From Deltaproteobacteria bacterium (GTDB lineage Bacteria; Myxococcota_A; UBA9160; UBA4427): 55,171 nt of DNA. This document shows, piece by piece, positions 1 through 55,171 of the stretch. The position numbers and the translations under genes are program-made. The stretch spans positions 27,854 through 83,024 of the forward strand of contig NZHD01000087.1 of NCBI GenBank assembly GCA_002691205.1, in the 5' to 3' direction. The notes beneath the pieces were generated by a model. That model saw only the letters and a list, made by a program, of their open reading frames with translations, searched no databases and was not told where the DNA came from. The stretch's first letter is position 1; every line of letters starts with the position of its first letter.

Positions 1-54
1 TGACCCGCTGAGTCGATGCTGGTTTGACTGAATGGATTTAAACGCGAAGGGAAG

Positions 55-1098
55 ATGATGAAACTTGGAGTTCTCGCTGGCTACTCGCCGGCTACGATGT
101 CGATCCCAATGGACTTGATCAAGCTGGCTGAGAGTCTTGAATTCTCATCCGTTTGGACAGCTGAAGCTTGGGGTTCTGATGCGGTGTCGCCGGCCGCTTG
201 GATCTTGGCGCAGACGGAAAAGATTCATGTGGGGACTGCGATCATGCAGATGCCAGCTCGAACTCCGGCCGCTACGGCGATGACGGCCATGACTCTTTAT
301 TCCCTGTCAAAGGGTCGGTTCGAACTGGGACTCGGTCCATCAGGGCCTCAAGTCGTTGAGGGATGGCACGGTGTGGCCTACGGCCGACCCCTCACTCGGA
401 CTCGAGAGTACATCTCGATCATTCGTCAGATTCTTGAACGCAAAGAGAAAGTGACTCATGATGGCTTTCACTATCAGATGCCTTACAAAGGCCCGGGTGC
501 CACAGGTTTGGGCAAGCCGCTCAAAAGTATTCTCCATGGAGATCCTGCACTTCGGATTTTGACGGCGGCCATTTCTCCAAACGGCCTGGCCTGTGCAGGT
601 GAAGTGGCCGACGGAGTGTTTCCGATTTGGATGAATCCAGAGCGGTACGACCTCTTGCAACCCAGTCTTGAAAAAGGTTTTGCGAAAGCGGGAGGCGGAA
701 AATCTCTGGCTGACTTCGACGTTTCGCCTTTTGTCATGGCGATTATGGGCGACGACCTTGAGCAATGCCGCATGCCCGTAAAGAACCACATGGCCCTGTA
801 TGTGGGTGGGATGGGGGCACGCGACAAGAATTTTTATAACGACTATGTGAAGCGTCTCGGGTACGAGGAGGCGGCCGTTAAGGTGCAGGACTTGTATCTG
901 GATGGAAAGAAAGCCGAGGCGGCAGCGGCCATTCCTGACGGTCTCGTTGATGATGTTGCTTTGGTGGGGCCAGAGGGTCGTATTCGGGAAAGAGCGCAGG
1001 CGTGGAAAGAGGCCGGTCATAGAGACGAAGTGGGCTCAATGTTGATTGGGGGCGCGCAGCCTGACTTGTTCAAAGTGTTGGCCGAAGAGTTGCTCTGA
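55..1098 (+). CDS. LLM-class F420-dependent oxidoreductase
   Basis: A 347-residue TIM-barrel flavin/F420 oxidoreductase of the luciferase-like monooxygenase superfamily. The N-terminal MKLGVLAGYSPA strand, the TAEAWGSDAVSPAAW segment (family pattern of an early conserved acidic residue after the first strand), GTAIMQMPARTPA and LGLGPSGPQVVEGWHG are the standard family blocks. The length matches F420-dependent members (330-350). The substrate cannot be told from sequence. Two adjacent ATG codons start the gene behind a GAAGGGAAG purine run. It is followed by a strong terminator shared with the convergent PEP-CTERM gene. F420 use is inferred from family resemblance; FMN is the alternative. Confidence 0.9.
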   Translation: MMKLGVLAGYSPATMSIPMDLIKLAESLEFSSVWTAEAWGSDAVSPAAWILAQTEKIHVGTAIMQMPARTPAATAMTAMTLYSLSKGRFELGLGPSGPQVVEGWHGVAYGRPLTRTREYISIIRQILERKEKVTHDGFHYQMPYKGPGATGLGKPLKSILHGDPALRILTAAISPNGLACAGEVADGVFPIWMNPERYDLLQPSLEKGFAKAGGGKSLADFDVSPFVMAIMGDDLEQCRMPVKNHMALYVGGMGARDKNFYNDYVKRLGYEEAAVKVQDLYLDGKKAEAAAAIPDGLVDDVALVGPEGRIRERAQAWKEAGHRDEVGSMLIGGAQPDLFKVLAEELL

Positions 1099-1125
1099 GT
1101 TCTCATCGGTCAAGGTTGGTTCAAT

Positions 1126-1165
1126 AAAAAACCCGTCTAGCGGAGTCGCTAGGCGGGTTTTTATC
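1126..1165. terminator. Bidirectional intrinsic terminator
   Basis: An inverted repeat with arms ACCCGTCTAGCG and CGCTAGGCGGGT (one G-T wobble) around a GAGT loop, flanked by an A-run on the left and a T-run on the right. It sits between the plus-strand oxidoreductase and the minus-strand PEP-CTERM gene, so it can stop transcription from both sides. Confidence 0.9.
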
Positions 1166-1254
1166 GTCATTCTATTTTGTTGATTCTCACCCGTCCTCTT
1201 GCTCCGGCTCAAAGAGAGAGGAAGTGCTTCTTCACGAAGCGGGATCGGATGTGA

Positions 1255-1911
1255 TTAGGAAGAGAGACCTCGCCGTCGTACTGCGGTTCCAACAATCAAC
1301 ATTCCTGCGCCGAACAATGTGGCTGCTCCCGGCTCTGGGATCGCCGCTGATGGGCCTCCTCCGATCGGAGCACGGCTCGCATCGATTTCGTAGTTGACCT
1401 GAAACATGGACCAAACGAGGTCAAGTTGGTCGCCTGAAGCGGTGACGTTGACGAGCAACTCTCCATTATCTTCGAAAAGAGAGGCATCAACTTGTCCGCC
1501 CAGAACCGAAAAACTCATGGCGCGTTCGAGCCAGAAGCTGTCTCCAAGGTTGATTTCAGCAAACCCATTTGATGCGCTGTTACCCGAGGTCAGTACGCTG
1601 AGTTGTGCGTTGACGATGGAGGTCGCTTGATCCGAAGCACCAAAGGAATGTGTGTAGCTAAAGGTCCCGCCATCATTCATCGATGCGTTACCCAGACCCA
1701 ACCCCGCCGTCATGGTGTTTGAATTGATCGACGTGAGTTGTCCGGCTTCATTCAGGTCGGCATTAATTTCCATCTGATAATTGGGTGCGCTGGTCATCAG
1801 GTCGGATGTCAACATCTCTCCGAAGTAGTGCATGGTTGCACTCGCGGAAGAAGAGAGAAGCAGAGCAGCCGAAAAAATCGCGGCTAAACAGAGTGATCTG
1901 AATGATTTCAT
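1255..1911 (-). CDS. PEP-CTERM sorting domain protein
   Basis: A 218-residue secreted protein. Residues 1-26 form a signal peptide ending ASA. The C-terminus carries the PEP-CTERM sorting signal: IPEPGAATLFGAG at about residue 190, a hydrophobic stretch, then the basic VRRRGLSS tail. The middle is rich in Ser, Asn and Gly with alternating polar/hydrophobic residues, as in beta-rich surface proteins, and has no domain I recognise. Exosortase would cleave at the PEP motif and link the protein to the cell surface or exopolysaccharide. An exosortase is encoded about 50 kb away at 52202-53773. No sigma-54 promoter was found in the upstream 80 bases. It converges on the preceding gene across a shared terminator. 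Confidence 0.9.
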   Translation of the reverse strand: MKSFRSLCLAAIFSAALLLSSSASATMHYFGEMLTSDLMTSAPNYQMEINADLNEAGQLTSINSNTMTAGLGLGNASMNDGGTFSYTHSFGASDQATSIVNAQLSVLTSGNSASNGFAEINLGDSFWLERAMSFSVLGGQVDASLFEDNGELLVNVTASGDQLDLVWSMFQVNYEIDASRAPIGGGPSAAIPEPGAATLFGAGMLIVGTAVRRRGLSS

Positions 1912-1994
1912 TTGGGGGAGCCTCTATGTAGGTGGTTGCTTTTCACTACTTTATCACGGGAGCCCTTGATTGCGACCGAAAATCTATATTTATC

Positions 1995-2846
1995 TTAACT
2001 ATTTACAAACTTTTCCCTTGGGGATATTTCCGATAAAAAAGACTGTGCGGCCACAATCAGTTCGTCGGGGCGGTCCAAAAGGACATGGTGGCCTGAGCCC
2101 ATGATCTCAAGTGTTCTCCCATGGGGGAGTTCCGCACAGAGCTCGCTGGCCCCCTCGGATGAGAGCAGTTCGCTTTCGGCCCCTCGGATCACTAGACAGG
2201 GGCACTGAACTCGCTTCAGATCGGGTTTGGGCCGCGGAGGCACTCCAAACCAGTGCCCATCGAACTTGAACCCCCAACGTTCGTTTTTTTGAAGACGGAC
2301 GGAATGAGAGGCGATGTGCCTTCTCAGAGGCTCTGCGACATGCTCGGCGATGGGCACGAATTGGAAACGGTCCATGGCTTCTTCTTTCGTCGCATAGGTG
2401 CGGGCGAGGGAAAGGGCGAGTCGGGCGGCTCTGCGGGTCCGTTTTTGAGTGCCTCGGGCGGGATCGATCAACATGATTCCCTGGGTTACGTCAAACCGGC
2501 TCGCGTGGTCGAGGACCACTTGAGCCCCCATAGAATGGGCGATGAAAGTCATTTTATCTTGACCCAGGTGATGACAAAGAGCCTCAAGGTCCTGGTTAAA
2601 CGCCCCGGTTACGTAGTTTTCGGGGTAATCGGAGTCTCCATGCCCTCGAAAATCCAGTGCGACGATGTGACGGTGCTCCGCGAGTTCAGGGGCGATGTGG
2701 TCCCACCAGTGTACATTGGCCCCCCCTCCGTGCAGCAGGATCACCAGGGGTTTTCCAGGCTGTCCCCAGTGCATCGCATGTAGGTTCACTCCGTCGAGAG
2801 GGTCCCGGGTAAATCGCTCAGATCTCGGATTTGTTCGGTTTGACAC
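1995..2846 (-). CDS. Alpha/beta-fold hydrolase
   Basis: A 283-residue alpha/beta hydrolase. HGGGANVHWWD carries the oxyanion-hole HG motif, ALDFRGHGDSDYP follows as usual, and FIAHSMGAQV is the nucleophile elbow with the catalytic Ser. A late GSGHHVLLDRP supplies the catalytic His. The substrate is unknown; esterases and C-C hydrolases share this pattern. There is no signal peptide, so it is cytoplasmic. The upstream minus-strand reading frame reaching 3111 is not counted as part of the gene because it lacks any conserved feature. Confidence 0.88.
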   Translation of the reverse strand: MSNRTNPRSERFTRDPLDGVNLHAMHWGQPGKPLVILLHGGGANVHWWDHIAPELAEHRHIVALDFRGHGDSDYPENYVTGAFNQDLEALCHHLGQDKMTFIAHSMGAQVVLDHASRFDVTQGIMLIDPARGTQKRTRRAARLALSLARTYATKEEAMDRFQFVPIAEHVAEPLRRHIASHSVRLQKNERWGFKFDGHWFGVPPRPKPDLKRVQCPCLVIRGAESELLSSEGASELCAELPHGRTLEIMGSGHHVLLDRPDELIVAAQSFLSEISPREKFVNS

Positions 2847-3246
2847 TTTCCCTGAACCTCTTTCTCGAAGCGGGTGGGTAGAGCAAATTCTCTTTTTTAT
2901 TCAATAGCTTCCGGTTTCGTAAGGGCCAGAGTCTAGACGCTAGAAAAGACTTCTGCCTCGGGTCTTTATCCGGCGAGCCAGGCGAGTGGATGGACTGGGC
3001 GGGACCTGGGTTTGGAGTCCATTTTGGAATCCATTTCGCGCAGATTGCGAGGCTTGGGACAATGATGGAGTCGGTGAGTCTTTTCGAAAGTGCCGGAATC
3101 GACGCCCTCAAGGCCTCTATCGTTCTTTTATGATTGACTCCACAAGCGAAACCCTTATCTTACGCGCCAATCAGCGTGTTTAGGCACGTATGGGGGTTTC
3201 CGGCTCTCGCCGATGCGAATTTCGTGTCGGTTTTAAGGAGTCGGTA
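2847..3246. other. Intergenic region upstream of the histone gene
   Basis: About 400 bases between divergent genes. It contains the candidate promoter at 3134-3161 for the plus-strand histone gene. I saw no convincing gene: the open frames on both strands have unnatural composition and no recognisable motif. Confidence 0.5.
3134..3161 (+). promoter_or_regulatory. Candidate sigma-70 promoter of the histone gene
   Basis: TTGACT (-35, 5 of 6 consensus bases) is followed after 16 bases by TATCTT (-10, 4 of 6). The predicted start near 3168 would give a leader of roughly 80 bases before the ATG at 3247. The match is ordinary and not tested. Confidence 0.45.
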
Positions 3247-3471
3247 ATGTTGGGAGGTCACATGGCCGCGAAACGAAAGAAGAAGGCAGCAAAGAAGAAG
3301 CCCGCAGAGCTCATCATCTCGAAGGCTCGTACCAAAGCTGCCGTTAAGAAGTGCAATGTCGGCTCCGAGTTTTACGGTGCGCTTGACGCCGCTGTTCGGG
3401 AGTTGATCAAAGAAGCAGAGGCCCGAGCCGTGGGCAACAAGCGAAAGACCCTGAAGGCAGTAGACCTCTAG
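3247..3471 (+). CDS. Bacterial histone (single histone fold) with lysine-rich tail
   Basis: A 74-residue very basic protein. After a short start comes a Lys/Arg/Ala tail (AAKRKKKAAKKKPAE), then a single histone fold of about 55 residues: helix 1 around LIISKARTKAAVKK, long helix 2 from SEFYGALDAAVRELIKEA, and the RKTLKAVDL end with the Arg-Thr pair and terminal Asp-Leu that mark bacterial and archaeal histones. This is the pattern of the small histones of Bdellovibrio, Leptospira and relatives, which bind DNA as dimers. ATG 3247 is chosen because TAAGGAG at 3234-3240 lies 6 bases upstream; ATG 3262 (MAAKRKKK) behind GGAGG is an alternative. The gene is monocistronic, with its own candidate promoter and terminator, which fits an abundant chromatin protein. 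The role is inferred. Confidence 0.82.
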   Translation: MLGGHMAAKRKKKAAKKKPAELIISKARTKAAVKKCNVGSEFYGALDAAVRELIKEAEARAVGNKRKTLKAVDL

Positions 3472-3503
3472 GTCAACGCTCAGGGCTCTTCGCGAGCCAT
3501 CTT

Positions 3504-3552
3504 GGGCCCACTCGGAAAGCTTTGTGCTTTCTTGGTGGGCCCTCGTGTTTTT
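3504..3552 (+). terminator. Intrinsic terminator of the histone gene
   Basis: Outer arms GGGCCCAC and GTGGGCCC enclose an inner stem GAAAGC/GCTTTC, followed by GTTTTT. It begins 33 bases after the histone stop codon. Confidence 0.75.
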
Positions 3553-3603
3553 AGGCCCTGTCTTTTGTGTCCGTTGATCCCGCAAGATGAGGGACGCCGG
3601 AGT

Positions 3604-5301
3604 TTAGACGCGGTGGTTCGGTCGAATCGACAACGTGAGCTTAGAGTCTGCATTTACCCCATGGTGGATCAAGTGCTCAGATTTAAGCAGTTGGTCATCC
3701 GTGGCGAGCCCAGGCTCTTCCTTACTTCCAGGGTTACGATCGTAACTCGGGAAATTACTCCCTGCGATTTCTAGGCGCAGTTTATGTCCCGCAAGGATTG
3801 TTCTTGCCGTCGGCGCAAAAACAACCTGGACCTCTTCAGTCTGGCCAGGGGCTAAGAAGTTGGGCGTGGCAACTGAGTCCGCGATATTTCGCCAGCGTAG
3901 TCTTTGCGTTCCTTCGGAGATGTTTTCGATGCGTCCATCGGGGGATACATCAAGGAGATGGGCGTAGATGTCTGCGTCTTGTGCGTCACTGGAAAAGAAG
4001 ACGTTGAGTTGGATAGAGCCTACAAGGGCGAGCTCAGTTTGGAGAGGTTTCGAGTCGTAGACCAGGTGATGTTCATTTGATTTATTGACCCGGCTCTGGT
4101 CTTTGACACCCGCCTTGCTCCCAAAGAGCGCTCCTCCAAGCGTTGTATGTGGCCGTTTAGGATCGTGAGTAAAGCCAAGCGTCGAATCTAAGGTTTCTTT
4201 TTCACTTTCCCATGACAAGGATCCTTTTCCAGAACGAGCTGTTAAGTACAAGCTTCGAAGTTGGATCTCTGCTGGAGGCCAGGTTGGACTTTGGTGCCAG
4301 TGTTCGTCACCGGCTGAAAAGTAGCGAACAGGAACAGCAGGAATGTCTGATTTGGATTCTCTAAAAGTCCGATTCAAGTGCTGGATAGATTCACGTAAAA
4401 TAAATCCGTTGAGTTCCTGTCTCCACCACTTAGGGTGCGCGGGAAGCCCATGCGACCATGGTCCGATGATTAGTTCGGGAGCGGGGCTTTGGTTATTTTC
4501 AGCGATCTCTTGGAGTGAATGAAAATCATCCAGTTGAGTCGGTAAAAAAAAGTCATACCAGCCTGCGATGAGGAGAGTCGGCGGCAGAGAGGTTGGGAGA
4601 GAGGGTTCGATAGCCTCCCAGTATTCGTCTTTGCGATTGTGCTCAATCCATTCTCTGAGCCAGGGCACCTCTCGAAGAGCTACACGGTCGCCTTCTATCA
4701 GAGGCCAGTGTTTAAGTCCGCGTTCTAGGTCGACCTCTCTCTCGGGAATGGATTGCTCGCGGCCCACGGTAAGGCCCCATTCAAACGCGTTCTGAAGGGC
4801 AAAAACGCCCCCACGATAAAAAACGTGGTACAAGCTTCGGCTCGAGATGGCAGAGACAACGGCATCGATTCGTTCGGAAGCCTGAGCCAGCATGCACCAC
4901 TCCGCGTACGCGAGGTAGCTCCCTCCAAAAAGCCCGACTTTTCCCTGGTGCCAGTTTTGCCGTTCGAGCCAGTCGAGAGTATCTACGCCATCTTCGGTCT
5001 CATTCGCGAAGGGTTGAAAAACGCCCTCAGACCCATATCGACCCCGGACATTTTGGACAACGACATGGTAGCCACTCTCGGCGATCAAGCGGGCTGCGAG
5101 GCGGGAGCTGCTCCATGCGCCTTCGGCCCCGTACGGCGTACGGATCAGTATGGTGGGTGCGTCGCCTTGGTAATCGATGGGCCAGACGTGTGATGTGGAT
5201 AGACGAATGCCGTCTCGCATAGTCACCCAACCGGGTTCAACCTGCGACCGACATTGCTGCGCGGGCAAATGCCAGAGCCGACGCAATAGACTTCGGATCA
5301 C
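3604..5301 (-). CDS. CocE/NonD family hydrolase (S15 peptidase-like)
   Basis: A 565-residue X-Pro dipeptidyl-peptidase/cocaine-esterase-type hydrolase. TMRDGIRLSTSHVWP and PTILIRTPYG open the catalytic domain; VQNVRGRYGSEG is the conserved Arg-Gly block; GLFGGSYLAYAEW holds the nucleophile Ser. The C-terminal part, with the DADIYAHLLDVSPDGR pattern and HKLRLEIAGSNFPSYDRNPG, is the jelly-roll X-Pro C domain. Length is usual for the family. The GTG start overlaps the stop of the upstream DUF6178 gene by 4 bases, so the two are likely translated together. No signal peptide. The real substrate (peptide, ester or amide) is unknown. Confidence 0.9.
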   Translation of the reverse strand: MIRSLLRRLWHLPAQQCRSQVEPGWVTMRDGIRLSTSHVWPIDYQGDAPTILIRTPYGAEGAWSSSRLAARLIAESGYHVVVQNVRGRYGSEGVFQPFANETEDGVDTLDWLERQNWHQGKVGLFGGSYLAYAEWCMLAQASERIDAVVSAISSRSLYHVFYRGGVFALQNAFEWGLTVGREQSIPEREVDLERGLKHWPLIEGDRVALREVPWLREWIEHNRKDEYWEAIEPSLPTSLPPTLLIAGWYDFFLPTQLDDFHSLQEIAENNQSPAPELIIGPWSHGLPAHPKWWRQELNGFILRESIQHLNRTFRESKSDIPAVPVRYFSAGDEHWHQSPTWPPAEIQLRSLYLTARSGKGSLSWESEKETLDSTLGFTHDPKRPHTTLGGALFGSKAGVKDQSRVNKSNEHHLVYDSKPLQTELALVGSIQLNVFFSSDAQDADIYAHLLDVSPDGRIENISEGTQRLRWRNIADSVATPNFLAPGQTEEVQVVFAPTARTILAGHKLRLEIAGSNFPSYDRNPGSKEEPGLATDDQLLKSEHLIHHGVNADSKLTLSIRPNHRV

Positions 5302-6515
5302 TCGACCTCTCCGTCGGAGAGGTCTTCGCCCTGAGTAAAGCCTGGGCGGACTCCTTCTGGGGCAATGTTAACGCCGACGCGAAAGAGTCTTTCGGGGGAA
5401 ACTCTTCGAAGAGTCGTCGGATCGTCGAGGTTATTTTTCTGGGCAATATGTTCTAGGCCCAGGCGACATACCCGGATGGCTTTTTGAAGGGTTTCGGGGA
5501 GAGTTTCTGCGTCTCCAAGGTCTCTTTGGTCAGCCACCGCGATCTGATTCGCGAGAGCGATGAAGGCAAAGAAGAATTGAGATCTTTCTTGCTCATCGAG
5601 TTCGCCGATGGCCATGAGCAGTCGGTCTCTCGCGTCTACGTCTCCGGGCAGGTCCGTGATCCAAACGGGAAGATCCCAACCCTCCGTCTCAATAAAGTGG
5701 ACGGACTCGGGGAGCTCTGCCAATTGAGAGGGTCGCAGCATTCCGTAGATTCGCATGGCCCGATCCCACGTAGGAAAGCCGAGGTCTTCGAGCCTTCCCG
5801 TTCGCCATCTCAGGGCCCATTCTTGAATTTCACTGAGTGCTTCTTCGCGCACTGAGTGCATGAGCCGAAAATAAAGCCAGTAATCTTTCTGAAACAGAAC
5901 TTGAAGCATGCGCATCAGCGATGAGAGGTCGTCGTTTTTCTTTCGACCGATTACATAGAATTGGCCTTCAAGAGTTTGCCCACCTTCTGGAGGTTGCCAA
6001 TCTTCGTCGCCCGAAGGTTTGATTTCAACATCTGCATGAGCCCGGAGATAGATCGCGAGCATTTCGGGATCAAGTGAAGTGGCGGCTGTATGGATGGTGT
6101 CCTCGCCTGCCTCGACGATGGCATTCAACCACCCATCCAATTTTCCGACATCGGGCATTAACCCACTCCATGCATCGAGATCTACGCAGGCCACGACTTG
6201 CTGGGGGGAGGCGAGCGCGATTAACCAACTCGCACTTTCGATCCCGGCTGTTTTACACGTGAAACAGAGTTCGGCTTCTGGGATCAGAGGAACTAAGTCC
6301 TCGGGTGTTTCGATCAGGCTGAGAATTCTCATTCTCATGGCGAGAGGTGTCTCACAAACCACCGCGACTTGTTCTTCGGTGGTGAGTTGAGCCAGAGCGA
6401 CTCGGGCGGCTTTGGCCTCATTTTGGGCCAGTCGGATCAATTCACGTGTTTTGGGAGCAAGGTTACTTTGTGTAGTCACGGAGGGCAGGCTAGAGGAATG
6501 AAATGAAATGTCCAT
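5298..6515 (-). CDS. DUF6178 family protein
   Basis: A 405-residue acidic, helical, soluble protein that resembles the DUF6178 family, seen mainly in deltaproteobacterial-type genomes and of unknown function. Recognisable parts are an N-terminal helix region with LAMRMRILSLIETPEDLVPLIPEAE, the LMRMLQVLFQKDYWLYFRLM segment, and WRTGRLEDLGFPTWDRAMRIY. There are no obvious catalytic residues or membrane segments. It overlaps the downstream hydrolase gene by 4 bases, an operon sign. The divergent NUDIX gene starts 66 bases away. Family assignment is from memory of the pattern, so moderate. Confidence 0.75.
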   Translation of the reverse strand: MDISFHSSSLPSVTTQSNLAPKTRELIRLAQNEAKAARVALAQLTTEEQVAVVCETPLAMRMRILSLIETPEDLVPLIPEAELCFTCKTAGIESASWLIALASPQQVVACVDLDAWSGLMPDVGKLDGWLNAIVEAGEDTIHTAATSLDPEMLAIYLRAHADVEIKPSGDEDWQPPEGGQTLEGQFYVIGRKKNDDLSSLMRMLQVLFQKDYWLYFRLMHSVREEALSEIQEWALRWRTGRLEDLGFPTWDRAMRIYGMLRPSQLAELPESVHFIETEGWDLPVWITDLPGDVDARDRLLMAIGELDEQERSQFFFAFIALANQIAVADQRDLGDAETLPETLQKAIRVCRLGLEHIAQKNNLDDPTTLRRVSPERLFRVGVNIAPEGVRPGFTQGEDLSDGEVE

Positions 6516-6581
6516 TGATTCTCGCTTTCGAGGCTCAGGTTCCGCTATCCCGAGCCGCCTGGTCCGCGCTATGGTCCTTTT

Positions 6582-7217
6582 GTGATCAATCTATCTTCCA
6601 TCCGAAAGGCTCTGAGCGGGCGGACTCCCGATTCTTTATCCGAGGAAGGGCTTGAGCAGGCGGCTGTGGCTCTCATTTTGCGTGAATCAGGTCAGGGATT
6701 GGAAATTTTCTTCATCGAGCGTTCTCAGCGGGAGGATGACCCCTGGTCGGGTCACATGGCCTTTCCCGGAGGCCGGCTCGAAGAGGTGGATGCCGATACT
6801 CGTGCCACCGCTGAACGTGAAACACTGGAGGAGGTTGGAATTTCTCTGGCAGAAGCCGAACATTTGGGTTGGCTGACAGACCTTCAGGGCAGTCCACGAT
6901 TCAAACAAAACCGCCTCGTGGTGACCGCTCATGTGTACCACCTGAACTTCACCGGCTCTTTGGTTCTAGACCCCATGGAGGTGGCGTCTGCACTGTGGTT
7001 TCCAGTGGATCGAATTCTGGACGTATCGACCCATGTCGACTACACGAGTTCGGTATCGGGCACGATGAAGTTTCCTGGAGTTGAAGTGGGTGAGCCAGGT
7101 CGCCATGTGGTTTGGGGACTGACGTATCGCTTTTTAGAAATTTTTATGGAAACCGTGGGCGACCCAATGCCCGAAAGGTCGATTTCAGGTTCTCCTCCAG
7201 AATCATGGAAAACCTGA
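6582..7217 (+). CDS. NUDIX hydrolase, CoA diphosphatase-like
   Basis: A 211-residue NUDIX hydrolase. The NUDIX box is visible as GGRLEEVDADTRATAERE followed by TLEEVGI, with the metal-binding REXXEE glutamates. The preceding RSQREDDPWSGHMAFPGG matches the CoA/acyl-CoA pyrophosphatase subgroup (NudL/NUDT7-like), which hydrolyses CoA or similar nucleoside diphosphates. The start is GTG without a clear Shine-Dalgarno sequence. It is divergent from the DUF6178 gene and closely followed by the DUF815 ATPase gene, possibly co-transcribed. The substrate is inferred. Confidence 0.87.
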   Translation: MINLSSIRKALSGRTPDSLSEEGLEQAAVALILRESGQGLEIFFIERSQREDDPWSGHMAFPGGRLEEVDADTRATAERETLEEVGISLAEAEHLGWLTDLQGSPRFKQNRLVVTAHVYHLNFTGSLVLDPMEVASALWFPVDRILDVSTHVDYTSSVSGTMKFPGVEVGEPGRHVVWGLTYRFLEIFMETVGDPMPERSISGSPPESWKT

Positions 7218-7269
7218 TTTTGCATCAACGCGGTTGGGCAATCGGTTTAACCGAGATGAGGGTGGTGTT

Positions 7270-8175
7270 GTGGCTTCAGGCTTAGGTTTTTTTCAAAGAG
7301 CGAAGCGTGTTCTCGTTTTGCTTGAACAACTTCTCGAGAGTCAGCTTCCGGCAGATCCGGGCTCTGCTGATTTTGAGCGAAATATCGCCTTTCGATGGGA
7401 ACCGCGAGGTTCTGGCGGGCATATGCTTCCGATCTCAAACCCCCAACTCTTCAATCTTGACGATTTGCTCGGCGTGGGGCAAGCCGTTGAGGCGCTCGAC
7501 AGGAATACGCGTCAATTCTTGGCGGGTTGGCCTTTTAATAATGTTTTGCTCTACGGCGAACGAGGAACGGGGAAATCTTCAGCGGCCAGAGGGCTTCTTG
7601 CGCGTTATGGCGACCAGAGATTGAGAGTGATCGAAGTTGAACGACATCAACTCTCTGAACTGCCCCGGATTATGGAGTGGCTTCAAAATCAGAAATCGTA
7701 TTACTTCGTGATTTTCTGTGATGATCTTTCGTTCGGTCCCGGAGAGTCAGGTCATCGAGAGCTCAAGGCAGCGCTTGAGGGAAGTCTGAAGCCGGCTGAA
7801 TCGAATGTGTTGATTTTAGCGACCAGCAATCGTCGACATCTTTTACCCCAGACGATGGCGGAGAACAGGGAGGCTCGGTTGGATGAAGACGGCGAACTTC
7901 ATCTAGGAGAATCGCTTGAGGAGAAATTGGCTCTGGCGGACCGGTTTGGCTTGGTGCTGGGATTCTTTGGCTTTGATCAGAGCCTGTATTTGGAAATTGT
8001 CTCCCAATACCTCTCACAAGCGGGGATTCCTGAGTTGAATGAATTGACTCGGGAGGCCGCGTTGCGTTGGTCTCTCGCTCGCGGGAACCGTTCCGGACGT
8101 ACAGCTCGGCAGTTCGTAGATGATTACGTGGGGCAAAGAAGACTCCAAGTGAAGAATGAGTCAAACGAGCAGTGA
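7270..8175 (+). CDS. DUF815 family P-loop ATPase
   Basis: About 301 residues of the DUF815 AAA-type ATPase family. LYGERGTGKSSAARG is the Walker A loop, YYFVIFCDDLSFGPGE is the Walker B region, and VLILATSNRRHLLP is sensor 1. The later GLVLGFFGFDQSLYLEIV block is typical of the family. DUF815 proteins are widespread but of unclear function; an AAA-type ATP-dependent role is all the sequence allows. GTG 7270 is preferred because GAGGGT lies 6 bases upstream; TTG 7234 would add 12 residues. It follows the NUDIX gene by about 50 bases. Confidence 0.85.
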   Translation: MASGLGFFQRAKRVLVLLEQLLESQLPADPGSADFERNIAFRWEPRGSGGHMLPISNPQLFNLDDLLGVGQAVEALDRNTRQFLAGWPFNNVLLYGERGTGKSSAARGLLARYGDQRLRVIEVERHQLSELPRIMEWLQNQKSYYFVIFCDDLSFGPGESGHRELKAALEGSLKPAESNVLILATSNRRHLLPQTMAENREARLDEDGELHLGESLEEKLALADRFGLVLGFFGFDQSLYLEIVSQYLSQAGIPELNELTREAALRWSLARGNRSGRTARQFVDDYVGQRRLQVKNESNEQ

Positions 8176-8255
8176 GGCTCCTTTCCTCACTCCCATTCAT
8201 TCACCCAGTCTTCAGCGCTTGAAGTTCCTGAGGAAGACCCTCGCTGGTTGGCTTT

Positions 8256-9437
8256 TTAGATGATGTCGAATTCGCGCCCGACTTTAGCCAAACCCTCGAG
8301 AGCGAAGTCAAGATGATCTCGCTCATGAGTCGCCATGTAGGAGGTCCGAATGAGAGCTTGTCCTGGAGGCACCGCCGGGCTTATGACGGGATTTACAAAG
8401 ACCCCCTCTTCAAGCAGACGCATAGTCATCTCGAAGCTTGTGATGTCCTCGCCCACAGCGATGGGGATGACGGGTGAGACCGACGGTCCGGTCTCAAACC
8501 CTAAATTGTCGAGTTCCTTTTTCATATATCGAGTGGATTCCCAGAGCTGCTTTCGTCTCTGAGGTTCAGCTTCGATGATATCGATAGCCGCAATGGCTGC
8601 TGCTGCCGCGGAGGGCGGCATCGCTGCTGAGAAAATCCCAGTTCTTGAATGGTGCCGGAGGTAGTCCACCACCTCTCGACTTCCAGAGATGAAGCCGCCC
8701 ACCGTAGCGAGGGATTTAGAGAACGTTCCCATGGTCAAGTCGACTTCATCCTCAACGTCGAAGTGTTCGGCACTGCCTCTTCCATTCTCGCCAAAAACGC
8801 CGAGTCCATGTGCGTCGTCGACAACGAGCCGAGCCTGGTACTTGTTTTTCAGGGCGACAATTTCAGGCAGATTGGCCAAGTCGCCTTCCATAGAGAACAC
8901 CCCGTCGACCACGATCAGTTTTCCTCGATCTTCTTGAATCAAGGAAAGCTTGTTTTCAAGGTCTTCCATATCGTTATGCCCGTATTTGACGGACTTTCCG
9001 AAGCCGAGTCGCACGCCGTCGATGATGGACGCATGATCCATTCGGTCTAGAATTGCGACATCTTTTCGCCCAAGAAGAGCGGAAAGGACTCCAAGATTAA
9101 CTTGGAAACCTGTGGAAAAGGTGAGGGCAGCTTCAGACTTCATGAAGCGAGTGATCCGCTCCTCTAACTGGACGTGAATGTCGAGGGTGCCGTTGAGCAA
9201 ACGGGATCCCGCACATCCGGTGCCGTAGCGTTCGATGGCCCTGATCGAGGCTTGCTTTACGCCTGAGTCAGTGGTGAGGCCCAGGTAGTTGTTTGAGCCC
9301 AGCATGACGACCTTCTGGCCGCAGATCGTGACCATAGGGTCTTGGGCCGAAGAGATTTGTCGGTAATACGGGTAGAGACCCCGTTCTCGCATTTGCTCGT
9401 GCAGATTATATTCAGTGCACTTTTGCAGTACATCCAA
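8256..9437 (-). CDS. Alpha-oxoamine synthase, serine palmitoyltransferase-like
   Basis: A 393-residue PLP enzyme of the alpha-oxoamine synthase family. YGTGCAGSRLLNGT, STGFQVNLGVLSAL, LDRMDHASIIDG, VVDGVFSMEGDLANLP, VDDAHGLGVFGENGRG and TFSKSLATVGGF are all present; the Lys in TFSKS (about residue 240) binds PLP. The C-terminal EEGVFVNPVISPAVPPG and IRTSYMATH are closer to bacterial serine palmitoyltransferase than to BioF or Kbl. That enzyme joins serine and acyl-CoA to make 3-ketosphinganine, the first sphingolipid step. Kbl or BioF activity remains possible, but no biotin or threonine genes are nearby. Mla genes are the neighbours on one side. Confidence 0.82.
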   Translation of the reverse strand: MDVLQKCTEYNLHEQMRERGLYPYYRQISSAQDPMVTICGQKVVMLGSNNYLGLTTDSGVKQASIRAIERYGTGCAGSRLLNGTLDIHVQLEERITRFMKSEAALTFSTGFQVNLGVLSALLGRKDVAILDRMDHASIIDGVRLGFGKSVKYGHNDMEDLENKLSLIQEDRGKLIVVDGVFSMEGDLANLPEIVALKNKYQARLVVDDAHGLGVFGENGRGSAEHFDVEDEVDLTMGTFSKSLATVGGFISGSREVVDYLRHHSRTGIFSAAMPPSAAAAAIAAIDIIEAEPQRRKQLWESTRYMKKELDNLGFETGPSVSPVIPIAVGEDITSFEMTMRLLEEGVFVNPVISPAVPPGQALIRTSYMATHERDHLDFALEGLAKVGREFDII

Positions 9438-9802
9438 CGAAGCTATCTCCTATGGTTCTGGTATTCGGCTCCAATTCAACTCGGCTGAAGTCTGGCTTGG
9501 ACCCGCTCCCCTTTTGAGTCTGATCGCATCGGTTCCCCGGTCGCATCCTCTCCGATGAGGAGAGGCCGTCGCGAGCTGCTGTGATCCCTTTTAATTTTGC
9601 AGTTCTCCCTGGGTACCCATCACTTGGTTGAGTCCTATGGAGAGGGGGGCTAGTACGCGGAAAGAGTCTAACCCAGCTCATCTCCGTCGGGCAGAATATC
9701 GTCGCAAATTACCCCCAGGGGGTGATTTAGTGGAGGGTTCTGGCCACGCAGTGTGGAAAAATTTTTCAACCGGCTTCCAGAACAGTGTACTTTCCGACCC
9801 CA
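9438..9802. other. Divergent intergenic region (oxoamine synthase / mlaA)
   Basis: About 365 bases between divergent genes; both promoters should lie here, but I could not pick out convincing -35/-10 boxes. A small hairpin (CCTCTCC, loop GATGA, GGAGAGG) lies at 9547-9565. No gene is visible. Confidence 0.4.
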
Positions 9803-10702
9803 ATGAAGCGTATCCGAAGAATTCCAAGCCGACGATTAGGGAGAAGTCCTCGAGAGAGCTGTCTTTGGGTCAGGCTCTTTTTTTGCATTGTCGGGATCGT
9901 TTTGGTTTGTTCGGCTCCAGTCCAGGCGGCCAAGTCTGAGGGAGCCTCATCGCAGAGCGAAGCGGCCGTTGATTTGCCACCTGTGGGCCTTGAGCCCGAT
10001 CCTCTGTTTGATGAGTTCGATCTTGAATTCGAGATGGGGCCTTCAAGTTTTCCGGATCCTCTTGAACCGATGAATCGAGGCATGCTGGGTTTTAATTCCG
10101 TGGTCGATCGTTTCGTGATGGATCCCATCACATCCGTATACCGTTTTATCTTTCCGGAGGCGGTCCGACGATCCATCGGTCGCTTCTTTGAAAACATCAA
10201 CTCTACTCAGACCCTGATCAATGATATTTTCCAACTGGAGTGGGAAGGAGCAGGGATTACGACAGCTCGACTCGTGATTAATACGACGGTGGGCGTAGGA
10301 GGTTTGTTTGACCCGGCGAAGGCTTGGGGGATCAAGGGTCATGTCTCAGACTTCGGCCAGACGTTGGCTTTAGCGGGTGCGCCCAGTGGTCCCTACGTCA
10401 TTCTTCCGTTGCTCGGCCCCTCGAACGTGCGCGATGGCATCGGTCAGGGTGTGGATGCCCTTTTCCATCCGACTTTTTTCTTGCTGGGCGGAACGGATGT
10501 TCTTTTCTTCAGCGGCAGTTCAGGTTTGACGGAACGGGCTCGTCATGTGGATGAGTTGAATGCTCTCAAGGAAAGCTCGATTGATTACTATGCGGCTCTA
10601 AGAAGCGCCTTTTATCAAAACCGTCAAGCTGAGATATGGGCAAATCGAGAGCATCGTCGATCAGACTTGCCTTCTGCGAACAATACAGCCCGAGCGTGGT
10701 AG
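9803..10702 (+). CDS. mlaA: MlaA family lipid transport protein
   Basis: A 299-residue MlaA/VacJ-family protein, the outer-membrane part of the Mla pathway that removes misplaced phospholipids from the outer leaflet. DPLEPMNRGMLGFNSVVDRF is the family signature; FFENINSTQTLINDIFQ, INTTVGVGGLFDPA and SGPYVILPLLGPSNVRDG follow in the usual order. The N-terminus has a signal sequence with a hydrophobic core (VRLFFCIVGIVLVCSAPVQAA); Cys residues lie within it, so lipidation is possible but the lipobox is poor. ATG 9803 is preferred to GTG 9785. The gene is convergent with mlaC, 15 bases apart, so the two parts are not in one operon. Confidence 0.92.
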   Translation: MKRIRRIPSRRLGRSPRESCLWVRLFFCIVGIVLVCSAPVQAAKSEGASSQSEAAVDLPPVGLEPDPLFDEFDLEFEMGPSSFPDPLEPMNRGMLGFNSVVDRFVMDPITSVYRFIFPEAVRRSIGRFFENINSTQTLINDIFQLEWEGAGITTARLVINTTVGVGGLFDPAKAWGIKGHVSDFGQTLALAGAPSGPYVILPLLGPSNVRDGIGQGVDALFHPTFFLLGGTDVLFFSGSSGLTERARHVDELNALKESSIDYYAALRSAFYQNRQAEIWANREHRRSDLPSANNTARAW

Positions 10703-10717
10703 GCGGAAATACCCTGG

Positions 10718-11401
10718 CTAGCTTTCAGATTCTTCTTTGAATTTTGCGATTTTCTGGTCCACCGTCGAAGTTAATTCGGGGAATCCATTCTTCTTGAGGG
10801 CTGCAGTGAAGTCGGAGCGGCGAAGTGCCAATTCGCTCACGGTTCCTCTTAAGTAGATGTCAATAATCTTCCATCCCTTTGGAGTGGGTCGGAGGCGGTA
10901 ATTGAAGATGACATCCTCGCCGCCTGGGACTTTCAGCTCAGTTAAGACAACCCGAGTATTTCGCTGAGCTTCCTTTTCTCCGAGGGTCTCAAAGGTTTCA
11001 CCATCGTACTGATCGAAGTTGCCGGCGTAGTTGGCCGAGATGTAGCCTACGAATTTTTCAAGCCAAAGTTGTTGATCCTCAGGACTGAGCTTCGTCCAAT
11101 GTCTTCCTACGGATTTCGATCCCATGAATTCCACGTCGAAGGTATCCGTGACCACAGGCTGGATTTGATTGAAACGTCCCTGGAAGCCGAGTTCCTTCGC
11201 ATTCTGCATGCTCGAGAGCAAGGTGGCATGCAGTTGCTCGACTACCTGTTGAGGTCCGATTGACGATTCAGAGATAGCGGCCTGGGGTGCGAGGTTCTTC
11301 TCTTCGGTTTCCCCGTGAACTTGAGTCGTGAAGGCGAGAAGGCTCAGAGTCAGCCAAAGACAGAAGCTGAACTTGGGCGAAAACCGGATATGGCAATTCA
11401 A
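10718..11401 (-). CDS. mlaC: MlaC/Ttg2D family phospholipid-binding protein
   Basis: A 227-residue periplasmic lipid carrier of the Mla system. Residues 1-30 are a signal peptide ending in QVHG. FNQIQPVVTDTFDVEFMGSK and the KLSPEDQQLWLEKFVGYISANYAGNFDQY pattern are the family core, and RLRPTPKGWKIIDIYLRGTVSELALRRSDF is the conserved C-terminal block. It ferries phospholipid between MlaA and the inner-membrane MlaFEDB complex, which is not in this window. The start is TTG behind GAGGGGG with a 6-base spacer; there is no in-frame ATG to replace it. Confidence 0.9.
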   Translation of the reverse strand: MNCHIRFSPKFSFCLWLTLSLLAFTTQVHGETEEKNLAPQAAISESSIGPQQVVEQLHATLLSSMQNAKELGFQGRFNQIQPVVTDTFDVEFMGSKSVGRHWTKLSPEDQQLWLEKFVGYISANYAGNFDQYDGETFETLGEKEAQRNTRVVLTELKVPGGEDVIFNYRLRPTPKGWKIIDIYLRGTVSELALRRSDFTAALKKNGFPELTSTVDQKIAKFKEESES

Positions 11402-11593
11402 TTTGGACCCCCTCGGAAATCAAATTTGATCTTTGACTTCGAGATTTGGGTGATTCGAGATTTGAGTGAATTTTTCGATGACTCGGTACGGCGCGCATCA
11501 TAGCGAAGAAGTTCGCGTGGGCAGAAAATACCCCGAAGGGCTTTGAGGCCTGTGACAGCAGAGATTTGGACGCCATTTCGGCTTACATTGGGG

Positions 11594-12457
11594 TCAGGAT
11601 CCCAGCACAAAGTTTTCGACGGCGATGTTGAAATGTTCCGGGTTATCCGTCATCACGGAATGACCGGCTTGCGGGACCACGGCCAACTGACCGTTTTTCA
11701 GAGCATCCTCCACCATTCGGTCTGCAATGTCTGCGCTGACTACATCTGACGCGGCCCCCCTGACGACCAGAGTTGGGCAGAGAATCTTTCCAAGTGATCG
11801 CCAAAGCTCTTTTTCGTTGGCGTCTTGGCGAGCTGCGATGGCTTCGGCATCGGCGCCTGCGATTGCACTTCGGAAGGCCGTATCCATTCGCAACATATAG
11901 CGCCCGTTTTCTGTGGGTTTCACTCCATGTATGGCCATTCTCTTAATTGAGGCGGGCGTGGCTGCTGGGTAGGCATGAGCCATAATCCGCTCGTATTCGG
12001 CCACTGATGCGAAAGTCGGGTCTGGATTAGCGGCCGTATCGAGTGAGATGCGCGTGGTTCCGCGTGCGTCGAGTTCAGGGGCTGAGTCTACAATAACTAA
12101 CCCGGCGAGTTTTTCTGGATGACGCCCTCCGTAGAGCATGGCTACGCGACCGCCTAATGAGTGTCCGATAAGAACAAAGCGATCAATCCCAAGGCCTTCG
12201 ACCATGGCTTCAAGGTCGGCAACGAAATCATCATAATCATACGCGGCTTCCGGGTGCCAGTCCGATTCCCCGTGTCCTCGTTGGTCTAGAGCGAGCACCC
12301 GATAGTGTTGTGCGATTCCTGGAATTAAGTCATCCCAGATTCGAGACTCATTGCTAAAGCCATGAAGCAAGATGATCGGAACGCCTTCTTCGCTCCACTC
12401 AAGCACGTTGAGTGTGATGCTATCGGCACCATTTATCCGGATTTTTTTTGGTTCCAT
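11594..12457 (-). CDS. Alpha/beta-fold hydrolase
   Basis: A 287-residue alpha/beta hydrolase. IILLHGFSNESRIWDD has the HGF oxyanion motif; LDQRGHGESDW follows; FVLIGHSLGGRVAMLY is the nucleophile elbow; VRGAASDVVS gives the acidic region and VVPQAGHSVMTDNPEHF the catalytic His. ATG 12457 (MEPKKIRING) is chosen since the residues upstream do not look like part of the fold and would run into the promoter of the divergent peptidase gene. The substrate is unknown; lactonases, haloalkane dehalogenase-like and epoxide-type enzymes share the pattern. Confidence 0.87.
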   Translation of the reverse strand: MEPKKIRINGADSITLNVLEWSEEGVPIILLHGFSNESRIWDDLIPGIAQHYRVLALDQRGHGESDWHPEAAYDYDDFVADLEAMVEGLGIDRFVLIGHSLGGRVAMLYGGRHPEKLAGLVIVDSAPELDARGTTRISLDTAANPDPTFASVAEYERIMAHAYPAATPASIKRMAIHGVKPTENGRYMLRMDTAFRSAIAGADAEAIAARQDANEKELWRSLGKILCPTLVVRGAASDVVSADIADRMVEDALKNGQLAVVPQAGHSVMTDNPEHFNIAVENFVLGS

Positions 12458-12517
12458 GGTGGGAATGCTACAGGAGTCCTCGACATTTCGGGAGCACGTT
12501 TTGCTAAGTTGGTGTCT

Positions 12518-13951
12518 ATGCAAGCCCCCGACCGTGTTGTGCAGTGTGCGATGGACCGTTTGCCTCAGACTCTCGGAGAGCTAGAGGCTCTGTCGCGCAT
12601 TCCCAGCGTTTCGGCTCCAGGCTTTCCTCCTTCTGAGGTTTCTCGCTGTGCCCGAGAGGTGGCGCGTCTCCTTGAAGAGGTGGGGCTACAAAAGGTCGAA
12701 CTTTTGGGACCCGCAGGAGTTCATCCCTATGTGGTGGCAGAATGGACGGAGGCTGGACCAGAGAAGCCAACTCTTTTGTTGTACGCCCATTATGATGTTC
12801 AGCCACCGGGACGTGAGACGCATTGGCACTCGCCGCCCTTTGATCCCGAGAAACGCGAGGGGAGGTTATATGGCCGAGGAGTCGTTGATGATAAAGCGGG
12901 CATTCTGATTTTAATTTCGGCCGTCAGAGCTTGGTTTGAAAGCGAAGGGACTTTGCCCGTCAACGTCAAATTCGTAGTTGAAGGTGAAGAGGAAATCGGC
13001 TCGACGCATCTTGAGTCATTTCTGCTGGAAACGAAAGAGAGGCTTTCAGCTGATATTATTGTGCTGACGGATACAGCGAACTTGGAGACGGGGTTGCCGT
13101 CTTTGACCACCAGCCTGCGCGGATTGGTCAATGTGGATGTTCATGTAAAGCTTCTCGACCATCCTTTGCATAGCGGGATGTGGGGGGGGCCGATTGGCGA
13201 TGCGGCGACGGCTTTAACGGCTCTCCTCGGCCGACTTTTTGATGCCCAGGGCGAAGTCATCTTGCCAGGTCTATCTGATGATGTTCCGGAGTTGAGCCAG
13301 CATGAAAAAAAGGCGTTAGCTGAATTGCCTTTTAGTAGAGCCTCCTTCCGTACCGATGCCGGGCTTATGCCGGGCAGTCGAACGACGGCGGCCTCCGAAG
13401 CTTCTGTCTACGAACAATTGTGGAATCATCCCGCTGTCGCGATTACTGCTCTTGAGGCCATTCCGCTCGACCGTGCGGCCAATCAGTTGATCGATTCGGC
13501 GGCGGCAAGGGTGAGTGTTCGACTGGCTCCGGGACAGAATGCTGAGAGGGTGCGCGATCTACTGGTTGAGTTTTTATCAACGAATCCTCCGTTCGGCGCT
13601 CAGGTGACGCTGGAGTGCGAAGCGGCCGTACCGGGTTGGCGTCGTTCGTCGGAAGGGAGCGATATAGAGGCTGCACGCCGGGCCTTGGCTAGAGGGTATG
13701 GTCGGGAGCCTGTTTTGATTGGCTGTGGAGGTTCGATTCCTTTCGTGGCTCCCTTTAGTCGCGCTCTTTCCGGAGCGCCGGCTGTTTTGCTCGGTCTGGA
13801 AGACCCGATTTGTAATGCACACGGTGAAAACGAGAGTTTGCATCTAGGGGACTTTCGCTCGGCTTTGATTTCTGCCGTCCATTTGTTGGCGGAATTCTCT
13901 GATTTTCTCGAAATGCAAGCGGAAGAGACAGGAAGGGTTGGCGAAGCTTGA
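12518..13951 (+). CDS. M20 family dipeptidase (zinc metallopeptidase)
   Basis: A 477-residue M20/ArgE/DapE-type peptidase. LLYAHYDVQPPG gives the first metal His and Asp, YGRGVVDDKAG the bridging Asp, and VEGEEEIGS the catalytic Glu pair; the dimerisation lid lies in the middle and NAHGENES supplies the last metal His. The overall form resembles cytosolic dipeptidases (CNDP/Dug1-like), about 450-480 residues long. ATG 12518 is chosen over the far upstream ATG 12362, which would overlap the divergent hydrolase. Aconitase follows closely, but a shared function is not evident. Confidence 0.9.
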   Translation: MQAPDRVVQCAMDRLPQTLGELEALSRIPSVSAPGFPPSEVSRCAREVARLLEEVGLQKVELLGPAGVHPYVVAEWTEAGPEKPTLLLYAHYDVQPPGRETHWHSPPFDPEKREGRLYGRGVVDDKAGILILISAVRAWFESEGTLPVNVKFVVEGEEEIGSTHLESFLLETKERLSADIIVLTDTANLETGLPSLTTSLRGLVNVDVHVKLLDHPLHSGMWGGPIGDAATALTALLGRLFDAQGEVILPGLSDDVPELSQHEKKALAELPFSRASFRTDAGLMPGSRTTAASEASVYEQLWNHPAVAITALEAIPLDRAANQLIDSAAARVSVRLAPGQNAERVRDLLVEFLSTNPPFGAQVTLECEAAVPGWRRSSEGSDIEAARRALARGYGREPVLIGCGGSIPFVAPFSRALSGAPAVLLGLEDPICNAHGENESLHLGDFRSALISAVHLLAEFSDFLEMQAEETGRVGEA

Positions 13952-14020
13952 CCCTTTACGATCGACTTTTTGCCAGGGCAGGGCTATTGGCTCATGTCCT
14001 TGGCCAACGAGGAGACTTTT

Positions 14021-16300
14021 ATGCCGTCGATTGAGACCACCCCAGAGTTGGTGGCCCGTACTTATGCCGAAGTTGAGGCTCGACTTGAAATCGTCCGCGA
14101 GCGCCTGAAGCGCCCGATGACCTTTGGCGAGAAAATCTTGCTGGGGCATTTGGATGATCCGGCAGGTCAAGAGTTGGCGCCTGGAGAAGCTTACCTTCAG
14201 TTAAGGCCGGATCGAATTGCTATGCAGGATGCGACTGCGCAGATGGCCCTTTTGCAATTTATGCAGGCCGGTCGTAACGAAACGGCAGTGCCAACGACGG
14301 TCCACTGCGATCATCTCATTCAGGCCTATAGAGGGTCATCTCAGGATTTAAAAACGGCTCGGACGACGAACGAAGAAGTCTATGATTTTCTTTCAAGTTG
14401 TTCAGCGCGGTATGGGATCGGGTTCTGGGGACCTGGCGCCGGCATTATCCACCAAGTTGTTTTGGAAAAATACGCGTACCCTGGCGGCATGATGTTGGGA
14501 ACAGACTCGCATACGCCCAACGCAGGTGGCTTGGGGATGTTTGCCTGCGGAGTGGGTGGCGCGGATGCTGTCGATGTGATGGCCGGCTTCCCATGGGAGG
14601 TGCTTCATCCGAATCGAGTGGGTGTTCTCTTGACGGGCAGTTTGTCGGGTTGGTCCGCACCCAAAGACATTATTCTTAAGGTACTTGAAGAGTTGACCGT
14701 GAAGGGTGGAACGAATCGTGTAGTCGAATACTTTGGTCCGGGCGCGCAGTCGATCAGCTGCACGGGCAAAGGTACGATTACGAATATGGGTGCCGAGTTA
14801 GGTGCAACGACTTCTATCTTCGGTTGGGATGAGCGGATGGCCACGTACTTGGAAGCCACAGAGCGTTCAGCCATTGCTGCAATTGCGCGGAGTCATGCAA
14901 CTCTTCTTCAGTCCGATCCAGAAGTTCTGGCCGATCCGGGTTCTTATTTTGATGTACTTCTTGAGATCGACCTGTCGACTCTTGAACCTCATATTGTCGG
15001 ACCTCATACGCCGGATCTCGCCCGATCCGTCTCAGAGATGGCTCGTGATGTCGGAGAGAATCAGTATCCAGCCAATTTGAGTTCGGGCCTTATTGGAAGC
15101 TGCACGAATTCATCCTATGAAGATATGTCTCGCGCAGCAGACGTGGCGCGCCAAGCGATTGCGCATGGGGCGAAAACGCGATCGACGTTGTGGGTCACGC
15201 CGGGTTCTGAACAAATTCACCGGACGATCCAACGTGATGGGCAAATGCATGATTTCGAAGAAATCGGAGGGACCGTTCTAGCGAACGCATGCGGTCCTTG
15301 CATCGGTCAATGGCGACGCGACGATATAGAAGAAGGAGAGAGCAACTCAATCATTAGTTCGTACAATCGAAATTTCCCGAAGCGAAATGACGGGAGTCCG
15401 AACACGCTCTCCTTTATCGCAAGCCCGGAAGTGACCGTGGCTTATGCACTGGCTGGCCATCTTGATTGGAACCCGCTGGACGGTGAGATTGAGGCGGCGG
15501 ACGGGACGCGGTTTCGGCTAGAAGCTCCAGCACAAGCCCCCGAGATTCCAGCCGATGGTTTTGTTATTTCGTACGACGGATATATCGAGCCTCCAGAGAA
15601 TGGATCCGAAGAGAAGGTTGTGGTGTCTCCGACAAGTAAGCGCTTGCAGTTGCTTGAGCCGTTTCCCAAGTGGGATGGCCAGGACTACCTAGACCTCCCA
15701 TTGCTTCTGAAGGCGAAGGGGAAATGTACGACAGATCATATTTCTATGGCTGGCCCATGGCTACGCTTTAGAGGGCATTTAGACAACATCAGCGACAACA
15801 TGTTTATTGGTGCCGTCAATGCGTTTACAGGCGAAGCGGGTAAGGGCCTTGACCAATTGTCAGGTGAGCCCAACAAGAGCTTCCCGGAAGTGGCGCGTCA
15901 CTATAAATCAGAAGGTTTGCGCTGGATTGTTGTCGGCGATGAGAATTACGGTGAAGGAAGCAGTCGCGAACATGCAGCTATGTGTCCCAGGCATCTTGGC
16001 GCAGCAGCTGTTTTAGTCAGAAGCTTTGCTCGCATTCATGAGTCAAACCTTAAGAAGCAGGGTGTTTTGCCTTTAACTTTTATGGACCCCGAAGATTACG
16101 ACAAGGTGCAGGAGCAAGACCGAATTAGTATTCTCGGACTTTCTGAGTTAGCGCCGGATGCTCCTTTGGTGGTTGAATTGGAGCATGTGGATGGGACTCA
16201 GGAAACGATTCAGGCGGAGCAGACTCTAAACGAAGAGCAGATTAAGTGGTTCAAGGCGGGCTCGGCTCTTAATTTGCTTCGCAAGGAAGCGAGTGCTTAA
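14021..16300 (+). CDS. acn: Aconitate hydratase, mitochondrial type
   Basis: A 759-residue aconitase that interconverts citrate and isocitrate in the TCA cycle. The three [4Fe-4S] cysteines sit in IGSCTNSSYEDM and ANACGPCIGQW; MLGTDSHTPNAGGLG and YGEGSSREHAAMCPRHLG are the active-site blocks, the latter in the C-terminal swivel domain. The length and order fit the mitochondrial-type group (about 750-780), shorter than AcnA/IRP (about 890), and distinct from AcnB. ATG 14021 is behind GAGGAG with a 6-base spacer, so it is preferred to the upstream GTG/ATG options at 13970 and 13994. It is separated from the M20 gene by about 70 bases. Confidence 0.95.
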   Translation: MPSIETTPELVARTYAEVEARLEIVRERLKRPMTFGEKILLGHLDDPAGQELAPGEAYLQLRPDRIAMQDATAQMALLQFMQAGRNETAVPTTVHCDHLIQAYRGSSQDLKTARTTNEEVYDFLSSCSARYGIGFWGPGAGIIHQVVLEKYAYPGGMMLGTDSHTPNAGGLGMFACGVGGADAVDVMAGFPWEVLHPNRVGVLLTGSLSGWSAPKDIILKVLEELTVKGGTNRVVEYFGPGAQSISCTGKGTITNMGAELGATTSIFGWDERMATYLEATERSAIAAIARSHATLLQSDPEVLADPGSYFDVLLEIDLSTLEPHIVGPHTPDLARSVSEMARDVGENQYPANLSSGLIGSCTNSSYEDMSRAADVARQAIAHGAKTRSTLWVTPGSEQIHRTIQRDGQMHDFEEIGGTVLANACGPCIGQWRRDDIEEGESNSIISSYNRNFPKRNDGSPNTLSFIASPEVTVAYALAGHLDWNPLDGEIEAADGTRFRLEAPAQAPEIPADGFVISYDGYIEPPENGSEEKVVVSPTSKRLQLLEPFPKWDGQDYLDLPLLLKAKGKCTTDHISMAGPWLRFRGHLDNISDNMFIGAVNAFTGEAGKGLDQLSGEPNKSFPEVARHYKSEGLRWIVVGDENYGEGSSREHAAMCPRHLGAAAVLVRSFARIHESNLKKQGVLPLTFMDPEDYDKVQEQDRISILGLSELAPDAPLVVELEHVDGTQETIQAEQTLNEEQIKWFKAGSALNLLRKEASA

Positions 16301-16381
16301 AAAAAGATGTGCGACCAAAATTCGGAAAGGTGGGTCTTGGGGGTCCGCGTCGTGGGCTTTGCTTAAGACCAAGACATTATT

Positions 16382-17317
16382 GTGCCCGCATCCACTCTCG
16401 TAATTTGTAATCCGAAAGCCGGTTCGAGTCCGCCCCGATTCTCGAGGCTTGAAGTTCGTCTTGAAAAGGTGCTAGGTGACCTTGAATTGACTCGCACCCG
16501 AAAGCCCAGAGATGCGAGTCGTATCGCACGCGAGGCGATTCGTTCGGGTGTAAAAAGAATCGTAGTCGGGGGGGGCGACGGAACTCTTCTGGAGGTCGTG
16601 ACCGGCATTCTCGATGCCGGGCTCGGGAAAGAAGTGGAGGTTGGCTTTCTTCCTCTTGGAACCGGTTGTGATTTCGCTCGATCGATGAACCTTCCTCGAT
16701 CACTGAGTGATTCAATTGATTTGTTGGGGGCAGGAGAGAGTCGGTCTCTTGATGCGGGCCGCGTTCAGTTTGTAGAGAGAGGGGGCGAGAGTCGGACCAC
16801 TTGCTTTATCAATGAGGCGAGTTTTGGCTTAAGCGGCTTAACTGTAGATTGGATGAACCGTTACGGTCGAAAGCTAGGGCCGCGTCTAGGCTTCGCTCTG
16901 GCGGCTGGGCAATCTGTTTTGAGATATCCGACACCCGACCTTGTTGTCCTGGTCGATGGTGAAGAGGTTCATTCGGGGTCAACGCCCATGGTTGTGGTGG
17001 CGAATGGTTCTTTTTTTGGAGGGGGGATGAAGGTTGCGCCGGATGCTTCGCTAGACGATGGACTATTTGATGTCGTGATCGTCGGTGCGCTGTCCCGCTC
17101 CCGTCTACTGGCTAATTTCCCAGCGCTCTATCGGGGGACACATACGACGCATCCCGCGGTCTCGATCTATCGCGGATCGAGAGTTCAGGTTTTGCCTAAA
17201 GAGGATTCGTCAGTACTTCTGGATGCCGATGGAGAGGCTCTGGGTTCTTCGCCTGCTTCCATTGAGATGCTTCCCTCGGCGTTGACATTTTTTGGGTTGC
17301 CACGGAAGAGTCCTTGA
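16382..17317 (+). CDS. Diacylglycerol kinase-fold lipid kinase (YegS/LCB kinase family)
   Basis: A 311-residue lipid kinase with the diacylglycerol-kinase catalytic fold. VICNPKAGSS begins the nucleotide-binding domain, IVVGGGDGTLLEVVTGIL is the GGDGT signature, and FLPLGTGCDFARSMNLP is the third conserved block. The C-terminal beta-sandwich carries VANGSFFGGGMKVAPDASLDDG, typical of YegS, DgkB and bacterial sphingosine-kinase-like proteins. The substrate may be diacylglycerol or a long-chain base; given the serine-palmitoyltransferase-like gene at 8256, the latter is worth considering. The GTG start lacks a clear ribosome site. Its stop overlaps the queuosine salvage start by 4 bases. Confidence 0.88.
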   Translation: MPASTLVICNPKAGSSPPRFSRLEVRLEKVLGDLELTRTRKPRDASRIAREAIRSGVKRIVVGGGDGTLLEVVTGILDAGLGKEVEVGFLPLGTGCDFARSMNLPRSLSDSIDLLGAGESRSLDAGRVQFVERGGESRTTCFINEASFGLSGLTVDWMNRYGRKLGPRLGFALAAGQSVLRYPTPDLVVLVDGEEVHSGSTPMVVVANGSFFGGGMKVAPDASLDDGLFDVVIVGALSRSRLLANFPALYRGTHTTHPAVSIYRGSRVQVLPKEDSSVLLDADGEALGSSPASIEMLPSALTFFGLPRKSP

Positions 17318-18285
17318 AATCAGAAGAGACTGTCTTCCACCGTATTCGAGAGGCTTGTGCCTGGGTGGCCCAAGAAGCGCATTGGGTAAAGGTAGACCCG
17401 GACGCATTAGCTGCTCTCGCAAAGCACTTGCTGAGTCACGCGAGCCAGGCCTCTGTCTCTGACCCCGCTCATCAGCGCCTTTCTGACCCGGCCGCAGCGC
17501 TTCCGTTTGTCGTCTGCATGGATGCGATTAATTTCGGCTCGGGCTGGTTTCCTGAGCTGAAGAAAAATCAAGGTCTTTCCGGTTACTTGACGCTCTCCGG
17601 TTTTTTGAGAGAGCATTTCGAATTAGGGGCTTCCATGGAGGCCGGTGAGCTTTGTCAATTTACACAGGAAGATTGCGCAAGAATCTTTAAGCAGGATTTA
17701 GAGAAACCTCCAGTCGCAGAGCTGATGAATCTCTTTGCGATGGCCCTGAGGGATTTGGGAAATTTTATAGAGGATCGGTACTCAGGTTCATTTTACTCCA
17801 TGATCGATTCCGCAGGCCAGAGTGCCGCTGCGTTGGTTGAATGTTTGGCTGAGATGCCTTTGTATCGTGATTCGGCTCACTACCGTGGCGAAGAGATTCC
17901 ATTTTACAAACGTGCGCAGATTACTTGTGCAGATTTATCTCAGGCCTTTGAGGGGCAGGGGCCCGGTCGTTTTAAAGACCTCGATCAACTGACTCTTTTT
18001 GCAGATAACCTTGTCCCTCATGTATTGCGCATGGAAGGGGTTTTGATCTACGAAGAGAGTCTGGTAGAGCGTATTAACCAAGGCGATTTAATTCCAGTGG
18101 GTTCGGAAGAGGAAGTTGAGATTCGTGCCGTGGCCGTGCATGCGGTGGAGTTAATTTGCGAAGAGATGGCCGGAGAGCGAGCTTCCCTCGTTCCTCACCA
18201 AGTGGATTATCTGTTGTGGAATCATGGACAGAGCCCGACCATCAAAGCGACTCCGCGGCATCGAACGCGTTGTTCTTTTTATTGA
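17314..18285 (+). CDS. Queuosine salvage protein (Q_salvage/DUF2419)
   Basis: A 323-residue protein of the queuosine 5'-phosphate N-glycosylase family (QNG1, formerly DUF2419), which frees queuine from queuosine nucleotide so that it can be put back into tRNA. FVVCMDAINFGSGWFPEL, FYKRAQI, LTLFADNLVPHVLRMEG, the IPVGSEEEVEIRAVAVHAVELI block and the RHRTRCSFY C-terminus follow the eukaryotic and bacterial family pattern closely. A TTG start overlaps the lipid kinase stop by 4 bases, suggesting translational coupling. No tgt or transporter is near, so the queuine source is not shown. Function is known in the family; activity here is inferred. Confidence 0.88.
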   Translation: MKSEETVFHRIREACAWVAQEAHWVKVDPDALAALAKHLLSHASQASVSDPAHQRLSDPAAALPFVVCMDAINFGSGWFPELKKNQGLSGYLTLSGFLREHFELGASMEAGELCQFTQEDCARIFKQDLEKPPVAELMNLFAMALRDLGNFIEDRYSGSFYSMIDSAGQSAAALVECLAEMPLYRDSAHYRGEEIPFYKRAQITCADLSQAFEGQGPGRFKDLDQLTLFADNLVPHVLRMEGVLIYEESLVERINQGDLIPVGSEEEVEIRAVAVHAVELICEEMAGERASLVPHQVDYLLWNHGQSPTIKATPRHRTRCSFY

Positions 18286-18300
18286 CGGCCGATTCATGCA

Positions 18301-19641
18301 TTAGGGTCGAGGGGGCCATTCCGTTTTGGACGTTGGCTCGTCTGGGTGGGGTGAAGTTAATGCGATGAGGGACTGTGCCAGATCTTTTTTTTCTTTTTCT
18401 GGCAGTTGAGTGGAGATGAGCTCAGTCTGAACTCCCGTTTCGATTTGCTCAGGGCTGATGTTTTGGGGGAGCGCTACGAGAAGCATGGCAATCCGATCGC
18501 TGATTCTCTCTAGGGCCGGACGTAATTCTTCATCGAGATCAGGGAGAACGAGATGAAGGTCTCTTCGGGGCTTCATGAGTGTCTGCCTTTGGACGGCTTT
18601 GGCGGCTTCGATCAGCGCTCGATAAAAGTTTTTGACCTCGGCTTCGGTATGTTGCTCGCTTAACGGGTTGCGCTTTTCGGCCGAGCGGACACTATCGATA
18701 GCGGCCGCTAAGACTCGAGTTTCTATGGCCGGGGCTTCGATGGTCATATGACTGGCTCGTTTGACCTCTGCGATCCAAGGCATGAGAGCGAGCCTTTCGT
18801 CGATGGCAGCCAGAAGAGCGGCGAGAGGTCCGGTCACGGGGCTTGTGTCTAATTTTTCATTGAGTTCTTTTTTTAGAATGGCATCGAATTGTCCATCGGC
18901 TTGTGCCCTTAATAGCCAGGCATCAAGCTTTCGCGCGAGTTCTGGTTGCGAGGCGTCTACGAGAAACGCCTTTCGATCTCGAGTGAAAGGCCCGATGGCG
19001 CGGAGTCCAGGGTAGTTGTGTCGCCAACTTATGGCTTCCCGAGTGTCCGTGACCGCAGCATTGACTTCGCCGTTGGCCAGAGCGCGGATCACGTTTTCGT
19101 TTTTTTCGAGAGACCGTATTTGTGCTTGCATAAATCGGCTTCGAGTGACTTTTTCAAGGTGGCCGCCTGCGTTGACCGCGATGGCAAGGTTGTTGTGGTC
19201 AAGGTCTTCGACCTCTTTGTAAGGGCTTGTGTTTGGGACAAGCAGGACTGCACCGCTGGTGGTAATGGGGAGGCTGAACCTTCCGATGAGTGAACGTTCG
19301 GGTCGTACGGTGACCCCGCTCATGGCGACATCGAAAGCGCCGGCTTGAAGATCTTTTTCCAAGTGGCCCCACCGGAAAGGCACGAACTCGAGTTCCATGG
19401 CTTGGTCACGCGCAAAAGCCCGAGCGAGGCTCGGGGCCAAACCGGTAAAATGATTTTGCCCGTCCGATACGACGAGGACGCTAAAAGGGGCGTAATCGCC
19501 AGAGGTGCCCACACGCAGGGGTTCAGAGGTGGCCGGCAAGGAAAGGAGGAGCCCAGCCAAGGCTCCGACGATCACTTGGAAAAAGGATGTAGAAGCCGCT
19601 AGGCCCCGAGGGGATTTTGTTTCGTGTTTTTTGGGATTCAT
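18301..19641 (-). CDS. Secreted cyclohexadienyl dehydratase - chorismate mutase (AroQ gamma) fusion
   Basis: A 446-residue exported fusion. Residues 1-40 are a signal peptide. Residues 41-262 are a type-3 solute-binding fold in the cyclohexadienyl dehydratase (PheC) style: RVGTSGDYAPFSV, FDVAMSGVTVRPERS and the AAVTDTREAISW segment with the expected Glu. Residues about 273-355 match a gamma-class chorismate mutase (LAAIDERLALMPWIAEVKRA, LIEAAKAVQRQTL), and the tail has the LRPALERISDRI pattern of AroQ gamma. Together they would convert chorismate to prephenate to phenylpyruvate in the periplasm. The Arg usually found after the IEDP motif is Ile (IEAPAIE), so mutase activity is uncertain. ATG 19641 is chosen for its signal peptide. 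The gene converges on the queuosine gene. Confidence 0.78.
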   Translation of the reverse strand: MNPKKHETKSPRGLAASTSFFQVIVGALAGLLLSLPATSEPLRVGTSGDYAPFSVLVVSDGQNHFTGLAPSLARAFARDQAMELEFVPFRWGHLEKDLQAGAFDVAMSGVTVRPERSLIGRFSLPITTSGAVLLVPNTSPYKEVEDLDHNNLAIAVNAGGHLEKVTRSRFMQAQIRSLEKNENVIRALANGEVNAAVTDTREAISWRHNYPGLRAIGPFTRDRKAFLVDASQPELARKLDAWLLRAQADGQFDAILKKELNEKLDTSPVTGPLAALLAAIDERLALMPWIAEVKRASHMTIEAPAIETRVLAAAIDSVRSAEKRNPLSEQHTEAEVKNFYRALIEAAKAVQRQTLMKPRRDLHLVLPDLDEELRPALERISDRIAMLLVALPQNISPEQIETGVQTELISTQLPEKEKKDLAQSLIALTSPHPDEPTSKTEWPPRP

Positions 19642-19839
19642 GACGGTGGCTGCCCTTATTGGAGTGACTCGCTCAGAATTGACCCCGATCCTGACATCTC
19701 CTAAGGTCTGCGGCCACCGACTACGGCCCGTTCCCGCTGGGAGTCCCCCGCCCTTCGTTTGGTGTGTTTTTGAGTGGGCTCTCAATGAAGTTCGATGGAT
19801 CTTCTATAGACGGTCGTCAGAAAGACCAAGGGTATCGAC

Positions 19840-20325
19840 ATGATTTCAATGGACGAAATTGATTCTGGATTATATGTGACCCATAAAGCTACGGGTCTTC
19901 GCTACAGCGTGATTGATTCGGAAGAAGGGGAAGTGCTTCTGTCTCCGGAACAAGAGGGCTTGCAGGACCTGACCGTTGCATTGGCGCTCTTTCAAGCCGA
20001 ATTTATTGCGACGGAGCGCTTTCGTGGAGCCCCTGGAAGTCGAAGAGGCGGTGGCAAGTCGAAGGGTCGTAAGCGACCAAGTACGGCTCCTCAGGCGCCC
20101 GTGGGGCCGAAGTGCCGCGGCAAAATTAAGAAGATGGTCAGGGATCGGGGTTTCGGTTTTATCCGAGGGGAAGACGGCAAAGAAGTCTTCTTTCATCGAT
20201 CTGGTTTGAATGCGGCCGAGTATGACTCGCTTTCAGAGGGCAATGATGTCGAGTATGTGGTTCAAGAAGGTCCGCGCGGTGCGCGTGCTGAGAACGTGAA
20301 GCACGCGGGCGCCGCCGAGGCTTAA
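19840..20325 (+). CDS. Cold-shock-domain protein with N-terminal extension
   Basis: A 161-residue protein. The C-terminal 65 residues are a cold-shock OB-fold: GKIKKMVRDRGFGFIRGEDG carries RNP1 (GFGFI) and EVFFHRSGL carries RNP2, ending ARAENV. The N-terminal 55 residues (GLYVTHKATGLRYSVIDSEEGEVLLSP) are not a known domain to me, and a basic Gly/Lys/Arg linker (SRRGGGKSKGRKRPS) joins the two. Free CspA-type proteins are about 70 residues, so this is an unusual, larger form, probably an RNA or single-stranded DNA binding protein. Confidence 0.87.
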   Translation: MISMDEIDSGLYVTHKATGLRYSVIDSEEGEVLLSPEQEGLQDLTVALALFQAEFIATERFRGAPGSRRGGGKSKGRKRPSTAPQAPVGPKCRGKIKKMVRDRGFGFIRGEDGKEVFFHRSGLNAAEYDSLSEGNDVEYVVQEGPRGARAENVKHAGAAEA

Positions 20326-20420
20326 GAACGGCTTACTCCTCTCATCTTCATCCTGATCTCGGGGATCGCTCGGGAGCGTTGAAGATTCTTGAAGCGGTTG
20401 GGCCGTTCAAGTTCTCGTAA

Positions 20421-22064
20421 TTAGGGATACCGATGAACGATGGGCATCCTTCGCCCCGTCCCAAATGCTTTGGGAGACGTTCTCAAAACCAGAGGAGATT
20501 GGCGACGCTTATATTCGTTCCGGTCGAGTCTGCGGGCCACGTTCAAAGAGGCCTCGCGTTGGGAGCCCTCGGGTGTTTCCAGCGTTTCCAGATTGCGCTC
20601 GCCCTCGATCAATTGCTCAAGCGTTTGGTCGATTAAGTCATAGTTTGGCAGATCATTATGATCAAATTGATCTGGTGCTAATTCGGCAGAAGGGGGCTTG
20701 TCAATTGTCCCGATGGGGATTCTCTCCGTTTTGAGATTGGCATGGCGCGCTAAGCCGTAAACATCTCTTTTGTAGACGTCGCCGAGGACGGCCAAGCCCC
20801 CCACAGTGTCTCCGTAGAGGGTGCAGTATCCCACCGAAAGCTCGCTCTTATTGCCGGTTGCGAGGACAAGTCTGTTTTCCTGATTCGATACGGCCATCAA
20901 GACCGCGCCTCGAATGCGCGACTGAATATTTTGTTGGGTCAGTCCGTAGTCATCTTGGTCTCCGAATAGATTGGCGAAAATCTCTAGGTAAGCTTCGTAG
21001 AGAGGACTGACGTTCACCTTACGGATTTCAATGCCTAGGTTGTGAGCCAATGCGAAGGCATCGTCCACGCTGTGGTCGGATGAAAAGGGTCCCGGCATGG
21101 CGACTCCAGTCACACGGTCGGTGCCGAGTGCTTCCACCGCGAGATGCGCCGTCACGGCTGAATCAATGCCACCCGAGAGACCGATGACCGCACCGGGCGG
21201 TAGATTTTGCTTCAGAAAGTAATCTCGAATGCCTAAGACCAGTCCCGATTCAAGCTGGGCAATCCGGTGGGGTTCTTCTACTTCAAGGGGGAGGGCGCTC
21301 ATCTCGGGTTGAGCGAGGTCGACGACAGAAAAAGCGGATTCAAAAAGGGGAAGGGTCGCGATCACTCGACCTCGTTCATCAGAGACGAATGAGCCCCCAT
21401 CAAAGAGCAATTCGTCGTTGCCGCCCACTTGATTCACGAAGATGAGAGGCAACGCATGATCTGACGCGATCTGGCATAACATTTCTCTTCGCTGAAGGGG
21501 TTTGCCAGCGTGCCAGGGCGAAGCCGAGGGATTGATGATGTGAGTCGCCCCTGCGGCCGCTAGTTCTGAAACAGGGTCAATTTGATACTCGACATGAGGA
21601 GTCCAAGTGTCCTCGCAGATAGCGAGGCCCAGGTGAGCATTGAGCGCTGGCACGTGGAGTGGTTCACGTTTTTCGCCGGCTGCAAAGTAGCGACGCTCAT
21701 CAAAGACGTCATAAGTAGGCAATAGAGACTTGGCGCGTGTCCCAATCATCTTCCCATCGGAGAACACCACCCCTGCATTCTGAAGCCCCTTGGGCCTGAG
21801 ATTTTCTTCTGAAAGCACAGCGCCCAAGACAACGGTGATTCCTTGGGAGGCTTTGGCGAGCGTCTCAAGTTCTCGAAGCTGGTCTTTGACGAAACCCTCT
21901 CGATGGAGCAGATCCATCGGGGGGTAGCCGGTGAGGACCATCTCTGGGAAAACCACCAATTCTGCACGCGCCTCACGTGCGCGATGGATCGATTCTTCTA
22001 CGAGCCGGCGGTTACCCGCAAGATCGCCCACTGTGGGATTAACCTGTGCTAGGGCGAGTTTCAT
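20421..22064 (-). CDS. nadE: Glutamine-hydrolysing NAD+ synthetase
   Basis: A 547-residue two-domain NAD+ synthetase, the last step of NAD formation. The N-terminal nitrilase-type glutaminase has the catalytic Glu (VFPEMVLTGYPPMDLL), Lys (RAKSLLPTYDVFDERRYF) and Cys (GLAICEDTWTP). The C-terminal ATP-pyrophosphatase domain has IGLSGGIDSAVTAHLA (SGGxDS) and the LATGNKSELSVGYCTLYGD block. ATG 22064 (MKLALAQVNPTVGD) is chosen because the canonical N-terminus starts there; the open frame continues 71 codons further upstream but with unrelated sequence overlapping the MaoC gene. Confidence 0.95.
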   Translation of the reverse strand: MKLALAQVNPTVGDLAGNRRLVEESIHRAREARAELVVFPEMVLTGYPPMDLLHREGFVKDQLRELETLAKASQGITVVLGAVLSEENLRPKGLQNAGVVFSDGKMIGTRAKSLLPTYDVFDERRYFAAGEKREPLHVPALNAHLGLAICEDTWTPHVEYQIDPVSELAAAGATHIINPSASPWHAGKPLQRREMLCQIASDHALPLIFVNQVGGNDELLFDGGSFVSDERGRVIATLPLFESAFSVVDLAQPEMSALPLEVEEPHRIAQLESGLVLGIRDYFLKQNLPPGAVIGLSGGIDSAVTAHLAVEALGTDRVTGVAMPGPFSSDHSVDDAFALAHNLGIEIRKVNVSPLYEAYLEIFANLFGDQDDYGLTQQNIQSRIRGAVLMAVSNQENRLVLATGNKSELSVGYCTLYGDTVGGLAVLGDVYKRDVYGLARHANLKTERIPIGTIDKPPSAELAPDQFDHNDLPNYDLIDQTLEQLIEGERNLETLETPEGSQREASLNVARRLDRNEYKRRQSPLVLRTSPKAFGTGRRMPIVHRYP

Positions 22065-22176
22065 GGCTTCTGAGCATACCGTGAGTCTGCCTCTGCGTCT
22101 CTTTTGTTTTGCCAGGTGCGCGAAAAATCTGACTGGAGATTTTGGGTCTCCTGCGCCTATTTCACTGGCATGGGCT

Positions 22177-22644
22177 CTACGGGAAGTAGATATAGATGCC
22201 CTTGGCCGTACATACGGCCCTTCGGGCTCCTTCGACTTCGCAGGCGAGAGAGATGACGATTCGCGCCGCGCCGCCACTGACTTTTCGGACGCTGCTGATC
22301 TCGCCCGTTAGTCGCATTCGGCTGTCGGCGTAGACGGGTTCTTTTAGGCGGACCTTTTCAACCCCGTAGTTAATGACGTGCGAGCATTCCTCGACTCTGA
22401 AAATTTCGGGCAGGAGCGTTGAGGCCAGCGAAACCGTGAGATAGCCGTGCGCGATGGTTTGACCAAAAGGAGACTCTCTTTTTGCGCGTTCGACATCGAC
22501 GTGAATCCACTGGTCATCACCAGTGGCTCGGGCAAAGTCATCGATTCGACTCTGGCTCACCGTTAACCACGAACTTGGCCCCAGTGCTGTGCCTACGAGG
22601 TCAGGGAGAGATGAAATATTGGGTGCAACGACAGTCTTCGACAT
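22177..22644 (-). CDS. MaoC family dehydratase
   Basis: A 155-residue single hotdog-fold protein of the MaoC/(R)-specific enoyl-CoA hydratase family. The hydratase motif is DDQWIHVDVERAKRESPFG followed by TIAHGYLTVSLAS, with the catalytic Asp and His. It could hydrate enoyl-CoA in fatty acid or polyester metabolism. ATG 22644 (MSKTVVAPNISSLPDLVG) is preferred; 33 further codons upstream are open but not family-like. It is upstream of nadE on the same strand, about 110 bases apart. Confidence 0.9.
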   Translation of the reverse strand: MSKTVVAPNISSLPDLVGTALGPSSWLTVSQSRIDDFARATGDDQWIHVDVERAKRESPFGQTIAHGYLTVSLASTLLPEIFRVEECSHVINYGVEKVRLKEPVYADSRMRLTGEISSVRKVSGGAARIVISLACEVEGARRAVCTAKGIYIYFP

Positions 22645-22854
22645 TAACTTCAAAACTCCTGTTGGAGACGACCGCCGAATCATAACAAAGGTCTTGGCGG
22701 TGAGTGTCATTATGCGTCGTTTCGAGTGAGGTGGAGGAGGCATGCCTCATATGTGGTCTGATAAAACGACCTGAGAACAGGCAGATCCAGCAGGATGACA
22801 TACTCTTGGGGGACCAGTTCCTTCTGTACCCAGGATCTGACAGGAGAGTAAAGA

Positions 22855-24315
22855 ATGGACACGTTAGAAGACCCTAAACTTTTGAAGACTCAAGCCTATA
22901 TTGCGGGTGAATGGGTCGATGCACAGGACGGCGCAGTCATTGAAGTTCGAAACCCGGCGAATGGCGAATTAATGGCCGAGGTGTCTTCGGTGGGGGCGGA
23001 TGAAACGCGCCGGGCGATTGAAGCGGCGGAGGCTGCTCTTCCCGACTGGAGTGCTCGGGCACCGAAAGAACGCGCTCAAATCATGAAGCGTTGGTTTGAA
23101 CTGATCATGGAAAATCAGGAAGATTTAGCGGTCTTGATGACGGCCGAGCAGGGCAAGCCTTTATTGGAGTCGAGAGGTGAGATTGCCTACGGGGCCTCTT
23201 TTATCGAGTGGTTCGCCGAAGAGGCGAAGCGCGTTTATGGAGATGTTATTTCCAGCGCCCGATCAGATCAACGACTCCTGACGATCAAGCAGCCCATCGG
23301 AGTGGTGGCGGCGATTACGCCTTGGAACTTTCCTAACGCAATGATTACGCGAAAGGCGGGCCCCGCTTTAGCCGCAGGATGCACGGTGGTTCTCAAGCCC
23401 GCCTCTTCGACTCCGCTCTCCGCGTTAGCTCTGGCTGAGTTAGGAGAGAGAGCTGGCTTGCCGGCGGGCACTTTGAATGTGGTGGCGGGTCGTTCGGGTC
23501 CTATCGGAGGCGAGTTGACTTCAAATCCGGCTGTTCGCAAATTGACGTTTACCGGTTCGACAGAAGTCGGGAAACGGTTGATGGAAGCATGTGCGGGCAC
23601 GGTCAAAAAGACCTCGATGGAGTTGGGTGGAAACGCACCTTTTATTGTTTTTGATGATGCCGATCTCGATGCTGCGGTAGCGGGGACCATGGCTTCTAAA
23701 TATCGAAATGCTGGACAGACATGTGTCTGTGCGAATCGAATTCTTGTTCAATCGGGTGTATACGATGATTTTTGTGCAAGGTTAAAGCTGGCCGTTGAAG
23801 CTCTCCGGGTCGGCGACGGTTCCCATGAGCAGGTGGATATCGGTCCTTTGATTGATCTGAAGGCTGCGCAAGACGTAGACGCCTTGGTTCAGGATGCTCT
23901 CCAAAAAGGCGCTTCAGCCGCAGTGGGCGGACGTCCTTCAGAGTTAGGAGGAAGCTACTACGAGCCTACTCTTCTGATGGAGGCTCACTCAGATATGCGG
24001 GTTTTCCGAGAGGAAATATTCGGTCCAGTGGCACCGATCTTTCGTTTTGAGACCGAGGCGGAGGCGGTTGCCATGGCCAATGACACTGAGTTTGGTCTCG
24101 CTTCGTACTTTTATTCCCGAGATATTGGGCGAATTTGGCGCGTGTCCGAAGCTTTGGAGTACGGAATTGTGGGCGTAAATGAAGGGATTATTTCGACTGA
24201 AGTGGCGCCTTTTGGAGGGGTCAAGGAGTCAGGAATTGGCCGAGAGGGCTCAAAATATGGGATCGATGACTATGTTGAATTAAAGTATCTGTGCTTAGGC
24301 GGTATCAAAGATTGA
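22855..24315 (+). CDS. gabD: NAD(P)+-dependent succinate-semialdehyde dehydrogenase
   Basis: A 486-residue aldehyde dehydrogenase. TPWNFPNAMITRKAGPALAAGCT is the GabD-type cofactor-binding segment; MELGGNAPFIVFDDADLDAA carries the general-base Glu and GQTCVCANRI the catalytic Cys with the second Cys typical of succinate-semialdehyde dehydrogenase; the C-terminal PFGGVKESGIGREGSKYGIDDY is also typical. AGGAG stands 8 bases before ATG. The family assignment is strong, the exact aldehyde less so. The next gene in the same direction is an Fe-S aldo/keto reductase about 50 bases downstream. Confidence 0.92.
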   Translation: MDTLEDPKLLKTQAYIAGEWVDAQDGAVIEVRNPANGELMAEVSSVGADETRRAIEAAEAALPDWSARAPKERAQIMKRWFELIMENQEDLAVLMTAEQGKPLLESRGEIAYGASFIEWFAEEAKRVYGDVISSARSDQRLLTIKQPIGVVAAITPWNFPNAMITRKAGPALAAGCTVVLKPASSTPLSALALAELGERAGLPAGTLNVVAGRSGPIGGELTSNPAVRKLTFTGSTEVGKRLMEACAGTVKKTSMELGGNAPFIVFDDADLDAAVAGTMASKYRNAGQTCVCANRILVQSGVYDDFCARLKLAVEALRVGDGSHEQVDIGPLIDLKAAQDVDALVQDALQKGASAAVGGRPSELGGSYYEPTLLMEAHSDMRVFREEIFGPVAPIFRFETEAEAVAMANDTEFGLASYFYSRDIGRIWRVSEALEYGIVGVNEGIISTEVAPFGGVKESGIGREGSKYGIDDYVELKYLCLGGIKD

Positions 24316-24368
24316 TTCGACATTTGGATGTTCACGAAATGACCGACTTACGGTAGGAGTATGATTTA

Positions 24369-25940
24369 ATGAACTTGCGGCCTCGGACTCTTTGGATTCT
24401 TTCTCTCGTGGTGGGCTTTTTTGTGGGCGCGACCATTTCTGCCCATTACTTGTGGAATTCGTTTGTGGGTCTCGATTCGTCCGGGTTTCCCGCCGGCTCT
24501 TTTTTTCAGGCTATTGGAGAATCGCTTTTTCCGGGCTTGTCGATTTCGGTTGGAGGATTGGTTCTGGCCATCGGAGCTTTGCTTGGGGTAGGCCTCATTG
24601 GAGGCTTTTTAGTCGCTCGAAGCTGGCGCGATCACGCGAGAGAAGTAGACCCTGGGCGTCGCTCTCTTCTGGCGGGAAGCGCAGTGGGTGCCGGCGCTGC
24701 TTTTTCAACCATCGCCGTGGGCGGTGGTGCGATGTTCGCCCGAACTTTTCTGGGCGTTGGCAATGATGGCAAGGGGTGGAACCGTCCCTTGGGCCAAGTT
24801 TTTGGCGGAAAAGTTGTGAAGACTCATCCAGAGTGGCGGGAGGAGTGGAAGGGCAGTCGAGTCTCATCCTACGGTCGATTGGGACGTACGGAATGGCCCG
24901 TTTCAGACACGGTTCTTGGAACGGGGTCCTTGCAAGGCGAAAAGGGGGCAGAAATCGTTAAGCTCGCACTTGAGCGAGGCGTGAATTATATAGACACGGC
25001 CCCTGACTATGCCGGTTCGGGAAGTGAGAAGGCTGTGGGTGAAGCCCTTTCTTCGTTTCCGCGTGAGTCGGTCTTCCTGGCTACAAAATTTTGTACGCCG
25101 ACGGGGCATCTGCCCGCAGATGCTTCGGTGGAAGAATACAAGCAAGTCATTCACGATAGTTTGGCGCGGCTCGGGACCGACTATGTTGACCTCGCTCACG
25201 TGCATGCGTGCGATAGCACTGAGCGTTTGCTCGCTCCCAATCTTCACACAGCATTTCAGGAATTGAAGGCAGAGGGCAAAGTTCGTTTTATCGGTTTTTC
25301 GTCCCATACCCCAAACCTGACAGAGGTGGCGAATGCCGCCATCGACTCGGGCCAGTTTGATGTCATGATGGTCGCTTATCATCATGGGATTTGGCCAGGA
25401 ATGCCGGAACTCGTGAGCCGTGCGGTTCGTGAGCAAGATATGGGCGTCGTTGCGATGAAAACGCTTAAGGGCGGCAAGCACCAAGGCCTTGCTGAGATGA
25501 AAGATGAATCCGCTTCCTATGCACAGGCGGCTCTTAAGTGGGTTCACTCTAATCCAGACGTTTCGTGTTCTGTGATTTCTTTTTTTGAATTCCAACATGT
25601 TGACGAATATTTACATGCTTCGGGGAAGCTTCCTGAGGGCGAAGAGATTGCCCTTCTTGATAAGTACGACCGCCTGACGCGCGATTCCTACTGTTCTCCG
25701 CATTGCGGTGCGTGTTTATCGGAATGTCCAGCGGGTGTTCCGATCAACGATATCCTTCGGTATCGGATGTATTTTGAAGACTACGGATCGCAGAGAAAGG
25801 GTATGGAGCTGTACTCTCGCTTGGATAAAAATGCGTCCGCGTGCACAGGTTGCTCTGCTCCCTGTGAAGGTGCATGTCCCGTGGGCATTTCAATCAAGCA
25901 GCGATTAACAGAAGCACACGAGATGCTGACTCTGAGTTAG
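24369..25940 (+). CDS. Membrane-anchored Fe-S aldo/keto reductase
   Basis: A 523-residue protein with an unusual order of parts. Residues 8-25 and about 58-82 are membrane helices. A basic segment with a twin Arg (DPGRRSLLAGSAVGAGA, RR at 97-98) is followed by a third hydrophobic stretch at 100-121. From about 160 on there is an aldo/keto reductase barrel (YIDTAPDYAGSGSEKAVGEAL, LATKFCTP, DYVDLAHVHACDS, RFIGFSSH). The C-terminal 100 residues have cluster motifs CSPHCGACLSECP and CTGCSAPCEGACP for two [4Fe-4S] clusters. Soluble AKRs with this ferredoxin tail are known; the membrane anchor and twin-Arg-like motif are less expected. It ends 4 bases before the convergent pterin dehydratase. Confidence 0.87.
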   Translation: MNLRPRTLWILSLVVGFFVGATISAHYLWNSFVGLDSSGFPAGSFFQAIGESLFPGLSISVGGLVLAIGALLGVGLIGGFLVARSWRDHAREVDPGRRSLLAGSAVGAGAAFSTIAVGGGAMFARTFLGVGNDGKGWNRPLGQVFGGKVVKTHPEWREEWKGSRVSSYGRLGRTEWPVSDTVLGTGSLQGEKGAEIVKLALERGVNYIDTAPDYAGSGSEKAVGEALSSFPRESVFLATKFCTPTGHLPADASVEEYKQVIHDSLARLGTDYVDLAHVHACDSTERLLAPNLHTAFQELKAEGKVRFIGFSSHTPNLTEVANAAIDSGQFDVMMVAYHHGIWPGMPELVSRAVREQDMGVVAMKTLKGGKHQGLAEMKDESASYAQAALKWVHSNPDVSCSVISFFEFQHVDEYLHASGKLPEGEEIALLDKYDRLTRDSYCSPHCGACLSECPAGVPINDILRYRMYFEDYGSQRKGMELYSRLDKNASACTGCSAPCEGACPVGISIKQRLTEAHEMLTLS

Positions 25941-25944
25941 GCAC

Positions 25945-26244
25945 TCATTGGCTTTGGAAGATTTCATCCATACATCGCGCGAGTTCGAAGTCCAGGGAGC
26001 TAATTCCGCCTGCGTCATGGGTGGTTAATCGTACTTCAACCCGGTTGTAGACATTGAACCATTCGGGGTGATGATTCATAGACTCAGCGACAAGGGCCGC
26101 TCTTGTCATGAACCCGAAAGCCTCACTGAAGTTAGAGAAGTTGAATTCCCGATACAGTTTCTCTTCCTTGAGTTCCCAGTTTTCTCTTTTTGAGAGTTGA
26201 GAGCTGAGTTCGGTTTGGTCGAGTTTGATTACAGAGTTCGTCAT
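25945..26244 (-). CDS. phhB: 4a-hydroxytetrahydrobiopterin (pterin-4a-carbinolamine) dehydratase
   Basis: A 99-residue PCD/DCoH-fold enzyme. [27 protein letters not shown] holds the family signature (two His and the second-half His-Asp). It dehydrates the carbinolamine made by pterin-dependent hydroxylases such as phenylalanine hydroxylase, and some members act in molybdopterin or photosystem roles. It sits right after the DHH gene on the same strand, 5 bases downstream. Confidence 0.92.
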
Positions 26245-26249
26245 ATTGA

Positions 26250-27644
26250 TCAGTCTTCCTTGCGTCGAATGGCTCGTATGAATGCATCAAAGAGGGCGCT
26301 GCGAACTTGTTCTTTATCAGCCCGGCCGTAGACTTTCCGAAATGCCTGAAGAGGGATAATGCCTTTGGCCATGGTGCGGTGCCCACCGCCCACTCCTAGA
26401 CCTTCAACGACCGCTCGGACCACATCGCCCGCTGCTCGGACATAACCCACATTGCGTACCGAAAAAACGAGATCGCTTCCTACGATTCCAGCTGCCACCG
26501 CCCACTCGGCGCCCTCCGCCTGTAAAGCTAAGTCGGCCACCTGGGGAATCACATCTTCTCTCACTCGACCGAGCACAAGAATATGAATGTTGTCTCGAAC
26601 TTCGGAGCGAGTGAGGGCCCGACCGAGAGCGCGAAGTCCATCAATGGGGAGAGCGGGGCGTTCAATTCGTCTGAGGAGTGCGGGGCTGTGCCGAGTGTGA
26701 AGATAGGCGAAGGCAGCCATATCGTTTCGGCTTGTCTCGCGACCAAGATATTGCGTATCGCTCTTGATGGCGTAGAGAAGGGCTGTCGCTAGGCGCGGCC
26801 CCACCTCGGTTTTACTGGCGCGGAGATACTCGGTGAGGATCGTGGCAGTTGCACCGTAGTTGGGTCTAATGTCGCGGAAGACGGCGTCATACCCAGTGCG
26901 TTCTGGATGATGATCGACAACGGCATCGATGGACTGAAGGCGATCAGGCAGGTCGTCCCCGAAAACATTGGGTTGAACATCAACGAGCACCAGACCATCC
27001 ATTTTTTCAAGCTCTTTCGGCTCCATGACCAGCACATCAATCCCAAGCGCATCGACAAGGGCTCGATTTTCTGGACGCTGTACTTCTCCGAAAGAGATCA
27101 AGGGAGCGGTCGTCCGCTTTCGGCTGAGAACCGCACGAAGGGCGTACCCCGAAGCGATGCCGTCTGGGTCTGGGTCCGGCTGTAGAAGAATGCCCACACG
27201 GTCACATTGGTCTAGGAGTCCACGTAGCTTTTCTACTCGGAGTAGGTTCGCGAGATGATCGAATTCTTCATCGATATCGTCTCGAATCAGAGTGGTGAGC
27301 CCCGTACGGCGAAGACAAGCGTGAGAGGGGAGGTCTTCGTCTGAGAGCGTATCGGTGAGAACGAGAACAGGCGCATTGGGTTCGACCTTCGCGAGCGCCC
27401 GAATAGCGGTACGCAACCAGGGCCCCTCGTCACTGACAAAGGCGTATTCGTCCGAGGGGTGGGGTTCAAGCTTGAGGAATCCCTCCTCGGAAAGGCCCCC
27501 CTGAAGAGCACGGAAGCCAGGAGGGCGCGCGCGCGACTCTTGCTCGCGCGGGATCCACATAAGCTCTTCGCCTACGCCCGCGCCGATTCGGGTCCACAGT
27601 CGAGCGAGTTCTGCTCCGTCACAGACAATGATGCGACGTCCCAT
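26250..27644 (-). CDS. DHH family phosphoesterase
   Basis: A 464-residue DHH/DHHA1 phosphoesterase. [17 protein letters not shown] is the first metal motif, [15 protein letters not shown] the DHH motif, and [12 protein letters not shown] the DHHA1 GGGH block; these are the NrnA/RecJ-like catalytic parts. The N-terminal 130 residues ([30 protein letters not shown]) look like a separate Rossmann-like domain. Likely a nanoRNase or pAp phosphatase, possibly a cyclic dinucleotide phosphodiesterase; sequence alone does not choose. It is followed 5 bases on by phhB. Confidence 0.88.
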
Positions 27645-27949
27645 CGAGTCCTATCCCTCACTTGGCCGAGGTGAGCTCACCCGACTCTCTACCTCTTGCG
27701 AACAAAAGTAACTAGGGACCCCTAGGGTGATGAGGGGCCCATCCCTTATTAAATTTACGACTTAAAACACTTGAAGGCTCGCTTGGCTTTATTCTCGCAG
27801 TCAGACTCTAGCCCTGATTTCGGCGAGTGGCCTAGGGGGTCGGCTGAGCCCTCCCTTGTGAGGGGGCTCGTCCTTCTCGAGGGCTTCTTGGATTGATGAA
27901 TGTGCCTCACTCTGAAAGGCTTCCAGATTCGAAGCGCTATGCTTGAGAA
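27645..27949. other. Intergenic region between the DHH and Smr genes
   Basis: About 305 bases between divergent genes. It contains an AT-rich patch at 27740-27780 likely to hold promoters, and a hairpin at 27846-27869 (GAGCCCTC, 8-base loop, GGGGGCTC). I found no gene or recognisable riboswitch. Confidence 0.4.
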
Positions 27950-28264
27950 GTGACGAAATCATCCGAGAGCCCAACGGAAGAACCTTATCAGGTCCCCATC
28001 GAAGAGTCGTTTGACCTGCATCCCTATCGCCCGGCCGATGTTCTTCGAATGCTAGACGCTTATCTCGATGCGGCGCAGGGGCTTCATTTCCATGAGGTTC
28101 GGTTGATCCACGGAAGGGGCAAAGGGGTCCAGAGAGCTCAGGTTCAAGGGTTCCTTGAAAAAGATCCACGCGTCATCCGTTGGGTGCAGGCCCCGCCTCA
28201 TCGGGGCGGTTGGGGGGCGACCTTGGCGTTCTTACATGTGATGGATGCCCAAGATGAATGCTGA
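27950..28264 (+). CDS. Smr domain protein
   Basis: A 104-residue stand-alone Smr domain, as in the C-terminus of MutS2. DLHPYRPADVLRMLDAYLDAA and VRLIHGRGKGVQR are the core; the HGRGKG loop is typical and Smr domains are endonucleases on DNA or RNA. The GTG start has only a weak GAGAAG upstream. The stop overlaps the ApaH-like start by 20 bases, suggesting coupling. Confidence 0.88.
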   Translation: MTKSSESPTEEPYQVPIEESFDLHPYRPADVLRMLDAYLDAAQGLHFHEVRLIHGRGKGVQRAQVQGFLEKDPRVIRWVQAPPHRGGWGATLAFLHVMDAQDEC

Positions 28265-29138
28265 TGCAGAGAAACACGCCTTCATAGGCGATGTGCAGGG
28301 GTGTGCGGACGAGTTCGATGAGCTTCTGGACCAGCTCACAAATAAGCTGGGAGCCGACTTTAAGCTTCATTCGGTGGGCGATTTAGTGAATCGAGGCCCC
28401 GATAATTTACGTGTCCTTGAGCAGATGCGAACGCGAGTGGAGGCGGGTCGAGCCGAATATGTTTTAGGCAATCATGAAATTAGTTTGATTGCGCAGTATT
28501 TAGAAATTCGGGGACCCTCCTCTCGAGATACTTTGAAAGATGTCCTTGGCTCCCATGAAGCTCAGGAATGGGTGGAGTGGTTGAGGCGACGCCCTTTGTG
28601 CGAGTTAGGTGAAATCAATCGCCAGCGTTACGTGGTGGTCCATGCGAGCGTGGATCCAGAATGGACCTTTGAGGATATTGCGGATCGAGCGGGGCACGTA
28701 GAAGCTCGTCTAGGGAATCCGGAAATGGATCGTTGCCGGGAGCTTTTAATTCAGAATCCGATTCCGGGCGATGTCCGCGATGATTTCGGACGGATGGTTT
28801 CTTGTCGAAGTGTTCAAGGCGGAGAGTGGTCCTCGTCGGGCCCAGAAGAATGGGGAGGCGAGGCTTGGCACGAAGCTTGGCGACGGCGCGACCATAGCTA
28901 CGGGGTGGTGTATGGACATTGGGCCGTTCAGGGGCTTCAGGTTCACCCTGGTTCCAGGGGCCTTGATACGGGATGTGTTCACAATGGGCCCAATCGGGCA
29001 GGCCGTCTTACGGCTTGGTTAGTCGGCGGAGATCTCACTGAGAGTCGCGTTCGGCTTTTCGATTTGCCCGATGATGACTTTATTTCCGTCCAGGCTCGCC
29101 ATCATTATGCCAGCACGAGTGGGTCTCGTTGTGAGTGA
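28245..29138 (+). CDS. ApaH-like bis(5'-nucleosyl)-tetraphosphatase (metallophosphatase)
   Basis: A 297-residue calcineurin-like phosphatase related to symmetrical diadenosine tetraphosphate hydrolase. FIGDVQGCADEFDELL, HSVGDLVNRGPDN, VLGNHE, VVVHASVDP and YGHWAVQGL plus LDTGCVHNGP are all five metal and phosphate blocks. ApaH members hydrolyse Ap4A or remove Np4N caps from RNA. The length (280-300) fits. It overlaps the Smr gene by 20 bases; both act on nucleic acid or nucleotides, so co-expression is sensible though not proved. Confidence 0.87.
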   Translation: MPKMNADAEKHAFIGDVQGCADEFDELLDQLTNKLGADFKLHSVGDLVNRGPDNLRVLEQMRTRVEAGRAEYVLGNHEISLIAQYLEIRGPSSRDTLKDVLGSHEAQEWVEWLRRRPLCELGEINRQRYVVVHASVDPEWTFEDIADRAGHVEARLGNPEMDRCRELLIQNPIPGDVRDDFGRMVSCRSVQGGEWSSSGPEEWGGEAWHEAWRRRDHSYGVVYGHWAVQGLQVHPGSRGLDTGCVHNGPNRAGRLTAWLVGGDLTESRVRLFDLPDDDFISVQARHHYASTSGSRCE

Positions 29139-29180
29139 TCAAGGCTTTTGTGGGTGAAGTCGGTGGCGATTATGAGGCTC

Positions 29181-30713
29181 TCACCGGGGAGGGCTTGGTT
29201 CTTCTAGGATCTTCGACTTGGCTCCTACAACAGTGCTGCCTTTGGAGACATCAGTGAGAACCACGGCATTCGCGCCTACCTGAACATCGTCGCCCAGCGT
29301 GACCTTGCCTAAAATCACAGCTCCCGTCCCCACATTGACTCGCTTTCCAAGGGTTGGAGCCTCATTCGGGAGATCGAGGTAGCGATTGCCAAGGGTGACG
29401 CCATGGCGAATAATCGAGTCATCGCCGATGACAGAATCTCCATGAATAACGATGTAGTTCTGGTGTTCAAAGATCACACGTTCACCCAGGCTCACGCCGC
29501 AGGGCAGCTCGATGCCATACTTCGTACAGCATCGTCGGTAGAGGATTCGATAGAGCACGCTGAACGGGGCACGGAGCCATCTCGAGCGAATTGACTGTCG
29601 CCATTGGCCAAAACCATGCACGGCGACGGCTTTGAAGCCGGGACTGCTAAATTTACGGCCATGGGCGATCCAGCTTTGCCTCACACGGCTCCAGAGAGCT
29701 TGGCGTGTAGAGATGCTGAATCGAGTGACTTCTCTCTCATTGTTCATTTCTAAGTGAACGTTCGCCGAGAGTGCCTTTCTAAGCAAGGGGGTAAAGCGAA
29801 TAATTCGCGAAGCTTTTACGGCAGAGGAATCTTTTCGGCGAAGCAAGAGGCTTAAAAAGAGGTAGATCCATCGGCCCCATAGCCACGAGAGATCAATGCC
29901 CAGCGCAGAGACTGAGCCATGCTGCTTCTTAAAATAATGACTTCTGGATTCATACCAGTAGTCGGGGAGTTCCGAGGGCTTTCGTCGGTAATCTGAAATT
30001 CCAGTAGAAGCACCTACGTGATGGATCATGCGAAGAGAAGGGACATACCAAAATTCCCAACCGTGTGCGGCCATTCTTTTAAAGAGGTCAACCTCTTCAA
30101 AATAAAGAAAGTAGTCTTCGTCGAATACGCCTACTTCCCGCAGGGCTTCAACTTTCAAGAAGACGGAAGCTCCCGCGAGCCAGTCGACTCGGGTGGGTAT
30201 ATCTGAGATGGGTTGTACCACTCGCCATCGACCAAACAAGCGGTCGAGAAATCCTATTCTGGCAGAGTGTAGAAATTCGCTGACGAAACTTGGAAACCGA
30301 AAGGCCGAAACTTGAGGTGTAGTGTCAGGATCTTCAAGCCGAGCACCAACGGCGGCTGTCATGGGTCGCATCAAGAATTCCATGATTTGACCTGGGATGT
30401 CGTTGAGGAGGACGGTGTCTGGATTCAGCAGCCAGACAAATTCGTACTCCTGAGAAGCGATTACTTGATTGAGGACGAGATTGTTTCCAGCTCCGTAGCC
30501 CCTATTTTCTGTCGATGGAATGACCTCGACGTCGTCTCGGGTACTAAAGGCTCGATTGAGTATCTCGAGAGAACCGTCGTCGGAGTTATTATCGACGACG
30601 AAAATGCGAATGTCGAACACGTCGCGAGAAAGGTTTGCATCCAGACTTGCTATAGAGGCTTTTGTCATCTCGGCTGTACGGAAGTTGACAATGATGACGG
30701 CGAGCGTTTTCAA
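29181..30713 (-). CDS. Glycosyltransferase family 2 fused to a serine acetyltransferase-like domain
   Basis: A 510-residue fusion. Residues 1-300 are a GT-A glycosyltransferase of the rhamnosyl WbbL type: VIIVNFRTAEM, VVDNNSDDGS, RGYGAGNN, LLNPDT and DEDYFLYFEEVDLFKRM with the catalytic acidic pair. After a basic linker, residues about 400-505 form a left-handed beta-helix like CysE: IELPCGVSLGERVIFEHQ, HGVTLGN, PTLGKRVNVGTGAVILG, VQVGANAVVL. It would add a sugar and perhaps an acetyl group during surface polysaccharide formation. No other polysaccharide gene is beside it. The start is TTG; no upstream ATG is in frame. Confidence 0.88.
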   Translation of the reverse strand: MKTLAVIIVNFRTAEMTKASIASLDANLSRDVFDIRIFVVDNNSDDGSLEILNRAFSTRDDVEVIPSTENRGYGAGNNLVLNQVIASQEYEFVWLLNPDTVLLNDIPGQIMEFLMRPMTAAVGARLEDPDTTPQVSAFRFPSFVSEFLHSARIGFLDRLFGRWRVVQPISDIPTRVDWLAGASVFLKVEALREVGVFDEDYFLYFEEVDLFKRMAAHGWEFWYVPSLRMIHHVGASTGISDYRRKPSELPDYWYESRSHYFKKQHGSVSALGIDLSWLWGRWIYLFLSLLLRRKDSSAVKASRIIRFTPLLRKALSANVHLEMNNEREVTRFSISTRQALWSRVRQSWIAHGRKFSSPGFKAVAVHGFGQWRQSIRSRWLRAPFSVLYRILYRRCCTKYGIELPCGVSLGERVIFEHQNYIVIHGDSVIGDDSIIRHGVTLGNRYLDLPNEAPTLGKRVNVGTGAVILGKVTLGDDVQVGANAVVLTDVSKGSTVVGAKSKILEEPSPPR

Positions 30714-31552
30714 GTAAATGCCCCGAGTCTGAATTGGAAAACGAGTTCTTTAAAAAATTCAGGCATATCCACTGGTTTCCTTTAATGAACTGGTTGGATC
30801 ATGGATTGATGATGAAGTTTTTAACTCTGAGCGGCGTTGAGATTTTACTCATTGGCTTAGGCTCAAAGTACGCCATTTGCGGCTAGCTCGCTCCATCGGC
30901 GTGGGAGATCGGATGACAGCGTAGAGCTCACTCTTTTTGTAAATAGGGCATGCTTCACGAATCACCGTTTTGGATTACGTTTTTAGAAAAGGTGAACGAC
31001 CTGTCCCAGACCTTTTAAACGGTTTCTCTCGGCTTTAGATTGAGAGATTTGAGACGATGAATTTTGCTTTGTGCTGCGAAGGGACTTCATTGCAAGTGTG
31101 TTCACATCAAAATCGCGAGGATGTAAAAGAGTGCGGTGGAAAGTGAGTGGGGGCATTAAGGCGGCAGCGAACTTCTAAATCATGAAGACGCAGGTGCCGG
31201 CCTGAGCAATAGAGAAGCCACTCGTGAGAGTTTTGGATTCAGGAAAGTTTGCCTCAAGCCGAATGTTAGAGGTCAGGATTTGAGCGAGAAGTGCTGGCTC
31301 AGGGAGGCGTTTGAGTTCAAGAATTTGGGTGGGTTTGGGCTTTACCCCAATGGCTGCAGGTCCCGGTCGCCCCAGCAATCCTGCCCCTAGGGGGAGCTTT
31401 GGTGGTTGGGACCGACGGTTCTCGGGTGTTACAAAGTGAGTTGGGCGGACGACGTTAGACGGGGCTAGCCTAGAGCAGGCTTGAAATACCTCGGGTGGGT
31501 TCGCAGAGGAAGATCTCGCCTGTATCTTGACGTCAATAAAGGAGATTCACGG
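30714..31552. other. Long AT-rich intergenic region upstream of moaD
   Basis: About 840 bases, the largest gap in the window. It should hold the promoters of the glycosyltransferase (minus) and the MoaD-AOR operon (plus). A minus-strand frame stays open from about 31545 to 31175 but has no good start or recognised domain (see findings). I saw no tRNA or riboswitch. Confidence 0.4.
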
Positions 31553-31822
31553 ATGCCCGTGGTCATTGTGCCCACTGCTTACAGAGGCCCCACGCAGGGT
31601 TTAAGCGAAATCCAAGTCAACGCCCCTGATGTGGGCTCTGCGCTCTTAGCGGTTGATGCGCTTCACCCTGGATTCGGGGCCCTCCTGTTTGATGATTCCG
31701 GAGCCGTTCATCGGTTCGTAAAACTTTTTATTAATCAAGAACCAGTGGACGTGGGTGCACTGGACAAGCCTTTGGGCGCAGAGGATCGTTTAGAGGTCCT
31801 CGCCGCCATCGCGGGCGGGTAA
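31553..31822 (+). CDS. MoaD/ThiS-family ubiquitin-like sulfur carrier
   Basis: An 89-residue ubiquitin-fold sulfur carrier ending in the diglycine AAIAGG needed for thiocarboxylation. FVKLFINQEPVDVGALDKPL and the GAEDRLEVLAAIAGG end match MoaD, which donates sulfur to the dithiolene of molybdopterin. ATG 31553 sits 8 bases after AAAGGAG. It precedes an AOR-type enzyme and two MoeA genes, so it most likely serves a tungsten or molybdenum cofactor. Confidence 0.85.
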   Translation: MPVVIVPTAYRGPTQGLSEIQVNAPDVGSALLAVDALHPGFGALLFDDSGAVHRFVKLFINQEPVDVGALDKPLGAEDRLEVLAAIAGG

Positions 31823-31899
31823 CCCGTTGCAAGCCTAAGATTCTTTAAAGTCACTGCCCGCAAAAGCTCGGCCAAAACACGAGTCAAAAAGGAGAGAAC

Positions 31900-33630
31900 A
31901 TGGTTGGAGAAAACGATCAGCTTATTTACGTGAACATGACGGATCAGAGCATTTCAGTTGAGCCCTATCCGGCGGAGTGGAAGCTGCTCGGCGGCCGTGC
32001 TCTTTCGGCGAAGATTTTACTCGAGCACTGCGATCCGACTTGTGACCCTCTAGGCCCGGATAATGTTCTCGTGATGGCCCCTGGCTTGCTTGCTGGGACG
32101 ACTGCTCCGACTTCTGGTCGAATTTCGATTGGAGGAAAGAGCCCTCTGACACACGGTATTAAAGAAGCCAATTCGGGGGGCAATCCGGGCCAAGACCTGA
32201 TGAAGCTCGGTTATCGAGCGCTGATTGTGAAAGGCCAGCCTGCAGATGAAGGTAAACGTTATGGGGTGCGGATCGATGAAGAGGGTGTGACCATCGTCCC
32301 TGCCGATGAATACAAGGGTATGTGGAACTATGCTTGCTGTGCAAAGCTCCTCGAAGGTGAGGACAAGAGCGCATCGGTGATCAGCATTGGTCCCGCGGGC
32401 GAAATGAGATTGACAGGTTCTTCCGTGGCGTGCACGGATTCAGACCAAGATCGACGACCGGCTCGCCAAGCGGCTCGTGGAGGTCTGGGCGCGGTTATGG
32501 GTTCCAAGGGCTTGAAGTGGGTTCTGGTGACACCGCGGAGAGCGAAAGCGCGACGACCCGAGGACTCCAAGGCTTTCATGGCCAAGATCAAGGGCTACAG
32601 CTCGGACTATTTGGGAGGACCCCAAATGTTCAAGACGGGCACCAGTTCGGTGGTACCTGTAGCGAACATGCTCCATACGTTTGTTTACAAAAACCGAACA
32701 GAAGGACAGTCTCCAGATGTAGAGGCTCTTGACGGAGCTCGCATTGTTGAAAGCTTTGAAACGCGCGGGGGCGGAATGCACAACTGCATGACCGGGTGCA
32801 TCGTGAAATGTAGCAATATCGTTCACAATGAAGCCGGTGAATACGTCACATCAGCTCTTGAATTTGAGACCATCACATTGCTGGGGGCGAGTTGTGCGAT
32901 CAGCAGTATCGATGATGTTGCTGATTTAGATCGCCTTTGCGATGAGCTAGGTGTTGATACCATCGAAACTGGAGCGGCTCTGGCCATTCTGATGGATTCA
33001 GGAAACCTAGATTGGGGCGACGCAGAAGGAGCGAAAGACATTCTGCGAAATCTTGCCGATGGAAGTGACCGGAATACGGCGATTGGAAACGGTGCGGTGG
33101 CCGTAGGCAAGTTGACAAGTCACGCTCGAGTTCCAGAGGGTCGGGGTCAAGCGATTCCAGCTTGGGATCCAAGGCCGCTTAAGGCGACGGGTGTGACGTA
33201 TTGCACGAGTGCCATGGGGGCTGATCATACAGCGGGCCTAGTCATTAATCCGGGCCTTCAGCCGGATGAATTTGCTCAGGCTTCTCAGGAATGTCAGCTC
33301 GTGAATGCAGCCTGTGACTCGTCTGGTTTTTGTCAATTCTTGCAACCCACAATCACCGATATGGCTGAGTTCTATAGCGCCTTCTACGGAGAAGCGATCA
33401 CTCGCGAGCAGGTCGCAGACCTTGGTTGGGAATGCATGGAAGACGAGTGGAAGTTTAACGAAGCTGCAGGCTGGAAGGCTGAGGACGATAAGCTGTCGGA
33501 TTGCTTGGTCGAAGAGGGCATTGGTCCGGACAAGGTCTTCAAGTTTGATGTAGATGCTGAGAGCATTGCGGCAGCAAAAGTACGTTTTGCACCACGTGAT
33601 GAACTTTTCACGAGCAAGGCTTCGGGCTGA
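31900..33630 (+). CDS. Aldehyde:ferredoxin oxidoreductase family protein (tungsten/molybdenum)
   Basis: A 576-residue member of the AOR family, enzymes with a tungsten or molybdenum bis-pyranopterin and a [4Fe-4S] cluster. The N-terminal AOR domain shows KLLGGRALSAKILLEHCDP, APTSGRISIGGKSPLTHG and EANSGGNPGQDL. GGMHNCMTGCIVKCSN carries cluster ligands; the usual spacing is Cx2Cx3C but here the first gap is three. CDSSGFCQF near the C-terminus provides the fourth Cys. AAGGAG precedes the ATG. It is slightly shorter than archaeal AOR (about 605). The substrate is unknown; benzoyl-CoA reductase BamB-type and formaldehyde or carboxylate reductase roles belong to the same family. A strong terminator follows. 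Confidence 0.9.
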   Translation: MVGENDQLIYVNMTDQSISVEPYPAEWKLLGGRALSAKILLEHCDPTCDPLGPDNVLVMAPGLLAGTTAPTSGRISIGGKSPLTHGIKEANSGGNPGQDLMKLGYRALIVKGQPADEGKRYGVRIDEEGVTIVPADEYKGMWNYACCAKLLEGEDKSASVISIGPAGEMRLTGSSVACTDSDQDRRPARQAARGGLGAVMGSKGLKWVLVTPRRAKARRPEDSKAFMAKIKGYSSDYLGGPQMFKTGTSSVVPVANMLHTFVYKNRTEGQSPDVEALDGARIVESFETRGGGMHNCMTGCIVKCSNIVHNEAGEYVTSALEFETITLLGASCAISSIDDVADLDRLCDELGVDTIETGAALAILMDSGNLDWGDAEGAKDILRNLADGSDRNTAIGNGAVAVGKLTSHARVPEGRGQAIPAWDPRPLKATGVTYCTSAMGADHTAGLVINPGLQPDEFAQASQECQLVNAACDSSGFCQFLQPTITDMAEFYSAFYGEAITREQVADLGWECMEDEWKFNEAAGWKAEDDKLSDCLVEEGIGPDKVFKFDVDAESIAAAKVRFAPRDELFTSKASG

Positions 33631-33664
33631 TTTTTTGAACTAAAAACAGTCCATTTCGATCTGC

Positions 33665-33701
33665 GGGCAGGGGCATAGTTGCCCCTGCCCTTTGTGTTTT
33701 T
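33665..33701 (+). terminator. Intrinsic terminator after the AOR gene
   Basis: Perfect 11-base arms GGGCAGGGGCA and TGCCCCTGCCC around a TAGT loop, followed by TTTGTGTTTTT. It lies between the AOR gene and the first MoeA gene, so the two halves of the cofactor block are probably separate transcripts or partly read through. Confidence 0.92.
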
Positions 33702-33739
33702 ACTGAAGATAGGTTTAGAATTAAGTAGGCGGTACAGCC

Positions 33740-35023
33740 ATGGTGCGTGATGTTCGCATGAGAGGGTTTGCTGATCGAGCTGACCTAGAAGAGGTTGAAG
33801 CCTTTTTAGATCGGCATGTCCGGACTTTACCGAGTGAGTCTGTTCCGTTGTTGGATTGTTTTGAGCGTGTTCTTTCTGAGCCGATCAAATCAGAGGTGGA
33901 CGTTCCGAGTTTTCCGCGCTCAGCCATGGATGGCTATGCGCTTCGAGGCGAAGAGACGTTTGGCGCCTCAGATTACGATGGGATTCGTTTCGATGTGATC
34001 GGGACATCTTTGCCGGGAGCCCCATTTCTAAGTCGGGTGGCTCCGGGACAAGCCGTTCGAATTATGACGGGTGCACCGGTTCCCGAGGGCGCTGATGTGG
34101 TTGTGATGGCAGAGGTGTGTGAAGAGAGTGAGGGGGGGGAGGCGGTGCTCGTTTCTGAGGCCGTTCCGCCTAAGAAGAATGTGGGCGTGGTCGGAGAGGA
34201 TATTCAGAGAGGAGACCTCATCCTGAGTCCAGGTCGGCGTCTGCGTCCGCAAGATGCGGGTGTACTAGCTTCGGTTGGGAGAGCCTCTATTCCCTGTGTT
34301 CGTCGTCCAAAGGTTCGTCTCTTGGTGACAGGCGACGAGCTGTTGCCCGCAGGAAGCATGCCGGGAGGTGTGCACATTGTTGACAGTAACTCAGTGGTCT
34401 TGCGAGGTTTGTTGGCCCGAGACGGCGCCGAAGTATTGCCGTTTGAAATTTTACCCGATGTGCCCGAGATGATTCGAGGAGTGATGGCCGCGAATGATTC
34501 TGATGTCGTTTTGGTTTCAGGGGGGAGCTCGGTAGGACAAGAAGATCACGCCCCTCGACTTTTGGCTGAGCTCGGGACCCTTGATTTTCACGGTATCTCG
34601 ATGCGTCCCTCGAGCCCGGCAGGAATTGGACGTATTGAAGAGCGCTTCGTTTTCCTTTTGCCTGGAAATCCAGTGAGCTGTCTCGCCGCCTATGAGTTTT
34701 TTGCAGGTCCGACTTTGCGTCGATTGGGAGGGCGATCGGGTCGATGGCCCCATCGACGAGTGAGACTTCCTCTGGCTCGAAAAATTGTTTCGTCAATTGG
34801 TCGGACCGATTATGTTCGAGTCGCCATTGAAGACAAAATGGTGAGACCCATTGCGACTTCCGGTGCTTCAATTCTTTCCTCTACGGTACGCGCATCGGGC
34901 GCGGTCATCGTGCCCAGGGAGCAGGAAGGCATGGGCGAAGGAGAAGAGGTTGAGGTTCTTCTTTATGACGATGAGCTCGGGTCTTCCGAATTTGATCAGA
35001 AAGAGAAGGTCGAATCACCGTGA
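33740..35023 (+). CDS. moeA: Molybdopterin molybdotransferase MoeA
   Basis: A 427-residue MoeA/gephyrin-E-type protein that inserts molybdate or tungstate into adenylated molybdopterin. SFPRSAMDGYALRGEET, VRIMTGAPVPEGADVVVM, VRLLVTGDELLPAGS, VDSNSVVLRGLL, VLVSGGSSVGQEDH and FLLPGNPVSCLAAYEFF are the successive family blocks. Its stop overlaps the next GTG start by 4 bases. The pair of divergent MoeA proteins suggests handling of two metals or division of work. Confidence 0.92.
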   Translation: MVRDVRMRGFADRADLEEVEAFLDRHVRTLPSESVPLLDCFERVLSEPIKSEVDVPSFPRSAMDGYALRGEETFGASDYDGIRFDVIGTSLPGAPFLSRVAPGQAVRIMTGAPVPEGADVVVMAEVCEESEGGEAVLVSEAVPPKKNVGVVGEDIQRGDLILSPGRRLRPQDAGVLASVGRASIPCVRRPKVRLLVTGDELLPAGSMPGGVHIVDSNSVVLRGLLARDGAEVLPFEILPDVPEMIRGVMAANDSDVVLVSGGSSVGQEDHAPRLLAELGTLDFHGISMRPSSPAGIGRIEERFVFLLPGNPVSCLAAYEFFAGPTLRRLGGRSGRWPHRRVRLPLARKIVSSIGRTDYVRVAIEDKMVRPIATSGASILSSTVRASGAVIVPREQEGMGEGEEVEVLLYDDELGSSEFDQKEKVESP

Positions 35024-36927
35024 AGCAGCAACAATTTCTTGAAGTGCTCGACCGAGATGAGGCGGAGCAAAAGTGGCACGAGGTGATCGAACCCATGCCT
35101 CTTGGAAGCGAGGAAGTTGAGTTGTCAGCCGCGCTCGGCAGAGTGTTGGCCGAGGATGTCCGTTCGGATGTGGATGTGCCTGGTTTCGATCGTTCAAATA
35201 TGGATGGATTTGCGATTCGAGCTGAAGACAGCTTCGGCGCCTCAGAGGAAGAGCCGGTGGAATTGATTCTTCTCGAAGAGACGATTCCGACAGGCGTTCT
35301 TCCCAAAAGTGAAGTTCTCGCCGGTCATGCTATGCAAATCGCCACGGGCGGAATGTTGCCACGCGGCGCAGATTCGGTTGTCCCCGTCGAGCAAACGGAT
35401 GTGGAAGCGGGAAAGCTTTTGGTTCGTCAAGCGCGGACTCCAGGTGCGGCGCTCTCTTACGCTGGCACCGATATGGGTCAGGGCGAGACAGTTCTATTTT
35501 CGGGAGTGCCCCTGACCTCTCGGGAAACCGGCGTCCTGGCTGCGATTGGAAGAACTAAAGTCGAAGTCATCCGTAAGCCCTCTGTGGCAATTATTTCCAC
35601 GGGTGATGAGATCGTCCAGCCCGGCGAGCCAATGAGGCCGGGTCTTGTTTATGACAGCAACGGTCGGATTCTCGCTGATGCGGTGAGGGAACTGGGCTGT
35701 GAGCCCATCTTTATGGGCGCTTTTCGAGATGATGTTTTGGCGTTGAAGCAAGCCGTGAAGCGTGGTCTCAGAGAAACCGACTTTGTTTTACTGTCGGGAG
35801 GAACCTCGAAGGGTGAGGGGGATCTGAATGCAAGAGTAGTCGATGAACTCGAACCTGGAATTTTAGTACATGGAGTGGCTCTGAAGCCGGGTAAGCCGAT
35901 TTGCTTAGCGGCTCATGGGCGCCAACCTGTGGTGATCTTGCCGGGTTTTCCCACTTCGGCCATTTTCACGTTTCATGAGTTCGTTGCGCCGGTTCTGAGA
36001 CGTATGGCTGGGTTGGCGGCGGGTGAAAGCGAAGTGGTTCAGGCTAGACTCGCCCAGAAAGTTGTTTCGGTTCGAGGTCGAATTGAGTACTTGCTCGTGG
36101 GCTTGGTGGGGCGCCTTGAAGGACCGCCTATGGCTTATCCCATGGGCCGAGGGAGCGGGAGCGTAACGTCTTTCAGTCGTGCGGATGGTTTTGTGCGGAT
36201 CGGTCGGAATCAGGAGATCGTAGATCCGGATAAAAACGTTGACGTCACTTTGATTGGGCGTGATTTACCGGTTTCAGATTTAGTGATTATTGGGAGCCAT
36301 TGCGTAGGACTCGACCTCATCGCGGGCGCTCTTGGGGCCGAAGGTTTTCGAGTGAAAGTCCTTTCCGTAGGAAGCCAGGCCGGGCTGGATGCGGCCACTC
36401 GAGGCGAGTGCGATGTGGCTCCCATTCATCTTCTTGACAAGAAGACCGGAGAGTACAATCGCCCCTTTCTTTCTCCTGACTTGCACCTTCTTCCTGGGTA
36501 TGGTCGGATGCAAGGTGTAGTCACCCAGCGAGCTGAAGAACGTGACCTTGAAACACTCTTGTCGGACCCTCATGCCCGCATGGTGAATCGCAACCGAGGG
36601 GCCGGAACACGGATTCTGATTGATCAAATCCTTGAGGGGCGCCGGCCTCTTGGTCATGCCTATGAGCCGAGGAGTCATCACGCTGTCGCCGCGGCCGTGG
36701 TTCAAGGTCGTGCAGACTGGGGAATCACGATTTCTAACGTGGCGAACCAAGCAGGTTTACTTTTTCGCCCTTTACAGACTGAGCGGTATGACTTTGTGAT
36801 TCCAGCGGAGCGTTGGGATCGTCCGGCGGTCATTCGTTTAAGAGCACTTTTGGGTCCCGGTTCGCCTCTCAGGCAGTCACTTTCTGCGATTGGCTTCGAC
36901 GCGGACGAAGGAGCACCCAGATCGTGA
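35020..36927 (+). CDS. MoeA - periplasmic-binding-protein-like fusion
   Basis: A 635-residue fusion. Residues 1-405 are a second MoeA (RSNMDGFAIRAED, IATGGMLPRGADSVVPVEQ, ISTGDEIVQPGE, LSGGTSKGEGDL, LPGFPTSAIFTF). Residues about 415-630 are the PBP-like domain common in a subset of MoeA/MoaE proteins (IIGSHCVGLDLIAGAL, GRMQGVVTQRAEERDLETL, VNRNRGAGTRILIDQ, GRADWGITI), with a likely ligand-binding site, maybe for the oxyanion or a cofactor intermediate. It begins with a GTG overlapping the previous stop by 4 bases, so both MoeA proteins are coupled. Confidence 0.88.
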   Translation: MKQQQFLEVLDRDEAEQKWHEVIEPMPLGSEEVELSAALGRVLAEDVRSDVDVPGFDRSNMDGFAIRAEDSFGASEEEPVELILLEETIPTGVLPKSEVLAGHAMQIATGGMLPRGADSVVPVEQTDVEAGKLLVRQARTPGAALSYAGTDMGQGETVLFSGVPLTSRETGVLAAIGRTKVEVIRKPSVAIISTGDEIVQPGEPMRPGLVYDSNGRILADAVRELGCEPIFMGAFRDDVLALKQAVKRGLRETDFVLLSGGTSKGEGDLNARVVDELEPGILVHGVALKPGKPICLAAHGRQPVVILPGFPTSAIFTFHEFVAPVLRRMAGLAAGESEVVQARLAQKVVSVRGRIEYLLVGLVGRLEGPPMAYPMGRGSGSVTSFSRADGFVRIGRNQEIVDPDKNVDVTLIGRDLPVSDLVIIGSHCVGLDLIAGALGAEGFRVKVLSVGSQAGLDAATRGECDVAPIHLLDKKTGEYNRPFLSPDLHLLPGYGRMQGVVTQRAEERDLETLLSDPHARMVNRNRGAGTRILIDQILEGRRPLGHAYEPRSHHAVAAAVVQGRADWGITISNVANQAGLLFRPLQTERYDFVIPAERWDRPAVIRLRALLGPGSPLRQSLSAIGFDADEGAPRS

Positions 36928-37226
36928 TAAAAGAGCGAGCAGGTATCTTTTTACCATTGATCTCGCTGGCGAAGAGCCTACCGGCTTTAAGAAAGCGGAG
37001 TTTGCTCGGAACCTGTGGGAACGATAATCTGACTCAGAGAGATGAGTAGAACCCTTCTGTCGATAAATCGAGGACTTGTACCGCATGGGATCGAGACTTA
37101 TAGCCGTGTTCAGTTGGCTTTGGGTGAAACTAAGATATCCGGGCGAACTTCTTTCTGGACTCAAGTAAGTGATGTGTCGCGTCGATTAACTACTTTTGGC
37201 TTTGTGAGCCATAAGAAAGGAACTCC
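36928..37226. other. Gap between the MoeA fusion and the CorC gene
   Basis: About 300 bases with a likely promoter for the transporter gene but no obvious hairpin terminator, gene or RNA. Open frames here have no motif. Confidence 0.35.
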
Positions 37227-38489
37227 TTGACCGTCTTTGCATCGATCATGGCCATATTGATCTGTGTTGCTCTATCGGCTTTTTTTTCAAGTAGCGAGAC
37301 AGCTCTTTTTCGTCTTCGATCCCATGACCTAGACGACGAGTCGAACGGGAGCGCCGGTCCCTCTGGAGTGGCGGTGAAGGAGTTGACTTCTTCGTCTTCT
37401 CGCCTTCTTGTGACCATCTTACTGGGAAATAACATCGTTAATATTCTTGGAGCGTCCGTGGCTTCAGCGTTAGCCATCCAATGGCTCGGTTTCGACGTCG
37501 GCGTCCCGGTGTCAACAGCCATTATGACCTTCGTGATTCTGATCTTTGCCGAGATTCTGCCGAAGGCGGTTGCGGCGAGGCATCCTCGCGGAGTAGCCAT
37601 TTGGGTCGGGTTGCCTCTTTATATCTTCCATCAACTCCTCCGTCCGTTGCATGCTCTTTTTGATCGAGTGATCGATCCGATTGTTAGACGTGCGACAGGA
37701 GGTGCGGATAGCAGCGGTGGCCTTTCTCCTGAAGAAGTCTTGAGGGTTGCGCGTGAAGTTCGCGACGAGGCTGACGAGGGTTCGCCGTTGGCGATTATGG
37801 GCGCAACGTCGGAAGCCGCCAACATGAACGTGACCGATATTATGGTCCCTCGGACAGAAATTGAAGCCCAGCCGGCTGATCTTCCTCCCGAAGAGTTGCT
37901 CGAAAAGTTACTCGATGGAAGGTATACGCGGATTCCAATTTATGATGAAGACATAGATAACGTGCTTGGCATTATTCACCTCAAGGATTTGATTAAGCTC
38001 GTCAATGCGGGGGCCCGAGAAGTTTCTCCTGTCCTTAAGCCGGTTTTGAGAGTGCCAGAGCGGAAGCCGATTCTTCGATTGCTTGCTGAGATGCAGCGTG
38101 CGTTTTGTCACATGGCTCTCGTTAAAGATGAATTTGGCGTCACTCAAGGATTGGTTACACAAGAGGACATCCTTGAGGAAATTGTCGGTGAAATTCGCGA
38201 TGAGTTTGATTCTGAAGAACTCTTAACAATCAGGTGTCTCGCTGATGGAAGTTATGAAGTCTTGGGCCGAGTGACTGTTCTTGATTTTAACCGCGAGTCA
38301 GGCTGGCAGATTCAGGCGGAGAGGGGAGACACCGTGGGTGGGCTGATTTTTAACACTCTCGAGAGGGCTCCTCGAAAGGGTGAGGTGGTGTCGGTGCCCG
38401 GATACGAGTTTATGTGCGTCGACGTTTCTGGAAGTCGCATTGCACGCGTAAATGTACGCGAGACGCCAGAGCCCGTGGCCGATGAGTGA
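37227..38489 (+). CDS. HlyC/CorC family transporter (CNNM, DUF21-CBS)
   Basis: A 420-residue integral-membrane CNNM/CorC protein. Residues 1-145 are the DUF21 membrane domain beginning SAFFSSSETALFRL, a known signature. Two CBS domains follow (NVTDIMVPRTEIEAQPA, YTRIPIYDEDIDNVLGIIHLKDLI), and the C-terminal CorC_HlyC domain has VKDEFGVTQGLVTQEDILEEIVGEI. It likely moves magnesium or cobalt or senses nucleotide. The TTG start has AAAGG 6 bases upstream. Confidence 0.92.
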   Translation: MTVFASIMAILICVALSAFFSSSETALFRLRSHDLDDESNGSAGPSGVAVKELTSSSSRLLVTILLGNNIVNILGASVASALAIQWLGFDVGVPVSTAIMTFVILIFAEILPKAVAARHPRGVAIWVGLPLYIFHQLLRPLHALFDRVIDPIVRRATGGADSSGGLSPEEVLRVAREVRDEADEGSPLAIMGATSEAANMNVTDIMVPRTEIEAQPADLPPEELLEKLLDGRYTRIPIYDEDIDNVLGIIHLKDLIKLVNAGAREVSPVLKPVLRVPERKPILRLLAEMQRAFCHMALVKDEFGVTQGLVTQEDILEEIVGEIRDEFDSEELLTIRCLADGSYEVLGRVTVLDFNRESGWQIQAERGDTVGGLIFNTLERAPRKGEVVSVPGYEFMCVDVSGSRIARVNVRETPEPVADE

Positions 38490-38670
38490 AGCCATCTAGA
38501 TCGCGATCGTCGTTTTCTTAGATTCGAATTTTATTCGCGCTCTGAGCGAGGGTGATGAAAATGAATTTGAGACGATTTTGGGGAGCGATAGGCTTACGCA
38601 CGATTATGCTTCCTATCAAATCGAGAGATGAGCCGTTGCCCAATGTGTGCGTCAAAGGAGGGCTCCATCC

Positions 38671-39921
38671 TTGAGCCGAAGATCAAGGCATAGACGACCC
38701 CCGCGTCCGGAGCGTAAAAAAGTCACCTTGGATCAGCCCCCTCTGGAGCTGACGGTGGACAGGCTTTCTTCAGGCGGAGATGGTGTGGCGAGAGCAGAGA
38801 GCGGTCTCACGATTTTCATACCCTTCTCTGCGCCGGGGGATAGGCTACGTGTAAAAGTCACCGATCAAAAGCGGCGTTTCGCGCATGCCGAGATCGTTGA
38901 TATTCTCGAGAGAAGCTCGAATCGAGTAGAACCTCGGTGCTCACTTTTTGGGAATTGCGGGGGTTGCGCTTGGCAGCATCTAGATTACTCGGTGCAAGTG
39001 GATGCCAAGAAGAATATTATTCGCGATGCACTCAAGCGGATCGCAGGTCTGAAAAGAGAGCAGCCCATCGATTTTACGCCCTCGCCTATAGAATACGGTT
39101 ATCGGGTGAGGACTCGGATGCTTTCAGGACCGGAGGGGCTGGGCTATCGAAAGCGCTCCTCGCACACGCTTTGTGTAGTTTCGAAGTGCCCTATTCTCGT
39201 CCCAGAACTTGCCCCTGAACTTGATCGAGTGAATGCGGAAGTGTCTCTGCTGGCCTCCTCTAAGGAAAGTCAAGTCGAATGGGAGCTTGTTGCGGACACA
39301 AGGGGACGATCGAGAAGTAGTCGGTTGCCGATTCGAAATTCGGGCGATTCTAATCGCGCGAACTCGGTGAGCCGATTTCATTTTTTGGATCGGAAGCTTG
39401 AGGTATCACCCGGTAGCTTTGTTCAGTCAAATGGGGCTATGCACGCGATTCTCCATCGTGCTGTTTTGGAAGAAGTTGGAACCGGAGGATATGCCGTTGA
39501 AATCTATGCCGGAGCTGGTTTTTTTACGCTCGGTTTAGTGGATTGTTTTGAAAAAGTCGATGCCATCGAGTCTTCCGATTCGGCCGTGGCGGATTTGCGA
39601 GTCAATCTGAGATCTCAAAGAAATGCAGATCTGCGAGTTTTAGCCGCTGATGCTGAGGAGGTCGTACCGGCTCGTATCGACGATATTCCTGACTGCGTAC
39701 TGATGGATCCACCGCGGGCGGGCGCATCACTCTCTTTGCTTGAGGGGGTGACCAAGCTGAATGCGCGTAGGATCGTTTACTTATCATGTGATCCGGCCAC
39801 ATTGGCCAGAGATATCGCTCGGTTGTCGGATCGCGGGTACCGATTGCGCCGCATTCAGGGCTTTGATTTATTTCCCCAAACTCCCCATGTTGAAGTTTTA
39901 GCGTCGCTGGTGAGGGAGTAG
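38671..39921 (+). CDS. 23S rRNA/tRNA uracil-5 methyltransferase (TrmA/RlmD family)
   Basis: A 416-residue SAM-dependent RNA m5U methyltransferase. A TRAM domain lies at 15-75; the [4Fe-4S] cluster cysteines are in CSLFGNCGGCAWQHL plus a later Cys in VVSKCP. The Rossmann domain has YAVEIYAGAGFFTLGL, and VLMDPPRAG and YLSCDPATLARDI carry the catalytic Cys. TTG 38671 is preferred because GGAGG lies 9 bases upstream; GTG 38647 is the longer alternative. RlmC, RlmD and TrmA are hard to tell apart here. It is downstream of the CorC gene by about 180 bases. Confidence 0.9.
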   Translation: MSRRSRHRRPPRPERKKVTLDQPPLELTVDRLSSGGDGVARAESGLTIFIPFSAPGDRLRVKVTDQKRRFAHAEIVDILERSSNRVEPRCSLFGNCGGCAWQHLDYSVQVDAKKNIIRDALKRIAGLKREQPIDFTPSPIEYGYRVRTRMLSGPEGLGYRKRSSHTLCVVSKCPILVPELAPELDRVNAEVSLLASSKESQVEWELVADTRGRSRSSRLPIRNSGDSNRANSVSRFHFLDRKLEVSPGSFVQSNGAMHAILHRAVLEEVGTGGYAVEIYAGAGFFTLGLVDCFEKVDAIESSDSAVADLRVNLRSQRNADLRVLAADAEEVVPARIDDIPDCVLMDPPRAGASLSLLEGVTKLNARRIVYLSCDPATLARDIARLSDRGYRLRRIQGFDLFPQTPHVEVLASLVRE

Positions 39922-40051
39922 AAGGGAGAGATTCAGGCGTAAGGAACTCGGTCCCTGCGAGCACAAATAAATTAGCTATCCTTGCGTTGTTTTTGATGTG
40001 TGTGGCACTCATCATTGATTCTACGTATTGATTCTGAGAGGGCGACCCCCA

Positions 40052-40720
40052 ATGACGTTGGTTCCGCCGAGTAGTTTGGGGACAAGGTCTTCCCGAACAG
40101 GGATGGGATCTCAGAACTTCTTTCTTTACGTAGAAGGTCCACGAGATGGACAGATTTTGAGGGCTTGGGCCCGACGAATGTCTCCTCGCCTTTCGCAGCT
40201 TTTGTCAGGTCGGCTTGTGATTATGGGCGGACGAAGACCGGCAAGAGCTATTGAACATTTCCGTGAGGAGATTCGTGGGGGTCGGCAAGGTCACGGCCTA
40301 GTTGTGCTGGACCGAGACCATCATTCAGAGTCCGACTCGTTACCTCTGTCTGAGCCGGGTTTAGAATTTTTTACCTGGCGTCGTCGGCACATCGAGAGCT
40401 ATGTCCTCGTTCCATCTGCGATTCAGCGGCTACTGGGTACAGCTGTGGATGCAGCCCAGTTCTCTCGATTGATGAATGACCATCTGCCTCATCTTGATGA
40501 TGAAGACTTTTATCGTCAGCTTGATGCAAAGCGTCTCCTCAGACCGAATGGACCATTGGCTCGAGATCTGGGTGGACAGATCTCTGCTTCCTCGATCGCG
40601 GGTTGTATGTTGCCTCATGAATTTCATTCAGATGTCATCGAATTGTACGGTCGCATTGAAAGTGCGATGGGCTTAACGCCACCCAAGCTTCAAGTCGTTC
40701 GTCGCACTCGACGGGCTTAA
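40052..40720 (+). CDS. TOPRIM-like domain protein, DUF4435-type
   Basis: About 222 residues with no family I can name with confidence. NFFLYVEGPRDGQILRAWARRM and GHGLVVLDRDHHSE resemble the acidic Glu and Asp-x-Asp metal motifs of TOPRIM nucleases (as in OLD and DUF4435 proteins), with RHIESYVLVPSAIQRLLG and the C-terminal half as a possible helical part. In other genomes such domains often sit beside an ATPase, but none is adjacent here. ATG 40052 is the chosen start; TTG 40028 and ATG 40103 are alternatives. It is followed closely by a HAD phosphatase gene, so may share its transcript. Confidence 0.7.
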   Translation: MTLVPPSSLGTRSSRTGMGSQNFFLYVEGPRDGQILRAWARRMSPRLSQLLSGRLVIMGGRRPARAIEHFREEIRGGRQGHGLVVLDRDHHSESDSLPLSEPGLEFFTWRRRHIESYVLVPSAIQRLLGTAVDAAQFSRLMNDHLPHLDDEDFYRQLDAKRLLRPNGPLARDLGGQISASSIAGCMLPHEFHSDVIELYGRIESAMGLTPPKLQVVRRTRRA

Positions 40721-40751
40721 GTCGCGCGACGGTGGAGAGTGACAGACAAGT

Positions 40752-41531
40752 ATGAAGGTATTGGCACTCGATTTTGATGGCGTGATCTCGGACAGTGCAC
40801 CCGAGTCTTTTCTGGTTGCGGTTCGGACCTTTTCAAGTTTTGAACCGGAAAGTTGGTTGACTCGTGAAGCAGCCACCTTGGAGGGGCTTGATCTTCAGGC
40901 GATTAAGGAGAGCCCTCTCTACACGAGTTTTGTAAATCTTATGCCTTTGGGGAATCGCGCAGAGGACTTTGGTGTGGCCCTTAAGTGCCTCTCCGAGAAG
41001 AGGGAGATCCTCGATCAGAAGGAATGGGATGTTTTTAGAGCCGCTGTGGACCCAAATTTTATTAGGGACTTTCATCAGCATTTTTATCTTGAGCGGACGG
41101 CTCTTCGAGAACTCGATCCGAAGGCATGGCTCGCCCTACTGAACCCATTCGCACCTTTTATAAACCTTCTGAGAAAACGTCAGGGTGATGGCTTACTCTG
41201 TTTGGCGACGGCGAAAGATCGACCTTCGATTCAGCGCCTCCTTGAGGCGTATTTGATTTCTGATTTATTCCCTGAAGACAGAATTTTTGATAAAGAAGCG
41301 GGGGTTTCAAAGCGTTTTCATTTGGCCGCACTTCAGCAACATTTGAATGTCGCCTACGATCAGATCACGTTCGTCGATGACAAGCTGAATCATCTCGAGG
41401 ATGTGGCTCCTCTCGGCGTGCGCGGCGTCTTGGCGGGGTGGGGGTACAACGGTCCGCGTGAGCGGATGCTCGCGCAACAGCGCGGATTTACGGTTTGTGA
41501 TTTAGAGCAGGCGAGCACGGTGCTCTTTTGA
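40752..41531 (+). CDS. HAD family hydrolase
   Basis: A 259-residue HAD-superfamily phosphatase. ALDFDGVISDSAPE carries motif I (DxDG), LCLATAKDRPSIQ fits motif II and VDDKLNHLEDVAPLG motif IV. It resembles phosphoglycolate phosphatase-like enzymes, with a helical cap in residues 30-135. The substrate is unknown. It is 30 bases after the TOPRIM-like gene. Confidence 0.87.
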   Translation: MKVLALDFDGVISDSAPESFLVAVRTFSSFEPESWLTREAATLEGLDLQAIKESPLYTSFVNLMPLGNRAEDFGVALKCLSEKREILDQKEWDVFRAAVDPNFIRDFHQHFYLERTALRELDPKAWLALLNPFAPFINLLRKRQGDGLLCLATAKDRPSIQRLLEAYLISDLFPEDRIFDKEAGVSKRFHLAALQQHLNVAYDQITFVDDKLNHLEDVAPLGVRGVLAGWGYNGPRERMLAQQRGFTVCDLEQASTVLF

Positions 41532-41739
41532 CCCGCGGGGCAGTCCGGGAAAATGAAAGTTGTTTGGATACGTTCGGCAGACCCTGTAATCTGATCTCAC
41601 CCCCGTTTTAAGTTTGGTCGAGTCTCGCAAGAGTGTCGGACCGAGCATCATGACTGTTCAACTGCTGAGGCTGTATTCCGGGTTTGTCTGGGTACATCGC
41701 GAAGGCACTGGCAACGACAGCCTGAGAGGGGTTTCAGGC

Positions 41740-42297
41740 GTGGACGTCGATCTCGATATGCATACCGAACGAACGCCGAACCCAGATAGTGTGAAGTGGG
41801 TGCTTGGAGCCCCTCTGGTGGATCGTGGGCAACCCGTTTCACTGGAAGTCGAGACCTCTCCCGAGGTTTCTCCTTTGGGTGCTCGCCTTTTGGCCCTTGA
41901 AGGAGTGGCGTCGATTCTGCTGGCATCGAACTCGATCACTGTTTGTCGAGAGTCAAGGATGGAATGGCCGGTTTTAGGCGAGGCTGTGTCTCGCGTGATT
42001 CAGGAATGGCAGTCTTCGGGTGAGGCTGTCCTGGGGCCAGCTTTTCAGGTTTCTCAATCGGGGAAGAGTGACCAAGTCATTTTGCGAATCGAGGAAGTTT
42101 TGAATGACGAAATCAGACCCTACGTGGAACAAGATGGGGGGGCAGTTAGTTTCGAAGGATTTGACGCCGGGATAGTCAGGGTGCGACTTCGCGGAGCTTG
42201 CGAGACATGTCCAAATGCAGCCATGACGCTCAAGCTGAGCATCGAAGCACGTCTTTGTGAAGAGGTTCCTGAAGTCGAAGCCGTGGAGGCGATATGA
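41740..42297 (+). CDS. NifU/Nfu-type iron-sulfur carrier
   Basis: A 185-residue Nfu protein. The N-terminal Nfu_N domain begins HTERTPNPDSVKWVLG; the C-terminal NifU domain has IRPYVEQDGGAVSFEGF and ACETCPNAAMTLK, whose CxxC carries a transferable [4Fe-4S] cluster to apo-enzymes such as aconitase and the AOR family. GTG 41740 has GAGAGGGG 8 bases upstream and is preferred to ATG 41758 and the longer forms. Confidence 0.9.
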   Translation: MDVDLDMHTERTPNPDSVKWVLGAPLVDRGQPVSLEVETSPEVSPLGARLLALEGVASILLASNSITVCRESRMEWPVLGEAVSRVIQEWQSSGEAVLGPAFQVSQSGKSDQVILRIEEVLNDEIRPYVEQDGGAVSFEGFDAGIVRVRLRGACETCPNAAMTLKLSIEARLCEEVPEVEAVEAI

Positions 42298-42403
42298 CAG
42301 TTTTTTGTCGCTGTTTAATCTCTCAAAAACGGGCGGATGTCGTTTGAAATTCGTCTCAAGAAAAAGAAACCGACGAGGTCGTCGAAATCGTGGCCATTTA
42401 AAA

Positions 42404-43744
42404 ATGGCTACGAGGGGGCGTCTCACGCTTTGGGTGATTGCGGGATTTTTCCTTTTCTTAGGTTTTTTCCTTCTCAACCCAACCTCCTCGACAACAGTGG
42501 TGACTTCCTTGGACGAGGTTTTTGAAGAGACTAATGAGCCGCTTCAGGAGGCGGCTCCTCTATCGGCTTTTGAGGCTGAGTTGATGAAACGTCTGCCTGT
42601 GACTCTGGCTGACTACGCTGCTTTTTCTGCGAATCAACTGCTCGAACAAGAGAGTTCTGACCCCATCAGTGAGTCTATGGAAGGCTATACGATTGAGTAC
42701 TCTTTTGACCGAGACCTAACTCGTCGTGTCGTTCGACTGCTTGATCGAGGCCGAGTCAGCGATGGGCACATTATCGTGCTTGATCCTCAAACGGGCAGGG
42801 TGCTCGCCTATGTTTCCACCGATTCGGATTCGTTTCCGCCTCAAGGTTCTTATCCGGCTGCATCGCTGGTCAAGATTGTGACGGCCTCTGCGGCTTTGGG
42901 TCATGACCCAAAGGAAGCGCGTAGGCCCTGTCTCTATCGAGGAAATCGGTACCGCCTTTCACGTTCGAGCGTTCACCGACCTAAAAGTGGCCACTCTGTC
43001 TCGTTAGAGCATGCCCTGGCTTCTTCGAATAATCGTTGCTTTGCGCAAATGGCCGTGGATACGCTTGGCGATGAAGTTTTACTTGAGGCTTTGGATCGAT
43101 TTGGATGGACACGCTCACCCGGTCCGGGTCATTCGTCTGGATCGATTGATCGCGGCGAGAGCGACTACGATTTGGGCCTTCTCGGTTCAGGATTAGCCAA
43201 TACTCGGATTACGCCGCTTCATGGCGCCCAGCTCGCGGCGAGCCTGGTGTCAGGAGAAAGGCTGGAACCTTGGTGGGTAGACCGAATTTTGGACTCGGAC
43301 CAGCGCGAGTTGACTCTGCCTGCGCGGTCTGAACCAGAGCGCATTATGCCCTCTGCCACCGCTGCCGAGGTCAGGGAGATGCTGGTTCGTACGACGACTC
43401 ATGGCACTGCCCGCTCGGCCTTTCGAGATCGAAGAGGGCGACCTCGATTGGGAAAAATTAAGGTGGCAGGGAAGACTGGAAACTTAACCGGGAACTCTCC
43501 CCACGGTCGGTATGAATGGTTCGTGGGTTTAGCGCCAGCCGATGACCCAACAGTCGCCGTCGCGGTCTTGCAGCTCCAGAGTAATTTGTGGTGGTCCAAA
43601 TCTTCAGAACTAGCGGCAGACTTGCTCAACGAAATATTTTGCGAGCGGAAGAAATGCGCGGCGGAATTAGCGGATCGCTTTACTGGGAACTTGGGTGGAG
43701 CGGTTGCACCTGTATTGCTCTCGGACCCAAGGGTGAGCCCGTGA
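42404..43744 (+). CDS. Penicillin-binding protein transpeptidase
   Basis: A 446-residue bitopic transpeptidase. One membrane helix lies at about 8-26. The catalytic domain has the three penicillin-interacting motifs: SLVK (SxxK) after QGSYPAA, SNN (SxN) in ALASSNNRCFAQ, and KTGN (KTG) in KVAGKTGNLTGN. It is shorter than class B PBP2/3 proteins and lacks a PBP dimerisation domain, so may be a divergent cell-wall enzyme or a specialised crosslinker. ATG 42404 is chosen; a longer frame from TTG 42344 adds a strongly basic tail. It stands 106 bases after nfu and converges on the next gene. Confidence 0.83.
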   Translation: MATRGRLTLWVIAGFFLFLGFFLLNPTSSTTVVTSLDEVFEETNEPLQEAAPLSAFEAELMKRLPVTLADYAAFSANQLLEQESSDPISESMEGYTIEYSFDRDLTRRVVRLLDRGRVSDGHIIVLDPQTGRVLAYVSTDSDSFPPQGSYPAASLVKIVTASAALGHDPKEARRPCLYRGNRYRLSRSSVHRPKSGHSVSLEHALASSNNRCFAQMAVDTLGDEVLLEALDRFGWTRSPGPGHSSGSIDRGESDYDLGLLGSGLANTRITPLHGAQLAASLVSGERLEPWWVDRILDSDQRELTLPARSEPERIMPSATAAEVREMLVRTTTHGTARSAFRDRRGRPRLGKIKVAGKTGNLTGNSPHGRYEWFVGLAPADDPTVAVAVLQLQSNLWWSKSSELAADLLNEIFCERKKCAAELADRFTGNLGGAVAPVLLSDPRVSP

Positions 43745-43800
43745 AGAACAGCGACTTCTAATCCAACGCTATCGAGGCTCGCTAAGAGCTGGTTCTCGAT

Positions 43801-44175
43801 TTAGCTAATGATTCTTCCGCCGCCACCGGGACCCTGAGATCCTGGGACCACGATCCGAGAAGCTTCTTGACGTTGCATTTCTTTGGCTTGCTCGATCAAC
43901 TGCTCGACGGCCACGTTTACAGCCTCAGGAAATTTGTCAAAGGCGTCGGAGAGAGAGGTCGCTTCAATTGGAGCTTGAACGGGCAAAGGGCCCCGCTGCG
44001 ACATCAACGTGGTTTCTCCGATGAAAATGGTTGCCCGATTCGGGTCGTCACTTCCGTCGATGAGGACTGGAGTGAGTCTTCGAATGGAGGCGACCTTGAG
44101 ATCTGAAAAGCTTTCCTCTCGATAGAGGTTATCTCGATCGACTTCGATGTCTCCAACCATGGGTTGTTCACTCAC
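43801..44175 (-). CDS. Conserved protein of unknown function
   Basis: A 124-residue soluble acidic protein with a clear regular form: IEVDRDNLYREESFSDLKVASIRRL, TPVLIDGSDDPNRATIFIGETTL, SLSDAFDKFPEAVNVAVEQLIEQAKEM, then RQEASRIVVPG and a Gly-rich C-terminus. It looks like a compact cytoplasmic protein with a C-terminal coiled helix. I recall similar proteins in deltaproteobacterial-type genomes but no function. GTG 44175 has GAGAGG 8 bases upstream; the open frame upstream of it overlaps the aldolase gene in another frame. Confidence 0.75.
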   Translation of the reverse strand: MSEQPMVGDIEVDRDNLYREESFSDLKVASIRRLTPVLIDGSDDPNRATIFIGETTLMSQRGPLPVQAPIEATSLSDAFDKFPEAVNVAVEQLIEQAKEMQRQEASRIVVPGSQGPGGGGRIIS

Positions 44176-44324
44176 AGGCGTTTCCTCTCGTTCTTTGTTT
44201 GGGTCCGACAGAAGTCGGGAATGGGTGCCTATCTTCGCAAACTCAAGCCTAAGTTCAATGCGTTTCTCAAAATCTTCTGAGAGAGGGCCCCTAGTGTCTT
44301 GTGTTGGCTCCGGGGCGAAGGTTT

Positions 44325-46439
44325 CTACCTCGGGAAGGCTGAGGCAATGCCGCCGTCGACAGGGAGAGTCGCGCCCGAGGTCGGTGTGAGGTTGCTCGCG
44401 AAGAAAACTACAGCATTGCCTACATGATGTGCCGAAATACGGGTTTTGAGGAGATTTCGGTCGCGGTAGAACTCCGGCAGAGCTTCGATGTCTATTCCTC
44501 GGCTTCGCGCACGGTCCGGGCCAACGGTCTGCCACAGTCCAGAGTCGACATCGCCCTCGTTAAAAATCGCGTCGGCATTGATCAGGTTTACGCGAACCCC
44601 TATTTCCGCGAGTTCCATAGCGGCCACTTTTCCAATTTGATGGGCGGCTGCTTTGCTTGCGCTGTAAGCACCAAAATCTGCACCGGGCGCAAAGACGTTC
44701 TTAGAGGCATTGATGACGATGTTCCCACCCGTACCTTGGGCTCGAAGCACTCGAGAGGCTTCTCGAATGGTAAGAAGTACGCCCATGTAGTTGACTTCGG
44801 TGACACGACGGACTTGATCGGCGGAGAGGTCTTCGATGGGAGAGACATGAGCGATTCCTGCATTAGGGACAACGAGATCCACCCCCCCGAACTGCCGACA
44901 GACTGAGTCGAAGCCCCTTCGAACAGACTCCTCACTGGTTACATCCATGGAGAGCCCGATGATCCGGCCATGGCCATGCTTTTTAGACAACAATTCGGCT
45001 GCACTCTGCGCTCGCTCTAAATCGAGGTCGGCCAGAACCACCAATGCACCGGCAGCCGCACAGGCATCGCCTATGCCGATGCCAATGGCACCAGCTCCTC
45101 CGGTCACGAGAGCGACTTGCCCATCGAGGGCACGTGGCTTCGACTTCCCGAGTTTAGCTTGCTCGAGGCTCCAATATTCCATGTCAAAAAGGTCTGCTTC
45201 GTCGAGCGCCTCGTATTTTCCTGCAGCGTGGGCGAGAGCCTTCGTCACCAAGGTGTGTTCAGTGATGTCGGCCGCGATACGCGCATCTTTTAGACTTGAA
45301 CCAAAACAGAGGGCACCCACTTCTGGCAGGATGACCACTCGGGGTGCAGAATCAAGCTTTGTTTTGGAAAGTTCTTTTTCGACGCACTGTTGATTAAAAT
45401 ATCGATCGTAGTCTTGTCGATAGCGGAGGACCGCATCGGCCAGTTGTGCTTGGAGGGTCTCCGGGTCGGACCATTGAAGGCCCGAAATATAGAGCGGGCG
45501 CATTTTCGTTCGAATTACGTGGTCCGGGGTCAGGGGGCCTTGTAAACAGAGAGCTTTTGCTTCCTCCGAATTCGCGAAATTCATTACCTCGTCGGTGAAG
45601 CGCCAATCCATAATCATTCGCCGGGAGACTGTATTCGGCTCGTCTCCAGGTTCAGATAGGAGGCCGCGTAGAATTGGAGCGACTTGTGTTGCGCGAGATT
45701 CTGGGCTCTCTGTCTTTGAGAGAGTTGTGGTAAAAATGGTTTTCCCAACCGTATTCTCGTTGAGGTATCGCTCGCAGCGATCTACGTAGTCGATATGCGA
45801 CTCATAGCTTTCTCTTGCATCGTCAGAGAAGGTAAAGAGTCCATGCTTATGCAGCAGAATTGCACGGGCGTCGGGCTGTGCGTCGAATGCGTCGGCCACC
45901 GCTTTGGCGAGTGGGAAACCAGGCATGATATACGGCAAGTGAATGACATTGGATCCGAAAGCCGCATCAGCCATTCCCGAACCCTCGGGTTGGTTCGTGA
46001 CGGCGAGAACGGCATCCGCATGTGAGTGATCTACGAATCGGTGAGGGAGGAATGCGTGAAGTAATGTTTCAACGGAGGGGTTCGGTGAAGAAGCATTGAA
46101 GAGATGAGTGCGGAGTTGGTTGACCATTTCCTCGTCGCTCATTGACTCCAGAATCCTGAGCTTTCGCAGATACTCAAGATCCAACCCAGGAAGACCTTCG
46201 GGTTCAAGTTCACCCAAGTCCCATCCTGACCCTTTTACAAAAATGGCTTCTACTTGATCTCCGAGTAGATTTGTAAACTGGTCTTTGACAGAGGTGTTTC
46301 CCCCACCGTGGAGAACTAAAGCAGGGTCGGCCCCGATGAGTCTTGAGGTATAGACACGCAAGGCCACCGCTTCACCAAAAGTGGGGGCGTAACGATCAAT
46401 CGCCGCTTGAGCATCGGCCTTGTCGTACAGGCTATTCAT
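44325..46439 (-). CDS. Bifunctional aldolase / short-chain dehydrogenase (rhamnulose aldolase-lactaldehyde dehydrogenase type)
   Basis: A 704-residue two-domain protein. The N-terminal part (to about 400) is a class II aldolase/adducin fold with LVLHGGGNTSVK, HSHADAVLAVTN and LLHKHGLFTF, giving the metal-binding His. The C-terminal part is a short-chain dehydrogenase with ALVTGGAGAIGIGIG, VVPNAGIAHVSP, YSASKAAAHQIGK (Tyr and Lys) and PVDGGIASAFPR. This is the RhaD/RhaE-type fusion that cleaves rhamnulose or similar to dihydroxyacetone (phosphate) and lactaldehyde and oxidises the latter. No other deoxy-sugar genes are near. It is upstream of the conserved unknown on the same strand by 150 bases. 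Confidence 0.9.
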   Translation of the reverse strand: MNSLYDKADAQAAIDRYAPTFGEAVALRVYTSRLIGADPALVLHGGGNTSVKDQFTNLLGDQVEAIFVKGSGWDLGELEPEGLPGLDLEYLRKLRILESMSDEEMVNQLRTHLFNASSPNPSVETLLHAFLPHRFVDHSHADAVLAVTNQPEGSGMADAAFGSNVIHLPYIMPGFPLAKAVADAFDAQPDARAILLHKHGLFTFSDDARESYESHIDYVDRCERYLNENTVGKTIFTTTLSKTESPESRATQVAPILRGLLSEPGDEPNTVSRRMIMDWRFTDEVMNFANSEEAKALCLQGPLTPDHVIRTKMRPLYISGLQWSDPETLQAQLADAVLRYRQDYDRYFNQQCVEKELSKTKLDSAPRVVILPEVGALCFGSSLKDARIAADITEHTLVTKALAHAAGKYEALDEADLFDMEYWSLEQAKLGKSKPRALDGQVALVTGGAGAIGIGIGDACAAAGALVVLADLDLERAQSAAELLSKKHGHGRIIGLSMDVTSEESVRRGFDSVCRQFGGVDLVVPNAGIAHVSPIEDLSADQVRRVTEVNYMGVLLTIREASRVLRAQGTGGNIVINASKNVFAPGADFGAYSASKAAAHQIGKVAAMELAEIGVRVNLINADAIFNEGDVDSGLWQTVGPDRARSRGIDIEALPEFYRDRNLLKTRISAHHVGNAVVFFASNLTPTSGATLPVDGGIASAFPR

Positions 46440-46451
46440 AGGCTGGCGAGC

Positions 46452-46556
46452 CTAATCGCTCGACACTGAGGCCTGCTTCTTGGCCTGCTTGCGTTTTTGA
46501 ATGCGTTGCTTGTTCATTCGCCTTTTGATCTTTTGCTTACTCTTGCTTCGAGCCAT
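46452..46556 (-). CDS. Small very basic protein, 34 residues
   Basis: A short gene below usual ORF size limits. The frame reads MARSKSKQKIKRRMNKQRIQ and on to KRKQAKKQASVSSD, with 15 Lys/Arg in 34 residues. GGAGG lies 7 bases upstream of the ATG, a strong ribosome site. The protein should bind RNA or DNA, like small ribosome-associated proteins, but I cannot assign a family. It is 12 bases upstream of the bifunctional aldolase gene on the same strand. Confidence 0.72.
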   Translation of the reverse strand: MARSKSKQKIKRRMNKQRIQKRKQAKKQASVSSD

Positions 46557-46689
46557 CTTTGAGCCTCCGTATTGACGACGTCATTCGAGACCTTCGAGGG
46601 TGCCTCCCTTGATTCGCTCGACTGATCTTCTCTGAGTGCTTTTCTCTGGCCCGCCCTTTTTTGACCAAATTTGGACGGACAGGGTTTAG

Positions 46690-46712
46690 GAGTACATGAC
46701 CAACGTGTACTC
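46690..46712. repeat. Inverted repeat between the PilZ and small basic protein genes
   Basis: GAGTACA and TGTACTC arms, 9 bases apart, just downstream of the minus-strand PilZ gene. It may end that transcript, although no T-run follows, or be a protein-binding site. Confidence 0.35.
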
Positions 46713-46733
46713 AGGCATCAGAGGACAGGGAGC

Positions 46734-47972
46734 CTATCGGAGAGCAGGCTCTTCGTCGACCAGTTCAGCCAACAGGGTGCCTCGGTATCGGTCAGAGGCA
46801 AGAGATTCGAGCTGAGGAAGCCCGTCGACGAGTTGATTGAGTCGGCGCACCTGGTCTGGCGTCATGGCTTCGAAGGCGAGGACAAGGCCCTCAGTTCCAT
46901 CATCTCGGGCTACGTGGGCCGAAACTCGAAGGGCTTCGATTAAGCCGGGTCCATGCAAAACCAGTTCGATTTGTTGACCGAGATCGACACCAGGCATAGG
47001 TTCGATCTTCATACCCAGGCAGGAAAGGTCGCGAGCCATCATGACTTTGCCTCGTCCTCTCCGATGAGCCGGAACCGGAGCGGAATAGGCTCGTCGAGAT
47101 CCCGCTCTGCGGTCCTCTGACAAACAACGGTCCCCCGCCTCTTTCTGACCGGTGATGGACTGAGGAACAGGAATAGGAGGGTCTGTTTCGTCGTCGAGAG
47201 TGAGTCCCTCAAGGGCTTCGATTGATTCCGAAGGCAGCACGGGCATGGTTTCGCTGATGAGTTCATGATCGATGGCTGGTGGATCAAAGGACCATTCGTT
47301 GAGCAGCGAAGACAGTCGCACTCGGATGAAGTCGCTCATTTCAGGGTTCCACATGATTCCGGCATAGTGACTGTTCGCCTCAGGGTTCTTGGCGACTCGA
47401 ACAATTTTACCGTCCAGTCGTAAACTCAGGCCGCCGCTCACTTGACTTGGCAGGACGACGCCGATTTCTCGCCCGAGGCCCATGCGATCCGGAGTGAGGA
47501 TCCGGCACCCACGGTTAGAAATATCCATCAAGCGTGCGCTCGTGCGCCCTCTCGGGTTTCCGTCGAGGGCCAGTGAAACCCCAGCCCCCATAGCGACCCG
47601 CTCTTCCTGTCTTTTCTCGGTGCCCGAATAAATGCCGCGGCAGATCAGTAGTTCCCATAGATCAAGGTGACCCGGGAGTTGGACACGAAGATGGAAGCCC
47701 CACTTTTGAAGCTGTTCCGTCGAAAAAGTTGCAGCCTCTTCGGTGGCGATGATTCGGAGAGGTCGGCCTGGACGAGCCCCAGCGGGTGTTCCTCGGTGAA
47801 CTTGTTCCGCATAGTGGGTTGTTGAGATGAGGAGGTCCATGGGAGGGAGCTGTGGTCCGTCGAGAGGGTTCTCAGAAAACCGCAGATACGAAACGCCCAT
47901 CCGGTCAAGCAAGCGAGCGACCTCTGTGAGTTCGCCGTCGTCGAGAAGCATGATACGTGTGGAGGATTGCAT
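46734..47972 (-). CDS. Double PilZ domain protein
   Basis: A 412-residue soluble protein with two PilZ domains that should bind cyclic di-GMP. The first (about residues 120-230) has KRQEERVAM (RxxxR) and LMDISNRGC (DxSxxG). The second (about 295-395) has RRAGSRRAYSA and RDLSCLGM (DxSxxG). Both therefore keep the nucleotide contacts. The N-terminal 110 residues (RIMLLDDGELTEVARLLDRM) look like a degenerate receiver domain. AAGGA precedes ATG by 8 bases. It may link c-di-GMP to motility or surface polysaccharide; the output is not visible. Confidence 0.9.
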   Translation of the reverse strand: MQSSTRIMLLDDGELTEVARLLDRMGVSYLRFSENPLDGPQLPPMDLLISTTHYAEQVHRGTPAGARPGRPLRIIATEEAATFSTEQLQKWGFHLRVQLPGHLDLWELLICRGIYSGTEKRQEERVAMGAGVSLALDGNPRGRTSARLMDISNRGCRILTPDRMGLGREIGVVLPSQVSGGLSLRLDGKIVRVAKNPEANSHYAGIMWNPEMSDFIRVRLSSLLNEWSFDPPAIDHELISETMPVLPSESIEALEGLTLDDETDPPIPVPQSITGQKEAGDRCLSEDRRAGSRRAYSAPVPAHRRGRGKVMMARDLSCLGMKIEPMPGVDLGQQIELVLHGPGLIEALRVSAHVARDDGTEGLVLAFEAMTPDQVRRLNQLVDGLPQLESLASDRYRGTLLAELVDEEPALR

Positions 47973-48062
47973 GGAGATCTTCCTTCAATGTTGAGATGAG
48001 AGAGAGGACGCTAGAGAGACTGATCGTCCATTCTGGGCTTAGTCTGTAGCGATATCCGGTCT

Positions 48063-48752
48063 TCATCCCAGTTCGACCAATTGAGGAAGTAAGACGGCGA
48101 TCCCGTTGTTGCTCGCGTGGCACAGAATTGAGGCATGGACGCTCCCCGTTCGGAGCCGAAGTCCCCCGAGGAAAACTCCCAGCACGGTGGCGGCCAACCC
48201 CTGAGCTAAGTCGAGGTGGGCGGCTCCGAATAACAATGAGCTCAAGGTGAGGGCGACGTTAGGCCCCCAGCGTGCTTTGAGGCGGCCTAAAAGAAGGCCT
48301 CGAAAAAGAAGCTCCTCTGCGAGAGCGGGCAGAAGGGCGAGGCACACGAGCATCCAGACGAGCTCTTGCTTCTTTATATGGGTAAGTTGTTTTTCAAGCT
48401 CCACCAGGGCGCTGTTTTCTCGCATCCCACTGAATTCAAGGAAGAAATTCAGGCTAAAACTCAGCCAGAGAAGCGAAATAACAGCGATGATGGCGCCCTT
48501 TAGAGAGAGGGGGCGAACGGGCGAGTCGAGACCCAGCCCGCTTTTTACGGGCTCATCAGACCAGTTGGCTCCAGCGCAGGCGATGCACAGGAGCCCAGCT
48601 TGAGTGAAGAGCATTGAAAGAGCGATCCCTTTCAGGCTTCCCATACCTGTGAGGGCACCGGCGCAGATCAGAGCAATCCCTGCGGCCAACCAGACCTCCG
48701 GGGCACGCGCACGATATGAAGTTGATCCCTTCACGACGTTATCAGGGTACAA
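48063..48752 (-). CDS. CPBP family intramembrane glutamic protease
   Basis: A 229-residue membrane protein with about six helices. EELLFRGLLLGRL carries motif 1 (EExxxR), FGAAHLDLAQG motif 2 (FxxxH), and SILCHASNNG the last His/Asn motif. This is the Rce1/CAAX-type (CPBP) family; bacterial members process or modify small proteins and bacteriocins. The frame starts TTG, with GTG 48734 as an alternative. It is divergent from algH, separated by only 19 bases. Confidence 0.87.
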   Translation of the reverse strand: MYPDNVVKGSTSYRARAPEVWLAAGIALICAGALTGMGSLKGIALSMLFTQAGLLCIACAGANWSDEPVKSGLGLDSPVRPLSLKGAIIAVISLLWLSFSLNFFLEFSGMRENSALVELEKQLTHIKKQELVWMLVCLALLPALAEELLFRGLLLGRLKARWGPNVALTLSSLLFGAAHLDLAQGLAATVLGVFLGGLRLRTGSVHASILCHASNNGIAVLLPQLVELG

Positions 48753-48771
48753 GGCCTGCTAGTCTCGTGCA

Positions 48772-49335
48772 GTGACCTGGCCAGAATTGAAAGCTTCGCT
48801 GCTCGTTGCCATGCCGCAGCTCCAGGATCCGAATTTTAGCCGGAGTGTCGTGCTCTTGGTTCAGCACGATGAAGAGGCGAGTTTCGGGCTTGTGTTGAAT
48901 CGTGAAGTGGATCTGAGTTTGTCGGATTTATTCAGCAGTTTAGGCTGCCCATGGCGGGGAGGGAGCGAACAGCGTGCGGCTTGGGGAGGGCCGGTTTCTC
49001 TCGATTCAGGTTGGATGCTTTTCGGCGAAACGCTGTCGACTCCGGGCGAGAGCGAGCAGGTCAACACGGTGATGCAAGGAGTCCATTTGGCGAGTTCCAT
49101 GGATGTTTTTGAACGTCTGACGCTCGATCCTCCACCCCAAATGCGTTTTTTTCTTGGTTATGCGGGTTGGGGACAAGGGCAGTTAGACTTTGAGATTGCT
49201 CAAGGCGCCTGGTTGGCGGCGGAGGCGACTCCGGAACTCGTCTTCAGCTCTCCCGTGACGAAAATGTGGGACCGAGCTGTTCGGGGTTTAGGGATTGATC
49301 CGGGAAGTCTTGTTCCAACGAGCGGAGTACATTGA
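48772..49335 (+). CDS. algH: YqgE/AlgH family protein
   Basis: A 187-residue AlgH/YqgE (UPF0301) protein. LLVAMPQLQDPNFSRSVVLLVQHDEEASFGLVLNR is the characteristic N-terminal half; WGGPVSLDSGWMLF and FLGYAGWGQGQLDFEI are the other blocks. Its biochemical role is not settled; it was linked to alginate expression in Pseudomonas. The start is GTG. The stop overlaps the zinc-ribbon gene start by one base (TGATG). Confidence 0.92.
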   Translation: MTWPELKASLLVAMPQLQDPNFSRSVVLLVQHDEEASFGLVLNREVDLSLSDLFSSLGCPWRGGSEQRAAWGGPVSLDSGWMLFGETLSTPGESEQVNTVMQGVHLASSMDVFERLTLDPPPQMRFFLGYAGWGQGQLDFEIAQGAWLAAEATPELVFSSPVTKMWDRAVRGLGIDPGSLVPTSGVH

Positions 49336-49658
49336 TGGGCGACCAAAACGAATACGAAGTTCGTTGTCTCAGATGTGATGTCTCTTTTCCTGTGGGCCAG
49401 AAAAAGTGTATTCATTGTGGAGGTTTAATCTCATCAGGTTCTCAAACAAGGAGGCAGCCTGCACCGATTGAGTGGGATGGGATGCCCTCTACGGAGTCGC
49501 CCGTCGAGGCTGAGTCGAGTTTAGGACCGAGCCTGCAGGACCAAGATGAGCCAGAGGCCCCCCAAGGTCGGTTTGGATTTTTGAGAGGTGGAATGACCTT
49601 AGTCTGGATCGTGCTGGCGGGTTTGTATTCCTTGATGAGAGCCTGTGCGGAGGGCTAG
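49335..49658 (+). CDS. Zinc-ribbon membrane protein
   Basis: A 107-residue small protein. RCLRCDVSF and KKCIHCGG form a CxxC-CxxC zinc ribbon near the N-terminus, then about 40 acidic low-complexity residues, then one membrane helix (GMTLVWIVLAGLYSLM) at the C-terminus. The role is unknown. The start overlaps the algH stop by one base, so the pair is an operon. Confidence 0.75.
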   Translation: MGDQNEYEVRCLRCDVSFPVGQKKCIHCGGLISSGSQTRRQPAPIEWDGMPSTESPVEAESSLGPSLQDQDEPEAPQGRFGFLRGGMTLVWIVLAGLYSLMRACAEG

Positions 49659-49704
49659 CGTTCTGAGATGACGTTGCATGCAATCTTTAGAAAAAGGAAA
49701 TTAA

Positions 49705-50811
49705 ATGAAGGTTAGAGCAGCCATTGCAGTTGAGGCGGGGCATCCGCTGATCGTTGATGAGATCGATCTAGAGGGCCCAAAGCAGGGCGAGTGCCTTGTT
49801 CGCCTTGTCGCGACCGGAGTTTGTCATACCGATGCTTTTACGCTTTCGGGGGATGATCCGGAGGGACTTTTTCCCGCAGTGCTGGGTCATGAGGGCGCTG
49901 GGATCGTAGAAGAAGTTGGACCGGGCGTGACTTCCTTGGCGGTTGGTGATCACGTCATTCCTTTATACACTCCAGAGTGTAGACAGTGTAAGTTCTGCCT
50001 CTCCGGGAAGACGAATCTGTGCGGAGCCATTCGTGAAACGCAGGGCCAGGGTCAGATGCCTGACGGAACCAGTCGCATCTCTTATAAAGGCCAAAGAGTC
50101 CACCATTATATGGGTACTTCGACATTCGCCGAGTACACGGTGGTTCCCGAGATCGCCTTGGCGAAGGTTCGATCGGATGCACCACTGGATAAGGTCTGCT
50201 TGCTTGGGTGTGGGGTAACGACAGGAATTGGTGCGGTACTTCACACTGCGAAAGTGGAACCCGGATCCAACGTTGCCATTTTTGGCATGGGCGGAATTGG
50301 GCTCGCTGTGATTCAGGGAGCCGTGATGGCTGGAGCAGAGAAAATCATTGCGGTGGATGTGAATGAGAAAAAGTTTCCGTTGGCGAAGCAATTTGGTGCC
50401 ACCGACTTTGTTAACCCTCGTAAGGTGGATGATATCGAGGCGGCCATTATTGAAATGACTGATGGCGGAGTCGACTACTCTTTTGAATGTATAGGCAACG
50501 TAGAAACGATGGGAAATGCGCTCCGATGCTGTCACAAGGGGTGGGGCGAATCGATTATTATTGGTGTAGCGGGTGCAGGGCAAGAGATTCATGCTCGTCC
50601 TTTTTTACTTGTGACAGGGCGTTCATGGCGAGGGACTGCTTTCGGCGGGACGAAGGGGCGTACTCAGCTTCCGGGCTTCGTGGATCGCTACATGTCAGGC
50701 CGAATTAAGCTAGATGAAATGGTGAGCCGAACCCTTCCCCTGGAAGATATCAATGATGCATTTGAGTGGATGCATGACGGCTCCGTTATTCGGAGTGTGG
50801 TGCTCTACTGA
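49705..50811 (+). CDS. frmA: S-(hydroxymethyl)glutathione dehydrogenase (class III alcohol dehydrogenase)
   Basis: A 368-residue zinc alcohol dehydrogenase of the glutathione-dependent formaldehyde type. [12 protein letters not shown] and [13 protein letters not shown] carry the catalytic zinc ligands, and [16 protein letters not shown] the structural zinc cysteines; [19 protein letters not shown] and [12 protein letters not shown] are the NAD fold. It oxidises the glutathione-formaldehyde adduct. AAAGGAAATTAA precedes ATG. No FrmB esterase is adjacent. Confidence 0.94.
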
Positions 50812-50883
50812 GCGACATCAAATTTCCCTCAGGCTGAGTCTGATTTCATTGCGATGGGCCAAAAGCCAAGGCATTGATAATGA

Positions 50884-51948
50884 GTGAGCAGACTCGATCT
50901 TAAAGCAGGACATTTGTGTCCGGATACTCGCCGGAGTTCAGCCAGCGATTGTTCGGGGTCGTCTTCAATGGTTTGGGGCTTGAGCGAGGCGATGGACTGT
51001 GTTCGTACCGACCTCCCCAATTTAGCCGAAAGCGATTGCTCCGTTTTAATTGTGGGGGAGACCGGTACGGGCAAGGGAATGCTTGCGCGAGAACTGCATC
51101 AAGCCTCCTCTAGAGGCGGACAGCCTTTTGTTCATGTTGATTGCGCCGCATTGGCTTCAAGTGTGATTGAAAGCGAACTCTTTGGTCACGAGCGTGGGGC
51201 GTTTACGGGGGCTTCGGCGGCCCGCAAAGGGCGCTTTGAACTTGCGTCCACGGGCACTGTGTTCCTTGATGAAATTTCCGAGTTGTCCCCTGAAGTTCAG
51301 GCCAAGCTATTGCGCGTCCTACATGATCGACGCTTTGAACGGGTGGGGGGGACAAAGACAATGGTTTTAGACGCCCGAGTGGTGGCTGCGACCAATCGTT
51401 CACTTCCGCTGGAGGTTGCAGAAGGTCGATTTCGATCTGACCTCTATTACCGACTCGCCGTCGTTGAAATCGAGTTGCCGCCTTTACGGAATCGCGTGAT
51501 GGATCTCGAGGCGTTAGTTGAAGAGGCCAGTCGCGTGGTCTCCGCTCGGCTCGGAAGAGAAGTGAAGAGGCCCACTGCCGGAGCACTCTCTCGCTTGTGC
51601 GCGTACAGCTGGCCTGGAAATGGGCGGGAAGTTTTTAATATCATTGAGCGTGTCGCTGTCCGGTGGCCTGAAAGAGATTTCGATCAAAAATTGGCCGAGA
51701 GAGCAGTGGGTTCACGTGCCGTTCCCGAGGAGCCCCTTTCTGCGGGCTCAGCGGGCCTACCCCCGAAAGGGCTTTCCCTGGAAGAAGTTCTGATGGGGTG
51801 CGGGGGCAATGTCAGTCTGGCCTCTCGCAAGTTGGGAGTCCCAAGGAGTACCTTTCGGCATCGCTTGGCGAAGGAGCGATCGAAGGCGGATGCGACGTCT
51901 GAAGCTCAGCTTGTTTTTTCTTTCGGTGCGGTTTCGCATATTCCCTGA
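50884..51948 (+). CDS. Sigma-54 interaction (AAA+) transcriptional activator
   Basis: A 354-residue orphan enhancer-binding protein without an N-terminal receiver. VGETGTGKGMLAREL is Walker A, GAFTGA (about residue 108) the sigma-54 contact loop, TVFLDEISEL Walker B, and FRSDLYYRL the Arg finger. The C-terminal NVSLASRKLGVPRSTFRHRL is a Fis-type helix-turn-helix. Key residues are intact, so it should drive sigma-54 open-complex formation; WPGNGREVFN replaces the usual WPGNVRELRN. It is followed by the exosortase gene, which implies a PrsR-like role in surface-protein expression. The start (GTG 50884) is unsure; ATG 50968 is possible. Confidence 0.88.
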   Translation: MSRLDLKAGHLCPDTRRSSASDCSGSSSMVWGLSEAMDCVRTDLPNLAESDCSVLIVGETGTGKGMLARELHQASSRGGQPFVHVDCAALASSVIESELFGHERGAFTGASAARKGRFELASTGTVFLDEISELSPEVQAKLLRVLHDRRFERVGGTKTMVLDARVVAATNRSLPLEVAEGRFRSDLYYRLAVVEIELPPLRNRVMDLEALVEEASRVVSARLGREVKRPTAGALSRLCAYSWPGNGREVFNIIERVAVRWPERDFDQKLAERAVGSRAVPEEPLSAGSAGLPPKGLSLEEVLMGCGGNVSLASRKLGVPRSTFRHRLAKERSKADATSEAQLVFSFGAVSHIP

Positions 51949-52201
51949 ATCGAAAGAGTCACGTGATCCCAGGAGACGAGCCCTGCAGGACGCTTAGGCT
52001 ATATTGCGGCTTGCAATCCTGTGCGGTGAAGGGAACCGGCTTGAGGCGAAACTTGTCTTGTCTTGGTATGGCCAATGTTTCTAAATTCTGTTTGCCGGAG
52101 TGCGGTGGAGTTCGAGGGCTTTTGGGGCGGGAGGCTTTCGATCGATCAATATGTAGGCCGTAAGCGCGGGGCCCAATTTTGATTCTATTTTTGGAGAAGT
52201 G
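51949..52201. other. Intergenic region upstream of the exosortase gene
   Basis: About 250 bases. ATTGC and GCAAT form a small inverted repeat at 52003-52017, a possible operator. I looked for a -24/-12 promoter and found only a poor match. GGAGAAG 5-6 bases before ATG 52202 is the ribosome site. No gene. Confidence 0.35.
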
Positions 52202-53773
52202 ATGAGTAGTTCCACAGAGCGTCCAGAGAACACTCCGACCGGTCTAGTCATGAACTGGCGTATGTGGCTTCCTCATTGGCTGGCTTTCGCTGTTTTCCTT
52301 CTGGCTTTTCATCACCTTTACACGCTTGGGACCCGTTACAGCTTTAGTCAAGGTGTGGAGTATTGGTTGTTTCGTCCCAACGATAATGCTCCTTTGATTA
52401 TCGTCGCTTTGAGCCTTTGGCTGCTGTACCGGCGGTCCAATCGGCTTTTGGCTCTGCCTCGTCAAACTGGTCCACTGGGTTTAATTTGGCTTGGCGTCGC
52501 GACCGGGGTCGCTATTTTTTTCTGGGCTGTTTACACATCGGCCTTTGACCTTCAGGTTTTTTCCCTCATCCTCTTGCTGACCTCCATCGTGTGCGCCTAC
52601 TGGGGAATGCCGGGTTTGCGTGCGGTTTGGCTGCCCATTGCCTTTCTCTTGTTTGCGGTTCCTTTGCCTGCGCCTTTGCTGTTGGCGATCATTTTCAAGC
52701 TCCAGATTTGGACCGCTCAGTCAAGTGGGTGGATGTTGGACTTGTTAGGTCTCCCGGCTCTGGTCTCTGGCGATCAAATTTTGCGGGCCACGCAAGCTTT
52801 TCAGGTGATTGAAGGCTGCAGCGGTATGCGTTCGATTCAGATCTTGAGCCTTCTCTCGATCTTGCTGATTGATCTTTTTCAAAGAACCGGTTGGCATGCC
52901 CTGATTCTTTTCCTCATGGCGCCCTTCGTCGCCTTCGCGTTGAATGGCCTCCGTGTTTTGACCCTCATTCTCAATCCTCATTCGGAGGTGATTGCGATTC
53001 ACAATCTCCAGGGCATTGTGATTCTTCTGATGGGGCTCTTAGTGATCTATGGACTTGATATTTTGCTCGAGAAGTTCCCCAGATTGAGCCATGAGGTTAG
53101 CTTCTCGGCCGTGGATCCAGCTGGTTTTGGATCCAAGCAGGCCTTGGCGGTCGTCAGCGTGGCCGCATTGGCGACTCACGCCGCTCTTTTTTTCGGCCCT
53201 GTTTGGCAGGCTCCTGGATCCAACCTGCCTTCTTTGTACTCGACGGTGAGCGATTCTCTTTCCATGTGGGACTCGGAGAAGGTGGAGCCTGATTTCGCGT
53301 TCCGGGGGAGTGCGCGTTTCGGCGAGGTTCTTAAACGGGAGTACTTTCTCGATGGCGGTTCGGTTTCTGTTTTCGTGGCCGAGTCAGATTATTTACAGCG
53401 GGGCGGAAGCTCGCTTTCAGCGATTACGGCCCTCCCTGGCTCAGGCTGGACGGTACGAAAAGACGAGGTCGAAGAGCAGCCGGATGGGCGCCTTTTTGAC
53501 GTTCGTTCGGTTGAAAAAGGCAAGCGACGTTTGTTGCTTTGGCACTGGGTGATCGGTTCGGAGGGGCTTTTGAAGGAAACGCTTCGCTCTCTATTGGCTC
53601 TGGATCGAAGTCCATTTGCCCGGTCCGTTCCCATTCTCAGCGTTCGTTTGGAGACGTCGATTAGGGGTCGCCGTCCAACCGGGGTGGCTAGGGCTGAGGC
53701 ACGTTTGCGATCGGTCCAGGAAAAGCTGGAGCCGGCTTTGGCCCTGCTGAGGGAAAATCCAACGCCGAATTGA
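52202..53773 (+). CDS. Exosortase with C-terminal EpsI-like domain
   Basis: A 523-residue exosortase, the membrane cysteine protease-transpeptidase that recognises PEP-CTERM tails. About eight helices span residues 23-290. The active-site residues are Cys206 in EGCSGMRS, Arg251 in LNGLRVL and His267 in IHNLQG. Residues about 320-480 are an EpsI/DUF3485-like domain (VFVAESDYLQRGG, PLPAP helices earlier, RLLLWHWVIG) on the outer side. A combined sortase-EpsI protein is seen in some lineages and may couple sorting to exopolysaccharide. ATG 52202 has GGAG 5 bases upstream. It follows the sigma-54 activator. Confidence 0.92.
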   Translation: MSSSTERPENTPTGLVMNWRMWLPHWLAFAVFLLAFHHLYTLGTRYSFSQGVEYWLFRPNDNAPLIIVALSLWLLYRRSNRLLALPRQTGPLGLIWLGVATGVAIFFWAVYTSAFDLQVFSLILLLTSIVCAYWGMPGLRAVWLPIAFLLFAVPLPAPLLLAIIFKLQIWTAQSSGWMLDLLGLPALVSGDQILRATQAFQVIEGCSGMRSIQILSLLSILLIDLFQRTGWHALILFLMAPFVAFALNGLRVLTLILNPHSEVIAIHNLQGIVILLMGLLVIYGLDILLEKFPRLSHEVSFSAVDPAGFGSKQALAVVSVAALATHAALFFGPVWQAPGSNLPSLYSTVSDSLSMWDSEKVEPDFAFRGSARFGEVLKREYFLDGGSVSVFVAESDYLQRGGSSLSAITALPGSGWTVRKDEVEEQPDGRLFDVRSVEKGKRRLLLWHWVIGSEGLLKETLRSLLALDRSPFARSVPILSVRLETSIRGRRPTGVARAEARLRSVQEKLEPALALLRENPTPN

Positions 53774-54236
53774 GGGCCCGTTCCTTGGAATTTTACACCC
53801 GAGGGGGCATTTAATTTCCTTCGGGGATACTTCCGGTCTTGATTCCGGGGTTTTTGCTTAGATCCTCGTCTATGAATTAATTGGTGAAGCGGGTGAGAGG
53901 GGTAAGAAACCTTTACTCGAACAGAGAAAACCTTTTCCGTTCACGGCTGCACGACGAAGCTCAGGCGGCGATTAGGGGGACGAGGGCTCGAAATGGCGAT
54001 GGCATAGTGATTGCATATCCCTGTGACCTCGAACAGAAAGCGGTATTGCGCAAATCGTGTAAGTATCCGCTTTACAACCAGTTTTGGGTGCTTTGGCTAG
54101 ACCCGAAAAAAACATGGAAAAGTCACAAAAACGAGTTTGACCTGAGCCTAGCGTTGGTGATAGGGTGCAAGAGTTGCGATTGGGATCTCGTCCCTCGCAG
54201 GGCTCCACGATGGAAATCTCAGAGGAGAAAAAAAGA
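53774..54236. other. Intergenic region with a sigma-54 promoter and a long leader
   Basis: About 460 bases. The -24/-12 site at 54000-54015 would start transcription near 54026, giving a leader of about 210 bases before ATG 54237. A 10-base direct repeat CTCGAACAGA occurs at 53916 and 54028, and TTGCGCAA at 54046-54053. A plus-strand open frame through the region (53881-54240) has no motif and is not counted. A weak CCGG hairpin plus T-run lies at 53833-53855. Confidence 0.5.
54000..54015 (+). promoter_or_regulatory. Sigma-54 (-24/-12) promoter
   Basis: TGGCATAGTGATTGCA matches the consensus TGGCACG-N4-TTGCA: GG at -24 and GC at -12 are exactly 10 bases apart. It points at the secreted protein gene at 54237, and a sigma-54 activator gene lies 2 kb upstream. 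No other match this close was found in the intergenic regions I scanned. Confidence 0.75.
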
Positions 54237-54668
54237 ATGATACGAAACCTTATAGTGCTTGGATGCACCGCCTTGCTGACGATCGGCCTTTCTTTTGGTT
54301 CGTTCGCTGGCTCCGCGCCCGACGCCGACAGTGATGGTGTTCCGGACGCGTACGACAACTGCGTAAACACGCCCAATGGTCCTCTTTTGGCCACGGGTAA
54401 CTGTTCTTCGCAGGAAGACTATGATGGAAATGGTTACGGACAACCTTGCGACACCGATGTCAACAATGACGGTTCTACGGGTCTTGATGATATCGCGATC
54501 GTGATTACCGCACAGGGCAACGGCGCCGACGACATCTCCGATTTCAACTGTGACCTCGGTGTTGGCCTCGATGACCTGGCAACTGCGCTTTCGCAAATTA
54601 CGTTCACGCCTGGTCCAAGTGGTCTGTCATGCGCCGCGCCAACCGCGACAAACTGCTCCGCTCAGTAG
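54237..54668 (+). CDS. Secreted calcium-binding protein (thrombospondin type 3 / dockerin-like)
   Basis: A 143-residue exported protein. Residues 1-25 are a signal peptide (MIRNLIVLGCTALLTIGL onward). A thrombospondin type-3 repeat DADSDGVPDAYDNC follows, then two EF-hand-like loops, DVNNDGSTGLDDIAIVI and DFNCDLGVGLDDLATAL, in dockerin-like spacing with the terminal helix. It probably binds calcium at the cell surface. No PEP-CTERM tail is seen. GAGGAG lies 9 bases before ATG, and a sigma-54 promoter about 210 bases upstream. The second gene follows 160 bases on. Confidence 0.85.
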   Translation: MIRNLIVLGCTALLTIGLSFGSFAGSAPDADSDGVPDAYDNCVNTPNGPLLATGNCSSQEDYDGNGYGQPCDTDVNNDGSTGLDDIAIVITAQGNGADDISDFNCDLGVGLDDLATALSQITFTPGPSGLSCAAPTATNCSAQ

Positions 54669-54754
54669 TACGTACTGCGATTGTGTAATTTGAAAGTTGA
54701 TCGAACTCTGCGACACAGAGACAAGGTTCTAATTGGATAAGTACTACTTCTGTT

Positions 54755-54789
54755 ACACACGTGGGATGAAGTGATTAGTTCACGTGTGT
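54755..54789. repeat. Inverted repeat upstream of the last gene
   Basis: Perfect 9-base arms ACACACGTG and CACGTGTGT, 17 bases apart, each with a CACGTG core. It may be a transcription-factor site, or the stem of a leader hairpin, between the dockerin-like and cohesin-like genes. No T-run follows. Confidence 0.65.
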
Positions 54790-54826
54790 GAGAGTTGGAT
54801 GAAAACACCTTAAAGGAGATAATTGG

Positions 54827-55171
54827 ATGCGACTTCTGATAACAAACGTGCTTGCAGCGGCACTTCTGCTCTTCGGAGCGGCCGGAGCAAATGCATTTTC
54901 GACAAGTATGACCAACAGCTGGGGCGGCGGCGTGGCCTCGGTGGGTGACACGTTGACAGTGACAGTTTCGTTTGACACTGACGGGTCAAATGACGTCTCA
55001 CTTCTTTCTGTGAGTGTTCTTTTCGACGATGCCATCATGACCTACGACGGCGGAACGTCCGCCACCTACGCGCTGTACACCGGAGGCAAGGGAGCTTCGT
55101 ATCTGAAGCCGGCCACCACGAACAACACGCTTCGTGTGGGAACCAGCAACCAGATCCTCTTGGACTGGCAG
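54827..55171 (+). CDS. Secreted cohesin-like protein, 3' end outside the window
   Basis: The first 115 codons of a gene open at the window edge. A signal peptide (residues 1-23, ending ANA) is followed by GDTLTVTVSFDTDGSNDVSL and VLFDDAIMTYDGG, which resembles the beta-sandwich start of cohesin-like or PEP-CTERM surface domains. AAGGAG stands 8 bases before ATG. It follows a dockerin-like gene and the perfect inverted repeat. The C-terminus, and so any PEP-CTERM signal, cannot be seen. Confidence 0.83.
   Translation, partial: MRLLITNVLAAALLLFGAAGANAFSTSMTNSWGGGVASVGDTLTVTVSFDTDGSNDVSLLSVSVLFDDAIMTYDGGTSATYALYTGGKGASYLKPATTNNTLRVGTSNQILLDWQ

What the first reader, a model, noticed from the sequence alone, without database searches (positions are those of the whole stretch)
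50884..55171. Sigma-54-controlled exosortase locus driving secreted calcium-binding proteins
An orphan sigma-54 activator, an exosortase-EpsI fusion, a near-perfect -24/-12 promoter (TGGCATAGTGATTGCA) and two genes for exported proteins are consecutive. In proteobacteria, PrsK/PrsR systems use sigma-54 to control PEP-CTERM genes; here the activator lacks a receiver and a kinase is not beside it, so it would be a different control circuit.
Basis: partly seen in the sequence, partly recalled or inferred. Interest (0 to 1): 0.7.

Follow-up and report, generated by a model that had tools for sequence, protein, structure and literature searches.

The report
Exosortase-linked cohesin–dockerin switch locus
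Right after the gene of a protein-sorting enzyme, this bacterium carries a conserved promoter element, likely switched on by the regulator encoded next door, in front of two genes for likely exported proteins with predicted 'plug' (dockerin) and 'socket' (cohesin) folds, which would let the cell dock one protein on its surface through the other.

Summary
In detail: a receiver-less sigma-54 activator (50884-51948), a fused exosortase-EpsI gene (52199-53773), a -24/-12 element (54000-54015) and two export-type genes lie in a row. Tools add three things. (1) The promoter is real by conservation: 31 of 33 readable exosortase loci at 37% identity or more have a GG-N10-GC promoter plus a dyad GGAA-N6-TTCC (at most one mismatch) in the 3' flank, in 26 of the 31 at 75-82 bp upstream; 0 of 13 more distant exosortase loci have it. 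Geometry matches the published PEP-CTERM box; the box sequence differs. (2) The products are more than calcium binders: the first has a predicted dockerin fold, the second (cut by the contig end) belongs to a family of PEP-CTERM-tailed cohesin-fold proteins. The genome holds another such pair in the same order. (3) That the neighbouring activator works the switch is inference: its HTH type sits at this locus in 8 of 9 family genomes that have it, yet 11 family genomes keep box and promoter without it. Best reading: a sigma-54-switched, exosortase-anchored cohesin-dockerin display module, a new variant of the PEP-CTERM regulatory system.

The parts
49705..50811 (+). S-(hydroxymethyl)glutathione dehydrogenase-like gene; syntenic neighbour, not part of the mechanism
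   Evidence: TIGR02818 651.8 bits over cut-off 543.95; a gene with the same start and end motifs lies upstream of the activator or exosortase in many relatives read
50884..51948 (+). Receiver-less sigma-54 activator (AAA+ plus Fis-type HTH)
   Evidence: PF00158 216.8 bits, PF02954 25.6 bits, no receiver; TIGR02915 (PrsR) 249.5 bits against cut-off 502.6
52199..53773 (+). Exosortase fused to an EpsI-like domain
   Evidence: PF09721 and PF11984 over cut-off; no named exosortase subtype reaches its cut-off, nearest XrtD 129.7 of 400
53925..53938 (.). Enhancer-like dyad AGAAAACCTTTTCC (box GGAA-N6-TTCC, one mismatch)
   Evidence: at most one mismatch in all 31 loci against a mean of 3.3 (maximum 8) in 300 shuffles; 22 of the 31 promoters were picked with a dyad near them
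54000..54015 (+). -24/-12 (sigma-54 type) promoter TGGCATAGTGATTGCA
   Evidence: GG-N10-GC with the dyad in 31 of 33 readable loci at 37% exosortase identity or more (not in G056 and G033)
54137..54166 (+). Possible second promoter, TTGACC-N18-TAGGGT (sigma-70-like)
   Evidence: in G000, G001, G011, G025 of the nine loci; G020 has TTTACC; not reported by the consensus scan
54237..54668 (+). Small export-type protein: hydrophobic N-terminus, TSP3-like segment, dockerin-fold domain (about residues 65-127)
54827..55171 (+). Start of a cohesin-fold protein, cut by the contig end; full-length orthologues and paralogues end in PEP-CTERM
   Evidence: PF00963 18.7 bits, E 0.0021, below cut-off 24.1; orthologue model has a cohesin-like fold; orthologues and paralogues end in PEP-CTERM

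Best explanation
This is a conserved locus in which a fused exosortase gene is followed by a -24/-12 promoter with a fixed-distance enhancer-like dyad that is predicted to be fired by the neighbouring receiver-less sigma-54 activator, and that would co-express a likely secreted dockerin-fold protein and a cohesin-fold protein, predicted to end in PEP-CTERM, that likely bind each other once the exosortase has anchored the cohesin. Shown here: the gene order, the promoter and dyad and their conservation, RpoN in the genome, the domain matches and the predicted folds. Inferred: that the activator binds the dyad as an oligomer and contacts sigma-54 RNA polymerase by looping; that both genes are one transcript; that the fused exosortase handles the cohesin's tail (the tail itself lies beyond the contig end); and that this dockerin binds this cohesin. 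With no receiver or sensor domain, the activator would be governed by its own level or by a protein that holds it back, as PspA does for PspF (recalled; abstracts seen in the listing).
Confidence: 0.5

Rival explanations
1. The dyad is read by another, unlinked enhancer-binding protein common to the order, and the neighbouring activator is a later arrival that serves a different or additional target.
For: Box and promoter persist in 11 family genomes without the activator nearby, and in another family of the order (f7). Similar recognition helices occur where the box is absent. This genome has 19 matches to the sigma-54 activator domain.
Against: In this genome the box-promoter composite occurs once, which does not suit a general regulator. 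Eight of the nine family genomes with the activator's HTH type have it within 4 kb of this exosortase.
Confidence: 0.38
2. The operon is driven mainly by the sigma-70-like element at 54137-54166; the sigma-54 site is a conditional extra promoter or makes a leader RNA.
For: TTGACC-N18-TAGGGT about 100 nt before the start codon in G000, G001, G011, G025; the last 100-130 nt of the leader align among five loci of genera g1 and g11.
Against: Not found in the other four of the nine loci, where the sigma-54 site is kept; not reported by the consensus scan.
Confidence: 0.2
3. Both proteins have the folds but do not pair: the cohesin-fold protein is a stand-alone matrix protein and the dockerin-fold protein binds calcium only.
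For: No complex was modelled; the function of cohesin and dockerin outside cellulosomes is called unknown in a review (passage in PMC5244752). Of three further cohesin-type genes in this genome, two have no dockerin gene seen beside them. In six relatives the PEP-CTERM protein near the dockerin-type gene is not recognisably a cohesin.
Against: The two genes are adjacent in several genera, and a second pair with a minimal 80-residue dockerin protein (Dockerin_1 22.3 bits, cut-off 22.9) stands in the same order on another contig.
Confidence: 0.28
4. An ordinary PrsK/PrsR-controlled PEP-CTERM gene.
For: Same geometry as the published box-spacer-promoter arrangement (section 7 of PMC1569441).
Against: Activator has no receiver and scores 249.5 against the PrsR cut-off 502.6; none of ten other activators of the genome scanned reaches it, best 412.4; TTTACA is at the published spacing in 0 of 31 loci.
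Confidence: 0.06

Closest known systems
Proteobacterial PEP-CTERM box with PrsK/PrsR and sigma-54 (Haft 2006, PMC1569441)
   Same: Exosortase, PEP-CTERM protein, -24/-12 promoter, activator box about 63 nt upstream of it, box sometimes doubled (section 7 read)
   Different: Box is GGAA-N6-TTCC, not a 17-mer ending in TTTACA; local activator lacks a receiver; no PrsR over cut-off among the 11 activators scanned; one target operon found in this genome; leader 214-486 nt instead of 71 on average
PspF-type receiver-less enhancer-binding proteins (recalled)
   Same: AAA+ domain and Fis HTH without an N-terminal sensor
   Different: TIGR02974 (PspF) 251.8 bits against cut-off 443.55; different neighbourhood
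Exosortases XrtD and XrtW
   Same: Best two NCBIfam scores; the XrtD match runs through the C-terminal EpsI-like part
   Different: 129.7 of 400 and 117.5 of 425 bits, far below both cut-offs; linked here to a dockerin-type gene
Cellulosomal and non-cellulosomal cohesin-dockerin modules
   Same: Predicted folds of both partners
   Different: Single small proteins; the cohesin family carries a PEP-CTERM tail; no enzyme or carbohydrate-binding module matched on the window's dockerin protein

Membership tests
PEP-CTERM/exosortase system | EpsH-type exosortase with Cys, Arg, His | tested here: met
   PF09721 134.9 bits; EGCSG, NGLRV, HNLQG motifs; which residues are catalytic is recalled
PEP-CTERM/exosortase system | Substrate with C-terminal PEP-CTERM | tested here: inconclusive
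   Window gene is cut by the contig end; five full-length orthologues score over cut-off and near-identical paralogues on C35 and C46 end in PEP-CTERM
PrsK/PrsR regulation | PrsR response regulator (TIGR02915) | tested here: not met
   249.5 of 502.6 bits; no receiver
PrsK/PrsR regulation | 17-nt box ending TTTACA, 32-92 nt before the promoter | tested here: not met
   0 of 31 loci; only the hexamer was searched, as the paper's logo is a figure
PrsK/PrsR regulation | -24/-12 promoter before the exported gene | tested here: met
PrsK/PrsR regulation | PrsK kinase beside the activator | not tested
   Neighbours on both sides are a dehydrogenase and the exosortase; PrsK was not sought in the genome
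Named exosortase subtypes of NCBIfam | Score over a subtype cut-off | tested here: not met
   only the broad TIGR04178 signature is over its cut-off
Cohesin | Pfam PF00963 over cut-off | tested here: inconclusive
   Window fragment 18.7 of 24.1 bits; homologues P0051 and P0099 over cut-off; 20 of 53 at E 0.01
Cohesin | Cohesin fold | tested here: met
   Model of an orthologue, pLDDT 83.2
Dockerin | Pfam PF00404 match | tested here: not met
   Window protein: none at E 1; 0 of 39 homologues at E 0.01
Dockerin | Dockerin fold with paired calcium loop-helix repeats | tested here: met
Dockerin | Binds a cohesin | not testable with these tools
   No complex modelling was available

The most novel reading that the evidence does not exclude
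A bacterial lineage has its own sigma-54 switch, with its own enhancer box, for an exosortase-built docking station: a cohesin anchored by a dedicated fused exosortase receives a co-expressed free dockerin protein, a cellulosome-like plug-and-socket assembled through the PEP-CTERM route rather than by sortase or S-layer anchoring.
Probability: 0.38. Interest if true: 0.78.

Novelty: new variant of a known kind. Interest (0 to 1): 0.63.

Why it matters
It would give the PEP-CTERM system a second regulatory code (new box, receiver-less activator) and a concrete job for at least some exosortase substrates: presenting a cohesin to which another secreted protein can dock. Both claims can be tested with purified domains and a short promoter fragment. 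In the open-access library searched, no paper holds both 'PEP-CTERM' and 'cohesin', and the single paper that holds 'exosortase' with 'cohesin' or 'dockerin' does not link them in the passages read. Subscription papers were not searched.

Tried and rejected
Motif alone: HGGYAYNNNNNTTGCA genome-wide, 12 matches against 14 in the control, so no regulon can be read from it. PEP-CTERM genes of this genome: 32 matches at E up to 1, 27 over cut-off, 30 with loci. In one search, of these 30, 5 had no readable frame, 3 only a fragment, 1 only 27 nt upstream and 1 repeated another gene, which leaves 20; none has a good promoter with the dyad at the usual spacing. The nearest is L132, a weak GG-N10-GC site with a one-mismatch dyad 106 nt before it. 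A first version of this scan was wrong because loci on the minus strand had not been turned; it is not used. One search failed in its shuffle step and was redone. PDB sequence search with the cohesin profile: no hit. The 80-residue dockerin against the dockerin alignment by hhalign was weak (probability 10). Loci at 37% identity or more without the element: G056 and G033. G016 and G071 end at the contig edge and L008 had no exosortase hit; these three were left out. In some searches I counted a promoter only with a dyad near it; promoter-like sites without a dyad also occur, in both groups. Considered and rejected: plain PrsR system, named exosortase subtype, chance motif.

Full report
What is there. 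The window is G000:C27:27854-83024 and the contig ends at the window end. In order on the plus strand lie an S-(hydroxymethyl)glutathione dehydrogenase-like gene (49705-50811), a sigma-54 activator of 354 residues (50884-51948), an exosortase fused to an EpsI-like domain (52199-53773), a -24/-12 element (54000-54015), a small export-type protein (54237-54668) and the first 115 residues of another (54827-55171). The activator has the AAA+ domain and a Fis-type HTH and no receiver; its Walker A is at residue 58, which leaves no room for a sensor domain. The exosortase passes Pfam but no named NCBIfam subtype. The genome has four other exosortase matches, 19 matches to the activator domain, a clear RpoN and 27 PEP-CTERM matches over cut-off. 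I infer an uncultured myxococcote.

Is the promoter real? The 16-mer occurs once exactly in the genome, but its relaxed form is no more frequent than a reversed control. The test is conservation. In nine genomes with the exosortase and the next gene, all nine have GG-N10-GC between them. Upstream of it a dyad GGAA-N6-TTCC recurs: 9 exact copies against 0.15 in dinucleotide shuffles (maximum 3), and at most one mismatch in 9 of 9 loci against a mean of 1.8. A composite pattern of dyad and promoter in all 30 held family genomes gave 35 matches against 4 for the reversed pattern; 14 of the 35 are directly 3' of the exosortase (compare). Thirty of the 35 came with loci. Of the 17 that are not at the exosortase, six stand just before genes whose products end, by eye, in a sorting-type tail; two of these six abut the longest reading of the frame.

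Sixteen further exosortase loci, four of another family: 15 have promoter and dyad, G056 has not. Twenty more stretches and four own exosortases were read. Of eight readable loci at 37% identity or more, seven have it and G033 has not. Of 13 more distant loci (29-35% where one search gives a figure; three are other exosortases of this genome), none has it. Together 31 of 33 against 0 of 13. In the 31, an exact dyad is in 21 and one with at most one mismatch in all, against 0.22 and 3.3 in shuffles. Twenty-six have a dyad at -75 to -82, and ten have two about 30 bp apart. In some searches the promoter counted was one with a dyad near it, which favours the result; the distant loci were read by the same rule. 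A dockerin-type gene follows in 30 of the 33; it was not detected in G063 and G077, where the contig soon ends, or in G033.

Comparison with the known box. Haft and co-workers described, upstream of proteobacterial PEP-CTERM genes, a 17-nt motif ending in TTTACA, a spacer of 62.8 nt on average and a sigma-54 motif, and tied it to PrsK/PrsR (PMC1569441, section 7 read). One PEP-CTERM gene has since been shown RpoN-dependent (PMC9850573, passages read). Here the geometry is the same but the box is another: TTTACA at that spacing is in 0 of 31 loci. Ten of the 13 other activators read were scanned; none reaches the PrsR cut-off.

Who works the switch? The neighbouring activator is the natural candidate. 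A profile of its HTH finds 9 of 30 family genomes at 66 bits or more; in 8 of the 9 it is within 4 kb of this exosortase, in G013 it is elsewhere, and the next best hit is 46.7 bits. G023 has a copy that runs into low-complexity repeats at the contig end with no HTH seen. Against it, 11 family genomes with readable upstream DNA keep exosortase, dyad, promoter and dockerin-type gene without it, so something else reads the box there. Outside the family, activators with a similar helix occur in G030, G033, G034 and G046, whose exosortase loci lack the box. In this genome the composite occurs once, which favours a local activator over a general one. I put the neighbour at about even to slightly better.

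Second pair. On contig C46 an 80-residue export-type protein matching Dockerin_1 (22.3 bits, cut-off 22.9) directly precedes a gene of the cohesin family (hhalign probability 99.6), beside four sulfatase genes. A protein of the TIGR03790 family on C47 ends in a TSP3 and dockerin-like stretch. Sulfatase genes also lie beyond the cohesin gene in G001. A role in handling sulfated polysaccharides is a guess from neighbourhood.

Mechanism proposed. The activator, perhaps limited by its own amount, binds the dyad (in some relatives twin dyads about three helical turns apart), loops to sigma-54 polymerase and starts a long-leader transcript of the dockerin and cohesin genes. Both products are exported; the exosortase encoded just upstream handles the cohesin's PEP-CTERM tail; the dockerin protein binds it at the surface. 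Shown: order, sites, conservation, domain matches, predicted folds. Inferred: every binding, export and catalytic step. A sigma-70-like element at 54137-54166, shared by four of nine loci, is the main alternative start.

Verdict. The finding is real and richer than described; it is a new variant of the PEP-CTERM regulatory system joined to a candidate cohesin-dockerin pair.

Noticed in passing
54137-54166: TTGACC-N18-TAGGGT about 100 nt before the dockerin gene, inside a stretch that aligns among five loci of two genera: a possible second promoter.
   Followed up: partly
L265:3515-4528 (G000:C46): Second dockerin-then-cohesin pair with an 80-residue minimal dockerin protein, with four sulfatase genes beside it; no box.
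   Followed up: partly
L233 (G000:C47:47661-47981): TIGR03790-family protein of about 514 residues ending in a TSP3 and dockerin-like stretch.
   Followed up: partly
54867-55171: 302-305 bp at the window end are 95-96% identical to copies on C46 and C35, which would explain why the contig stops here.
   Followed up: yes
L092:6678-8270 (G012): A citrate synthase gene with an N-terminal MerR-type HTH stands between activator and exosortase; genes with a similar C-terminal end stand before the exosortase in G010, G022 and G029.
   Followed up: no
L196:5981-7612 and L197:6189-7820 (G020, G017): Related 543-residue export-type proteins with an LTPFG-type C-terminal tail next to a box-promoter composite.
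   Followed up: no
46734-47972: 412-residue protein with PilZ matches in two stretches; similar-looking genes lie upstream of the locus in several relatives.
   Followed up: no
P0095: Metagenome protein joining a cohesin-like part to a run of TSP3 repeats.
   Followed up: no
L255 (G017): A more distant exosortase (34%) with a dockerin-type gene about 780 nt behind it but no box-promoter found.
   Followed up: no
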